NCBI GenBank assembly: GCA_029204225.1
Contig: CM055109.1
Coordinates: 2,224,340-2,288,339, forward strand
Direction: 5' to 3'
Source of the DNA: Diphasiastrum complanatum
Lineage: Eukaryota > Streptophyta > Lycopodiopsida > Lycopodiales > Lycopodiaceae
DNA: 64,000 nucleotides
In this document: positions 1 to 64,000 of the stretch, in pieces
How positions within the stretch are numbered: position 1 is the stretch's first letter
Layout: every line of letters starts with the position of its first letter
The notes under the pieces: model-generated
The model's input: only the letters and a program-made list of their open reading frames with translations
Told to the model about the DNA's origin: nothing
Databases searched by the model: none
Made by a program: the position numbers and the translations under genes

Positions 1-850
1 TTCAGATATGATTGTTGGTCACTGCCTGCTATATCATTCTTAATATCCTCTAGAATGTAGACAAACACTGCTGACTTACGTTTAAGTTAATTCAGCATTA
101 AGATTGAACCTATGTGCGGAATAGATAAAACAAGGTGAATGATACATGAACAATAAGCATACAATAATTCAATTGAGATCAGACAATTTAGAATGATATG
201 TGCATAACAGCTACAACATCATCTATTGATCCTCTTGGTCTAAGCACTGTGTGACAGACCCACACAACGCATTGGTGTGAGAGAAGCGGTGTTCTCCCAC
301 GAACAGTGTCTCGCTTACTAGCGGACTTCTTGGATCCATGTGGATCCTGCTTACAAAGTTATCTCACTAGAGGACTTCCCTATTCTGTATTTTGTCTATC
401 TGTGTCTGTATATATCATTAGTGCATCTAGCAATTGTATATATTTAGAGTAATATCTTGATTAGATAGATTAAACAATCTAAGACTAATCATAGATTACA
501 AGAGCGGCGGATTAGACACGTCCTAACGCTCTTCTGCTGACGTCATCATATCATATCAGAGATTTATACTTTACAATACTTTTTTTATCTTCTCGGTCCT
601 TTTGAACATGAGGTGTCGAAAGTATTCGACCTTCGGGTGTCTTGAACATTTTCCTTTTGCGTCGTTTGACCTTCACCTATTGTTCGTGTTGTTCGCGAAC
701 ATTTCATTTTCGAGGTCTTCGAGATTTTTTTTTTTTCGAGATATTTGTCAGGTTGGGAGTCGAGAGCTAGCAGAGCTTTGGTAATAGAAACAGTTTGTTT
801 CTTCAGCTCCCTCTCAAAGCATGGTAGCTTTATGACTCCAAGACTGCTCC
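1..850 (-). repeat. Probable LTR of a decayed copia element, partial
   Basis: On the minus strand this stretch directly follows the end of a copia pol reading frame (stop near 854). It begins with a purine-rich tract (AGAGGGAGCTGAAG) of the kind found just before a 3' LTR. It contains an AT-rich, promoter-like part around 560-590 but no coding frame. I could not fix either LTR end and there is no second copy in the window, so the call rests on position relative to pol. Confidence 0.35.
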
Positions 851-853
851 TTT

Positions 854-2130
854 ATTTCTCGAACAAACCTTTGTCTAAGGCCTTTGTGAAGACGTCAGCA
901 AACTTCTGATTTTGCAGATGGACAATACATCCGCAATACACCTGACAAAGGATCCCATGTTTCATTCAAGGACGAAACACATTGCAATCAAGTACCACCA
1001 ACTTGATAGGGAATCTGATCGAAAAGAAGAAGCTGTAGATACCTCATTCTTTTTCATGGATTCCATCTCTTCATTCATGGCTTGGATCATTTGTCCTTCT
1101 CTGGACAATCAATTGCTTCTTCAAACGTTTGTGGTTCTCCACTGAATCCACAAAACTCTTCAGATGTAGAAGCTGAGCTACCTGGCATGAATCTTGTTGG
1201 CGCTCTTCGCTCTCTTGTTGATCTTCTAGGAGATCCTTCTGATACTGCAATGCTCTTGCTTTTATCTATTCTTCTAGGTCTGGAACCGTTTCGGTTTACA
1301 GGTGTAGTAGCAGTAGGCAGGCTTGTGATTCTTTCTTCATCTGATTCATCACGTGATTGAGGTGCGACTCGAATATCTTTGTTTGAGTGTTTGTCCTCTG
1401 GTCCCTCTGTCGTGGTTGGTAGATCATAATATTGTCTTTCAAGAACTTCATAATTGACAGGATCATTGTTGGCCATTGTTCTGGTCTCATTGAACTTGAC
1501 GTCGCTGACTATCTTTACTGTGTTTGTCTCTAGAACATAGATTATGTAGTATGTCGAATGATTGTCATATTCTACAAGATATCCTTGTTTTGCTTTCTCA
1601 TCGAGCTTCTTTCGAGGCTTGTCAAGAACATGTGTATATGCTGCACAGCCAAAGATTCGAATATGAGTCAGATTGAGGTTTCTACCCCACCATAGTTCAT
1701 GTTGTGTTGTGTAAATAACGCTAGATTTTCCTGTCATGTTCTGAATGTAGGCAGCTGTAGCTACTACTTCAGCCCACAACACTCTTGGAGCCTTCGAATA
1801 GGCCATCATGCACCTAGTGGCTTCCATGAGAGTCTTGTTCTTTCTTTCTGCAATACCATTGTGTTGCGGTGTATAGGATGTTGTCCTTTTGTGAATGGTT
1901 CCTCGATCAATGTAGAAATCAGAGAATTGGTTTGAGATGTATTCTCCACCCTGATCTATTCTGACCTGTTTCAGCTTGTTTCTTGTGCATTTTTCTGCCT
2001 AGCTCATATATTCTGTGAACTTGTCGAATGCATCTGACTTGTTGTGAATGAAGTAGACTCGGGCGAACTTACTGTAATCATCAATAAAGGTGATATAGAA
2101 CTTCGAGCCTCCTATTGAGATCATTACATG
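854..2130 (-). mobile_element. Ty1-copia pol remnant (integrase, RNase H tail), rearranged
   Basis: Read on the minus strand, the segment opens inside the integrase core (TFIDDYSKFARVYF near 2060-2090). It continues through VRIDQGGEYISNQFSDF and GIAERKNKTLMEATRCMM, then the integrase C-terminal and linker region down to about 1090. One in-frame TAG lies near 2000 and the frame shifts near 1085 (next block reads IQAMNEEMESMKKNE). The whole reverse transcriptase is missing. The extreme C-terminus (LQNQKFADVFTKALDKGLFE, then stop) follows at 918-854. The RNase H block that should lie between is present but inverted. This is a dead element, flanked on the low-coordinate side by its probable LTR. 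Confidence 0.85.
912..1010 (+). pseudogene. Inverted copia RNase H fragment
   Basis: The plus strand reads DNTSAIHLTKDPMFHSRTKH followed by IAIKYHQL, the RNase H segment that precedes the C-terminal end of copia polyproteins. It sits between minus-strand pieces of the same polyprotein, so a block of roughly 100 bp has been turned around in place. No start codon or gene structure is expected here. Confidence 0.75.
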
Positions 2131-2469
2131 GCACCTGATCATGAGCTACACCTACTCAACCATTTTGAGACCTTTATTTTGAGCAACTTATATGTAAGAT
2201 ATGATGTGCCAAAAATGTGCGAGTATTGATGAAACTTCAATATTTTCATATATGCCCCTCTAAATGAACCTGAGCCAAAAGCTCATGCATCCACAGAGCT
2301 GCCTGCTGTTGCTATTGCTTGTCTTCTTTGTTGGGCTTTTTGGAGTAAGCCTCCTGTTGCGCTAGAACCTCCTTTGGGACCTGAGAAGATTTAAGGCTCC
2401 CGCCAGATTCAGCATATTCAGCCCCTATATCGCTGGATAAGATATCAGGAGAAATACCGATCTTGGTGC

Positions 2470-3274
2470 TTATCGCCTTGCCTTTTTGCTTCTTCGTGGG
2501 AGGTGCATGTGAGGCAGGTTCTGCTGATACCTGTGGGGTGGCCTTTTTTTTGTGCTAAGATAGACTTCCTCTAGCTCTTTCAGTACAGCGGCCGTTCGTT
2601 GTCCCAGATGTTGTGCGACCAACATGTGTAAGAGATAGCCACACTTGGTAGGGGATTTCCTTGCTTTCAGGGCCACACATAATTTGTCGACGACTTTCTC
2701 TGCCCACTTGTAATTCTTGGTTGGATCATCCATGGTCAGAGTTAATGAAAATAGATCGCTTGGTGGGATGCGATCCATTTTGGTAACGTGTAGCGGCTGT
2801 CCGAAGCTTAGAATCCTTGATTAGCTTGATGAATATGCTGTCATTGGTCTGCGCATTGGTTTTGCCGTCTTCTTGTAGGAACTTTGTGAAATAATTGGAA
2901 TCATAACTGGTTCCTTTGTCGTGAATCGTCTCACCCAGATTTGAGAATCCTATGCGTTGTAAGCATTCTGGAGAGATGTCGATTACGTTGTAACTGCCAT
3001 CCTTGGAGGTGAGCTTGAAAGAATGGAACTCATCTGAATATGTTGAATAGGCCGCTCGGACCAGACTCTCACTCTGCTAATCAGTGAAATGGGTGAGATT
3101 AAAGCCAATGTTTGTTAAGAGATCTTGGGCCAGTATCAACACTGTAGGATAGTTCTTAATATACATCAATGATAAATCGTCCGAAAAGGGTTTCATGCAC
3201 ACCGCACAAAAGTGCGTTGAAAACAACTCTAGTGTTAAGGAGCTCATTGTGACGATCATGATTTTGGAATCCAA
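2470..3274 (-). pseudogene. Degenerate ORF of unknown family
   Basis: Minus-strand reading from 3274 gives a continuous protein-like sequence interrupted by one in-frame TAG near 3075 and one frame shift near 2790. Readable blocks include SLMYIKNYPTVLILAQDLL, LVRAAYSTYSDEFHSFKLTS, DGSYNVIDISPECLQRIGF and, after the shift, MDDPTKNYKWAEKVVDKLC. The last part (2470-2560) is rich in Lys, Arg and Pro. I do not recognise the family. Because it adjoins a broken copia element it may be a transposon gag-like or accessory protein, but no zinc knuckle or catalytic motif is visible. Confidence 0.4.
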
Positions 3275-3699
3275 AAGCTAGTCTTGGTTTTTCTATGTTG
3301 TAAACAAGTGATCGTTTACAATGTTAGATTTTAAAAATAATTGCTTACGTGATTACATAATGCACGTGCTTGAGAAATGTTGCCATCTATTTACATGTAT
3401 GATCAAGATTCAACAACTTGATAATTAACCAATAGAATTGCATTCTATCTTGACAAAACAATGAAATATGATTGGAGGCTCCAACCTGGCCCCTTCCTTG
3501 ACGATTTCTCATGTGTGAGAACACACTTAATATTTTTTTTTTTCTGGATATTGTAGATCTGATTGCTTCCACAAAATTTTGAGAGAATGAAATAGCCATA
3601 GTATCAAGGAATCAAATTATGTGAAGCTCACACTGCTTGAAGAAAAGAACATCATAGTGGACATCATGGGTCTTATGATGATGTGTGTTATATAGTCAT

Positions 3700-4140
3700 T
3701 GTTTCTTTCTTTGGTGAAAGTTATTAAAACACGCCCACATAATTGTCATGCAGGGGTAGAAATCAAACACTACTGTGAGAGCCTATATGTAGTTTTTTGC
3801 TACCATCATGTACCAACTAAAGGAAACTGTCATGATTCTAATGAATTTTTTTGGAAGTTAGAAAAAGATCATGAAAAGGAAATAGCAATTTGATAGGTGA
3901 CTCAAATGCTCAGATTTCCAACCAATAAATGTCAAATTGAAATGACCGAGTGAGCTACTATGGCTTCAAGAAAGGTTGAAGTTTGCAATAAAAAAAAAAA
4001 CTGATGATAACATCTTCCATAACAATAAGGGAAAGACAACTATTATCCCTATGTAGTTGCTTTGATTTGGTGGTACTAAATGGAATGAACAAATTCAAGT
4101 TTCAGAAGTATTCACCTAGAAAGCCTCGTATAAAAGATTG
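3700..4140 (+). mobile_element. LINE endonuclease-domain relic
   Basis: Short reading frames in succession resemble the exonuclease-endonuclease-phosphatase fold of plant LINEs. SLYVVFCYHHVPTKGN with a downstream acidic stretch is near 3780-3890, GDSNAQISNQ (compare the catalytic GDFNA motif) near 3895-3925, and LLSLCSCFDLVVLNGMNKF near 4030-4095. The frame changes between them, and 3-6 bp A-rich slippage tracts are present. No reverse transcriptase follows before 5 kb, so this is an isolated fragment. Recognition is by motif order only. Confidence 0.45.
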
Positions 4141-5803
4141 GCTTACATTTAACTTGGCTAATATACTGGTCATATATAACAAACACTTTTCAAAATAGGA
4201 GATATACACTCATATGCACCTACTCAACTTAATCAGTGATTTGCTTATGGTTCCAAAAGTTCTTAAAGAAAGAGGAGCATTACAAATAATTGTGTAATAA
4301 AAGTTTTTGTCAACAAAAAATGGTGTGAAAATGTGCAAACAATTCATCATAGTGATGAATATAATTTCTACCAAGATTGTCGTAGTAAAAGTGGAACATG
4401 AAGGAAACCTATCTAAAATCCAAGACATTTTGGAGGGCTTATTTAAAATGCTTGATTGAGCACTCAAAGTTTTCTTTTTGTAGGCTTGCCTTGGCTCCCA
4501 ATCAAGCACTCCTTGGCTTGATCCAATGCTCTCCTTGGCATTCACAATGCAACCACAACACTCAAAACTAAGAATGCTTCAAGAATCAAATAATTTCCAC
4601 TCTCCTAAAGCTAGATCTCTCCCACTGAGCTTGCCTGATTTTGTGACAGATCCACTTTCCTAGATCAAGATCTCACACTACTTGATCACCATGGGTGGGC
4701 TCATAACTTGTTGGATTATCAAGCATTCTACCATGGAAGATCCTTTGCAAACATACTAGGAAGGAACCACCTCTAGGTCAACATTCCAAAGAACTGGAGA
4801 GAACCAACAAACCTTAAACAAGTACAAAAAAAATGACATTAACAACTAGATAGAACTTAATTTTCTCTCAAACTCTCAAGGGTATGGTTTGCAATGGTAC
4901 ATAAAAATTCATTGAAACTAGAAGTGGCTTCTCATTTTAAGCTAGTTATTTGATCCATCCTTCAATCCTGGTCATCAAAAAGGTCAGTTGGTGCACTTGT
5001 AATGAAGATACGATGAAACCATGGAGTATAAATCACCATCAATAATGCAGGAGCAGACTTATTCACAAAGTGATCTAAAAGATGACGCGAGGACTTCATT
5101 GGCATACTCTATTTGAAGGCGCAAAAACATTTGTCACTTGTGCAAAGACATCGCGAAAATTGGAAGAATTGCAAAAAATGTCTTTTGCTTCGTATCTTAA
5201 ACTACAGCCAGGGTGGAGGTATATTATTATTAGTAGGATGAATTGCTGGTGAACATATAGATGTGTTGCTTCCCTTTGAGCAAATCGAAGTCCACACAAT
5301 AGACAGTCTTCTAAATCACGAAGGGACCGATAAATACCAAGGGGTGCAAAATACTTGGGAGCTATTTGTCCATAACCCACTTGATAAACATCATGATTCT
5401 ATCACTTATAAGCAAGATCCGCATAAAGCAAAGCATAGATTGCTTCTCTGCACTACCCATTGAAGAGTACCTTTTTGTCCTCTGAACTTTAGGTTGAATT
5501 CTTGACCTAATCAAACAATCAGAATCTCATTGCATAATGCAGTAGTCACCAGGACCTGAGAGTGATTGTTTTAGCTGCTTCAGAGATGAAGATGATCTTG
5601 TCCTTCACATGGTTTAAGTCCTAATTGCGTGAATTTCTCAAAAAACAATAACAGAAAATACAAGATCAATACACTTGATAGGACAAGATACTTATTGTAT
5701 GCAAGTGAGTTCAATTGTAGTCCACATTCAAATCTACAAAAAATTGTTGTATTAGGAAATAATCGAATCTCTGCATATTCGCAGCTACTGCATCATAATC
5801 CAA
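4140..5803. other. Gene-free stretch downstream of the permease gene
   Basis: I see no convincing coding sequence here. The part next to 5803 is likely 3' untranslated and downstream sequence of the minus-strand permease gene. A minus-strand open frame at 5096-5380 has no recognisable motif. Confidence 0.4.
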
Positions 5804-8474
5804 TCAAAGGTTGCTAAAGTCCAGGATCACCTGGCCAAGAATGACCGCCAGTGCACAAACTTCAATCCCTATTAAACTTGCCTTGCCACCCAGCATTTGT
5901 GCACCTGTAGCTGATTTATGATTATCAGAATCGCGACTATTTGTGGCTGCATTATCCAAACTCAAAGCCATTATTGGAGGGAAGATACCATAAAGTGTCG
6001 TCATACCATAAGCTCCCTGTCATTCGATGCAATTTTCAGAAAAGATTGGATCAGGCTTGAAGTGAGGTTACTGATGTTAATCTTTTAAAAATGTAGTCAA
6101 ATGCTGCCAATGGGTGTATATGAGCATCAATGGTCGAGGGTCTTGATGTGTAAGCAAGATATCTAGCATGCAATTTTAGAAGCAAAGTGAAAAATGTTCC
6201 TAAAAAATCAGGAAAAATATTGCAAAAATAGATCGACAAAAAATTGCAGAGAAATAATTTGTGCATGAGAAAAGAAATATTTAACAAAAGCTCTGAATGC
6301 TTTCTATGAGCAAACAAGACTGTTTTCTTACCGCAAAATCTGTTGCAGAGAAGAAGGCGTCTGGTATTCCATTAGCAGCAACTAGTGGAGGTACTAATAT
6401 CAAGAAAAAGGAAATCAAGTGTAGAGTTTTCTCATTCACAACAGGTGACATTGAGCTACCATAACCAATGCCAACAGTCTCTGCCATTTCACAGTTAGAC
6501 GAAATGCACAGCGTTTCTGTACGTTGTTCAGCCAAATTTTCTTCCAGTACAAAGGTTGCAGAATCCTGTTTTAGTGGCCTTTGAAAGGACACAGGTCTAG
6601 AAGAACTGGCATTAGAGTTCAAGAGACCACTGAGCTGCTCCAAATAAAACTCAAACAGTCCCAAGTAAGAACCAATGAAGGATGTTGCCAAAGCTAAGAG
6701 CGAGAACAGTTTAATAGCTAGCGCCGGTCCTGTGCCACCTAGCCTGGTGATAGTACAGAAAAGATTTCATTAGGGGTATCAGTCTAAAGCACAGCTGTTT
6801 AAAAAGAAACCTTGAATTCCAGAGAAATCGAGGTCTAACTAGGGTCTCAAGGCATTTATAATAATTAGGCTTCTTACTGCACATTAGAAATGCAATGAGA
6901 AAATTCATGATCACTTGATTATTTGAAACACATTGTTCAATAGCATGTAGAGTTGTGAACAAGCTTTATTTCATGTGCACGTAAAATGTATCCAACCACA
7001 ATACATACAGAGAGCTATCATAACCTCATCAACTTCATTATCTTGGTATTGAGGCCTCTCAATTACGTTAACAGACAACCAACCCCATTCATATATTCTC
7101 TCACCACAGATGACATTACCTCATGAAGGTTGCTATGGGATCTTCATTGTCAGAAACTGGAGCAATACAAAGAGCGACAGCATCCCAACTGAGAAACATT
7201 ACTACCGGCACTGCGCTTCCCACAACAATTGCTGTTTGTATCCGTTTCAAGTCTCCATCCAATGATCTACAGAGCACTGCAAGAGGCCTTTGCAATAATG
7301 TAGCATTGAGCAATTATGGTCCAAAACATCACACCCTAAATATCAACACAAGATATTCTCACTCAATTGAATGTTAGGATATCAAGGACCAAAGATGCAA
7401 TGTAGCAACCTGGAATGATGTCATGATAAACCAATGCAAGAAGGACTACAGGAATTGAGCCTGGAACCCTTTGCCAATCCATGTGATGTAGGTTTTCCCA
7501 GTCTCCAACAACAGCACCCTCAGCAACTATAAAAAGGAATAGACCTGTGAAAAGATGACATAGGATAAATCATGTGCCCATGTATGATATCTTTCATGTA
7601 TTCAACACTGAATGGAATATAAGATCAAATGCACTGTCCACTCCTCTGTACCAATCAATGCAGCTGTGAGCACCGTGTTCATATGTTGAGCATATTCTCT
7701 TCCTCCCAAATAAATGAAACCACCAAAACCAAAGGTGAATAGAATTCCAGCAATAGATGCTGGGAGATGGACCAAAATAGGAACTACTTCACCAGCTTTC
7801 GCTATATAAGCAATGAGGAGAGTATATGACAATAAAAGGTAGATCAATGCTGCTAGAAAGCCACCAACAGGGCCAAGGGTATAGTTTGCCATGGTACGAA
7901 GGGAAATCACTTCTGATGCTGTACAAAAACAGCTTCTTTTACAAAAAGTGTTCATAACATGAACATTTACTTCGGCTATGATAAGAGCTTCTGCTACCAA
8001 GAAGGACCAGGAAACCCCTAGAATCACAGCTGATGGAAAAAATCCCTGGAAGAAACCAATACTTTCGAATCAGCTTCCCACCATTTCTGACTTGATATAT
8101 TATATCAAGAAAACCACGAGGTTCAGAAGAGAATTAACTACAATATTATTCGTAAGGAGATTCCAGAGCTTTTCCCATCCATTTGAAGTCCAAACTTCTA
8201 CACACTTACAGCATCAGCAGTTTTTGCAGGTAGTGCAAGAATTCCAGCACCAACACTAGTCCCAATTACCAAAGCTATTGCTCCCAATACTCCCCCTTCT
8301 TTACCCAAGGTTGTCCTGTTAACAAACTTTTTCTCCGAGTCAGTCCTGATTTCTCCCTCTGAATCACCAACACTTCTCAAAGACTCTTGAATGTCAGTTT
8401 CACATTTTTGGTATCCAGGTATATCAGGAAATCTACGAGTCGCTTCACTCTCTGTAGCTACTCCGTTCATCCAC
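5804..8474 (-). CDS. Aromatic amino-acid permease, TyrP/Trp-Tyr family (spliced)
   Basis: Host gene on the minus strand. Exons inferred from frame and splice sites are 8474-8211 (or 8210), 8045-7652, 7544-7410, 7276-7119, 6743-6332 and 6016-5804 (stop TGA). All junctions keep frame, with GT donors and AG acceptors. The protein begins with an acidic soluble segment, then GGVLGAIALVIGTSVGAGIL and ALPAKTADA, the conserved first membrane helix of tryptophan/tyrosine permeases. Further hydrophobic helices include FLAALIYLLLSYTLLIAY, ILFTFGFGGFIYLGG, VVLLALVYHDIIP, AIVVGSAVPVVMFLSWDAVAL, LISFFLILVPPLVAANG and MTTLYGIFPPIMALSL. Exon 5 carries a polar insert before its last helix. The family imports Tyr/Trp by proton symport in bacteria. 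Plant homologues are probably organellar or plasma-membrane transporters, and the substrate here is inferred. The frame is open throughout, so I consider the gene intact. The true N-terminus probably lies upstream. Confidence 0.85.
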
Positions 8475-9693
8475 CTGAGCACAAAGTTGTTCTCTGAGAA
8501 AATCCAACAAATGGATTGTAGGGTCCACAAGTTCAGTGGTACCTTCACGATTTTGTTGCATTTTAAAAGGTAAGCGGGAAGATGCACAAAAGCAACTAAG
8601 TAACAATTACAAAATGGAAAATCATCCAAGAGCATCTACAAAACCACTAACAATTATGCACTTCTAATTGTGGCAATCTCTCCACTTGAGGTTATATAAA
8701 TGAATAGACAAAACACATTTTCAATTTTAACTGCTTTCTCCTTGGTTGCTCTCGTCTTTCTGCAAACACAAGCCTTTGCTATTCATCCACTATCCTAACC
8801 TTCCTTCCTTTTGACCTTCTGCCTCCCAAGAATCTCAAAATAATAGTACTGCCCTTTGGCTGCTCCTTCCACCCAGCCTTCCTCCAACAGATTCTGCATT
8901 TGCTTCCTTCACCCTTGGGAAAATCAGCAATAGTTGAGGAAGGTGGGGAGGTGTTGCAACGGATGCAAAAGGGGAGGTGCCATAAAGGGCAGGGAAGAAA
9001 GGTAAAATCGAGGGGAGGAGATGCGAGGCAAGTCCAACTAATGCAATTTAAAAGCCAGTCTTGTAAATAACCGAGAGAATCATATAGTTCATTGATGCAA
9101 GAACTGGCCATGTTGTTCAAGACTGAGTTTGACTTATTGCACTTTGCTTTGTAGATGTGTTTTGCTATGCACTCCTTTAACCTCATGATAAGAATCTGAA
9201 GTTATAAAGCTGGTGTTTGATAACGTGCAGCAAAAACAACGTAAATAGAAAAGATATACAAGAAAACCTCTAGGAATATCCAATGTCTTCAATTGGAAAC
9301 TTGGCTACTTCATTTAGACTTTTAGCAATGATCACAGCAATCTCACCCCTTTTCTTGGTTCAGTCCTCTCTCTCTTGAGAGAGCCTTGCAATCCAGATAA
9401 AACCAACCTCCTCTGACAAATCACGACTGCGAGCTTCAATGTCACTTATGTGACATGAATGTAAGTTATCCAATGCATGACATGCCTATTCCGGGCTAGA
9501 AAGTCAGTCCACCCTTAACCTTCAAAGTTCCACTTAAATGTTTGGCCCAGTCTTGCATATATATCAGCAACTACATGTAGTATTACGCGATCTAATTCGT
9601 GCTGCAGCATTCTTACTACATGTATGCCACTGCCATTGCATATCTTTTTGAAAGACGAAACTTCAAGATGCACTTGTAAATTATTTTACTCAC
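8475..9693 (-). other. Probable intron of the permease gene
   Basis: If the exon at 9694-9875 is real, this 1.2 kb is intronic. It contains an open frame at 9186-8779 (minus) whose composition changes abruptly and which has no known motif. It may be a cryptic exon but does not need to be one. Confidence 0.35.
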
Positions 9694-9875
9694 CTCAAGG
9701 CAATTTGCTCATCTTTAAGATTATTCTTTGCAGTTGATGTACATTCTCTTTCAAGCTCGCAATCACTTTCATCTTCATGCTTGCAAGGACATCTGTGGAA
9801 ACTTTTGTGCAAAGTCTTCTTTGTGTACTCATTTGGACATCTGATACACAAAACTCTTTTACCAAACAAATGAAT
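9694..9875 (-). CDS. Probable upstream exon of the permease gene, Cys/His-rich
   Basis: This minus-strand open segment has a good acceptor (AATATTGCAG, 9885-9876) and a near-consensus donor (AG followed by GTGAGTA, starting at 9693). It leaves a two-base overhang that joins in frame to the permease exon starting at 8474 (reading IALR then WMNGVATES). It encodes about 60 residues with CIRCPNEYTKK, HRCPCKHEDESDCELEREC and a polar tail. Such a Cys/His-rich stretch is not part of the core permease fold. It could be a metal-binding or processing region of the N-terminus, or a non-coding or alternative exon. A first exon with a start codon was not identified further upstream. Confidence 0.45.
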
Positions 9876-10557
9876 CTGCAATATTCGTGTTCACTGTATA
9901 AGATAGACCTCAAGAATTAGCTGTAGATGTTTCTCTTGTTTCATGCATTATGAATCATCAGAACAGTTAACTGTAGTTCGAAGAAAAGACCAGTAATACA
10001 GTAAGAATGGATAACTGACTGTCAGAGAAACATACATCTATACAAGTAACAGAGTGGTGAAACTAAGAGCTCAACAAGTTACATAAATGCAATGTCTCTA
10101 GCCCTTTCCATCACAAGATTTTCATAATCCGTAGGTTTTGGTTGGTGGAATTTTAAAAGAAACAAATTGAACGTGTTACATATTTTAACTCAGAGCAAGG
10201 TCAATTAACCATACAATGCTATTGACTAACTGTAACATGTCAAATTTAGAATATCCACATCGCAAATTGGTTTGCAGGGGTCAAGAGAGAGAGAGCGAAA
10301 GTACATTCTAGTGATTTTGCCCTGAGAGCTTTCATTCGAAAGCTTTTGATAGTGAATCTTTCACAGATTGTTGAATGCCAACCCGAAAAGCTGAAGTACT
10401 TGACAATTTCCAATTAACCAAACAGCAAGCTTGACTTCCCTGACCTAGATTGCCGGATACTTATGAAAGTTAGGAGAGCTCATAGCATTTGAGCTGCCTA
10501 ATTGGTGTTAGACACTGCAGCATTTAATAGACACAGATTCATCACACCTCATCATTC

Positions 10558-10640
10558 GTGTCAGGACTGGAGTAATACCAACCTCCCACCTAATTCAAAT
10601 GTTAGGACATGATTAAGCCTGTGAATCTGCCATAAAGAAA
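10558..10640 (+). repeat. Left copy of an 83-bp direct repeat (copia LTR border)
   Basis: The sequence starting GTCAGGACTGGAGTAATACC recurs with about 15 percent divergence at 11463-11545. In the right copy it lies just after the pol stop, so it should contain the pol-LTR border, with TGTTAGGA... (CGTTAGGA in the right copy) as a possible LTR start. The left copy has the same arrangement but precedes the pol remnant. Confidence 0.6.
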
Positions 10641-10699
10641 TCAGTTGTCTCATGTTCCTGGTCTTGGGAATAATCTCATTGGAGTAAGCAAGCTCAAAA

Positions 10700-11440
10700 T
10701 TTGAGATGGAGAATTTCAAGGATATTGAAAATTTTCTTGGAATTCATGTTGTTCATGAAAGAAAGAAGAGAATGATTCACATGAATAGAAAATGCTACTT
10801 GGAATGTATGCCACAGTTTGCACGTGGCCAGACATTGCATTTGCAGTAAGCTTCTTAAGCTGATTCATGGAAAGCACAAGCTAGCTTCACTGGACTACAG
10901 TCAAAGGCATTTTTAGACACATCAAAGGCACTATTGATTATGGTATTAATTTTGCTTCAGCAGAAATGACAAGCAACGACAGCAAAGTTTTGCAAGGATA
11001 TTGTGACTCAGATTTTGCAAGAGACATGGATAGTAGGAAGTCCACCTCGGGTTACTATTTCAGATTTAATGGTGGACTATTTCTTGGCAGAGCAGGAACG
11101 AAAGGGCTACTGCACTCTCAAGTACATAAGCAGAATATTTGGCTGCCAACGACACGATATGGTTGATGAGGCTCCTTATAGACATTGGGACAGGACAACC
11201 AGAACCTCTTAACCTCAAATTTGACAACTGCATTACCCCTACAAAGTTCTCTAAATTCCATGGAAAAACCAAGCATACCGTAAATCAGTTTCACTTCATC
11301 AAAGAATAGTGGAAGAAGGAAAATTTGAGTTGGAATGTTGTCTAACTAAATTGCAGATCACTAGGATTTTAACAAAACCTCTCTCAAGAGCAAGTTTTAA
11401 GTTCCATCAAGAACAAGGAATGTTAGACTTTTCGAATTAG
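10700..11440 (+). mobile_element. Ty1-copia reverse transcriptase/RNase H remnant
   Basis: The plus strand reads in shifting frames through typical copia C-terminal blocks. These are FKDIENFLGIHVVHERKKRM (end of RT), MYATVCTWPDIAFAVSFLS, GYCDSDFARDMDSRKSTSGY (RNase H with its catalytic Asp), KTKHTVNQFHFIKE and finally ITRILTKPLSRASFKFHQEQG before a stop near 11440. Frame shifts and stops make it non-functional. It lies upstream of the permease gene and is flanked by the direct repeats at 10.56 and 11.46 kb. Confidence 0.85.
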
Positions 11441-11462
11441 AATGAAGCCTGAGCAACAGGGT

Positions 11463-12100
11463 CAGGACTAGAATAATACCAGCCTTCAACCTAATTCAAA
11501 CGTTAGGAGATGATTAAGCCTGTAAATCTACCATAAATTAATTTCTTAATTTACAGAAATACCAGGTAAGTCAAGTAGGTAGAAGCTCCATAATTTATTT
11601 ATGGGTGTCAGGAAGCACATATGACTGTATATTATAGTACCTAGGAACAGAATGAAACACTTCCTAGGGCACCTAAGAAACGGTTCCTAACTGTTCCTTA
11701 GGGTTCCTAAAACCCATTCCTAAGGTGCGCAGTATAAAAACAGTTAGGATTAAAAACCATTCCAAAAGCCCGTTCTGACAATGATTTTGAAAACGAGTCC
11801 TCAGTCCTAAACAAATGATTCAGAAAACGCGTTTGAAAGTGATTCTGAAAACGACTTCAAGGAGAACGATTTAAAAAAAAAAGATTCTGAAAACTATTTT
11901 GAAAACATGTTCTTAAAATGATTCTGAAAACGACCATTCCTAAAAGCTGTTCCTAAGGGAAAACCTTAGGGAGGGGTGTCACTGCTGTATATATGCATTA
12001 TCTCCTTCAATTCAACAATGAATTCATTTTTGGCAATCTAAAATTCCGTTTTGGTGTTTTGTGTGTTTGATTTCTCTCATATGAAGTAGCGTACTATGTA
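11463..12100 (+). repeat. 3' LTR region of the copia remnant, with nested insert
   Basis: It follows the pol stop directly. It shares its first 83 bp with 10558-10640 and includes, after the insert, a leader-like AT-rich stretch (TGTATATATGCATTATCTCC through about 12060). The LTR is interrupted at 11633-11984 by other DNA. The distal LTR boundary was not determined. Confidence 0.5.
11633..11984. mobile_element. Small non-coding insert (possible MITE) inside the LTR
   Basis: An approximately 352-bp block is bordered by the 8-bp direct repeat CTGTATAT (11625-11632 and 11985-11992), as expected for a target-site duplication of hAT-type size. CCTAGGAACAG near the left end is inverted as CTGTTCCTAAGG near the right end. 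The interior is built from repeated short units (GATTCTGAAAACGA and variants). No coding capacity. Its autonomous partner is unknown. Confidence 0.5.
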
Positions 12101-14250
12101 ACCTGTTTTTCTGCTTCTCAGTTAAAAACCCACAAGCAAGGTAATAATTAGTGTATGATGTAAAACTTACTGTGGTTGAATCCAATAATATGCACAACGA
12201 GGAGTAATCCTAGACACTAGCAATCATGTCTTACAATCAACAACGATAGAAACAAAAGCATACTACATGAAATAAGATCCCAGACTAGTCATGCATTACA
12301 CAAGAATGGATCTTTTCTCCAAGGTCTCAAGCAATGAAGGAAAATCAAGAAAACATGACTCGTGGCATCTATAGAACCGGCATTAAAATTAAAACTTAAC
12401 CTTTTGCTACATTAAATCTAGTTGCCTACCAACAATAGTATGTCATCACAAATCATGTAAATCAAACGACAACAACCCTTTATCATTAGCTATTAAGAAG
12501 TAAATGATAGATGGTAATGGAAGAAGGATTATAGTCTACAATCAATGAATATTCCCACAGATTTACTCTCTTATAAGCTTTAAGTTAATCATCAGATTCT
12601 TAAATTAGAATGTCTTGAAAAAGAAGACAACCATTGAACAAGAAAGCTCTCAGTAACATTATTCAAACTTGATACATCGTTAATTTAACTCAGCATTTTC
12701 TCTGACGATATCCAAACTTGGAAATATTGTGAGGTTTCTAGAATGACAGTGTCATCCTAATATAGTGGAAAACCTCACTCCTCTCATGCATATCCCTTGT
12801 CCATTTGGTTGTCACCTGCATCTGCCCTAGAGCTTCATAACAACGGAAATTGGCCCAACCTAGATTCTCTTCCCTTGCAACTCCACTCCTTTGGCATGCA
12901 TACTTTGTGTTCACAGCCTATAGAGTGTGAGGCTTCACCTATACCTCCTACACACATGCTACCACTACCTTAACAAAGAAGAAATCACGCATGGCCTGAA
13001 TCTCCACCTTTCTCAAAATAGTATTGAGTCTGCATAATATTTTCAAAGAATGCTCGCATATCTTACTTTACCATTTTCATGAGTTATCCAAGTTTAAACT
13101 ACATATGTGTGTTGTGCACACTCCAAAGTGCTCCTTTCTGCCCTCTTCTAGGAAGAAATGTTAAGTGAAAGACTCAATTGATAACTATACAATGAGATCC
13201 AATGCATATCCAAAGTCATGTGTCATCTTCAAGGCTATCATTTGGTCTTTGATGTTAGAGAGCCCATTTAGCTGTTTTCTTTGTCTAGCTCTATTAAGGC
13301 TGGCATATCTTTTCATTCATTCTATGATCAGCATAGGACAATGTTAAATTTGTGAATCATATTTGGATTTTCGTGTTAACTATTTTTTCAAGGCTATGCT
13401 TAGCATAAGTCTTAAGTTATTATTTTTTTCAACTTTCATTCCAGTGACATTATATCCAAATATAACAATTTGCAGGTCTTATTCACTTTTAGTTCATCTA
13501 CGTGGCTTAATCTTTTAATGTTGTAAAGGTAATCCTCAAAATATTGTGTATATATATTCCTTTGTTATTCTAAAAACTTTATAAAGCAAAAACCTGCTTA
13601 ATGGCTACAGGGCATTATGCCCATGAAGCCAATAGAATTTATGGGCGTAATGCATTGCTACTAATTCATCTCATGGAAACTGGTTTTAACCACCAACTTT
13701 TATGTCGAGTGACATCCCCCACAAGAGGGGACTTCACCGGGCCTTGGGGCCCCTGCCCTTTGGCTCCCACCCTTGCAGCCCCAAGTATGTGTTATTCATT
13801 TGTATTTGACCTCCAGCTAAACGGACAGAATTCACCTCTCTTTGCCACAGAGTGAAATGTTCTGCCAAACTTAAATGTGAACGACGAATGGCCGATTGAC
13901 ACAAAATTGGACTTTCAACCTACATAGGATTATTAGTGTGCTTGGCTGATCTTACCAGTTATGATTTTGCATCTCCACATAGCTTTAGAAGCCACATGCT
14001 ACATCTTTTGTGAGCTTTATGCACCGAATTTGAAGTCATCATACTTTCTGAACTGGAATTTGAATACACACAAACTAGTGAGCTTGTCAGCTACCTTCAA
14101 ACTTGATCTGATTGAAATCTTTGGCTGAATTGCTGCGCCAGTCCGCCCGTTACGATTAGTGGAAGAATTCAAACCTCCAGTTATCCAATTCGCAATTCCT
14201 GCAGTGCGCTTGCTGCCAACAAAGGATTTTGATTTCTGATCTGCAACTCT
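12101..14250. other. Long stretch without recognisable genes
   Basis: Both strands lack motifs I can assign. The open frames (for example 13601-13855 plus) are short and compositionally unremarkable. A GC-richer patch at 13710-13790 stands out from AT-rich surroundings and may be transposon-derived. Confidence 0.4.
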
Positions 14251-14263
14251 CCATCCTCGCAAC

Positions 14264-14345
14264 GGTATGCTCATTCTTTCTCTGGATTCGAACTCCTGAC
14301 CTCAGGTACACCAACCCAAGCTTTCACCAACAGATCACAAATTGG
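14264..14345 (-). repeat. tRNA-like sequence, possible SINE head
   Basis: The minus strand reads GATCTGTTGGTGAAAGC, then GGTCAGGAGTTCGAATCC. These resemble the D-arm (A box) and T-arm (B box) of a tRNA at about the right spacing. No terminal CCA-pairing acceptor stem is seen, so it is not a functional tRNA gene. It differs from the other SINE-like copies in the window. No clear target duplication was found. Confidence 0.35.
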
Positions 14346-14723
14346 GACTACTTCAGCCACACACACACACAATATACCATCACTCCATCATATATTATAA
14401 AATAAAGTGAGAGTGTCCATGACATTTTAATGAGAAACTAGCCATGTGAGCCCCCTAGTCGGCGGGTGGGCAGGGCAAGGTTTTGGGCGGGTGGGCAAAA
14501 AATTAGAAAAATGGGAAGCTTTTTTTTCGGGCAGGATCAGGTTGCCCGTGTAGCAGCGAGACCACTGCTTGAGAAAAAACCATGAAAGAAAATTTTGAAA
14601 AAAAATGGTTCCGGACAGCGGTCACGCTGCCCGTCACAACGTGAGCGCTACCCGCTGCTCGGGAACACTAAAATTTTAATTATAATAGATTACATTAGGG
14701 TTAGGGTTTTAGACACATAAGTG

Positions 14724-14802
14724 CTTCTTGGTTTCCAAGGGGAGTCTTGAACTTTGGACCAGAGAAACTTTGGATGGCAAGCTAACCAATTGAGCTAATC
14801 AC
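14724..14802 (-). mobile_element. Short tRNA-derived SINE-like insertion, copy 1
   Basis: The minus strand starts GTGATTAGCTCAATTGGTTA (A-box-like), contains AAGTTCAAGACTCCCC (B-box-like) and ends CCTTGGAAACCAAGAAG, whose CTTGG/CCAAG ends can form a hairpin. Imperfect direct repeats of 17-18 bp flank it (14706-14723 and 14803-14819, differing by a few bases). Two more copies are at 16179 and 45779. At 79 bp it is little more than the tRNA-like part itself. Confidence 0.65.
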
Positions 14803-14849
14803 GTTTATAGACATGAGTGGGCCATGTGCTTAGTTACATTCTTTGTAGT

Positions 14850-16160
14850 AGTGCTTTGGAGATTTGAAAGTGTAGATTTGTAGCGAGCTGCATTTGTTTC
14901 TTGGGAGCTTGTAGTGGGAAGTGTGTTGTGTTTTGTATGTGAGTGAGTGAGTGATTAGGGTTTAGTTGAGATGTACTATGAAAATGTGCTCTGTATACTC
15001 CAATAACTTGTTCGGTTCAAAATTACATCCGTGAGACCTATGTATTTTCAAGATTCCAAACCTGAGAACTTTCAATTTGAGGGCTGAAAATTATAACCGA
15101 TTAAACCTGTAGAAGATAATGAGGCCTTATTATTATGCCCTAGGCAGTGGTGGTTCAAACTCAATCTAGACCGTTGATTCATGTATGATTTGAGTAGACA
15201 CACATTATGTATAGGGGAAGTTTGAACCAAAGGCTTTCCTTTAGAACGAGGAAGTCTTTTCTGAGCCTAAAAAATTTAACCTTTATTTCGTCATGTCTCA
15301 TCAGTCAAGTTCTTAAAGTTTTCACCACCTACCACATTTCTTGCATCAACATCGAGGATTGTTTTTCACCCATTGTTTTTAGTCTTGCCCCATCTCGTTC
15401 AATCACCATTGCAATTTGGGAATGTTCCATTATCATCACATCTCCCAAGTTAAGCAAATTCAATCTTCAAAAAAATCCATCCACCAATGTCGATCAAACT
15501 TGTCAAAAACTTGGTGGGCTTGAATGGTTGTTTTCAAAAAGTTTAATGCCGCAAATGGGTCAACTAGACAATGTCCTCTTCGAGTTCTTTGCTATTCTAG
15601 GACAAAAGTTAGATGAGACAAAGGCGCAAGCTTAACTTGAGAAGAAGACATGCTCTATAAAAAAACTAACTCCTTAAGATCTCGGAAATTAAACTTTCGT
15701 AGTAACAACAAATTTGGTGTAGGGGTGTAAGACTCCTAGATAATAATCTACTAGTAAAAAAAAAAGCTTTTATGTGTCTTAGCTTTTTAGAAAAGCAACT
15801 AAACATTTGATTGTCAAGTTGCAGAGAATCTCAAGAAGACTATTACCAAATTCATTTGTTATTTTATGAATTATGGTAATGGTCAAGTTTGAATCAAAAA
15901 GCGAAAGTAGAAGAGGCAAAGAGAGAGTCATCAAGCTGGAGACTTGGGCATTGATGATGACCCAAAAAAGACATTTGTCCCAAAGTCGTCTTTTTTTATA
16001 CGATTCAACAAGGCGATGCAAGAAAAATCACAAAATTTGTGAAAAGAAGACCCTACACCCTTTGCATCGCAAATATTCCATACGAATTTAAACTGACATG
16101 CTTCCTTTCAACTATATGGAGGTGAAAGAAGTAGGTGGTGGTTTCCTGGAGGTCACTACA
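14850..16160. other. Stretch without recognisable genes
   Basis: The longest open frame (15207-15635 plus) shows no family motif and no codon pattern that convinces me. Short A-rich tracts are common. Nothing else was identified. Confidence 0.4.
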
Positions 16161-16178
16161 GCTCCATTATAGAGGATA

Positions 16179-16266
16179 ATACCCAATGGGATTGGCTTTG
16201 TTGGTTAGGTTGCCATCCGAAGTTTCTTTGGTCGCAAGTTCGAGCCTCCCCTTGGAAACCAAGAAG
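16179..16266 (+). mobile_element. Short tRNA-derived SINE-like insertion, copy 2
   Basis: The plus strand contains TTTGTTGGTTAGGTTGCC (A-box side), GCAAGTTCGAGCCTCCCC (a good B box, GTTCGAGCC) and ends TTGGAAACCAAGAAG. It is flanked by the perfect 14-bp direct repeat CATTATAGAGGATA at 16165-16178 and 16267-16280. This is the clearest copy and defines the family's boundaries. It has no poly-A tail. Confidence 0.75.
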
Positions 16267-16289
16267 CATTATAGAGGATAGTGGTATTT

Positions 16290-17110
16290 CACTCCAGTTG
16301 GCAACAAGTTCCTCTGCAATGAAATTGAATATCTCACTATCGACTACTTTTCAACCGATGGAAAGAAGTAAATGCTGCACTACAACATTGCAGGAAACTT
16401 GGACTTTGGCAATCACTTCGACTTTCCTACAATGACAAAGAAGCTGAAAAATTCAATGATTGGTTTTGTGGCCTCTCCATACCAATAGCCACAAAAACTT
16501 ATAAATAAATTAAGTGAAATGTTTTCAGATCTTGTCGATTGGATTTTGGATTTATCTAGTGGTAGTGACACAACTAGTGCATGTGTTGTCTAAAAAGGCA
16601 AACATGTAGTGGCAGTAGAGTTGAATGAGAATTTGTAATTTTTGTTAAAATAAGATTAATTGGAATCTCAGTTTTGCCAAATAAGTTTCATAAGTGAATA
16701 TGTTAGGCCCTTATGAGGACAATATTGCTCAACTCTATAAGGAGGCTCAACCACCTGCTAGTGAGCATGCTAGGTGATGAAGGTGATCTAGCAGAGGCGG
16801 TCGAGCAACAATATAATGTAGTAGTACACGTTACTCAGGGGCAGATAGTGGCTCCAACAGATACAAATGTTGAAAGATCTACTAGTCCTGATCCAAATGA
16901 TTCGTTTGAAATTTTTTGACATACAGTGTACAAACATTTATCAAAAAAAAATATGAAAATATTTTTACTCTTTTTAAAAGATGATTGTATTTATTTGGAA
17001 GATGATTGTTTTCCAGAAAATGATTTTTAAACATCTTTGTGATATTTAAGTTTATTGATGATTCATATTAGTAACATTACATTGCATACAAAAATTATAT
17101 CAAATTCCTT
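16290..17110. other. Unassigned sequence with short degenerate frames
   Basis: A protein-like run with stops (AGNLDFGNHFDFPTMTKK near 16400-16440) and an acidic short frame at 16713-16919 are visible, but neither matches a family I know. AT-rich beyond 16920. Confidence 0.3.
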
Positions 17111-17118
17111 TATAATGC

Positions 17119-17124
<6 letters not shown>

Positions 17125-17163
<39 letters not shown>
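17125..17163. repeat. (CA)n microsatellite
   Basis: About 19-20 CA units. It is followed by a TA run (17213-17229) and two copies of a GC-rich 30-bp unit starting ATGCCCGCCGATGGC (17164 and 17228), forming a compact alternating purine-pyrimidine tract. Confidence 0.95.
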
Positions 17164-17166
<3 letters not shown>

Positions 17167-17814
17167 CCCGCCGATGGCTGACGTGCGCGCGTGAATGTGC
17201 GTGCGTGCATGATATATATATATATATATGCCCGCCGATGGCAGACGTGCGCGCGCGTGTGTGTGTGCCCTAATGGCTTTCCTTTTGGCACAAAGGACGT
17301 TTTCAGGCAACGACGTCGTCACAAAAACCTCTCGTATGTACACCATTTGTACTAAAAAATATAATGCAACAACAAATTTATATTCATTTTTTAGTACATG
17401 GACAACAAATCATCTGACAAATCACATAATAAAACTTGGGAGTACACCAGGCTATCTAATATTGCCGCTAAGGCAATAACATTTACAACATAGACATTCC
17501 TATAAACATCTATGACATTATTAACTTACAGATCTATATCTAACAACAATCACTTTTTTCGGGGATAAAAATGACCACTCCTTTGTTGGATGTGATAGAA
17601 CTTCGTGAAAATCATAATCAGCCACACAATAGTGTGCTGTAGTACACCTCATCACCAAAACAAAACAGCTCCATCAAATCTCACACAAATGTATATGTTT
17701 TGTGATTTACAACAATCTGCACCATTTGCAAGAACATAAACTATGTCAGCCAAACTCCTTTGTATCAGACTATCAGATTCCATAAGATCAAAGATCTTTA
17801 GAGAGAGTAAAAGT

Positions 17815-18265
17815 TGTTGGATAATTCTACTATCTGGAGTGATTCATCCAAATAATCGATCTTTAATCTACATCCATTTCATTATTCAGTTCTGCAGTTT
17901 TATTCGTGTTTCTACACAATTTGCTTGGGAATTGCTCAATAGGGGTGGCTTCGACATATCGACGATGCCAATAAAAGTTGAAGTAGTCGAACATGTCGAA
18001 GAACGACAATTATTGTTCCACCTGATATGAAGCTAAAGACTTGTCCTAACTGCTTTGCAAGTAAATTTTTGAGAAGTCCAACTGGATGGATGACAACGCA
18101 TTACTACTAACTACCAATTGCGATCTACGACCTGATGAGCTATCCTATTGGATGAGCTTAAACTACTTTAATCTAAATAGCTAATTACGAAGACTTACAT
18201 AGAGTGCAGTGTAGTGATGAGTATAGTCTCTAGAAAGTTTTTCAGAGCTCTATTAGAGTATTGCT
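17815..18265 (+). repeat. LTR of the TGTTGGAT copia family, truncated
   Basis: It starts TGTTGGATAATTCTACTATC and is clearly homologous to the LTRs at 49992 and 54043, sharing AATCGATCTTTAATCTACAT and later blocks. Its 3' part diverges from the 54043 copy and runs straight into a reverse-transcriptase fragment without primer site or gag, so it is a rearranged copy. Confidence 0.75.
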
Positions 18266-18289
18266 ATTAATGACATTCAATTTTATGGA

Positions 18290-18640
18290 ATTGCAAGCTT
18301 GTACATAATCCCATGGATCCAGGTTTAAAGTTATCTAAAGAGAAATGCACTCATACCGATGAGGAGAAGGCCGAAATGAAGGGTCATCCATATCAACCAA
18401 TTATTGGATCCCGGATGTATGCAATGATCTCTACCAGGCCCAATCTTGCATACGCCATCAGATCTTTAAGCCAATATATGGCTAATCTTGGTATGATCCA
18501 CTGGAAATCTCTTTTAAGAGTAATCAGATATGTATGATCTACCATTGACCTTTGCATCTCTGGAGATGTTGATTCATCCGATATTCATACACTTCATGGA
18601 TATACAGATGCGAATTGGGCAGGTGATTTTGATCTTTTTG
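18290..18640 (+). mobile_element. Copia reverse transcriptase/RNase H fragment
   Basis: The plus strand reads KGHPYQPIIGSRMYAMISTR, PNLAYAIRSLSQYMANLG and, after a stop at about 18537, LHGYTDANWAGD. This matches the end of RT and the start of RNase H in copia polyproteins. It lies in the same orientation as the LTR just upstream and is non-functional. Confidence 0.8.
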
Positions 18641-18719
18641 ATCGATTGATCAAAATTATCTTTTCTTTTATTTTGGACACGTTCAGTTTTTACAACACTA
18701 GAGATTTGACTTCTGAATT

Positions 18720-19125
18720 TGTCTTCCAGTTCAACAATGGTCCAATATCATGGAACCATAAAAAAACAAACCTCCATTCCTAACTTCAAATTTATGGAGA
18801 TGATGTACAAGAAGGAGTTGGCGCTTGGCTTACCCAACTCCTTTACCAAGAGTGGTAAGAATTGTGAAGCTTGTAGTCCTTCAAAAAATACACAAGCTTG
18901 CTTTTTCAAGGTCAATCACTAGATCTCTCACTCATTTAGAGATTGTTCATTCTGAGGTGCATAGCTTTTCTCATGAAGCAAATGGTGGTGCAAAGATGTA
19001 CGTGATCTTCATAGTGACTATTGAAGATTCACTTGGATCTACCTTTTATCTTTGAGAAGTTTGGTGTTTGAAACTTTTGTCAAGTACAAAGCTCTTGTTG
19101 AAAATCAACTCAATGCTAGGATCAT
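18720..19125 (+). mobile_element. Copia RNase H and integrase fragments, out of order
   Basis: FNNGPISWNHKKTN (RNase H, 18730-18780) is followed by an integrase block: KELALGLPNSFTKSGKNCEA, THLEIVHSEVHSFSHEANGG and AKMYVIFIVTIEDSLGS. In an intact copia element integrase precedes RT and RNase H, so the order here is scrambled. The integrase resembles that of the element at 31-37 kb. Frame shifts are present. Confidence 0.75.
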
Positions 19126-19129
19126 TTTT

Positions 19130-20140
19130 TTGAGGCAACCATGCAAGTACATACATCAAACCCACACGTGTGAAACAGGTCAAACTAGTCCTTCATGTAA
19201 ATACTCCATATTTGAGAAATTTGCATCAAACTTGAATCTCTCTCAATTTTCTTGCAATTTTTGTGATCCAATGTCATAATCATTGTCAGTACTTTGTGCT
19301 CAGACCTCTCTCCATACAATAGGCCATGTTTCACATGTGTGAAGCCATTTTTGGTCATAAACACTTTGTATTTTTTTTTGCTTGTTTTTTGACGAAAGAT
19401 CAATTCTAGCTTGTGTTAGATGTTAGAATTATTGAAAGCAATTCATCCAATCCCTCTTGAGGATTAATTGAATCCATTTTAGGTCCTTTATATCTGAATT
19501 TCAACATATGGCTCCTTCTGCCCTTTAACTTGTCAATAGAGCAAGAAAGCATGTAGCCACAATCCAATGCGAAAGAATATGTATATTCAAAGATATGGGA
19601 TTCTTGGTCAATGTTCTCTCGTCTTGGAGAGAAGAAAAGGCACTTGTATTTTGTGGATCATTTGGCTAGCTACGCTTCTCCACTATCTCTTTGCCCTTTT
19701 TGGCCTTGGCTGCATTGCTTGAATTTGACTCTTAAGTGCGTCCCATTCTTCTATTAGTGGATCAAGTTGAGCTTTGAGCCTGCACAGTTGCACACTGTGC
19801 AAGGCTATTAATTGTTTTTGATATATATATGTAAAATATGTTTGCCAAAAACTTATGGGACAAAATCACAAGTGTAACATAACACACATGGGCATAGAAT
19901 TTTGGGTAGATTTTTTGAAAAAAAAATTAAACTTTTCTGCCATGCTGAGTCCAAATGGGGCAACGCCTTCAAGATGCAAGGGGCCCCCACCTAACTTCAA
20001 GATGCCTGACCCCCACCTACTTTGGATGAGGGAGGGACCCACCTCCATTAATTGGTTACAAATGATGTAACATAATATGTCCCCCATTCCTTAAGCTCAT
20101 CCAAAGACTAACACTAATATCAACTCTAGATTGTGGAATG
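19130..20140. other. Unassigned, probably transposon-derived sequence
   Basis: No coding motif was found. Patches such as 19970-20050 are GC-rich and may belong to an LTR, but no partner copy exists in the window. Confidence 0.3.
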
Positions 20141-20151
20141 CGTAATCTCTC

Positions 20152-20640
20152 TTGTACTCCTCTCCTTGTATCCTCCCCATTGTAGCTCCTTGCATGTTCA
20201 TCCTACCTATTTGGCTAATTACCTTAATCTTTGGAGTTGACAACATACATGACTACAACGTTCCCCTTGGTGTTCAATGTTATGTATGTGATCTATTAGA
20301 GTATGCACCAAATGGAGATTTGATCGTTGTGAACGTAAATAAACTCAGAACAAACTGCTACATGCCACCAATAAGGTGTGTTATCGGAGAAGTAGCTGCA
20401 GGATCGTCACGTGCCCAGTTTCTATTTACCTCAGAATTTTCCACCATACGTCAGGGATTGTCATTGTAGGTATATATCCTTAGTACCCAGATTCTTCATT
20501 CAAGATACAAGAATCATTTTCAGCGTAGCTAACCCTCAATTTCCCCAACAAGGTGAAGTAGTGAGAGCAGCAGGAGCTTCCTTTGTATACAAGCACAAGC
20601 ACAAGCACAGGCTCAAGCATTGATCTCATGGATCTCTGTA
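20152..20640 (+). CDS. Unassigned open frames
   Basis: Two overlapping plus-strand frames (20152-20469 and 20411-20623). The first reads VQCYVCDLLEYAPNGDLIVV and NKLRTNCYMPPIRCVIGEVA, which looks protein-like. The second ends in a Lys-His run (KHKHKHRLKH) from a small tandem repeat. I recognise no family. It could be an exon of an unidentified gene or a chance frame. Confidence 0.2.
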
Positions 20641-21690
20641 ACTAGAGGAAAAAGTGTAAACAGAGAGATATGAATTCGATTGACATAGACCAATTAAATG
20701 TCCAAACCCCGCAGCTGAGAAATTGTAGATTGTAACTCTTTTTTATTTGCTAACACTGGCATATCAACCAGCTAAATTAGAAATGCTTATAGCGTCCAAT
20801 ACAGCTGGTTGCGTAATGTTAGAGAGTTAAATATATGGTTTCTTTGCCTTCAGCATCAGTGATGGCAATGCTTCGACTTTGAGAATGAAAATTGGACGCT
20901 AAGCAGCTAATTCTGCAAGTGTAGATGGCTCCAATAAAATCTGGCTCGCGATGCGTAGAAAGGCTTCGGAGTGCAGAGCTGATGGATTCTAGGGGTAGCC
21001 TGTAGTTGTGCATCAGCGATGGTGGATCTACGCCAACCAATCTCATGAAGAAGAGCCTATTTGAATTTTGGTCAAGAGCTAAGGCTCTTGTTCTACCCTT
21101 TTTCACCTCTGCCGCTCATCCTTCTTTGAGCGGCTATTAAACTTGCTATGACTATTCCACGACAAAATTGTGCAGGACGTTGTCCTAAGTTAAGCGATAA
21201 TCCTTCTCTTCTGCGTCTACATACACTAGAACCCTCTTCCTCGTCCATCTACCCCTCGTTCTCCTAAATTCATCCATTGGGGATCTCCCACTACTCCTTG
21301 TCCATCCGTATGGCTATCTCTTTCTATACCGGCTGTCCCAATTTCAAACGCACCAAGTCCATCTCTCCCTCCTCATCTGAGTCCTCCCTCACTATCGCTT
21401 GCCTCATTCTGTGGATGGCGAACAGCATATATTCCGATCACTGTTTCCCCAAAATAGTGATGGATGTCTGGAGAAGGATGTACTCTTAGCGGAAGATGCT
21501 GTTCGATGCTGCGTGTCAAGAATCCGGCGTGCCACTCCAAGGAAGGGTTGTTTTGCTGAACCCGAATAAAACGCTTAAGAGTCACTAGATATTTGCATGC
21601 TGTATGCGGCATGTGATCATCAGCTCTTTCGACTACCGTCCGATATACGTTTGTGAATTCATATAAAGTGCTGAAGTGCCTTCACGGACT
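20640..21690. other. Unassigned stretch with short frames on both strands
   Basis: Frames at 21106-20819 (minus), 21277-21489 (plus) and 21612-21373 (minus) are open but unrecognised. GC content is somewhat higher than in neighbouring repeats. These could be exons of the same unknown minus-strand unit as 21692-22288. Confidence 0.25.
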
Positions 21691-21691
21691 C

Positions 21692-22288
21692 TCACAGTGA
21701 GTCCAGTGTGATGAATCTAATGTCTGTGTCATCGCCACCATGAGCAGGCCGATCAGCCAGAAAGATATCGTATGGAGCATCCATGCATAGTTGAAGGAAA
21801 TGCAGTGGATCTTCCTCTAAAATTGCTTGCAAGTCAATGACCTCACGAGGGATCTCTGAAGGATAGAGATGAGCAGTCTGCAGATCCCAATTAGGCCTTT
21901 CCAGATCTATATCGAAGAAATCAGGTGGCTCTAGATTTTCTTGACTGTACGGTGGAGAATCTGGCATGAAAGGAAGCGGAATGACTGGCACTATATCCTC
22001 TTGATTCGGCAGAGGACCCAGCATTTCTAAGATATCTTCTGGTGGTAAAACTCCACCGACGGGCTGCAGGCCGGGAGGAAATCCTTCTCGGAAAGGCTCT
22101 TCCTCCAAATCGTCCAGCCATTGCAAAGCCATATTCTGATTTGGGTCCACCATTCGGAAAATCAACCCAAGCAAATCGCAAAGTTCTGGTCCTTTAACAG
22201 TCCTGCAGTCTGATGCACCACAGGTAGCAAGGCCACTGTACGCAAGATCGTGGAAGTCCTGTAAGCAAGAATGTTGGCGTAGCTGCAA
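21692..22288 (-). CDS. Hypothetical acidic, proline-rich protein
   Basis: An uninterrupted minus-strand frame of 198 codons. An internal methionine near residue 46 (MVDPNQNMALQWLDDLEEEP) is the more likely start, or an acceptor near 22202 (GACTGCAG) begins an exon. The protein is strongly acidic and rich in Pro, Leu and Asp (VLPPEDILEMLGPLPNQED, EVIDLQAILEEDPLHFLQLC), with no membrane helix, zinc finger or catalytic motif. It is clearly better coding sequence than its surroundings. It could be a transposon accessory protein or a fragment of a host regulatory protein. Function unknown. Confidence 0.4.
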   Translation of the reverse strand: MQLRQHSCLQDFHDLAYSGLATCGASDCRTVKGPELCDLLGLIFRMVDPNQNMALQWLDDLEEEPFREGFPPGLQPVGGVLPPEDILEMLGPLPNQEDIVPVIPLPFMPDSPPYSQENLEPPDFFDIDLERPNWDLQTAHLYPSEIPREVIDLQAILEEDPLHFLQLCMDAPYDIFLADRPAHGGDDTDIRFITLDSL

Positions 22289-22519
22289 GCGATTACTTCG
22301 AAAGCTGTCTTTCTAAACTGCTGTACATTTACATATATTAGCATTATGTCATCTAAATTCGGGATGATCAGCTCCATTCATGAGAAATTGAAGGAAAAAA
22401 GAAGAAGAAGCTGCACCTAATCAAAAGACATTGAATACTATATCCCAATCCAACAACGTGCTTAATGTTGGTGTTTGATGATGATCCGGAAGCCTGTCCT
22501 TGATTGCTGAAAGGTATTC

Positions 22520-22520
<1 letters not shown>

Positions 22521-22576
<56 letters not shown>

Positions 22577-22594
22577 CGCTCTCTCTCTCTCTCG
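22521..22594. repeat. (CT)n microsatellite
   Basis: About 74 bp of CT units with CTCGCTCG interruptions, followed by AAATTTTCAAATTTTCAAAT. Confidence 0.95.
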
Positions 22595-22599
22595 CGTAA

Positions 22600-23900
22600 T
22601 TCAAATTTTCAAATTTTCAAATTTGAAGGTAAGGTGGGTGATTGAATGGTCGCAACTTTTGAAGGTTCCATGGAGGGGGTCATCCCCATTATCCTCAAAA
22701 AAAACTTGCATTTTTTTAAAGCTTCTCGATTTTTCGATGAGGATCACTCAATAAATGGTATATATGCCTAGTATTTAAAAATTTGTCAACTTGTTTAAGA
22801 TACCATTTTTTGAGAAAAAACGGTAGTTCTATTCCTATTTGACCATTTTCCCGTGCATTGGGAGAGGTGCCCCTTGAGAGGACACCTCCTAGGAAAAGCG
22901 TTCTAAAACCTCAACATGTAAACTTTAAAAGAAAAACTTAGGTAGATATTCATTAACATTATGCCCATATTCTAAATGCGGGCACCAAGGGCATTCCATC
23001 ATTACACCTGGGCCTGATGCCTCTTGATATTTACGTCACAAAAAATCCATTGGTTGACTTTATGTACTTTATGTGGGGAGAAGGCCCTAATATGAGGGCC
23101 TTTCATGTTGGGCCCTAGAGCCCTTACCCTTGAGCCTTCCCTACATAACGCACCGGTCTAAAGTTTTTTCTTTTGAGGTTTTTTTTACATGTTTTGGTTT
23201 TTTTTAAAAGTTTTTTCGATTTTAGTGTGGGTCCCACTTAATGACTAGGTGCGAACACGATTGCAATTTTTTTTGGGTTCTTTTATGCCGTCAAAATGTG
23301 CCTTTGGATAGCCATTGAGGTTTTGTCTTTACATGTTTTGGTGTTTTTTTTTAAACTTTTTCCAATTTTAATGTGGGTCCCACTAAATGACTAGGTGCGA
23401 ACATGAGTGCAATTTTTTCTTTTGGGTTCTTTCATGCCGTCAAAATGTGCATGTGGACAGCCACTGAGGGGCTGCCACATGGCACATGCAAAGTTTAACA
23501 AAATGTGCATGAGCAATGTGGCAGCTCTCATCCACATGCACATATCGTTGGGATTTTCATGTGCTATGTGTCATTTTTTTTTTTTTTTGGGGGTTGTGGT
23601 GGAAAGGCTAATTTTGCTTCTTAATTACATGAGAATTCTAATTTTAGAGCTGTCTCCAAAATTCAAAGAAGACCCCCAAACACCCCCCCCCCCCCCCGAG
23701 TATGACATTGGAAATTGGACTCTCTAAGGAAGACGTAAAGCAATCTTTTTAAAGAAGTTGAATCAATATTGAAAAATATTTACAATAATTTACTTTTTAA
23801 GACATTATTATATGAAGCCACACAAGCTTAACTCAATTACGCACTGATAGAAAACAACACCATCATAAATCATTTTAAACTAGCGTTTATTGGCTAATCT
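22600..23900. other. Gene-free stretch with a tandem duplication
   Basis: No coding motif. It holds a 142-bp tandem duplication (listed separately) and a C15 homopolymer near 23683-23697. Confidence 0.4.
23175..23460. repeat. Tandem duplication, about 142-bp unit
   Basis: The block from GAGGTTTTTTTTACATGTTT (23175) recurs from 23317. Both copies contain GTGGGTCCCACT, ATGACTAGGTGCGAACA and ATGCCGTCAAAATGTGC. They differ by scattered substitutions and homopolymer lengths. Confidence 0.8.
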
Positions 23901-24496
23901 ATTAGCTCAATCGTTTTGGTTTTATAGTTCCAATCAGTAAATGATTTATACAAGTTGAAAGAAAAGTTAAGGACTCAATTTTAGGACCACACCCAGCTCC
24001 GTCAATAGGGGAGCAATCTCTTTCTTAATTTTGCCTCCTAGAGATTACCGAAGTGCCCATACTGATGGAGATTTAAATATGTAGATATAGAAGTATAATA
24101 TACATTTGCATCTAGTAATGCGCTATGGATAGGAAAGGCCTTATATAAAGTTACAAATAGCTGGAAATTTTTCCTACATACATCAAAATATGTACTCAAA
24201 AAAGATAAACACGTTGATACTTGAGAAGAGTTGTACATCTTAGATCTTGCATCGTAATATTGTCAAATACAACATCAATGTTTTCGTTCATGCTTGCTCT
24301 ATGATTTGAATTACCACTCCAATGTCTTTGCATTTAATTTTTTTTTCATGTCTTTTATGTATTTGCACACAAAAAAACACACCAAATTTTAGCTCTAAAA
24401 ATATCTTGTTAAAACATTCACATCAAGGCATAATCAATCAAAACACTCATACATTGACAAACAATTTCTGCATACCAATTATTTATTCACAGTGAA

Positions 24497-24935
24497 GCAA
24501 TATTGACGAAGGTCATGTTGCAAGAAGGTAAGTTTGTTCTAATATAGAATAAGCACCAATTATGCTCCACCTTAATAGTAGTAAGAAATTTTTCATTTGA
24601 GATGATATCAATATGGATGTGATTAGTGTGTCCAATGTTATTCGAATCATGATCTAATGGGACCCAAATGCTATTATCACTTTTCCATCTTTTAGCTCTA
24701 AAAATATCTTGTTAAAACAAGCAATATTGACGAAGGTCATGTTGCAAAAAGGTAAGTTTGTTCTAATATAGAATAAGCACCAATTATGCTCCACCTTAAT
24801 AGTAGTAAGAAATTTTTCATTTGAGATGATATCAATATGGATGTGATTAGTGTGTCCAATGTTATTCGAATCATGATCTAATGGGACCCAAATGCTATTA
24901 TCACTTTTCCATCTTTGATACCTATGAATGACCAT
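24497..24935. repeat. Tandem duplication, 224-bp unit
   Basis: GCAATATTGACGAAGGTCAT and what follows (24497 on) is repeated almost identically from 24721 (offset 224). A linker AGCTCTAAAAATATCTTGTT occurs at 24391 and again at 24692, marking the recombination points. The duplication disrupts a minus-strand reading frame related to 59875-60426. Confidence 0.9.
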
Positions 24936-25855
24936 TTGATTCTATATTCTATATTTCCACTAGAATTCTAATCCCGACTTCTGTACTTTTTTCCATAAAT
25001 TCCATTATATATTCATGTGGTGGACTTTTACAAACAAACATTGTGGGGGTTTGGTTCAACACACCTCAATATTTGCAAAGAAATTTAGAAACACAAATGT
25101 TGAAATAAACCAGTTCCGATGCCATTTTTGGGTATACTATCAATTTTGAGTGACTTTAAGACAATGATATATTGAATTTAAGTGCATTCCACTCGTTACT
25201 TTGAAAAATGGGAGAGGTACAAACTCTAGTTCTCTACTCCATTCAAATCTAGAATACACATACATCATAAAAAGCTACTTTAGTAGAATCTACAAGTTTT
25301 TTTGGGGCTTGTCCTTTACGTTGCAATTTACCGATTTCCAAATGGACGATATCTATAATACCTAGAAGAAAGTTCACAAGTTTCCATTCACGTATAGGAT
25401 ATAAATACGCAATACAAAGAATCATTATAAGTTTTCCTTGTTAAATACAACTACATATTAGGGATGAAAGTAAATCAAAAGATCGCGTTACTTACAATTA
25501 CATTTTTGATAATCACAAGGCTTCGTAGAATCCACAATAAATTTCAATTGTACATAATCATGTTGAATAAGCACCTCTTGAAGTGGGTTGTCCACTTGAG
25601 AGTACTTTAAATTCAACAATCGTAGCTTTCCAATAAGGAGTACATTTTCTTCTTCTTCTTTTGGAGGAAAGTCCCTCTTGTTGATAAATGCATCAATACC
25701 CAAAAAGATTTATGATATTCATGGGCAATCCGCATTATTCCATCATCTTCCCCCTCACTGTGTATAAAAATGCAGAGTTGATTGAGGATCTTGGTCTCCT
25801 TGTTGTCGCCATAGCTTGAAGAGTTGTTTTGAATCTCTATTGAGCTTGATGGCAT
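24654..25855 (-). pseudogene. Decayed relative of the unknown gene at 59.9-60.7 kb
   Basis: The minus-strand block WVPLDHDSNNIGHTNHIHID with IISNEKFLTTIKVEHNW matches WLPLDQDFELNGHTNRMEIN with IIYNEEYLTMVEVEEHW in the 60 kb gene. Further upstream, SFWVLMHLSTRGTFLQKKKK (25640-25710) matches NSWILLHPSSKGNFRQKKRA, and NPLQEVLIQHDYVQLKFIV matches the continuation there. The blocks occur in the same order and orientation in both places, so this is a homologous gene broken by frame shifts and by the 224-bp duplication. Function unknown. Confidence 0.7.
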
Positions 25856-25859
25856 AAAT

Positions 25860-26700
25860 GGGTTAAAGCATTACTAAATGGGTTAAAGCATTACTGTTTT
25901 GTGCATCATCGGAGTAATTTTCATGTTGTAAGTTCCAAGAAAATAAAGAACACTTTAACCAAAGATCAACATACGCCTTGTAACTTAACTTTGGCTTATC
26001 CAATATAGTGACTATCTATCCTTTTAAATGAAACAAGTGAACTTGAATAGCGTAGTCATCCAGATGTAGAATGAGCAACACATGTTAACCATTTGTGTGT
26101 GTGCAATCTATTCAGTGAGAAGCTCAAATATTCTAAAAGTTGAATTTTACTTTCTAGATCGGGCGATTTATGTTAAGTTGAAGCCACTATGAAAAGACAT
26201 GATTTTTTCACTTGGACATAAAAAATGAAAGGAAAAATCAAAAGAACATCTTTACAATGTTGGTGCTTTTAACATTGAGACCTAATCTTATGTAACTCTG
26301 TTAAAGGGCCTTTTGTGTACACACACACACACACACACACACAACACGAACAAAAGCAACAATTGGTATATCAACAAATAAGAGCATGAGATCCTTGTAT
26401 AGGCCTATATGGCACTAGACAAACTATGGAAAGACATCACCCTGATCACGTGTCTCTATGCCATCATGAATAGATTTACTTGATTCTTGTCATTTTATAT
26501 TATTGAGCAATGCTAACAATGTGCTGATAGGATGACTATAAATCTGTTATGCAATTCCTACTAGCTGTGATATAAAAAATAGAGGCCTTTTGAATGTGAT
26601 ATTGTGGGGAAGAGAAGTGTTTAGTTGAGCGTGTCTATATTGGTATGATGTTGATCTAATAGAATGCTAACCCAAACAATCATGAAAGAGAGGCTTTATG
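25860..26700. other. Gene-free stretch
   Basis: Contains a short tandem duplication (AATGGGTTAAAGCATTACT twice near 25856-25892) and an (AC)12 run at 26319-26342. No coding signal. Confidence 0.4.
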
Positions 26701-26749
26701 AGCCAAGATTTTGAAGTGTTCTTCACAACAACAAAAACTGGGGGTTTCA

Positions 26750-27200
26750 GTCATGTTTTGCAACGTAAAATTGTGATAGAATTTCGTCACATTTCGGGAT
26801 GTTGGAGGATCTGACAAAACCCATGTCACAAAATCTAACAGAAAGGTTCCGTCGAAATTCAACACGTCGAATTCTAACAGATCTAGTTTTCCGACGACCA
26901 GATTGAAATTCAAAATGTGCCATTAAATTCCCACAAATGTCATTTTTCAACATCACCTGTAGTTTTCTGAAAGACAGAGCTTTTCAAAATCTGTCGGAAA
27001 ACGTTCGAACAAATTTTTAGGGTTCTCTGTCCTAATGGAATCCGACGAATTTTTACCAAAGTCGGATTCTGACACTTCTTGTAGTTTTCTTACGGACAGA
27101 GAGCACTTCAAGATTCGTCGAAAAACGTCTGACCTCTTTCTGCCATCTGTCCGACAAATTTGTTTAGGGTTTTTTGAATGATGGATTCTATCGCATTTCA
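26750..27200. repeat. Array of diverged repeats of about 117 bp, TCCGACGAA-type
   Basis: At least two diverged units, 26954-27070 and 27071-27190, each with TGTAGTTTTCT, GACAGAG and CTGTC/TCCGAC motifs and TTAGGGTT near the end. Similar CGTCGAA and TCCGACGA motifs continue to 26830. Both orientations of the TCCGAC core occur. This resembles subterminal repeats of a DNA transposon. Confidence 0.5.
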
Positions 27201-27357
27201 TCTATGACAGAATTCAACATCCCATGGCTCAGTAAAAAATATATATATATATTATTGTATTTTGCGCATTGGTTATGCACTCGTTTTTTTTGGGGAAAGG
27301 AGTTGATGGAGATCAACTAGTGATGTTCTTATACAATAAGGATTTCAAAATGAGGTG

Positions 27358-27361
<4 letters not shown>

Positions 27362-27403
<42 letters not shown>
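27362..27403. repeat. (CT)n microsatellite
   Basis: About 21 CT units. Confidence 0.95.
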
Positions 27404-27406
<3 letters not shown>

Positions 27407-27409
27407 GTA

Positions 27410-29050
27410 AAAATGAGGCTAGAGTTGCATCAAGACACCGTTCCGAAGGCATAGGGGAACGAATATTTTGGAACTCTAAAAACGAAACTTCTTCAATAAT
27501 ATACACATTAGTTTTTGATACATTGCTAGTGTTCTATTCAACCTAAGATATAAATGATCAAATAATGCTCAACAAAATAATAAAACGCTCCATAAGGACT
27601 AAAATAGGGTCTTATATCTAATACGCAAGATATTTAAGGCCTATTGGATGAGACTGGATGACGCTTGGAATAAGAGCTTTATTTCGACACTAAAGCAAAA
27701 TGGATGAGAGGCTAAGCAGTGGGACATAGTAGTCTCAGAGAATGGATGATTATAGTTGCATGCTAGTCTATTTGAAATAGCACTCCTGTTGCAGCAACTA
27801 TGAAGTGCTTACACGAAGTGTCAAGTAACTTGTAAGATATAGAGTATCTGTGCAACATAGGTATATCCTTGCTCAAGTTTGAAGAACAAAGATTTTGAGC
27901 TCATACAATGTGAGCTTAAACCTTTGACAAAACCAGTAAAAGCCTTTAGAAAAAAAAGTTAAAACAATCATCCGAAAGAAATGTGAACTTGGAAATATCA
28001 TTGGCATTTTGACATGTCGTTTGGGGTCAAAACCAAAAGCTTACTAGAACCATTTGGGCCGTCACCCAAAATCCTATACTTCTAATCACCATTTTCTTGC
28101 AGGAATTCTTCCCAACCTAGATTTTGATTCTCCAGGTACGATCACTCCATTTTTATAATAATCTTGTCCTGAAATAATGAGAACATAACAAATGTAATTT
28201 ATTAATAATAATTGTGTCTTTTTCATCCCTCACTACATCCCCTTTAGCATTCAAATTGTAGTGATGAGGGTTGGAAGTGGACTCAAAGTAGGAGGTGGAG
28301 ATGAAGGGCCACCATACCTACGGATGCTGGATAATCAATTCGCTTACGTATTTTGCAGTTTAAATGTTGTAAATATCTCGAGTAATCAAAATTTTGAATA
28401 CAACTTGAAATGTTTTCAATATATTTTGAAACGTCAACGGAAAACTTGTGGATGTTGAGAACGTCAATTGCCTAAGTGACGTACATTTTCAACATCGACA
28501 ATTTTACAAACTGCATTTTGATTTGCAATTACGTGTCTAAAAAATTGTAGATCATCATTTATAGAATCAAAAAATAAATAAACAAAAGGCATTAATGATA
28601 CTGGCCAAAATACCTAGATTGCATACATCATCACCTAAATTTGACATTAGTGTATAACTATTTTTAATAATGTTTGTGCAGCTCATCAGATGGAGAATCT
28701 CGTGATGAGGTCAACAATGTGAATAAGGTAAGTTTATGTGAAGTCAATTTACCATATTGTGTTAACTATTATTGATTCTGGTGAGAAACAACCTAATTGC
28801 AGTTTTTTGTAGGCTAACTATTATCAAGAATGAATGTGATACACTTGCGTCAGATGCGACGTACAGCAATGCGCCACAGTGTTAGATGGCCATCTTCTCT
28901 TAACTGTAAGTGTATGTACAAGTCAAGTGGAATGTCAGTGATGTACTTGAGGTCGTCTGACAGTTCATGGATCGACTTTCTCCTGATGAAGAAGAAGTCG
29001 ACGAAGCCGAGTTAGTTGGTAGTTGGTAAAAAGTCGGTGACGTCGGGTAA
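27410..29050. other. Gene-free stretch
   Basis: Short frames only (28261-28458, 28830-29015 plus), without motifs. Several GTAAG-like donors and TGCAG acceptors around 28680-28810 could belong to an unrecognised spliced unit, but no protein family is evident. Confidence 0.3.
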
Positions 29051-29062
29051 GTCGACGAAGTC

Positions 29063-29183
<121 letters not shown>

Positions 29184-29394
29184 GATGAAGTTAGTCGGGT
29201 ACTTCGGACACTTCGATGGAGGTTAATGTTGACTATATACATGGAGAAGTTGATGTCGATGAAGTCGGACTTTAGACTTCGGTGACTTCGAAGTCGGTGG
29301 AGTCAACTTCGGTTGAATTCTTCAGGATGCTCATTACTCAATGGATTTGGTCCTGAGCATTGAAATCCAATATTTCCCCTTAATGTGGATCCTG

Positions 29395-29490
29395 AAAAAC
29401 TTGGATTTTCAGATTTAACATGTCGTTAAATCTAATATGGTACTCCTTTGATAGAGCTTTTGTGAAGTAATCTGCTGCCATTAACTCTGT
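29395..29490 (-). mobile_element. C-terminal end of a copia pol, with polypurine tract
   Basis: The minus strand reads ELMAADYFTKALSKEYHIRF then NDMLNLKIQVFQ, the standard end of copia RNase H (compare ADVFTKAL). It is followed by the purine tract TTAAGGGGAA (29383-29374) and an LTR start TATTGGATTTCAATGC at 29372 (TG mutated to TA). The LTR start resembles the LTR at 48183 (TGTTGGAATTCATGC, both continuing to TAATGAGCATCCTGAA), so they are the same family. The rest of this pol is not readable upstream to 30.1 kb. Confidence 0.65.
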
Positions 29491-29499
29491 CCTACAATG

Positions 29500-30310
29500 A
29501 AACAATGACACTTTTTTTCTTTGCACTTTTTGGCCCTGCCTTACAGGCAGGGGCACAAGTTATATTTGTAGCTTTGTCGATGACAGATCAGGTAGCTCAT
29601 CAATTTTACATCTTTTGTTCTAGAATGATCTCACAGTTGCTTTCACCTCGTCAAGAGTTCTCATCCCTTTTTTGATACCACACTTACAATAAACTCACGA
29701 GTCTTTCAGCTCATAAAACTAGAACTTTTCATGAGCAATGTGCACTAAGAACTCATTGATATAAAAGCTTCACGATTTGACTTTCTCACGCCAACTGATG
29801 TTTGCGAAGATCTTCTTCACGCAGCTCTGCTAATCGCCTTGCCCTTCTTATAGCTCTAAGAGCTCTTTATGAGTTCACGAGTTCCATCATGTAACATGGT
29901 TGTGAGACCAGGTCTATCATAGTAAATCAGAGTAAGGCCTCTATACTCTATGGTGATAGACGTAATACACTTGCAAATGGCAAGCTTTGCGACGGTTTTA
30001 ATGTTGTCGTCTAAGTTCTAACATGTCAATGGCATTGCTGATGGTCTGAAATTTAGCCACAGTATTGTTTAAGACTATTTCCCAATCATTCTTGTCTAAG
30101 TTGATTGTTATTTACGTAAATTGCTAAATGTGTCCTGGTGAAGCAGTGGAACGTCAAGTGGGGTACCTATAGCAAGCCTGCTCCTATATTAAGTTTCTTC
30201 ATTCAGACGCAGCCACCACCGCCATACATGTGAATTATCTTGTGTTTTTTCAGGAGATTGTATAGATAAGGTACGAGGTTTCAAATGCTTACTAAAAACT
30301 AATTCTTAAG
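29500..30310. other. Unassigned, probably decayed retrotransposon
   Basis: Minus-strand fragments (for example IYYDRPGLTTMLHDGTRELI near 29920-29860) look protein-like but match nothing I can name. There are many stops. Confidence 0.3.
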
Positions 30311-30315
30311 ATACT

Positions 30316-31135
30316 TTGAAAGAATGTGGATTTTTCACGTATAATTGTAGCCCAAACAATTTCTATCGTGAACAACTGCTTCTATACAAGCCCTTCCATG
30401 AATCTGAAAACACAATAGTTAACTCACATTGTACATATAAAGACGCCTACGATTTTCACTACAATACCATTCATACAAATAGCAGCAAGTTTAACTACAA
30501 CTTCCAAGCTATGTTTACTAATTGCACATCATGTACAACATCTACTACAACCAGGACCACATCGCAAACCTCAATGCAAAGCCTGCCGATTAGAGACGAG
30601 CAACAATGTGAATATAATGTTGAGCTTGACTTTCCATCCCTTTGTCGACCTCATTCAAGACAACCTTCACAAGAAACTGGCAAATTTCCATACCCAATTA
30701 TGGACAACAATACGTACTTCGAAAACATCATAAGCCTCAATCAAGCACAACGATTGATCTTTGATGATATTATGCGATTAAAACGACTTCAACCAAATGA
30801 ACGCATTCATTTACTACTAATTGGAGGTGCAAGCACTGGAAAAACATACACATTACTACTTTTAGCTCAGGGATTGCTTCGACATTATTATAGATACCAT
30901 TCCACAAATATCGAATTATCGAAGGCTTTGTTAATGGCATATACCGGTAAAGCCACATACAACATTCGTGGCACTACCATTCATTCCGCGTTGCATATAC
31001 TTATAAATGCCAAAAATTTAACATCGTTGTCTGGTGACAAGCTCCAAGAACTAACTACTAAATATCATGACATACAACTTGCCATAATTGATGAAATATC
31101 TTTGATAGGCCGTCGTATTTTCCAATTCGCCGATC
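30316..31135 (+). mobile_element. Helitron helicase, N-terminal half (interrupted)
   Basis: The plus-strand frame begins in the Rep-to-helicase linker (CGFFTYNCSPNNFYREQLLL, YKPFHESEN). It then shows SF1/Pif1-type motifs: ISLNQAQRLIFDDIM, Walker A in LLLIGGASTGKTYTLLLLA, AYTGKATYNIRGTTIHSAL (motif Ia region) and Walker B LAIIDEISLIG. It stops at 31135 only because a copia element is inserted there. The reading frame resumes at 37135, where QFADQRLRSIKHRPTSFFG joins exactly across one copy of the 5-bp duplication. The Rep nuclease (HUH) part upstream is missing, so the Helitron was already truncated or its 5' part is unrecognisable. Confidence 0.9.
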
Positions 31136-31921
31136 TGACAAAATTTCCAGAATTCACACGTGTGGGGAATGTCCACAAGAGTGACTAATCTTAATTAAGC
31201 TTTGTGATTGGCACTATAACCTGATTCTAGATTGATTAACAAAATCTAGTGTAGAAGAAATGGCTAATCCACAATCTAGCATGCTAATCAACAAAATATA
31301 ATAGCAATGATCAAAGAATGAAAAAATACAAGATTTCAATGTATGAGCATTAGCCTCAACACGAGTTAGAGAGAGAGAGAGAGAGCCAGAGAGATAACAA
31401 GCAATATTTGTTTAGATCCAAAATGACATGAGATAGCTACAAAACTTTGGTTCTTCATCATTGATTGTGTGGAGAGCTACACATATTTATGGAAATTGAG
31501 GTAGCTCGAGGTAGAACCATATCTATCCATTCCAAAATGACATCTAGAGTCTATGTGACATTTGTCACTTGTCATGCATGAAATTCTACCAACTTTTTAT
31601 AAGTGTACTAGTTCTAACTAGAAATGTCCAAATCATCATGCATGTGTCCATTAAACTTTGTGCATGCCTTGCATGTCACTATGGATCACTTACAATTAAT
31701 GCATGTGAGTTGCCACGAGTTTCTACAAGCATAATCATGCTAATTCTATGTCCACAAACTATATGCAAGTTGCATTTATCAAACTTAATAATACATAACC
31801 ATGTAGCTCGAGTTCTATGTAGGCCAAACTTGGCATTTTGCATTAATGAGCTACATACTTGCATGGTACAACATTTGTAGCAAGCCAAGAAATCAATACG
31901 CATTGTTTTTCAATTTTAACA
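31136..31921 (-). repeat. 3' LTR of the copia element
   Basis: 786 bp, matching 36370-37134 almost throughout. It contains a GA-rich microsatellite (31366-31386). The internal side is preceded (minus strand) by the polypurine tract TTTTTAGGAGGAG at 31934-31922. Confidence 0.95.
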
Positions 31922-31938
31922 CTCCTCCTAAAAATGAT

Positions 31939-32760
31939 CTATATTGATTTGAACATGGATCTTGGTATAACTCCAAGCTCCAATTTGATTTCACCTCCAA
32001 TGAGCTTCTCTCTCACGAAGTGATGTGCAACTTCGATATGTTTGCTCCTTGCATGGAATATTGGGTTGTTGGCAAGGGCTTGAGCTGAAATGTTGTCACA
32101 CATGATCATAGGTATATTTTCTTCCATAATTATCTTTAGCTCCACTAGTAACCTCTTGATCCAAAGCACTTCCTTTGTTGTTGTAGTGAGCGCCTTGTAC
32201 TCAGCTTCACATGATGAGAGTGATACAGTATCTTGCTTTTTGGAAAGCCAAGATATCAAGTTTCCTCCAAGATATATAACATAAGCACTTGTAGATTTCC
32301 GATCTGCTCTATCACTTGCAAAATCCGAGTCTGAATAACCTATTATAGAAATATCTTCACTTTTATATAATAAACCAAAATCAAAAGTTGAAGATATATA
32401 TCTAAGCACTCTCTTGGCCTTTTTCCAATGATAAATTGAAGGATTTTGCATAGTCTGGCTCAACTTATGAACACTAAAGCTTATGTCAGGTCTAGTTATT
32501 GTGAGCCAAATTAAGGAGCCTATAAGACTTCTAAAAAGTGTGATGTCCTCGAAGGAATCACCTTTGTTAGAGTCCTTTACATTTTGCTCCATAGGTGTTT
32601 CTATACTCTTACAATTCAACATATTGAACTTTTTAAACATTGAAAGAGCATACTTAGATTGACATATGAAAGCTTAACCTTTAAGAAAGTCAATCTCTAG
32701 TCCTAGAATATAGTGAATTTTTTCAAGATCTTGCATCTTGATCTTTATCAAAAAACTTGA
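31939..32760 (-). pseudogene. Copia RT end and RNase H
   Basis: Starts near 32750 as MQDLEKIHYILGLEIDFLKG, then a stop, then QSKYALSMFKKFNMLNCKSI (end of RT). It continues with LIGSLIWLTITRPDISFSVH and RNase H motifs GYSDSDFASDRADRKSTSAY, SSCEAEYKAL, MCDNISAQALANNPIFHARS and KHIEVAHHFVREKL, to a stop at 31939. RNase H itself is open for 233 codons. The YVDD segment that should precede this block is absent. Confidence 0.9.
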
Positions 32761-34195
32761 CATATAAGGAAGGATCATAGTTACTAAGATTAAATCCTAG
32801 TGACTCAAGAAAGGTGTTAAGTTGAGAATACCATGACCTTGGGGCTTGCATTAATCCATATAAACTTTTGAAGAGCCAGCAAACTTTTTCCTCATCAGGG
32901 ATGAACCCAATAGGTTGATCCATATAGATCTCTTCTTCTAGATAGCCATTTAGAAATGCATTAGAAACATCTAGTTGAAGAATTTGCCAATTGAAAAAAC
33001 AAGCAAGAGAAATTATGATTCTAATTGACACCATCATTGCAACTGGGGCAAAGGTCTCCCCATAATCAAGTCCATATACTTGAGCAAAGCCTTTAGCACA
33101 AAGCCTAGCCTTGTACTTGTTGATTGTGCCATCTTGATTATACTTGACTCGAAAAACCCATTTGCAACCAATGGTATGCTTGTTGGATGGAAGATCCACA
33201 AGCTCCCATGTATTATTGGCCATCAAAGCATCATATTCTTCCTTCATGGCAAGGTACCATTCTTTTGAGTTGATAGCATCATATACATCCTTTGGCTCCT
33301 CATGAGAAATAAAATAGGCACAATTAGTGGAGTTGATTTCCACTTGCTTTCCTCTATCTTCATAGGTAAGCCTTCTAGGCTCGGATCTTTCTCTTTGAGA
33401 TCTCCTTGGTGAAAAAATTCGAGGTGACTCCTCCTCAAATCTCGGCCCCATCTCTCCATGATGATCTTCAAGGGTGATGATTGGAGTATCTTTATGAGAA
33501 TCTTTGAACTCGGCCTTCTCAAGAATGTATTTTTTATCTTCATGGAATATCACATCTCTACTCTCAATTGTAGTTGAGGTAGAGGGAACATAGATCCTGT
33601 AAGCTTTCTTGTTGGATGCATATCCAACCATGATCCCTTTAACAGAATTAGGATCATCTCTTTTCCTTGTTTCCAAGGGCATATTAACAAAGCAAGTACA
33701 ACCAAAAACTCTAAGGTGATCTACCTTAGGTTTTTTCTGAAACAAGACTTCAAAAGGTGTTTTTCCAGCAAGAGCATTGTGAGGTAATCTATTGCACAAA
33801 TAGTTTGCACAATTTATAGCTTCACCCCAATATTCAATAGGCAAAGAAGCTGCTACTCGAATTGCTTTGACACATTCACATAAAGATCTGTTTTTCCTCT
33901 CAGCTACTCCACTTTGGGATGGAGAATAGGCACAAGAAATTTCTCTCTTTATTCCTTCACCTTCACAATAATTAAGAAACTTGTTGGAGATATATTCACC
34001 TCCTCCATCACATCTTAAAGCTTTAACTTTGCAAGAAAACTGTTTTTCTACATAAGCTTTGAAGATAAGGAAGTGATAAAAAAACCATAGCCTTTGAAGA
34101 AAGTAGATACAACCAAGTGTATCTAGTAAAGTCATCAATAAAGGTGACAAAACATGTTGCACCACCAATACTTTTAGAAGAGGAAAAATGTACAT
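32723..34195 (-). pseudogene. Copia integrase core and reverse transcriptase, first part
   Basis: The 490-codon frame carries LRCDGGGEYISNKFLNYC and SGVAERKNRSLCECVKAIRV (integrase DDE core), NLP-like linker FEVLFQKKPKVDHLRVFGCT, then RT: KWVFRVKYNQDGTINKYKAR, LDYGETFAPVAMMVSIRIII, LDVSNAFLNGYLEEEIYMDQ and WLFKSLYGLMQAPRSWYSQL. It ends at DPSLYVKFFDKDQ. The next expected segment with the YVDD box is missing, the sequence jumping to MQDLEKIHYILG. The first 50 residues are out of frame with the integrase N-terminus. Confidence 0.9.
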
Positions 34196-34451
34196 CTGAA
34201 TGTATGAGTTCCAATGGATAAGTAGTCTTTATAAAAGACTTCTGATATGGCTTTCTGTGTGACTTTGCAATGGCACAAGCCTCACAAGGCTTGAAATCTT
34301 TAGAAAGAGATTTTGGAAGACCAATAGCCTTCTCCTTCTTAACCATAGAAGACATAGATGTAAAGTTAGGATGTCCCAACCTTCTATGCCACAGCTCCTC
34401 CTTAGATAACAAAACAACTTCACAAAGGTTTGCATTCTCATAAGAATTCAA
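34023..34451 (-). pseudogene. Copia GAG-pre-integrase and integrase N-terminus
   Basis: Reads ELWHRRLGHPNFTSMSSMV, FKPCEACAIAKSHRKPYQKS (HHCC zinc-binding), LELIHSDVHFSSSKSIGG and ATCFVTFIDDFTRYTWLYLL before losing frame near 34100. It overlaps the next frame, showing a small indel. Confidence 0.9.
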
Positions 34452-34569
34452 CTTAAAAATTCCACCACATCTAGTTCCATCAGCAAGGATCTCATCTTTT
34501 CTCTTGATAAAACAAGTATGGAGTTGAACTTTACATCACAGCCATTATCAAGCAACTTTTCCACACTAA

Positions 34570-35135
34570 TTAAGTTCTTTGTAAGTCTTGGAATGAAAAG
34601 AAATTAGAAAGTGCAAGAACTGTTGAAGAAGCAAGTTTCAATGGAATGTTGCCAATTCCTTCTATTGGACACTCATGATCATTAGCTGTGTAAATAGATC
34701 TCTTGAGTTCTTTGAAAGGTAAGATTGAGTCAAATGACTCCTTTGAACAGCACATATGTGAAGAGGCTCCACTGTCTATGTACCAAGCTCTATCTTTCTT
34801 GAAAGGTGATGAAGAAAAACTGGACACCATAAGTGATCCTTCTCCATCACTTGTAATAGAATCTTCTTCAATCTCTTTGCAGAGATTAGCTTGCTTGAGT
34901 TGGTTTTTCTTCTTAAAGCAAAGTGCCCCTTTTTGCCACAGAAGAAACACTTCACTTTCTTTTTCTTGGTTTTTGAGTTAGAGGGATGAGATGTTTCATC
35001 CTCTTCACCATCTTGATTTCGATCTTTGGCTTTGTCTTTGTTGTATGCTTGAGAGAATTGGTTCTTACTCCTTCCTTTATGCTTGTCTTTGACAAAGAGG
35101 GCATTGTCACTTCCACCATGTTCAAGTTTGTTCAT
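34570..35135 (-). pseudogene. Copia zinc knuckle and protease region, frame-shifted
   Basis: The first frame (35135-34776) carries a lysine-rich region and VKCFFCGKKGHFAL, a CX2CX4H zinc knuckle whose last cysteine is lost through a shift. The second frame (34950-34570) has WYIDSGASSHMCC, the copia aspartic-protease signature, and GIGNIPLKLASS. A further shift separates this from integrase. Confidence 0.85.
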
Positions 35136-35712
35136 CCTGGAGAGTTTATAGCTTTGTCTTCTTCAGAAATAAGAATTCCTTGGAGAGTTTCTAGATTAGG
35201 TAACTCCTCTTTAATAGCAAAAGACTGAACGAGATTATCATCTCTCAAGCCATTCAGTATGACTTGAACTAGCTCAACTTGGTTAATGGTAACACCAACA
35301 CAGGAAAGCTCTCTATGTAGGTCTTTAACTCTCAGAACATAGTTAGATGCACTCTCTTCACTTCTTTGGAAACTTTGGAAAATCTAATTCCTAAGAGTGA
35401 GTATTCTAGAAGTATTCTTTGCTTCAAAGATGGTCTTTAGTGCATCCCAAGCTTCTTTGGCTGTAGTGCAAGATCCTATCTCTCTCAAAATTTCATTAGA
35501 TACATTCATCTTAATGAAATGTAGAGCCATTCTAGCTCTCTTCTTATATTTAGGAATTTCAACTTGTGCTTAGGGCTCCTCCTCAACACCAAGCACAATA
35601 TCCACAACATCCCGGAGAATCAAAACAGACTCCATTCTTAACTTTCAAATTGAGTAATTAGAAGTGTTTAGTCTTTCACTGGCTTCTAGAAGATATCCTC
35701 CCTGAGATGCCA
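35136..35712 (-). pseudogene. Copia gag, with stops
   Basis: Starts at ATG 35712 (MASQGGYLLEASERLNTSNY) and continues with MESVLILRDVVDIVLGVEEE, MALHFIKMNVSNEILREIGS, AKEAWDALKTIFEAKNTSRI and LRVKDLHRELSCVGVTINQV. This is the typical UBN2/gag-polypeptide domain of copia elements. TGA replaces an expected Trp codon near 35650, and other stops follow. It overlaps the zinc-knuckle frame downstream. Confidence 0.8.
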
Positions 35713-36357
35713 TTATAATGAAGACTTCTTAGTTATTGGATTGAAATATGTTTGAGTTTGTTCCTATCAGACTTAGAATTGCTGCTCTCTTTCACTATAG
35801 GTATTTTCAAGGTTGAACTACCTTCCTATGTGAAACATTTGCAACTATATATGAGATGAATCTCAAATATTCAACAAGACAAGTTATCTAGATTAGACAC
35901 AAAAAGTGGTTTGAGACACTTTGGCTGGTTTGAATCCTACTTTTGGCACGTGTGAAATGCTTCAAAAGAAAACACTATTGACACTCAGAAGGCTCAAAGG
36001 GTGTTCAAATACTTCAAACTCACTCTTGATTTACAGTTTCTTGTGTTGGATGCTCAAAACAATGGATTCAGAACAAAGTATAATTGAATCAAATCAAAAT
36101 GCTGTCACTCAAATTTTGGACTATCTTTGGATCTATAAGTAAGGAGAACAAAGGGACTGAAAAACTTTGATTTTCACACGTGCGAAATTCTAGAATTCTG
36201 TACTTCCTCAATTCAGGTCTAAAAATTCAGTTCAAGTCCGATTTGATCCAAATAAACTTCAGAGAAGGGTTAGAAAAAGTGCAAAACTGTTTTTTTGCTC
36301 GATTTAGCTCTCAGTTTCTTGTACAATCAGATTTGTTAGCATGCAAAGCTTAATGTG

Positions 36358-36369
36358 GCTCTGATACCA
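36358..36369 (-). promoter_or_regulatory. Primer-binding site (initiator tRNA-Met)
   Basis: The minus strand reads TGGTATCAGAGC directly after the LTR end TTTTGTCA. This is the standard plant copia priming site. Confidence 0.95.
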
Positions 36370-37134
36370 TGACAAAATTTCCAGAATTCACACGTGTGGG
36401 GAATGTCCACAAGAGTGACTAATCTTAATTAAGCTTTGTGATTGACACTATAACCTGATTCTAGATTGATTAACAAAATCTAGTTCAGAAGAAATGGCTA
36501 ATCCATAGAATATAATAGCAATGATCAAAGAATGAAAAAAATACAAGATTTCAATGTATGAGCATTAGCCTCAACACGAGTTAGAGAGAGAGAGAGAGCT
36601 AGACAGATAACAAGCAATATTCATTTAGATCCAAAATGACATGAGATAGCTACAAAACTTTGGTTCTTCATCATTGATTGTGTGGAGAGCTACACATATT
36701 TATGGAGATTGAGGTAGCTCGAGGTAGAACCATATCTATCCATTCCAAAATGACATCTAGAGTCTATGTGACATTTGTCACTTGTCATGCATGAAATTCT
36801 ACCAACTTTTTACAAGTGTACTAGCTCTAACTAGAAATGTCCAAATCATTATGCATGTGTCCATTAAACTTTGTGCATGCCTTGCATGTCACTATGGATC
36901 ACTTACAATTAATGCATGTGAGTTGCCACGAGTTTCTACAAGCATAATCATGCTAATTCTATGTCTACAAACTATATGCAAGTTGCATTTATCAAACTAG
37001 ATAATACATAACCATGTAGCTCGAGTTCTATGTAGGCCAAACTTGGCATTTTGCATTAATGAGCTACATACTTGCATGGTACAACATTTGTAGCAAGCCA
37101 AGAAATCAATATGAATTGTTTTTCAATTTTAACA
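36370..37134 (-). repeat. 5' LTR of the copia element
   Basis: 765 bp, pair of 31136-31921. It lacks 21 bp present in the other copy near 31273 and differs at scattered bases. Confidence 0.95.
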
Positions 37135-38130
37135 CGATCAACGACTTCGATCAATAAAACATAGACCAACCTCTTTTTTTGGAGATCTTGACGTAATAAC
37201 TTGTGGTGATCTTTTTCAAACAGGCCCTATTTTAGATGCATGGATTTTTAAATCGGATGATGCCTCTCTCAATGCATTCGAATTATCGTACTGGAATAAA
37301 TTGTTGCATTGTTATGAATTAACACAAACAATGCGCCAAACTGATGACACATACATTGGGATATTGAATCGAATAAGAGAAGCCACTCAAACTGGCGACG
37401 ACATTCACTAGATTAACCAACAATCTTTTAAACCCATTCCGAATACGCCAAATATTCCTTACCTGTGCCATACTAACAAAGAAATGGAAACACACAATGA
37501 ACAGACTTTTAAGCAAGCAGAGGGCACTAGTTTTTACCTACATGCAAAGGACACACACTCTTGCACATGAAGCAAATCAATATCCATTCCTGAAAAACCA
37601 AGAAACACTGCTGGTTTATGGAAAACTATACTTGTCAAAACAGGCATGCTTGTTGAAATATTTAGTTCAAACATCAATATTGAAGATGGTTTTGTAAATG
37701 GTGCTGATGGTCTATTTCAAACAAAAACGACCACAATGGTAACTGATATTATTTGGATTCAATTTCTCGATTCACGCATTGGCCAAAAAACACGACTTGC
37801 CCATACTCACTTCTATACAATGAAACATATACCAGAAACATGGACACCAATTTACAAAGTTAGTAAAGAATTCCAAATAGGATCCTCATTTTTAAATACT
37901 ATTACACGAAACCAATTTCCTATACAACTTACTGTTGCTCGTACTATACATCGTAACGATGGAAAATGTAATTTTCAATCTTACCGGAACCAACAAACAT
38001 GGCTTGACATATACAGCGCTATCTAGAATACGAAATATTAAAAATTTATATTTAATCACCCCGCTCCATAATCAACACTTGAAAGTCGACCCATGTATTA
38101 GAAAAGAAATGCACCGCCTTCGCAATCATG
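37135..38130 (+). mobile_element. Helitron helicase, C-terminal half
   Basis: The reading frame resumes after the copia insertion with DLDVITCGDLFQTGPILDAW (motif III region), HCYELTQTMRQTDDTYIGIL and RIREATQTGDD. After frame changes it gives NGADGLFQTKTTTMV, WTPIYKVSKEF, ITRNQFPIQLTVARTIHR (motif V/VI region) and NKHGLTYTALSRIRNIKNLY, the hallmark end of Helitron helicases. Stops at 37409 and shifts near 37640 and 37980 make it non-functional. It continues directly into an endonuclease-like domain. Confidence 0.9.
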
Positions 38131-38816
38131 CAAATTGGCGCATTCAAATTCCTATCATGGAGCAGTTCAAAACTACACACCTTGTTATTCAATCTTTAAA
38201 CACTGTCTCATTGCAAAAAAATGAAATTGATATTTTAGCGGATTACAATTTGATGAGCTCAAATATCTTGTGTTTCCAAGAGACAAGAAACCACAACCAA
38301 ACATCATACTTGACCAGAAATTTCCATGCCATACAAAATTACTGCTTCTCTGGCACAAGCATATACTATGACCGTACCCAACAATTGCATTGTTATGACA
38401 TACACAATACATATGTCGCATAAATTATCAAAGCTTATTTCAATGTGAACGAACCATATAGTATGATTGTGCTTGCAGTGTATCGAAAACCGAATTCAAA
38501 TCTGATGACTTTCTTGAATACAATAGAAGAAATATTACAAAATGCATCCACAGACATACCAACACCAATGACCATTCTTGGAGACTTCAATATCAATATG
38601 CTTGCTTGCAACAACCATGCCAACCATCTTACGACATTCATGCAAAACCATGGTTTCCAACAAACTATCACTACACCAACAACATTGTATGGGAGCCAAT
38701 TAGATAATATATGGACAAATGCACACAACTCGAAAAACTTTTACGGAGTCGCACACTGTTATTGGAGTGACCACTCACCAATTTATTACCTATATAGTGA
38801 CCCAAATATCGTGTAA
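38130..38816 (+). mobile_element. Endonuclease-like (EEP) domain fused to the Helitron helicase
   Basis: Downstream of the helicase, partly in the same frame, the sequence reads LVIQSLNTVSLQKNEIDILA and NILCFQETRNHNQTSYLTRN. After a stop and shift (38421-38445) it gives MIVLAVYRKPNSNLMTFLNT, TILGDFNINMLACNNHANHL, GSQLDNIWTNA and HCYWSDHSPIYYLY. The ordered QET, GDFN, LDNIWTN and SDHSP motifs are those of exonuclease-endonuclease-phosphatase domains. Helicase-plus-EN architecture is characteristic of the Helentron branch of Helitrons. Ends with a stop at 38816. Confidence 0.85.
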
Positions 38817-39139
38817 GTCTCCTTCATCGAGTTCCTATTGCTGGAAGTGGTGTTGGTTCTCACGGAGCTCAACATAAAGAGCATTATTACTGTCATCACA
38901 TTCTTGGACAAGATCAAAACAACCTTGTAACTGCCCTGCCTTCTGACTTGCATCGAACAATAACTTTAAACCACCTTCTAACATTCACATTTTCGACATG
39001 CAATTTTTTGTACTGAGATGCTTTTTTTCATTTTTTTTGTCACGTGATACCCGATTTCAATGTGTTTGCTCCGAATCCCGAGAGAGTCGCATCAAAGAGA
39101 AATAGCATGGGATAGAGAGAGAAATACACCGCGGCAGCA

Positions 39140-39239
39140 CGAGAGAGAGAGAGAGAGAGAGAGAGCATGGGAGAGAGAAGTAGACAGAGCGGCAGCACAG
39201 AGATCCCAGTTGAGAGAGGCAGGGCAGGAAGCGCGCAGC

Positions 39240-39282
<43 letters not shown>

Positions 39283-39330
39283 AGAGAGAGAGAAAGCTTA
39301 TAGGAGAGAGAGAAAGAGGTAAAAAAATCA
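39140..39330. repeat. GA-rich microsatellites in the leader of the next gene
   Basis: Two main (GA)n tracts, at about 39140-39165 and 39241-39280, plus shorter GAGAGAGA runs from 39110 to 39320, ending about 30 bp before the ATG at 39362. GA tracts in plant 5' leaders can bind BPC/GAGA-type factors, which here is only an inference. Confidence 0.9.
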
Positions 39331-39361
39331 TCGGAACCGTGTATAGGAAACAGCAGGTGGT

Positions 39362-42300
39362 ATGGCTAATGAAGGCAACGCCGTTTCATCTCTTCTGGAT
39401 TTCATCAACAGAAGAGAAGGAGATCCCCTCATTGGCACTTCGCTGAAACAGCTGAGTGGGGATGGTGGAGCTCCTCCCCTGGCTCAGAAATCGTCCTTCG
39501 TAGCCCTTAAGAGTAGACCTCCTTGTGAGTATCACAATTATAAGCCTCTAGGTCTTTCTTTATGCTTCGAAGGATCCAAGGTGCAAGCAGTTCATGTTTA
39601 TAATGGCACGCATGGCTACTCTGCCTACCAAGGGGAGCTTCCGTATGGTCTGAGGTACCAACCCGATCCTCAATCTTTATTATCTTGTATTTTTTTTTCC
39701 CTCTTAGTATCGCCAATGTATACAAGGGTTTTACAGTTTGTGTCACAGGGATTTAATCATTGATTTCATTAGTCTTCTTTGTTGGAAAGTGCTCGTGAAT
39801 GATTATTTTGCCACTTATGCTATCTTTCATGCTAAATCTGTAGATAAGTTCTTAACTCTATGTTGTAGGAGCAGTACTTTACCAAGACGTTAGATTCGTT
39901 GCTTTTTGAGACATGAAATTCGGACCCAAACTATTGCAGATTCTCTACTTATGAGATCGGGGGAGCTATCTAATTTAGCGCCCCCTCTTTTACACTCTCT
40001 GTGATCACGCAGAGCATGAAATAGGGGATATTAAGGTCATCTAGAAACATGTCAAATTTCTCCAATTGTGGTGATGAGAATTACAATGATGCTAATAATG
40101 GTGGTGGTGAAGTCTTAAAGTGAGAGTTGTTGGAGATACATAAAGTTTCAATCCAAATTTTTACGCTTCCATGTTATACAGAATTACAGATACAATTTGC
40201 ACTAGCCTGCAACATATTTAAAATTTCCTTTTTGAATGGTCCATAGATGCACAACGTTTCGGAATTTTGGAGTGTTTCAAAATGGAATGCTGTCCCTTTT
40301 CTTGGTTTTTGGTATTTTTTTTCATGTGTAGTGTGGAAAAAAAGACACATATAGGCTGAATTTTTTTTTTCAAAACACGGTGAACTGCTAAGGAGCATTC
40401 AATCTCTGAATTTAAGACAATAGTAGGAGACAATGCAATGCTGAATTTTTGACAGCAGTAAAGAGCATGCAAATCCCTGATCTTGACTAAATTTTGATTT
40501 CTAGGAGACACTGAAACACTGATGACCCTCACTAGCAGGTGGCACGGCCGCTGCAGCAACGTAAAAATTTTTGCAACTAGCGGGCCGCAGCATGTCAACA
40601 AATTTGATAAAAAAAATGCAATTCTTTTTGCGATCTGGGACTGCAATCCGGTTCTTGAATCACCAGCGTTCTGGAACGTGGATGCAGCAGATTGCGCGAT
40701 CTGCTGCATCTCTGCAAGTTTCAAACATTGTGGTTGCTCATGTTCTTGATATTACAGTGGACAACTTGGGCCTAGATAGTTTACCTCAATAGCCATTAAT
40801 TATGCTCACAAAGCCAATTTCCACTTCTCACCGACAAGGACTCCAATGAAGTACAAAATCTGCTTTGGATAATGCTTACTCCTTGCACTTTCTTGCAAGG
40901 TATCCACAAGTGCAAGCCTAAGTGGATGCTCTTGATCAACTCCAATCAAACAAGCAAGTGCTCCTTTATTGGTACTAAGTTACTAACAATACTAAAACCT
41001 GTTGGCCACTCACCAGGTTGTGTGCACCTTAGTTGCCTTGGAATGGCATTCCAGATCCCTGCAGCGTTCCGGAATGCAAGAATGCAGTTTGTACAAAACC
41101 TGTCATTTTTTTACATACAGCCCCCGACGTTTTTTTTATAGTGGATACCTTGCATTTTCCTTGGCCGACACCACCATTTCTTGTGACATGATGAGGGAGA
41201 TTGCAGCTTGTGATGCCACTTGGAGACCCCCACACACGAGGCTCTTCGTAGTCGCCATTTGAGAAAGGAGCATGCATGCATCACAAAAAGCTCAGCCCCA
41301 TATGACATACCTGGGCCACATATGGTTGCTCTATTCTATTGGATGGGTGGACTGATATTAGGCACATGCCTATTATCAACATCTTGGTTTCATGTCCGTT
41401 GGGCAACGTATTTCTCAGGGGTGTGGATGCTTCTCGAGATGGCACTGTTGAGTCGGAAAAGTTTATCTATGAGCATATACATGCAACAATCATCAAGGTG
41501 GGGGCACAACATGTGGTGCAGGTGGTCACCGACAATGCTAGCAGTTGTGTGGCTAAATGTGAGCTTTTGGAGAGGGACTACCCCACTATTGTATGGACCC
41601 CATGTACAGCACACTGCATTGATCTTTTGATGCATGACATAGGAGGCTTCCCCTGGGTTTCCACTATCATATCTAGTGCCATCTTCCTGGTCACATTTGT
41701 AACCAGGAAGAAGAGGTCCCTCGCCATGTTTAGGACATATAGCCCATTGGATCTGAATTTCAGCACCCACACACTTTGTCTACCACTTCGTCATGTTGGA
41801 ACGGTTATTTCGGGTATGACCTGCATTGCGCCAGATGGTAGCCAGCCTTGAGTTCACACAGTGGCATCATAGCAGCAAGCCGACTGGACTTCGGTTCCAG
41901 AGGATTGTTTTTGGAGATGATTTTTGGCGACAAGCTGGGTTGCTGGTTCAGGTCCTACAGCTAGTGTACCATGTTCTGAGGTTGGTGGATCGAGAAGGTT
42001 TTACACTCGGCCTCATTCACGAGTTTATGGACAAGATTGAGGAGACCCTTTATCGACTGCTTTTTGATGAGAGTAGGTATACCCTTTTTGTAATATGTTC
42101 GGTGCATTGTTTTGTAAAAGCTTTTAGCATTGTTGAGTTGTTTTTCCTACAATGCAATGATTATTCTCTGGTTTTTATAAGATGTTAGCTGCCCAAGAGA
42201 AGTGGCTTGACGGGTGGAATTTCTTCCACAAGCCCATACACGTTGCTCACTTGCTTCACCCTATGTGGGCTACTGGAGCCATATGCAAGCCATACGCATA

Positions 42301-43301
42301 GACGTTGAGCTTTTGGATGGCTGGAGGACACACATACAAAGGGGTTGTCCCCCAAGCACTTGTTTAATTGTCAACAATTTGTTTGTGCTTTTTGATGACT
42401 CGTTTATTTCAAGATTTTGACATGTCCGTCTTTGTGCAAGTCATGGCCCTTTGTTGCGTTGGCTTGGCAAAGTTTCAAATGCATCACTTGGATCAATTTG
42501 ATACTCGAAGAAAATTTGGGAGTCCTTAGTTATTGTTTTTGTTGTTCAAGTGAGGTAAAATTTTGTTGAAGCAATAGGTTTTCAGTTTGAAGCTTGAATA
42601 TGGTGAATTATTGGTTGATCACATGAAGCACATGAAGTCCATAATGAGCCAACTTGCCATATTCGGTGCAAGTGACGTTTCTCCATAGCATGCCTTTGGA
42701 TTATAGTAATGTGATTTTCACACTGTGTAATCTTTCTAATTAGAACCCAGAAGGCATGATAGGTGCTTTGCTAAAAAAGGAATGTAGATGAGGAGTGTAA
42801 TCAATGCCTCTACTTCTAGTGAAGTTGCTTTGGATATTATTGCGGTAAAGTTGGGCACTATATGAGCCAATATATCCAGTGTTCCTTTGGGGCAAGGGTA
42901 GGAAAATGGGGCATTGTTGATATTTTAAAGATCTTAGTCCTAGTATTGACCTTTTATCTCTAGTTTGCTCTCCATCTTTTTGTTCATGCATGGATGTGTT
43001 TTAACTTGCAAGTAGGTTTTTATTGTGGCATTTTTAATCATATGGATGCTAGTTAGTCATTGATGTCTTTACATTAAATTTTGAAGCATGGATGACACTT
43101 TTGTCGTTACTCAGGATGCAGATGCGTGGAATCGATATCGTTAAACTTCTTGGTGAGCCTGATGAAAAGATGGGAGGAGGACGAGGTGGTCCCATCTCTA
43201 TTGCCTACAAAGGGCAAGGTATACAAGTCAATTTTGTTGGACATGAATGGGAGGACAAGCATAATATCATAGATTCTCTTACTATACATGAACCTACATA
43301 A
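39362..43301 (+). CDS. Conserved plant protein of unknown function (two exons, 159 aa)
   Basis: Exon 1 is 39362-39654 (donor AG/GTACCA) and exon 2 is 43115-43301 (acceptor ACTCAG/GATG, stop TAA). Joined they give an open frame of 159 codons with continuous sense across the junction: QGELPYGLR then MQMRGIDIVKLLGEPDEKMG. Other readable blocks are VSSLLDFINRREGDPLIG, PPCEYHNYKPLGLSLCFEGS, KVQAVHVYNGTHGYSAYQGE and GGRGGPISIAYKGQGIQVNF. The pattern (a small beta-rich fold with a LGEPxEK motif after a glycine-rich turn) is familiar from uncharacterised conserved plant proteins. No catalytic residues are obvious and no signal peptide is seen, so I expect a soluble protein. The 3.46 kb intron contains a hAT transposon remnant. 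Frame and splice sites are intact, so the gene is probably functional. Confidence 0.75.
39655..41170 (+). other. First part of the large intron
   Basis: No coding motif. It contains repeated GTTCYGGAA motifs and a near-perfect 24-bp palindrome (GCAGCAGATTGCGCGATCTG onward, 40682-40705), possibly belonging to the ends of the hAT remnant that follows. Confidence 0.4.
41189..42690 (+). mobile_element. hAT transposase remnant (DUF659 type)
   Basis: Plus-strand frames read DGWTDIRHMPIINILVSCPL, VDASRDGTVESEKFIYEHIH, GAQHVVQVVTDNASSCVAKC, TIVWTPCTAHCIDLLMHDIG and VTFVTRKKRSLAMFRTYSPL. After a shift come RQMVASLEFTQWHHSSKPTG, RIVFGDDFWRQAGLLVQVLQ and KWLDGWNFFHKPIHVAHLLH. This is the DUF659 and following RNase-H-like core of plant hAT transposases. 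Several shifts and stops, and no BED finger upstream, mark it as dead. It sits in sense orientation in the intron of the gene at 39.4-43.3 kb. Confidence 0.9.
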
Positions 43302-43309
43302 ACATCTTA

Positions 43310-43810
43310 CCATTAAGTTGAAAGGCACGATTTAACCATCGGCTGTATATGAGTATATGATTAATTACAAACTCTAATTGTATCTGCTTACATGTTCATA
43401 GATGGAGATCTAGAAATATCTTGAATCTCTTTGAGGATTGCACTTCTAAACAAAAGAAAATGCAAGCAACTTGGTGTAAATGTTATATAAAGTTCATTGT
43501 GTTTCTTAGAAATTGTGTATGTTTTTTCTAGCTTGACTCATGGTTCATGTGACTTTTTTATAGTGCTCTATTTACACTTTTTAATAGCAATTTTTTAATT
43601 TTTTTTTTGTAATTATGACATTATACTAAGCAGTACTATAAAAATAAACCTCAATTCAAATACAAACGATAGGTGGTTGGGCACCACATGTTCTGGAGTG
43701 TCCACATTTAATGGTTCTATTGCATGTATCGTCTATGTTAACGCCATTATCTGACAACTCCATAAAAGCTACATGAGGGAGTTGTTGAAGTTAGTTGAAT
43801 CAATAAGCAT
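43310..43810. other. Downstream region of the two-exon gene
   Basis: AT-rich, with T tracts and AATAAA-like motifs. Probably 3' untranslated and intergenic sequence. Confidence 0.35.
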
Positions 43811-43829
43811 TTGTTCAAGAAGCGATATC

Positions 43830-45180
43830 TGCTTTACCTTTTCACTAGTACCCTGATTGGCACAACTCCAAACGTCCCTTTTGTTGATGGTATAAGGCAA
43901 GGCAACTCTTTGGATGGTCCTCTTTCTGCTCTGGAGTACTTTCGGGCTTTGTTGCTTTTCCATCTTGTATGTTTTTCTCTATTGTCGATAACACTCATAT
44001 CGTGGGGCCTGCTAACAATGTCATTTCAGCTTTCCGACATTCTTCTCAACAACTCTCCAACTTTGGGGCTTTCGGTGAAACCCTCTAAGTGCATGGCTTG
44101 GTGTCCTCAAGGCCCTAGTTGCTAAGTTCCCTCTACATGCAAGTTTCAATACTCCAATTGATGGGATTCAAACACTCGGTATTCCTATAGGCACCTCTGA
44201 CTTCGTGGCTTCTTTTTTGTGAGACACTTTGAACGTGCATGTTCGCCACTTTGATTTGTTGCCGAAGCTTGGAAATGCTCAAGTTGCCCTAGGCATCCTT
44301 ACCCAATGCTTTGCTCAGTGGCCAAGTTATACTTTGCGATATGTTTCCCCCTCTACATATGTTTTGGCTTTACTACAAGAATTCAATACTACTTTTATCA
44401 AATATTATGGGTTGCTTGATGGGTCCATGAACCTTTGATACTCTTGACGGATAGTTCATCAAGAGACAAGTCTCTCTTCTTGCTTCTTCCGAAGGTGTTG
44501 GTCTTATATGCACAGCTTCCATTGCTCCAGCTACTTTTCTAAGAAGTTGGGCCCTTGTTGCCTCTACACTTATTTCTTAGTTTTAGCAAGGTAACCATCC
44601 TATTCTTCTGAATTTATTAGCTCATGTAGTAATGGACAATCTTCCTTTTCAGCTTCTTCGTGCAGCCAGAGACCTCTCCTTCCACATGTGCAAGCTTCTT
44701 TGCCCCCCTTTGAAACTTTGCTATGTCATCAGCGGGCTCATCATTTTCAAAAATAATTTATGGAGTGATTCCACTCTCACATTTTCACGTAGCTTCTCAG
44801 TGATTCACCTTCCAATGAGACTAAGCTCGTCTTCTTTCTTGAGCAAGCCCACATGCATGTGCGTGGCTTGTTGCGCGTCTTGTTATTCTGCTCTTGCATC
44901 TTTCTTTAGAGTTGTTTGTCGCTGCTCTTCGAGTTAGATTGGGGCTTTCTTATCTGGTGCTGATGGGTTTGACGAAATGTGCATGTGGTCACCCTCTTAA
45001 TTCTCTTGGCACCCATCTTATGTGCTACCCCTCTGATGGCATCGCGGCTCATAATTTCATATGTGATGTACTCGCCTTCGTTGACACATGAATGCAACTT
45101 TCATGTTCTTTGGGAGCAAACCCACATCTTGCTTGTGTCTATGTCGCACTCATCTCATCGTCAAGTTGACCTTATTCCAT
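43830..45180 (+). mobile_element. LINE ORF2 remnant (reverse transcriptase and C-terminal zinc region)
   Basis: Frames in succession read FVDGIRQGNSLDGPLSALEY (compare GVRQGDPLGGPLF of LINE RT), LGLSVKPSKCMAWCPQGPSC, VRHFDLLPKLGNAQVALGIL and TQCFAQWPSYTLRYVSP. Near 44970-45090 comes KCACGHPLNSLGTHLMCYPS followed by AHNFICDVLAF, a CxC...H...C motif with an HN(x)RD tail typical of LINE C-termini. The YADD box cannot be read. The element is truncated at its 5' side and full of stops. Confidence 0.75.
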
Positions 45181-45778
45181 AGTTGTAAGCCGATTCAAAC
45201 CGGCTACTTGGGTTCAAATCCGGGGTTGGTTCGAACCGTTTGTTATTGACTTAGCAACTTCTACTATTTCATTAAATTCATTGATTATTATATCATATGC
45301 ATGAGGATCTGTTTTATGAGCAATAAGTCAAATACTTTGTAAGATTCAGGAAATTCAAGGCTTTAGTGGAGAAACAAACGTGACATATTATCAAGACATT
45401 GAGGTCTGATGATGGGCAAGAAAGCTCATAAATATTTGCAAGGATCAAGGGATCAAGAAAAAAACAACTCCTCTTTATTCACCATAGTAATTTGGAGCTG
45501 CGAAATGTAAAATTAGATTATTTGTGGAAATAGCTAGTCCAATGCTCAAGTGCAATGGATTGTTAGAAGTCACTATTTGTCCTATTTGTCCTTTAATGGA
45601 GATTCCTTTGTTGATGCCGAAGTCGAGGTACCAGAAGGTACACCCTGGACGGCTGTCAGGGGTCATCAGAGTTTATGTTCTCCCTGGGTGGAATCTTCTC
45701 CAGAGATAGTATGGCGAGTACAAAGCTTTCTTCAGGCTTGGATTGCGTGACTTCATGGGGTTAATACCATATTTAATG

Positions 45779-45844
45779 CTCCTTGGTTTCCAAGGGGAGG
45801 CTTGAACTTGGAACCAAAGAAACTTTGGATGGCAAGCTAACCAA
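45779..45844 (-). mobile_element. Short tRNA-derived SINE-like insertion, copy 3
   Basis: The minus strand reads TTGGTTAGCTTGCCATCCAA, then CCAAGTTCAAGCCTCCCC and ends TTGGAAACCAAGGAG, matching copies 1 and 2. The 17-bp direct repeats TAATACCATATTTAATG and TAATACCTCATTTAATG flank it (45762-45778, 45845-45861). It is shorter at its 5' end than copy 1. Confidence 0.7.
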
Positions 45845-45864
45845 TAATACCTCATTTAATGAAG

Positions 45865-46270
45865 TTGGGGTAATGTATATGGTTTTGAGGACTCAGGGGG
45901 GCATTTTGTAACTTTTGGTCCATGTACTCAAGTTTGGAGGGGCCCAACTCATAATGGGGGGTCTATGGGGCAAGTGACCTTCTCCTCCAATTAGCACTTG
46001 GCTGTTCAATGCCAAGGCTTTTCATTTGCTTTCATAACTCCTATGTAACACATGGCTTTTGGCTTTTGGCTTTTGGCTTTTGGATATTCCACATTGGAAA
46101 CTAGAGAGAGTGGCAATGCTTGTGCACATACATTCTTTGTATAGAAATTTGTCTCCATTGATATCCTACTTTGCTTCCACTTGTATGCATAAATTGTGAT
46201 TGTTCATAGAACGTTAATCACTTAATTCATTGTGAATGTTTCCGCTTCTAGTTCACATTGAATTTCGACA
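45865..46270 (+). repeat. LTR (3' part), boundary at 46270
   Basis: The end TTCGACA at 46270 is followed at once by TGGTATCAGAGT. The start of the LTR was not located and lies before about 46040. It contains a CTTTTGG tandem (46048-46083). Confidence 0.5.
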
Positions 46271-46282
46271 TGGTATCAGAGT
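46271..46282 (+). promoter_or_regulatory. Primer-binding site (initiator tRNA-Met)
   Basis: TGGTATCAGAGT, plus strand, adjoining LTR end TTCGACA. Marks the 5' end of a retrotransposon running rightwards. Confidence 0.75.
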
Positions 46283-47426
46283 GGGTTCATAGGCTGGATA
46301 ATTAACACCCATAGCCTCTATATTATGCATATTGGAAAGTAGGCAGATGGGCGATTCTGTTCCAGCAAATGGGTCTTTGAAGGGTGCATTTTTAAGCAGA
46401 TTGGGTGCACTTTACAATGTCTTTGTGTGCAGGTTTGATGTAGATTTATTGGCACATTTTCCAAGCAACAAGGAGGAGCATATTTCTTGGCAGATTGGGT
46501 TCAAATCTCCTTCACTATAGGCAAATTACTCATCTATTTTAAAGTTTTTCTGATAGTGTTAGTTGCTAGTTTTCTGTTGGCAGGTCACTGTTTTTCAAAC
46601 TTTTTTGATCGATGTTTTTTTTCTCAGATCTGTGGTTCATTTTTCAGCCAGCCAATAGAGAAAATTTGTGGCACAATAGGTGTATTTAGTTGTTTCTCTG
46701 AGCAAGTTTCCATTTTTTCAGCTCTAGAAATTAGTGGGATGTTGGATTTTCTTCAAAAGCTTGGATGCTATTCTCTTCTACAAACTTCTTTGAGTGAATA
46801 GAGTGCATTTTGAATCTTTAGCATACTTAATAGTATGCTCTTTCCAATTCTTATTCCTTTATAAGTTGTTTATGATTGATTCATGTGTATTTGTTTTCCA
46901 TACTTGTTTGCAAATGCAAACATTAATGGGTGCAAATTTAAGCGATGAATTGGATTCCTATTGGATCTTGTGTAAAGAGAGATCTGAATTTGTGTTTTTA
47001 GCATGAATTATGATTGTCTACACCTTAGAATCATGTTGGGAATTTGTTTTCTTGAAGAATGAGAAGTTTTCTACCATTTTCAAGTTACATTTTTGAGAAT
47101 TCGTCATGCTGGAATATGTTTGGCTTTTTAGATCGGTTCTATGATCATCTTTACATAGAGAATTGTGCACCAACAATGTTGGCCTTTTTGCTATGTGTTA
47201 AATCTCTATTTTGATGTGATAATCTTGCTAGGGAGAGTGCATTTTGGATCTTATTCTTGTGAAAGGGAGAGATTAGTATTAAGTCATTTATTCCTTATTA
47301 TACATTTGAGATCGTTGGTAGAAATAACGGTATTAAAAAAGCGTTGGCTGCGCACTTGCTGAAATGAGGTCTTGGTAAAAACAAGACAGATAATCCGCAA
47401 TGAAGATGCAGATTACTGAGCCACCT
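46283..47426. other. Retrotransposon leader sequence between two facing primer sites
   Basis: AT-rich and without coding motifs. The phrase GAGTGCATTTTG[AG]ATCTT occurs near 46800 and 47236, indicating internal repetition. No gag or pol follows either primer site. Confidence 0.45.
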
Positions 47427-47438
47427 GCTCTGATACCA
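47427..47438 (-). promoter_or_regulatory. Primer-binding site (initiator tRNA-Met)
   Basis: Minus strand TGGTATCAGAGC directly after LTR end TTTTCGACA (47439). Confidence 0.9.
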
Positions 47439-48183
47439 TGTCGAAAATCAGAGAAATCTTGAGCAGCGGAAGTGGAGTAGGTGGTTGTTGGATCGGAAGT
47501 GCGTCAGTTATCAGCAAGAACGTTCAAGATGGAAAAATCAATCAAGCACAATAGAACAATACATAAGTGTAGACAAAAACTTTGCACTCTAATTGATACA
47601 AAAATGAGTACAAAATGGCTTGAAGCTAGGTGCAAGACAGTAGGCGCAAAAGTGCTTCAACTGATGGATCGTTGATCTCAAACTTTAAAAACTGAACTAC
47701 TTACAAAATAATGCCTACAGGATGATAACCCGATTAGTGCGTTGACTCCAATGTAGATCTTCCTTGATGATTGGAAGTCAGATGATCAGTACATTGAAAG
47801 CTGACATTAATCTACTTAATTAACTACATCCATCCTACAATAGGTAGTTGTCGTGTTACAGTGAATGTATGAACATGAGTAGGTGGACTGTCATTGTCGC
47901 GATGTGGGCCGGATTTTTGACAGTATCGAATTTTACAAAGACTCGGAAATATACAAGGACTCGAAAATATATACATTGACTCGAAAATTACAATGACTCG
48001 AAAAATTAAAGATTTTTCGAGTCGATCCCGTATCGTGAAATTCTGAAAAATACGAGTCGAGTTTTCTGCTATAAAACATTGATCCTTCATTCCCTTTTTG
48101 TGTGTGTTTTCAAGGATAGATATAAACAGGTTTTCAGGATGCTCATTACCTAATGGAATTGGGCTTGAGCATGAATTCCAACA
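47439..48183 (-). repeat. 5' LTR of a copia element (745 bp)
   Basis: Minus strand from TGTTGGAATTCATGC (48183) to CGACA (47439), then the primer site. It contains short tandem units TTTTCGAGTCNNTGTA (47935-48015). Its first 50 bp match the LTR start at 29372. It is inserted in, or abuts, a gag remnant at 48190. Confidence 0.8.
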
Positions 48184-48189
48184 CTCTTC

Positions 48190-48600
48190 ATAGAAGCCTA
48201 AACTCCTCATTCACCAAGATATCTTGCAAGTCCTCCATACTTGGCATTGTCTTTTAAATAGCAAAACTTTGAACAAGATTAGCATGATCATCCAACAAGC
48301 CATTAAGAACTACTTGAACAAGTTCTATCTCCTTAATGCTTACATCAGCACATGTAACTTATCATTGAATGCTTTACCCCTCAAAACAAAAGCATCACGT
48401 TCATCTTGATCATATGAAGAGCTTTATTTGCCCTCCTATCACACCTCAACTGTTCTTGACGTGCCAAAGGTCTCTCCTCCACACCTACAACAATGTCCAT
48501 CAACTCATTCATCTCATGGAGAGACTCCATTCTCACCTTCCAAGTTGAATAGTTGCTTGTCATTGCTCTCCAACATGAAGCCTCCATCTGTAGCCATGTT
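48190..48600 (-). pseudogene. Copia gag remnant
   Basis: Minus strand reads ATDGGFMLES-like start, KVRMESLHEMNELMDIVVGV, EERPLARQEQLRCDRRANKA and HMIKMNVMLLF. In another frame it continues as IELVQVVLNGLLDDHANLVQ and EDLQDILVNEEF. It is homologous to the gag of the 31-37 kb element (LRDVVDIVLGVEEE, MALHFIKMNV). Broken by deletion and frame shift. Confidence 0.75.
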
Positions 48601-48609
48601 GCAATGATT

Positions 48610-49200
48610 TGATCTTCTCTTTCAACCCGTTCCAATGCACTTAGCACTCTCTTGAAATTCAAGAAATGAATCCAACAAGAAATCACAAAGATATGGAACC
48701 TCTCAAATCTCTTTCTTGCACAAGACTAACCAATCCAACACATAGAATTGATGACACTTGATCAACCTACAATATCATGAACTTTTACACTCTCCTACGA
48801 TTGAAACACACTTATGAAAAGTCCATCAATTTCAAAATCAAGAGATCCTATCAAGTTCCTAGCTTTTGCATGTAGAATTTGTGTGATTCAAAATAAGTAT
48901 TTTATATCAAGTGCCTAGCTTTTACATGTAGAATTTGTGTGATTAAATATATGAATTCTATATTCAGCCTAGCTTATTGACATGAACATGGAAGTTCAAT
49001 TGAATGTCAGAAATGATCTACAATTCACCACCTATTCACTATTCAAACTCATCAGAAATGAACTAAAATGATTATGACTACCCTCCACACGTGGGAACAT
49101 GCTTCACACATGTGAGATTTCACTATGTACATGAAATTGCAAAATGGTCAAGCTAGATTTTGCCTATTCTTCACACTACATAGAAGTGAGTATATTTTTG
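48610..49200. other. Retrotransposon flank without motifs
   Basis: The upstream side of the gag remnant should hold its leader and LTR, but no primer site was found. The direct repeat AGTGCCTAGCTTTTACATGTAGAATTTG-like unit (GTTCCTAGCTTTTGCATGTA at about 48856 and GTGCCTAGCTTTTACATGTA at about 48910) is the only structure seen. Confidence 0.35.
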
Positions 49201-49490
49201 CCATTCACTCAGTCTACCTGGGAGTTGGTGGATGGAGTGCACGCGCAGTAGCCAAGATGTATCTCTAGGCCAAGAGATGTATGCTGAGAAGAGTCGAGGG
49301 CGATGACTAGTGGTATGAGATGCTAGTTATCATTTGAGGCTTGATTTTGCATGGCGATGTTGGTAACTCAAGTGCATGGGGGTGGGTCACAGTGACCCTA
49401 CGAATGGGCGGTTATGGTGCATTGCCACTTGTATGGGGTATGGTGTGTGTCAGCCTTCAAAGCTATCAGAAATCTATGGGAGTTGTAACA
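49200..49490 (+). repeat. LTR (3' part) of another retrotransposon
   Basis: It ends GTTGTAACA at 49490, two bases before TGGTATCAGAGC. The upstream limit is not determined. Higher GC than neighbours. Confidence 0.5.
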
Positions 49491-49492
49491 AT

Positions 49493-49504
49493 TGGTATCA
49501 GAGC
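49493..49504 (+). promoter_or_regulatory. Primer-binding site (initiator tRNA-Met)
   Basis: TGGTATCAGAGC with a 2-bp spacer (AT) after the LTR end. No gag was recognised in the next 480 bp. Confidence 0.8.
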
Positions 49505-50369
49505 ACCTCGTTCCTTTGATTAGGTGCACATTTTATTTTATTGGATGAATTCTTGATAAATCCTAAGTATGGCTTGCTGGAAAAAACTAGTTATTGTAGC
49601 AAAGTTGGGATTTAAGAAGGATTCATGTCTATGTGATTTCTTTGAAACATTAATTTCAAAAGAAATGTTAACTTTAACCTAGAGTTGTAACTATAGGTCT
49701 CTCCACTCTGGCAATTCCAATTTTTTGGAATGTGAATTTTTAGAAAAAATATGATTTCTTTTTTTGCAAAACTTGGGTGCAGTGGCCCTCGCAGGAGTCG
49801 ATACCACTGGCCTTGCACAAGCAGGAGCACAGAACAGCTCAGGTGGGCACCTGAGACCAGCTCGAGGTATATATGGGTCTCCTTTCGGGTGCAATTGTAT
49901 TGTCTCCTCTCGTTTCTATGTACTTGCACTCAAAGAGAGAGTGCACCTCTCTTGGAGGAGTATGTATGAGAGAGTGGCGAGGAGGTGGGATCTGTTGGAT
50001 TATTCCACTAACGAGAGTGATTCATCCAAATAATCGATCTTTAATCTACATCCATTTCATTTATTCAGTTCTACAGTTTTATACGTATTTCTACACAATT
50101 TGTAGAAATACTCAAGAATCGCTCAACAAGTGGCACTGACATATTGGAGCGACTTCGATGACACCGACATATTGAACAACTTAGAAGACTTATTGGAGAA
50201 GTCAAAGTCGGACAATCATGCATTGGTAGAAGAATCATTTCGCGTCGTTCGATAGGTCGTCTTTCTTTTTGACTTAATCACTATCGATTCCTATTTCCTT
50301 CTTCCAGTCCCAAAGTATCGAACTGAAGCTTGAAGATGACATAGAGAACTCAAAGTGAAAATCAAAGGA

Positions 50370-51060
50370 TGGTATAACTTTTGTGCTTATCATACTCAAT
50401 ATATCAGACACTCAAATTGGCCACGTATTTGAAGCTCAAACTTTGATAGAAGTATGGGACATCCTGAGCTTGCTATATGATGTGAGAGACGTGACTTCCA
50501 GGTTGTATCTCAAAAGAAATTTTTTCACACTCAAGATATCAAATGGTGATTCATTTCAGAATCACATTAACCAGTTTAAGAATCTCTTGCAGTAGATGGC
50601 ATTTGTCGGATCATTCATCGACGATCAAGATGCAATTATGGCATTGTAATCAAGCTTATCTTCTACGTATGAAAACTGGGTGATGATCATATTGACACAC
50701 TCAGATTTAATTCTCACTAGAGTTATCACTATGTTGCTGCATGAAGATAATCGAAGAAGTCAAGACACCTCTGCGACTATATCATCTCATGCTCTATATG
50801 TCAACAAAAGCTCTAAACTATAGAAGAAGAAAAGCAAAGACATTCTGCATCAAATCAGAAGCCGACACATAGTCAAGAACAATTATCAAACCCATGGTCA
50901 AAAAAGAAGATGTTCTGTAAGTATTGCAAATGCACTAATCATGAGATCCAGGATTGTAAGATTCTAAAAGCAAAGAATGCCAATAAGCAACCAGATCAAT
51001 AGGCGAATGCAGTCGCAATATCATCTCAATCTCCTACAATCCATGGACGAATGAGCGTTT
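50370..51060 (+). pseudogene. Copia gag with zinc knuckle
   Basis: Reads IILNISDTQIGHVFEAQTLI, EVWDILSLLYDVRDVTSRLY and GDSFQNHINQFKNLLQ, then TAG, then MAFVGSFIDDQDAIMAL and STYENWVMIILTHSDLILTR. A complete CX2CX4HX4C knuckle (FCKYCKCTNHEIQDCKIL) is at 50911-50965. The start is lost in the upstream deletion. The TAG after NLLQ is shared with the related gag at 61.9 kb. Confidence 0.85.
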
Positions 51061-52400
51061 ATGGTCAAAGACCAAAAGGCGCACATCGATAATTCTTGGT
51101 TTCTAGATTCAAGAGCTATTCAACATATGATCAATCATCGTGAGCATTTTCACTCCTATACGCCTTACAATACAAAGAAATTCGTTCATCTTGGCGATGA
51201 TAGTACACACACTATCGAAGGTGAAGGTACCGTAAGATTGAAGTTCCAGTATGATCAAATCAAACTATTATCAAATGTTTTGTATGTACCTAATATCTCT
51301 ACGAATATGTTATCAGTAAGTAGAATAATTACTGATTTAGGTCATAAGGTAGAGCTTGAATCTGACCAGTGCCAAATTATCGATAGGACAAGTAAGATCC
51401 TCACACTCGGCAAGAGGTAAGAGGCATGGATACTTATATTCTGACACAAGTCAAGCCTTGAAAACCTCTGTTCTTGTCAATAAAATACTACTTTGGCATT
51501 ATAGATTAGGACACTTGAATCATACATTTGTGTCGAACATGTCCAAACAATCCTTAGCACTTGATCTCGACTATCCAACCAAAAAACTCGACCTCCTTGT
51601 CTGTCATAGCTGCATCATTGGAAAGTAGACTAAAATTTCTTTTAGATCAAGTCATAGACATGCAACAAAAGATATTCTAGATGTTGTTGCTTTGGATATA
51701 TGTGGTCCAATGCAAACTCCGTCGTTGCTTGATGCAAAGTATTTCATTATCTTCATTGACGAATATTCGAAGAGAACAACTATTTATTTTATCAAGCAAA
51801 AATCAGAGGCTTCCAAAATCTTTTGACAATTCAAGGAGTGTGCAGAAATGGAAATTGTTAAGAAAATTAAAGTACTGAGATCAGACAATGGGGGAGAGTA
51901 TATCTCTATTGAATTCAATCAGTATTGCCTTAACAACGACATTGAGCAACAGTTCATTACCTCCTATTCGCCTCAATTGAATGGACTTGTTGAGAGAAAG
52001 AACATAATCTTAGTCGAATCGGCCAAGTGTATGCTTGCTCATGCGACACTTCTGAAAGTCTTGTAAGTTGAAGCTGTTTCCACTGCAGCTTGTCTCTAGA
52101 ACAGATGTCCAATTAAAGGTCTCTCAGACAAAATACCTTATGAAGTTTTGACAGGCTCCAAACCATCATTATCAAACCTACGCACTTTTGGATGTATCGC
52201 TTATGCGTAGATACCGCAAGATATGAAGAAAATGTTTGACTTCCACAATATCAAATCTATTTTCATTAGCTACACTACTTCAGATAAAGCTTATAAGTTG
52301 TATGATCTTGTCGAATCAAAGATATTCACCAGTTGGGATATCGTTTTCATCGAAGATCATTTCATTGACCTCAAAGGTAAGGGCAAGCTTATATAGTCGA
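51061..52400 (+). pseudogene. Copia protease and integrase
   Basis: Protease motif is WFLDSRAIQHMINHREHF, with Arg in place of the Gly of DSGA, which should abolish activity. Integrase follows: LLWHYRLGHLNHTFVSNM, CHSCIIGK, LDICGPMQTPSLLDAKYFII, FIDEYSKRTTIYFIKQKSEA, VLRSDNGGEYISIEFNQYCL and NGLVERKNIILVESAKCMLA. Stops at 51626, 51822, 52063 and beyond. Confidence 0.85.
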
Positions 52401-52439
52401 ACTGTCGGATATTCTCGAATTATCGAACATTACTGTTTC

Positions 52440-54010
52440 CAAGTTGATTGATCCTATTGAAGGTCCTAGCTCGTCTATTTTAGACGAACAACTTATCAAT
52501 AACGAATCCAAAGAAGATGATATTGCAGCTCAGCAACTATAGGATGATGAAAATAATCAACTTCGCTCATCTCTTAGAAGATCGACAAGAGAACGCAGAC
52601 CACCTATAAGGTATATTGATGAATCTGCAGCCCATCTCGTTCAAGAGCCAACTACTCCAACTACTGTCGAAGAGGCACTTAGTCAGCCCGATTTTGATCT
52701 TTGGAAAGAAGCTATGGATAGAGAGTATTAATCTCTCATCAAGAACCAGACTTGGACAATTGCCTACCAGCAGAAATGTAGTTGATTGTAGATGGATTTT
52801 CAAAATCAAATACAATGCGGATGGGAGTATCGATCGAAGAAAAGCTTGACTTTTTACAAGAGGATTTTCATAGAAACATAATGTCGACTACACTAAGACT
52901 TTCAGTCCAGTAGTTAAATAGTCTTCAATTGGACTTCTATTGTCGTTTGCTGTTGCAACCGATCTAGAGATACATCAAATGGATGTACAGACAACATATT
53001 TTAATGGAGTTATCGAAGAAGATATTTACATGATGCAATCTGAAGGTTATAATGTCAAAGACAAAAAGAATCATGTATGTAAACTCCACATAGCACTTTA
53101 TGGCTTGAAGCAATCTGCTAGAATGTGGTTTCAAAGGATCACATGTTTCTTATCGATCACAACTTACAAATTCTAATGTTTATTTCAAGACATCGCAACA
53201 TTCTTTTATTATTATCACTTTGTATGTGGATGACACACTGCTTTTCAACAACAATATCGATCTAATAAAAGAAGCTAAATCAATGTTGTCATTAGAATCT
53301 GACATGACAAATCTGGATGAAGCTGATTGCTGTCTAGGTATTCAAATCCAAAAAGACAAAGCAAAAGTTGATCTACATTACTTAGCAAAGATACAATATA
53401 ATTTGACGAATTGCAAGCTAGCTCACTCTTATCATTCGATAATAGGATCTCTTATGTACACTAGATACAGCTTTTGTAGTCAGTTCCTTAAGTCAATTTA
53501 TGACCAATCTGGGCCTTACACATTGGAAAGCTCTTATCAGAGTTATGAGATATATTCGAGCTACTATGGACTTATGCGTTTGTTATGGAGCAGTCGACAA
53601 CAACAAACTCAATATTCTCAGTGGTTATTGAAGATGCAAGTTGGGCAGGAGATGTAGACACTCGTAAAAAATTTCGATAGCTCTATCTTTTACTGAATCA
53701 GAGTATATCGTAGTCTCTCAATGTACAAAGGAAGCAGAAATAATTGAGAAATTTTCTTTCAGATGTTTATTTGAAACAATATGCTCCGACAACTGTATTT
53801 TGTGATAATCAAAGTGCTATTGCTTTACCAGCCAAACTAGATTTCATTCTAGGAGTAAGCACATTGAAATTATGTATTACTATGTCAAAAGCAAAGTTCT
53901 CGACAAAGAGGTAAACTTGCAGTATTGTCAAACACAAGAGATGATAGTTTCACTAAGGCACTAAGCTTGGATGCACCCAAAAGATTTTGTGAAGAACTAA
54001 ATTTGAAAGT
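52440..54010 (+). pseudogene. Copia reverse transcriptase and RNase H
   Basis: Reads LWKEAMDREY, NVVDCRWIFKIKYNADGSID, VATDLEIHQMDVQTTYFNGV, EEDIYMMQSEGYNVKDKKNH, KLHIALYGLKQSARMWFQ and the catalytic MYVDDTLLFNNNIDLIKEAK near 53220. RNase H is degraded but SKHIEIMYYYVKSKVLDKE can be read near 53850-53910. Many frame changes. Confidence 0.85.
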
Positions 54011-54042
54011 CAAGGCATTCATGGATTCAGATTAAGGGGGAG

Positions 54043-54564
54043 TGTTGGATTATTCTGCTAACAGGAGTGATTCATTCAAATAATTGATCTTTAATCTACA
54101 TCCATTTTATTTATTCAATTCTGCAATTTTATACGTGTTTCTACACAGTTTACAAAAATACTCGGGAATCGCTCAACAGGTGGCACCGACATATCGGAAT
54201 GACTTCGATAACACCGACATATCGAATAACTTAGAAGACTGATTAGAGAAGTCAAAGTCGGACAATTATTGTTTCCACTTGTTATGAAGCTTACGATTTG
54301 GCTAACCGTTTTGCAAGTAAATTTCCGGGATGACCTTACGGAATGGATGACAATGCATTATGGCTAGTTGTCAATTGCGCCTACGACCTAATTAAGGTGA
54401 CCTAATTGGATAAGCTTAATGCTTTAGTATAAATAGTTGATCATTATAGAAGAACATAATTAGAGTAAACTTGAGAAGGACTCATAAAGTTCTATTAGTG
54501 GTCTTTTATGCATTATTCAGGTGACTTTTCATACAACTTTGATATTTTTTGTTTCAATTCAACA
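54043..54564 (+). repeat. 3' LTR of the TGTTGGAT copia family
   Basis: Begins TGTTGGATTATTCTGCTAAC after the purine tract AAGGGGGAG and ends CAATTCAACA. Homologous to 49992-50230 and to 17815-18265. Confidence 0.85.
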
Positions 54565-54572
54565 CTAACTAG

Positions 54573-54791
54573 TTGACAAAGTTTGTAATATTATTGGGCA
54601 TTTGTCATAGGTTGTTACATTCACTATTATCCAAGGACAATACAATTCCAAATTCAAGGAAAGATGTAAAAAAAATATTGGTGATGCTTCAAATGGACTA
54701 CAACTGCATTCATGCATGTCCAAAATATTGCATATTATACAAAAGTGTACATGAATCAAAATCAAGTTTCCCTAAGGGTGAATCCCCATGA
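54573..54791 (+). pseudogene. CACTA-type transposase fragment
   Basis: The open frame reads ICHRLLHSLLSKDNTIPNSR, KDVKKILVMLQMDYNCIHAC and PKYCILYKSVHESKSSFP. The block IHACPKYCILYK corresponds to the HACPNDCILYW signature of the CACTA (Transposase_21) family, where helix residues are followed by a Cys pair. It is bounded on the left by the copia LTR and truncated on the right by a stop at 54791. No terminal CACTA inverted repeat is visible. Confidence 0.55.
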
Positions 54792-54799
54792 TATCGACA

Positions 54800-55403
54800 A
54801 GATGTGCAAGCAACGAAAGTTGCATTGTAAGCCAAGCATAGGAGGAGCAAAAGCACGTCGTTTTCTATCAAATCATACTGGTAAGGCTTCTAATATTCAA
54901 TACTCAGTCTGGACAGATATTATTGCTGTCACTCAGGACTTCGAGAAAGACGACAAAACAAGAGTACTAAAAGTTGATGTATGAAAAAAGCTTGATAGTA
55001 TGATTGCTATTTTAAGAAAAGAAAAATACTCTGATATTGATAAGAAAGCTGTCCAAAGGACTTGTGTCGAGTTTGTTAATGCAATATCAAAAGCATGGGG
55101 AGAAGATCACATCACTCATTACATGGTTAGTATAAAATTTTCAAAATGCTTTCAAGTTTTCATATATATTTAGATCCAAACATAAGCCTAACATTATGAT
55201 TTTGACATATGCAGCACATACTAAGAGATCATACAACATTTTTTGCAAATACATATGGAAGCTTGAGTGTATGGTCATCACAAGGGATGGAGAAGTCACA
55301 CTGGCAAGCACGAGCAGCATTTCATCAAAAACCACATGGAGGAACCAATGAAAAACGAAACTACATTTGTCAATTGTTTCAGTGGTTTTACCGCAGAGTT
55401 TAG
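54800..55403 (+). CDS. Transposase-like C-terminal region, spliced, family unclear
   Basis: An open frame (with one TGA at 54982) reads CKQRKLHCKPSIGGAKARRF, IQYSVWTDIIAVTQDFEKDD and KAVQRTCVEFVNAISKAWGE to HYM at 55125. A GT donor follows, with an acceptor ATATGCAG at 55214. Exon 55215-55403 gives HILRDHTTFFANTYGSLSVW, SSQGMEKSHWQARAAFHQKP and HGGTN. The pattern 'LRDH...YGSLSxxSxQGxEKxH..AR..FHQKxxHGG' recurs at the C-terminus of several large eukaryotic DNA-transposon proteins. I infer it is part of the element carrying the neighbouring genes. It is followed by gene B in the opposite orientation. Confidence 0.45.
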
Positions 55404-55625
55404 ATTTGACATATAACAAAGTCCACACAATACAAGAAGTTTAGAAAAGCATGCAAGTTCATACAAGAAGAGAAAATTAGATGATTGCTGAGTAGAAGAT
55501 CATCATTGTTGAGTAGAAGATCATCATGACATGTTCAGAATTGCTTTGCAGATTCATTGAACAACAGAGGGGAAATACCCAATGTAAATGTATTGATTGT
55601 ATTATACCAAAATACAAAGTGTCAA

Positions 55626-56752
55626 CTATTCATCATCAAATCTTGTATCAGATTCTACGGTAGTATCGTCATGAAGAAATTCTCTACTAGCGTATGCATC
55701 TAATAGATGTGCATTATCCTTATTTCCACTAAGCTCAATATAAGTGGAATACAATGAATAATGGGAGCTTCTTAAAGGAACATTCCCATCAGTAAAGCCT
55801 AAAATGTTCAAAACATAAGATCTTTTGACAAAAATAATCTTATTTGTCTTAACAAATTTATGTCCTCCTAGATAAAATGATAAAGCTTTAACTACCATTA
55901 TAAGACTCTCCCCGACTGGGCTCAGCTTGGAATGAGCAATACAAATCTCATTCTTCAGGAAATGCCTAAGATAGTGGCCCAATCCACTGTCCCTCTGGAA
56001 CGAGGATGCGTGTTGTCTGAAACCACCTTGTCTCGCAGCAAAATCATCTATTATGAGAGCATCCTACAATAGGAAATATGTTAGCAAAAACACATTCAGT
56101 GATTGAAAACATTCAAATGCAAGGAAGATTAAACACTTACACATTCTTCATCATCAGCAGCAACCAGATCAGGATGATCAATATAATGACCATGTACTGA
56201 AGTGGAATCGTTAGTGAAGTGCATTAATGATGGATGAGGGAAGCCCATCTGGGATTGAAATGTCGTGAATTCTTCATCGAATGGTCTGTCTCGCCCATCC
56301 TCAACTATATTTGATAAAGTCTTATTCAGGCATTCTTCACCGGTCATAAGACCCTCCTCATCATCAAAATCAATACCAGCAACAAGGTCATCTGTCTCAA
56401 AATCTACAAAGTCGGAGAATTCGGAAATTGTGCCAGATAATAAACATAGAACCTCGTCCTCACGATAGTCAAAAAATTTACATAAATCAGCAGTAGTAAA
56501 ATATACATTGTCATTAATATAATATACAGGCAAATTGAAAAGACATTTCGAATTCTCCATAGATTTGGATTCATTATCAGATGTATTTTGGCCAATGAAA
56601 GAATCCCGGAGAACATCAGTATTTACATCAATGAAGTCACTTTCTTTATCAGGAGTCTCGATAAGAAAGTGACTGATATCCTTAATGGCTGACTGAACAG
56701 AGGAGGGTGCAAAAGGAGGGTCAGCAACAGGAACTTCATCATCATCTGGGAT
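55626..56752 (-). CDS. Unknown acidic protein encoded by a spliced gene (gene B)
   Basis: Two solid minus-strand exons. 56752-56141 (acceptor TTAGTTCAG) is 204 codons, with donor GTAAGTG at 56140. 56063-55626 (acceptor CCTATTGTAG) is 146 codons including the TAG stop. They join in frame (DDEEC then DALIIDDFAARQGGF). The first exon is strongly acidic (IPDDDEVPVADPPFAPSS, FDYREDEVLCLLSGTISEFS, FDDEEGLMTGEECLNKTLSN). The second has a more folded look (HYLRHFLKNEICIAHSKLSP, GESLIMVVKALSFYLGGHKF, NKIIFVKRSYVLNILGFTDG). An upstream exon near 57150-56870 is likely but its donor is uncertain. No stops inside. I do not recognise the family. It is divergently arranged with the H3-Ulp1 gene, with the G-box array between them. 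Confidence 0.6.
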
Positions 56753-56869
56753 CTGAACTAACAGAAAAAGTACAAAACCACTCTGATATTCAACCAATCG
56801 ACATTTCTTGTTGCAATACGAACACACTATCATAAAAAGGCTCATGCAGCCATGAACTGCCACCAGAAC

Positions 56870-57146
56870 CCAAGAAACAAATCAACTCAAAGCAGACAGG
56901 AGAACAACAATAGTTTGTCCTATGTCGAGGAGCCAGAGAGCTCAAAGATGGACAAAGAAAGATCGAATCACGAAAATTCGACTGCCTACATCTATGTAGA
57001 CATATGGTATCAACATCTGACACATAGGAGGTAATCCTTGATTCAGAAGCTACCTCACACTTCGTTATATCAAGACGAATCACATCTGATTTCTGTGCGC
57101 GAGTAGGTATAGTTGCAAGCAAATGGACAACAATGAGCGCGCACAA
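56870..57146 (-). CDS. Possible first exon of gene B
   Basis: The minus-strand frame from ATG 57146 reads MCALIVVHLLATIPTRAQKS and DVIRLDITKCEVASESRITS, with a hydrophobic start that could act as a signal sequence. Alternatively translation could start at 56863 (MAVHGCMSLFMIVCSY) and read straight into the next exon. Which start is used cannot be decided from sequence. Confidence 0.3.
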
Positions 57147-57224
57147 AAGCGATATGTCGCGAATTTTGAGAACTAAAAAGGTAAAAAATTAATCGGTTTT
57201 CGTGCCATTTATACTAAATTTTTG

Positions 57225-57484
57225 CACGTGTGGTCACCGGACTTAGCACACGTGTCTACTTTCCATTGAAAAACAGACGCAGACACGTGTGAGATGACAC
57301 CTGCACACGTGTGAAATGACACCTGGACATGTGTCGCGTGTTCATTCGATTGCTCAGAAACACGTGTCGCTCTCGCATTCGATCGTACAAATCCCACACG
57401 TGTAATGTGACAGGGTGACACATGTCACTCTTGCATTTGTCCATACAACGCCCACACGTGTGACAAGACGTTCTTTCGCACGTG
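57225..57484. promoter_or_regulatory. Array of eight CACGTG palindromes between divergent genes
   Basis: CACGTG cores at 57225, 57249, 57284, 57306, 57361, 57397, 57455 and 57479, several extended to CACACGTGTG. Intervening units are partly repeated (GTGTGA[AG]ATGACACCTG, GTCGC[TG]...CATTCGAT). CACGTG is the G-box bound by plant bHLH and bZIP factors. The array lies in the shared upstream region of gene B (minus) and the H3-Ulp1 gene (plus), so a bidirectional promoter or a transposase-binding array are both possible. Confidence 0.7.
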
Positions 57485-57815
57485 CAAACCCTGATATAAA
57501 ATCACAAATTTTGATGAATTTTTTTCACTTTTTTTTTTTTGCTCCGCATATCGCATTTGTGCGCGCCCTTCACAATCGAAATTCCTCCTACTGCCTTCCA
57601 TGAACACAGGTCCGATACGTCTGCCTACATGTCACCCCATATCGCACTTGTGCGTCTTTCCTCAAATCTAATCATTCTCTCTGATATTCAGCTTGCACAG
57701 GTCCGATATACCGTACATTCTGTCCGTACATAGCGGTCCTCTGCGAGTTCTTTATCATCCCTCCCTTCTCATCCTAACCTTCACGCACAAGTCCGCTATC
57801 ACATAATACACGCCC

Positions 57816-59540
57816 ATGGATAGGAGAAAGCAGACACGGAGGGACTTCTTCTCTCCTGGCTCATCCTCATCTCCTGCGGTTGCCATCACACCACCTGCTA
57901 GACCTAGAATGCGCAACTGCAGCAGGTGGCTCTCTGAGATATGCAAGTATCAGAGGTCAACAGCTCTGTTGATCCCAAGAGCTCCATTCTACTATGCTGT
58001 CCGGAACATAACAAGAAATGATCTCGGACAGCACGTTAGATTCACACCGAGTGCTCTTCAGTGCCTTCAAGAGGCTTCTGAAGATTATATTAGCCTTTTT
58101 TTGAGGATTCTTTTTTGCTTGCCATCCATACCAAGAGGGTTACCATAATGCCCAAGGATTTTCAGCTTCTGATGAGAATGAGGGATAGGTACTGTAGGTT
58201 ACATGTATCTCAGCCTGCTGCTCCTAGACCAACTCCTATAGATAGGACTAATCTTCCTACGAAGCGTCCTAGAAAGCAGACAGCCCCCAAGCGTGCTCCT
58301 AAGAAAGTGAAGCCTAACCCCTCAAATTTTGTGAAGCCTATCCCAGAATCCATTGTAGATAACATTGTTGTTGATAATGCTGTAAATATAGCTACCTCTG
58401 TTTTGGATACTCCTATAATTGTTATAGATACTACACATTCACCTCCTTCTCCTCGTCCCAATTTTTATATATATATAGATTCGGATGATTATCTTAAATC
58501 TGAGAAAGACATATCGGATGCTATAGATACAATTGGTACTCCTTTTAGTATTAATTTTAGAATTCTAGATTGTCGGGATCTCAAAGATAGACGGGCTTCT
58601 ATCAGTGATCCTGTGATAGAGTCTGGGCTTACACTCTTGCAATATGACATTGCAAGAGATTCATCAAATGAGTTGTTGGTCAGAGTAACTTTCTGCTTCA
58701 AGCCTTCAAGAGAACAATGACACATTGTCACAGTGTCTGACAAGTGGATTCACACCAGCAACAAAGTATCTGCTCATACCTTATCATACGAAGTAAGTTA
58801 TATTAAATGCTTCTTGCTGTTTTATGCATTAACATTGGCATTGTCAATGAAAATAGTTCTCAGAATTGCAACTAAAGAAATTTCAATCTTATTTTGCAGT
58901 GATCACTGGAGTTTAGACCTGATCTCTATTAAGAGATCTGTAAATAATATTATTAAATGTTTTTGTGTCAAGATGAATTCGGCGAGAAATACGCATAAGG
59001 ATGTAGATATATACATTCCATATCTAAGTAAATATATTCCTACAGACGTTCCCCATTCCGTGGACTGACAGATCGTTAGCTTGGAGGTAAACTCTGTCTT
59101 TCTTAATAGCATTTTGAAATCAGTATTCTAATGAAATATTTTCAGCCTAATTCATTCTGTTTCATAATTGATTTCTTGTGTGCTGAATTATTTTGCAGTC
59201 ACCCCAGCAAAATGATTCATTCAGCTGTGGGCGGTACACATTGTATAATGCCAAGTTGTTTTTTGAGTGGTTCAACCTTCAACAAGATGTTGATATTTCT
59301 AAGGTAATAAATTATGTTTATTCTTATTTCGGAATCATGATTAGTTTTCTATTTAGGTGATGTTATTGGCCATTACTAATATATGAATGTTCTATTTTGC
59401 AGTTTACACTTCCTGAGTACACATCAAGCCAGGTGTACAGATTTAGACAAGAAATTATCCTGAGTATACTGGCTAGGGCAAGGCTTCAGCCTCCCGTTAT
59501 TGATGATGGTGCAAAGGATGATGTAGTTGTACTAAATTAA
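57816..59540 (+). CDS. Histone H3 (CENH3-like) fused to a Ulp1-type cysteine protease
   Basis: Exons are 57816-58792, 58900-59086, 59199-59303 and 59403-59540, with GTAA donors and TTTTGCAG acceptors. The start MDRRKQTRRDFFSPG recalls an H3 tail. It continues through the H3 core: EICKYQRSTALLIPRAPF (alpha-N), SALQCLQEASEDYISLF (alpha-2) and, after one extra T in the T7 run 58096-58102, LAIHTKRVTIMPKDFQL (alpha-3). LLIPRAPF, KDF and a one-residue longer loop 1 (NITRNDLGQHVRF) fit centromeric H3 better than canonical H3. A basic linker (TKRPRKQTAPKRAPKKVKP) and an acidic region follow. Then come Ulp1/C48 features: TKYLLIPYHTNDHWSLDLIS (catalytic His region, across intron 1) and SPQQNDSFSCGRYTLYNAKL (Gln and catalytic Cys). 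Frame shifts near 58700-58740 and a TGA near 59067 (Trp expected) suggest a damaged copy. No known plant gene has this domain order, to my knowledge. Confidence 0.75.
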
Positions 59541-59874
59541 AATTAGAAAAAATATAGATAGCATAGAACAAAAATACATGTATAGACTTCATAGAAAAAT
59601 ATACATTGATATATCAAATGCTACTCCAGTTTATGAATTTGGAAGCACAAAATACATGTACAGATGTCCAACTTGGGCTTTCATTTATTGAATGAAAGAG
59701 TGTATACATAGATTTTTACTAAAGTTTATTTGAAACTATTGTTCTCCCACAATGGTGATTGTTGTAGGTAGATCTTTGCAGCACGTTATCAGCTCCTGTC
59801 TTTTTCGCATCCATGACATGGCAAATATTAGTGAATGTGCAATTGTAAATGATGATATTTTCTATTATTTTGTT

Positions 59875-60712
59875 CTATTTTGAAATGGCAATAAGTCTTC
59901 CATTGATGATAAATCTGAAATATGTTGGTAGATTGGTTTGTAATAGCATGAGCTCTGTTCTGAAAAAATCAAGTTTCCAGTGCTCTTCCACCTCAACCAT
60001 AGTCAAATATTCCTCATTGTAGATAATGTTTATCTCCATTCGGTTTGTGTGACCATTTAGTTCAAAGTCTTGATCCAGTGGTAACCATGTACCTTCAATT
60101 TTCTTGTATCTCTGGTAGCTAAATGTGAGACTGAGCATTTGCTTTTCAATATGATAACGAAAGGTCATTGAGGACTTTTTAATCCTGCATTCTATGTCAT
60201 TATTTGTTTTACTATCCCAGCCTTGATCCATGAGATCTGACAAAGTCTCATCTGATAAATCCTTGCAAACAAATAAAGTTGGTGTCCTACGAATACTAGC
60301 ACTCGAGAAAAAATCAACAAATGTATGCAATGAGATAAACCAACTTAGGTGAATAATTTTTGAGCCTGTGCTTATCTTCATAGCATTTTTAATATCAATG
60401 AGTAGCTTGCATCTCATTGATATCATTTACTTTGATTTCTGAATGCATATATACATGTTGCACTAAGACTTCTGATATCAATTGACTTCATGGGGTAGTC
60501 TTAAACTCCAAAATTTTTGCTTTCCAATAAGATTTGTAAGTCATTTTTGCTCTTTTCTTTTGTCGAAAATTGCCCTTTGATGATGGATGCAGCAATATCC
60601 ATGAGTTCTTCGTATATTTTGTTGGCTTCCAGTTATCAGCTTCATTTTTTTCATTGTAAAGAATCACAGAATCGATTGTAGATCTGGGTCTCCTTGCCAT
60701 TGCTATTTTCAA
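59875..60712 (-). CDS. Unknown protein (gene D), relative at 24.7-25.9 kb
   Basis: Minus strand, from ATG 60712 (alternative ATG a few codons in: MARRPRSTIDSVILYNEKNE). It reads YTKNSWILLHPSSKGNFRQK, has one TGA at 60488-60490, continues SQLISEVLVQHVYMHSEIK, shifts frame near 60430, then runs open to 59875: IIHLSWFISLHTFVDFFSSA, LFVCKDLSDETLSDLMDQGW, KIEGTWLPLDQDFELNGHTN and TMVEVEEHWKLDFFRTELML. Two separate regions of the window conserve the same order of blocks, which argues for a real protein. The repeated beta-strand-like pattern has no motif I can name. It is the last gene of the cluster, transcribed towards the H3-Ulp1 gene. Possibly lightly damaged. Confidence 0.55.
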
Positions 60713-60719
60713 AGCTTGG

Positions 60720-61680
60720 GCGCCAAAAATCTCTCTGATATGTTACTTAATTTTAATTTTTCGTATCACATTTAATCTATTGTAAATGCCAACATAGTCA
60801 CAGTTACTGTGTATACCATATTTTATGTAACTGTACATACTATATTTCTATAACTGTAAGTATAGTTAGAAAATTTCATTATACTAACCAGCATAGTAAA
60901 GTAAATTTAACTCGAGGTATTGACGTCGGGCAGATTAGCACATGTCGGGCAGGAAGAAGAAACCAATGGGATACGTCCATGCTTCCCGGACACAAATTTC
61001 AAAGTTTGCTATATTGCATTTTTATTTTTTAGTTAATTTGAACTACGTTACGTAGATTTCAAATCTGTGCATTTTGATTGGGCCTGGTGACGGTCGAAAC
61101 TAAAGAAAAAAAATAAAAGTATCTTTACAAAGGGTCTTTTTGATATTGAGAATTCCTCTAATGGAGAGAAAGAGAGAGAGAGAGAGCTGTGAAAATAGAT
61201 CGCATGAGTTCAAGGAGGGTTGCTTCGCCTCTAAGGGCAAACAACCTGAGGGCTCAAATTCGATGCTTAGATTTGATCAAGATTGAGAGATAGGGGTCCA
61301 CGAAGATCAATGGTGCAGATTGGAGGAAGGACTAATGGATGAGATCGAGCCTTGCCAAATGAACGACCAAGATTGGACTAAAAGAGCCCAAGGGCTAAAA
61401 AGGACATAGTGCACTTGTATGGAAATTCAAAATGAAAAATATTCTAATAGAAAAGGATCTATGGAATATCAGTTCAAATCGACAATCACAGCCTATGGTA
61501 AAATAGAAATTCACACATGAGGAGCTTTCCACACTAACAAGCAACCACTTACTTACTTCATTACTCAACTATACAATAATTACAGATAAAGTACTAAGTA
61601 GGACCTACTAGTAACTAGCCCTTCAGCCTAGTGCCTAAAGAGAGAAAAAAGAACCGTAAAAGAAACAATTTAATGTTCAC
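60720..61680. other. Gene-free stretch right of the cluster
   Basis: 60780-60910 holds repeated AACTGTA/TACTATA-type motifs (TAACTGTACATACTATATT, TAACTGTAAGTATAGTTA) that may be subterminal repeats. TCGGGCAG occurs twice (60927-60934 and 60949-60956). A short (GA)n lies at 61163-61186. No coding motif. Confidence 0.4.
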
Positions 61681-61689
61681 CTTTTTTCA

Positions 61690-62276
61690 ACTCTCTCCTT
61701 CAAACTTATAATGTTTCTTACAAAAAAAATGTAACAACATTAACATAGTGATAACTCTAGTAAGAGTTAAGTCTGAGTGTGTCGATATAATCATCACCCA
61801 GTTCTCATATGTAGAGGGCAAGCTTGAAAGCAATGTCATAATTGCATCTTGATCATCTATGACTAATCTGACAACAACCATCTATTGCAAGAGATTCTTA
61901 AACTGGTTAATGTGATTCTGAAGTGAATCACCAACAGACATCTTGAATGTGAAGAATTTTTTTCGTAGATGTAACTTGGTAGTTACATCCCTCACGTCAT
62001 ATAGTGAGTTCAGGATGTCTCAAACACCTATTGACGTTTTAGCTTCAACTATGTGTCCAATCTGTGTATCTGATATATTGAGGATAATAAGCGCAAAAGC
62101 TTTACCATCCTTCAAAATCCACTTTGAGTCGTCGTCTTCAAGTTTTATTTCTGTACCTGTGACAACATCCCATAATTCGTTGGCAATTAACAAGGTCTTC
62201 ATCTTAAATTTTCACAAATGATAATTGGATCCATTCAGCTTGTCTGCGATGAGACCGGCTTTACTTTGAGAATCCA
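61690..62276 (-). pseudogene. Copia gag, relative of the 50 kb element
   Basis: Starts MDSQSKAGLIADKLNGSNYH near 62276. It continues MKTLLIANELWDVVTGTEIK, WILKDGKAFALIILNISDTQ, IGHIVEAKTSIGV, then DILNSLYDVRDVT and DSLQNHINQFKNLLQ, TAG, IDDQDAIMTLLSSLPSTYEN and WVMIISTHSDLTLTRVITML. TGA stands where Trp is expected twice (NYHLx, IGVx). Downstream pol is absent, the sequence ending near 61690. Confidence 0.85.
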
Positions 62277-62470
62277 TCTAGAACTTAGTCTGTTGATTAT
62301 ATCGATGACGTTAAGATGTAGTAATTCCAACAATAGGAAAACAATTCTCTGATACTAAAAGGTTGGAAAGAACTGAAGAGTTTGATATGAATTTGATATC
62401 GCGAAAGATATCAAGTATTAGAGCTTCGCTCTGATATCATGAAGGAATCAGATAAAAAAGTAGTGAAATA

Positions 62471-62482
62471 GCTCTGATACCA
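62471..62482 (-). promoter_or_regulatory. Primer-binding site (initiator tRNA-Met)
   Basis: Minus strand TGGTATCAGAGC directly after LTR end TTTCGACA. Confidence 0.95.
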
Positions 62483-63594
62483 TGTCGAAAATAGGTTAGA
62501 TAATTGTAGCGGAAACATCCTACTTCTAGTGCATGACTACGCCTATCAAAAATTGAACAAAGCAGTAGTGATGGGAATCACGTTCAATCTTTAGCAACTA
62601 ACTTTGAAATCGCTAGATACTAAGTGATTACGTAGCCAAACATGAAGTATTGAATTCTCAAACAATTTTATCAGTTACAAAGGAAATACAGAGATGCATG
62701 CATTCTGACATATATTGAACGAAATAAAAGATAGGTATTGATTCAGAAAAATAAAATCAGATGCTAATGAGCACAAAACATTAGTTGATAGAAACCGCGC
62801 ACTCTAAGCTGTCTCTGAGTAACTGAGGATAAGTCTGATAACAAGCAGCTATGTTGATTACTTGCTGATATTAAATTGCTTACATTAAAACTGTATGAAT
62901 ATGATTGACTATTTATACTAAGAAATTAAGTCATCAATTGCGATTGCCAGTTGGCTGGTATCTGTTGGCATCCATCCGGTTATTTGTCATTGATTGCTAA
63001 TAAGCGGTGAAATTGGCCGTACACGTTCTGTCTGCATAAATGAACCAAACTGTCACTTATGCAAAAATGAATTAAAACAGCCACAGGCGACACTGTCGCA
63101 AAAGGCGACAGTATCAAGATTTTGTGAAAAACACGACAATGCCTTAAAATTTGATTTAGGGTTGTCCTACACTTTGCCAGAGTCATTTCCTTAACTTTTG
63201 CGGCTCTTTGGAAAAAGCAAAAAGTGCGACATTTTGTCAAGTGAAAAATGCGACTCTGCATATTTGCTTGCAAATCATGACATGCGAAAAATGCGAAAAA
63301 GCGAAACTACATCTTTACATGAGATTTCTAACAGGTGACAACTTCGCAAAAATGAAAAATCGAAGCGACACAAAGGTAAAACTCCGTGCATTTTTCGACA
63401 GGCGAGAAAGTCGAAGTGAGAGACATGTAAAATGCAACACTGTGATAAAACTCCGTGTAATTCTACAGATTGTGTAAAAACACTTGTAAAACTGCAGACT
63501 GTAAAAGAACAAGAAAAAACTACAAAACCGAATAAAACAATGGATGAAGATTAAAATCGATTAGTCGATTGGCAAGAAGGAGAATAATCCAACA
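62483..63594 (-). repeat. 5' LTR of a copia element (1112 bp)
   Basis: Minus strand from TGTTGGATTATTCTCCTTC (63594) to CGACA (62483), followed by the primer site. The first 13 bases equal those of the LTRs at 49992 and 54043, while the body is largely different. It contains many short GCGAAA/GCGAC tandem-like motifs (63080-63420). Confidence 0.85.
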
Positions 63595-63609
63595 GTATGA
63601 AGCATTTTG

Positions 63610-64000
63610 CCACTAGTTTTAGTCCTTTTATGCTCTTCATATGGCTTTCAGCCTCGTTCCCCTATCTCCGTTGGACTCAAAGGTCTCAAGGTTCAGGCTG
63701 TAACAGATTTCTTGCATAATATGCAGGAAATGTTGCAGGTGGCTAGGGAAAGTATTAGATCACGGATTCTATGCTAACCGAAGTCGCGCTCCTCGAAAAT
63801 TTGAGATAGGAGATTGGGTGTATCTTAGAATCCCAAAAGACTCTAAGACACTTCGAACAGGAAATGTCCAAAGTTATCTCCACGTTTTAGCGGTCCATTC
63901 AAAGTTCTTAACAAGATTGACAAGGCTGCATATAGACTAGAACTCCCTATTGGAACTAAGGTTCATCCTGTATTTCACGTTAGTCGTTTAAAGAAATGAC
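63610..64000 (+). mobile_element. Ty3-gypsy integrase C-terminus, partial
   Basis: Frames in sequence read SFMALHMAFS-like, PRSPISVGLKGLKVQAVTDF, LHNMQEMLQVARESIRSRI and finally [20 protein letters not shown] followed by [13 protein letters not shown]. The latter is the conserved end of gypsy integrases. Stops and a shift near 63780. It borders the copia LTR at 63594, so the copia element may have inserted in it. Confidence 0.85.

Follow-up and report, generated by a model that had tools for sequence, protein, structure and literature searches.

A multi-gene DNA transposon of Diphasiastrum complanatum encodes a fusion of a histone H3 variant with a SUMO-protease-like domain

The DNA analyzed here, a 64,000-nucleotide stretch of Diphasiastrum complanatum contig CM055109.1 that we call the window, carries the remnant of a mobile element with four genes, ORF1 to ORF4 (Table 1). 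The remnant has lost the left ~2.5 kb of the element, and copia-like ORFs lie to its left, as judged by eye. ORF2 is without its N-terminal part, and positions 56827-57093 have no match in other element copies. The right terminus of the remnant recurs in other copies.

Table 1. Features of the element remnant, in window coordinates.
Feature	Position	Strand	Details
Element remnant (family 1), window copy	54828..61163	+	89.5-95% DNA identity to C17:46013001-46023500, three blocks
ORF1 3' remnant, putative transposase	54808..55170	+	tblastn 85% to ORF1 of copy C21
ORF2, divergent from ORF3	55629..56827	-	pieces 56132-56827 and 55629-56147; tblastn 88-92% to other copies
CACGTG cluster between divergent ORF2 and ORF3	57225..57484	.	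8 sites in 260 bp
ORF3 exon 1	57816..58792	+	tail MDRRKQTRR, H3 histone fold (to ~58190), basic linker, C48 start
ORF3 exon 2	58900..59086	+	catalytic-type His in NDHWSL, codon 58904-58906
ORF3 exon 3	59199..59303	+	PQQNDSFSCG with Gln and Cys, Cys codon 59226-59228
ORF3 exon 4	59403..59540	+	C-terminus
ORF4	59887..60733	-	pieces 59887-60420 and 60416-60733; tblastn 90-92% to ORF4 of copy C17
Right terminal inverted repeat (CATTAGAG... on minus strand)	61129..61163	-	27-base core, one mismatch, plus outer CATTAGAG

The first-pass annotation had read a histone H3, a basic linker and a C48/Ulp1 domain as one gene of four exons with regular splice sites. All three introns are indeed GT..AG with consistent phases, and exon 4 recurs as FTLPEYTSSQ...VVVLN in copies L013, L022, L026 and L017. 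In the window, the Pfam Histone family (PF00125) matches two frame-shifted pieces (57807-58148, E 2.4e-13; 58094-58720, E 2.8e-6), and the Peptidase_C48 (PF02902) match at 59187-59360 (E 7e-4, 19.9 bits) lies just below the 20.7-bit cut-off. This copy is damaged at a T-run, by further frame changes in exon 1, by an in-frame stop in exon 2 and, when compared with other copies, by a short internal deletion. The copy on contig C14 near 49,096,025 (L013) is intact: its four exons give 479 residues in one frame with no stop, and the protein matches both Histone (E 8.3e-22, 78.2 bits; cut-off 26.4) and Peptidase_C48 (E 3e-9, 37.5 bits; cut-off 20.7). The PDB relatives of copy L028 were H3 chains (E 9e-20), and that of the C-terminal domain was an Ulp1-like protease (E 1e-4). 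Hence the fusion belongs to a gene family and not to the window copy alone. The frame shift at the T-run, previously left as either a sequencing error or true decay, is one of several breaks in a gene with an intact copy elsewhere, and decay is the reading that stands.

Comparison of copies gave an element of ~9.4 kb (9,363 bp for the one at C17:46,013,001-46,023,500) that is bounded by inverted CATTAGAGGAGTTCTCAATATCAAAAAGACCC termini of ~35 bp and carries, in order, ORF1 (+), ORF2 (-), ORF3 (+) and ORF4 (-). The earlier suggestion that a mobile element carries the H3–Ulp1 gene is thereby borne out. Both termini are readable in six copies (C17, C21, two on C6, C22 and C2). Copy C7b has altered outer bases at its right end, copies A and B have a right end without the outer eight bases, and the right end of copy C12 was not found in the 1-kb stretch examined. 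A Pfam scan of ORF1, ORF2 and ORF4 gave no family above the cut-off, and two ORF1 pieces compared with the PDB gave nothing at E<=1. Full-length ORF1 copies conserve LDES, GDLKTLKCMYNVSHG and CxxC; judged only by these acidic and CxxC motifs, ORF1 is a likely transposase. A viral origin was considered and rejected: single-protein queries, whose reach is close relatives, found no relative of an ORF1 piece or the H3 ORF in the viral contig set, and ORF1, ORF2 and ORF4 match no Pfam family above its cut-off.

Searching the 1.74-Gb genome with the H3 piece (5,149 candidates) gave at least 150 matches, with 85-100% identity among those listed; this copy count is a lower bound, and some of the matches are local or assembly duplicates. 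The listed places are spread over all 23 contigs (C1-C23) and small ones. Thirty loci were chosen by H3 rank (L004-L033, the first of which is the window copy), and at 27 of them homology extends over the His exon as well as the Cys exon of the Ulp1 part; the exceptions are L019 (no Cys exon), L025 (no His part) and L027 (neither). A PF02902 profile search of the genome, with 3 matches among 150 scored (520 candidates), was unusable because introns probably split the domain. At L038/L039 (C14:49089154-49104153), the left arm of an element lies inverted beside the intact H3–Ulp1 gene, which suggests nested or rearranged element ends.

The hexamer CACGTG occurs 20 times in the window versus 4.7 expected, and 8 of the 20 form the cluster between ORF2 and ORF3. 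Four other element copies have 4, 5, 6 and 9 of these sites at the equivalent place. A longer 8-mer, ACACGTGT, is only weakly above chance at locus L058 (3 versus 0.96; 12 of 200 shuffles reach this count). The CACGTG sites may form a regulatory or binding array that belongs to the element, like the tandem targets of the VANC protein.

How does the element insert? Target duplication is absent in five of the six flank pairs, the sixth showing ctct at a CT-rich site, and an 8-bp TSD is found in none of the six. For a first copy, which sits inside a gypsy integrase frame as judged from the letters, the joined flanks match empty sites across the junction at 40 of 40 scored places, 39 of them without net length change. 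The joined flanks of a second copy were compared with 40 empty places, of which 36 have one base more, three have the same length and one is shorter. We conclude that the first copy is a clean insertion without duplication and that the second possibly lost one base at or near the insertion.

We compared ORF3 across 21 copies (35 rows were located, two of them the same copy; 5 short ones were dropped, 30 were aligned, and 9 near-identical ones were dropped). The N-terminus of the element's H3, family 1, reads MDRRKQTRR in 19 of the 21 and MDRRKHTRR in 2, the host H3 N-terminus being MARTKQTAR. Five of the first eight residues after Met are identical to H3, a score reached by 48 of 200,000 shuffled tails, and KQT around K4 is in register with H3. 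Only one lysine, at K4, is present in 17 of the 20 readable tails, and the other 3 have two; the K9 place is Asp, or His in L031. Apart from KQT, the tail departs from the ARTKQTARKS sequence of H3 with its modifiable lysines. K9 and K27 of H3 are sites of host silencing marks. With no lysines at these places, nucleosomes that contain the variant would resist those marks. A Met ahead of Asp is unlikely to be cleaved off, in which case the tail of family 1 might be read differently from that of free H3.

H3 genes also occur in other repeats. At locus L034, a relic that we assign to family 3 carries ORF1, ORF2 and H3 in the order and orientation of family 1, with protein identities to family 1 of 50, 57 and 31% for pieces of ORF1, 26-43% for ORF2 and 36% for the H3 fold. 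Ulp1 was not seen in this relic, which is cut by a family 1 insertion ~1 kb past H3. Its N-terminus, MAFMKQTTQ, shares four of the first eight residues after Met with H3 (29 of 200,000 shuffles reach this score). Among 150 ORF1 places and 150 H3 places of family 3 listed genome-wide, we counted 14 ORF1/H3 pairs within 6 kb, where 0.04 were expected, and 16 within 12 kb; the relic from which the queries were taken is itself duplicated and accounts for 3 of the 14, and the rest may include further duplicates. Every pair lies on the same strand with H3 downstream, and no other arrangement occurs within 12 kb. Because 147 of the 150 listed family 3 H3 rows match from query residue 1-4 onward, the tail belongs to the family; judged by match lengths, tails in other copies are often a few residues longer.

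A further H3 repeat, family 2, has at least 150 matches, 78-100% identical among those listed and many without stops. Its H3 fold follows a proline-rich tail of ~280 residues (for example C17:36124930-36126700; L083, L081), and one copy, read over its whole length, has a stop immediately after the fold. No link between family 2 H3 and family 3 ORF1 was seen by eye in the listed places, and we treat family 2 solely as a repeat. Elsewhere in the window, positions 24529-25812 (-) hold a diverged ORF4 relative (28-54%), a relic of another element family, with no H3–Ulp1 match in its surroundings at E<=1e-3.

Could the Ulp1-like domain be an active protease? Its catalytic residues are kept across the 21 copies (His in 20, Gln in 21, Cys in 18). 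The places aligned with the catalytic Asp hold Val in 20 of 21 copies and Lys in 20 of 21, the remaining residues being one Phe and one Glu. An acidic residue at the aligned Asp is thus missing in 20 of 21 copies, and the His-Asp-Cys triad is incomplete. Without that Asp, the protease may be weak or dead; the predicted domain may work with a dyad, only bind its partner, or be inactive.

On balance, we think that the element encodes an H3 variant through which a SUMO-protease-like domain reaches chromatin, probably to counter silencing, a function that we infer. The H3 fold would pair with H4 and enter, or be held at, nucleosomes. For the C-terminal domain, the target would be SUMO (or a related modifier), on which it would act or to which it would only bind; SUMO-dependent silencing of element chromatin would be weaker as a result of the fusion. 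A tail with the K4 region but without K9/K27-equivalent lysines would make for nucleosomes that resist silencing marks. A bolder proposal, which we put forward tentatively and regard as doubtful, is an undescribed superfamily of multi-gene plant DNA transposons that insert without target duplication and build their own nucleosomes. Its H3 would be conserved and stripped of silencing lysines, and one branch would have joined it to a SUMO-protease-like effector; in this way the element would write its own silencing-proof chromatin.

Perhaps ORF3 serves transposition instead? The H3 fold might pack or bridge element DNA, and the Ulp1-like domain might mature element proteins in the manner of adenovirus-like proteases, with no role against silencing. 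Some Cryptons carry Ulp1-type peptidases for which the retrieved part of the source mentions no silencing role (PMC3212892). Three further element genes match no Pfam family and would leave room for such a function. However, no polyprotein was recognized as a substrate, and an H3 fold normally acts with H4 and not alone on DNA. We consider this explanation unlikely, though the most serious of the alternatives to a role at silenced chromatin.

A piece of host H3, and of Ulp1, might also have been captured passively and amplified without use. H3 transduplication by fungal hAT elements is on record in the available part of one report (PMC6710886), and many element copies are broken. For the test of selection on ORF3, we scored a variant as private if it occurs in one row and as shared if it occurs in three or more, leaving out two-row variants and counting stops together with amino-acid changes. 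Over all codons, pN/pS was 0.42 for shared and 0.90 for private variants (Fisher p 0.0017). The Ulp1 part gave 0.25 versus 0.93 (p 0.0003), the H3 part 0.43 versus 0.83, which is not significant (p 0.20) and leaves some room for capture, and the linker 1.04 versus 1.02 (p 1). Private ORF3 variants are near neutral, and shared ones are depleted of amino-acid changes. Variants that are shared come largely from lineages that replicated, and so ORF3 was probably functional during the spread of the element; by this test, the Ulp1 part has strong evidence and the H3 part only suggestive evidence. Moreover, the H3 part is only 50-53% identical to host H3, yet its fold, its KQT and, in the intact copy, its frame persist, and a second family at 26-57% protein identity has H3 in the equivalent place. 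Passive capture is thus distinctly improbable.

One feature of the alignment is puzzling. In 13 of the 21 copies, TAG replaces a Glu codon inside the H3 fold, directly after the variable T-run (near 58100 in exon 1 of the window copy), which would prevent many copies from making the complete protein. Descent of the TAG copies as a single clade was not supported: they are scattered over a poorly resolved tree, which takes 6 changes versus 6.6 in shuffles. The TAG could be a recurrent change, mark a non-autonomous class, or be part of a splice acceptor at the T-run.

The H3 part had been described as centromeric-like in the first-pass annotation, and a CENH3-type histone might steer insertion to centromeres or interfere with them. 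Its LIPRAPF and KDF do resemble plant CENH3, and loop 1 in family 1 is one residue longer than that of H3, with Phe instead of Trp. Where CENH3 has its loop-1 Trp, the family 3 relic also has Trp, which speaks for CENH3, but its loop is not longer, and family 2 has neither the longer loop nor the Trp. Host canonical H3 genes resemble land-plant H3 by eye, and the family 1 core is 50-53% identical to them, against 47-52% for rice CENH3, 42-48% for Arabidopsis CENH3 (42-52% for plant CENH3 together) and 41-45% for human CENP-A. These three sequences are the CENH3/CENP-A rows of both alignment and tree; no host CENH3 was found. Identity to canonical H3 thus equals or exceeds that to CENH3, and the N-terminus is H3-type. 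In the tree, element H3s do not group with CENH3, though only one of its seven inner branches is well supported. The spread of the listed places over all 23 contigs and small ones may also speak against centromere targeting. We conclude that the ORF3 H3 part is best read as an H3 variant for which a centromeric identity is not supported, and we regard a centromeric role as very unlikely. That two adjacent genes or an annotation illusion account for the fusion, as the frame-shifted and intron-interrupted window copy might suggest, is hardly credible when exon 1 of L013 runs unbroken from H3 into C48 and its four exons share one frame over 479 residues.

VANC and TET/JBP are established examples of transposon-encoded factors that counter DNA methylation; to our knowledge, VANC is neither a histone nor a SUMO protease. 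KI-MULE/Kaonashi Mutator-like elements are plant TIR elements with an Ulp1-like ORF, a likeness to the element described here. MULEs have long TIRs, a 9-bp TSD and a MURA-type transposase, however, and none of these was seen in our copies. Spy, a Harbinger-related element without TSD and with a target preference, resembles our element in its inverted termini and its insertion without target duplication, but we recognized no Harbinger transposase and saw no such preference in six flank pairs. Like Kyakuja-Dileera-Zisupton (KDZ) elements, the element is a DNA transposon that carries a putative chromatin-modifying gene; the KDZ enzyme is different. The 7-8-bp TSDs of KDZ elements are missing here, and the same source, in the part available, records Harbinger-related elements with a 0-bp TSD (PMC12730594). 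VANDAL, a plant DNA element with an extra protein as in our case, uses VANC to defeat silencing, the targets often being non-coding tandem repeats according to the portion retrieved (PMC5735166); for our element the corresponding role is inferred.

Among the matches listed from the open PMC literature on histones and transposons, we found no transposon-encoded H3–Ulp1 protein and no transposon H3 under selection. The nearest published systems among them were Cryptons and the fungal H3-hAT elements. Some Cryptons share with our element a transposon-encoded C48/Ulp1-type domain; they have a tyrosine recombinase, and the retrieved text mentions no histone domain for them (PMC3212892). No tyrosine recombinase was recognized in the element ORFs scanned, in which ORF1, ORF2 and ORF4 match no Pfam family above its cut-off. 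The hAT elements of Dothideomycetes, as described in the available part of Dhillon et al. 2019 (PMC6710886), are ~9.5-kb DNA transposons with an H3-like sequence and hundreds of copies, similar in size and abundance to ours; they have a hAT domain, an 8-bp TSD and a 20-bp TIR, and copies are inactivated by RIP. That text (PMC6710886) mentions no fusion, whereas H3 is joined to Ulp1 here. The Pfam scan found no hAT domain in the element ORFs, and our element further differs from the fungal one in the absence of TSD and of a recognized transposase, in the constraint on ORF3 and in the presence of H3 in a second family. The precedents therefore cover parts only: H3 capture by fungal hAT elements and Ulp1 in Cryptons.

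If the element does own a selected fusion of H3 with a SUMO-protease-like domain, then the nucleosome itself would be something that mobile elements can provide as a weapon, and the protein would be a natural tool to test how H3 tail lysines and SUMO hold plant silencing. The element also makes clear that, in a large plant genome, an H3-like sequence may be the gene of a transposon and not a host histone.

The window holds traces of other repeats as well. By eye, a PIF1-helicase-like ORF at 30310-31188 (+) is probably part of a Helitron, and 41306-41851 (+) carries a fragment of a hAT/DUF659-like transposase. A 224-bp tandem duplication with 99% matches lies at 24495-24916.
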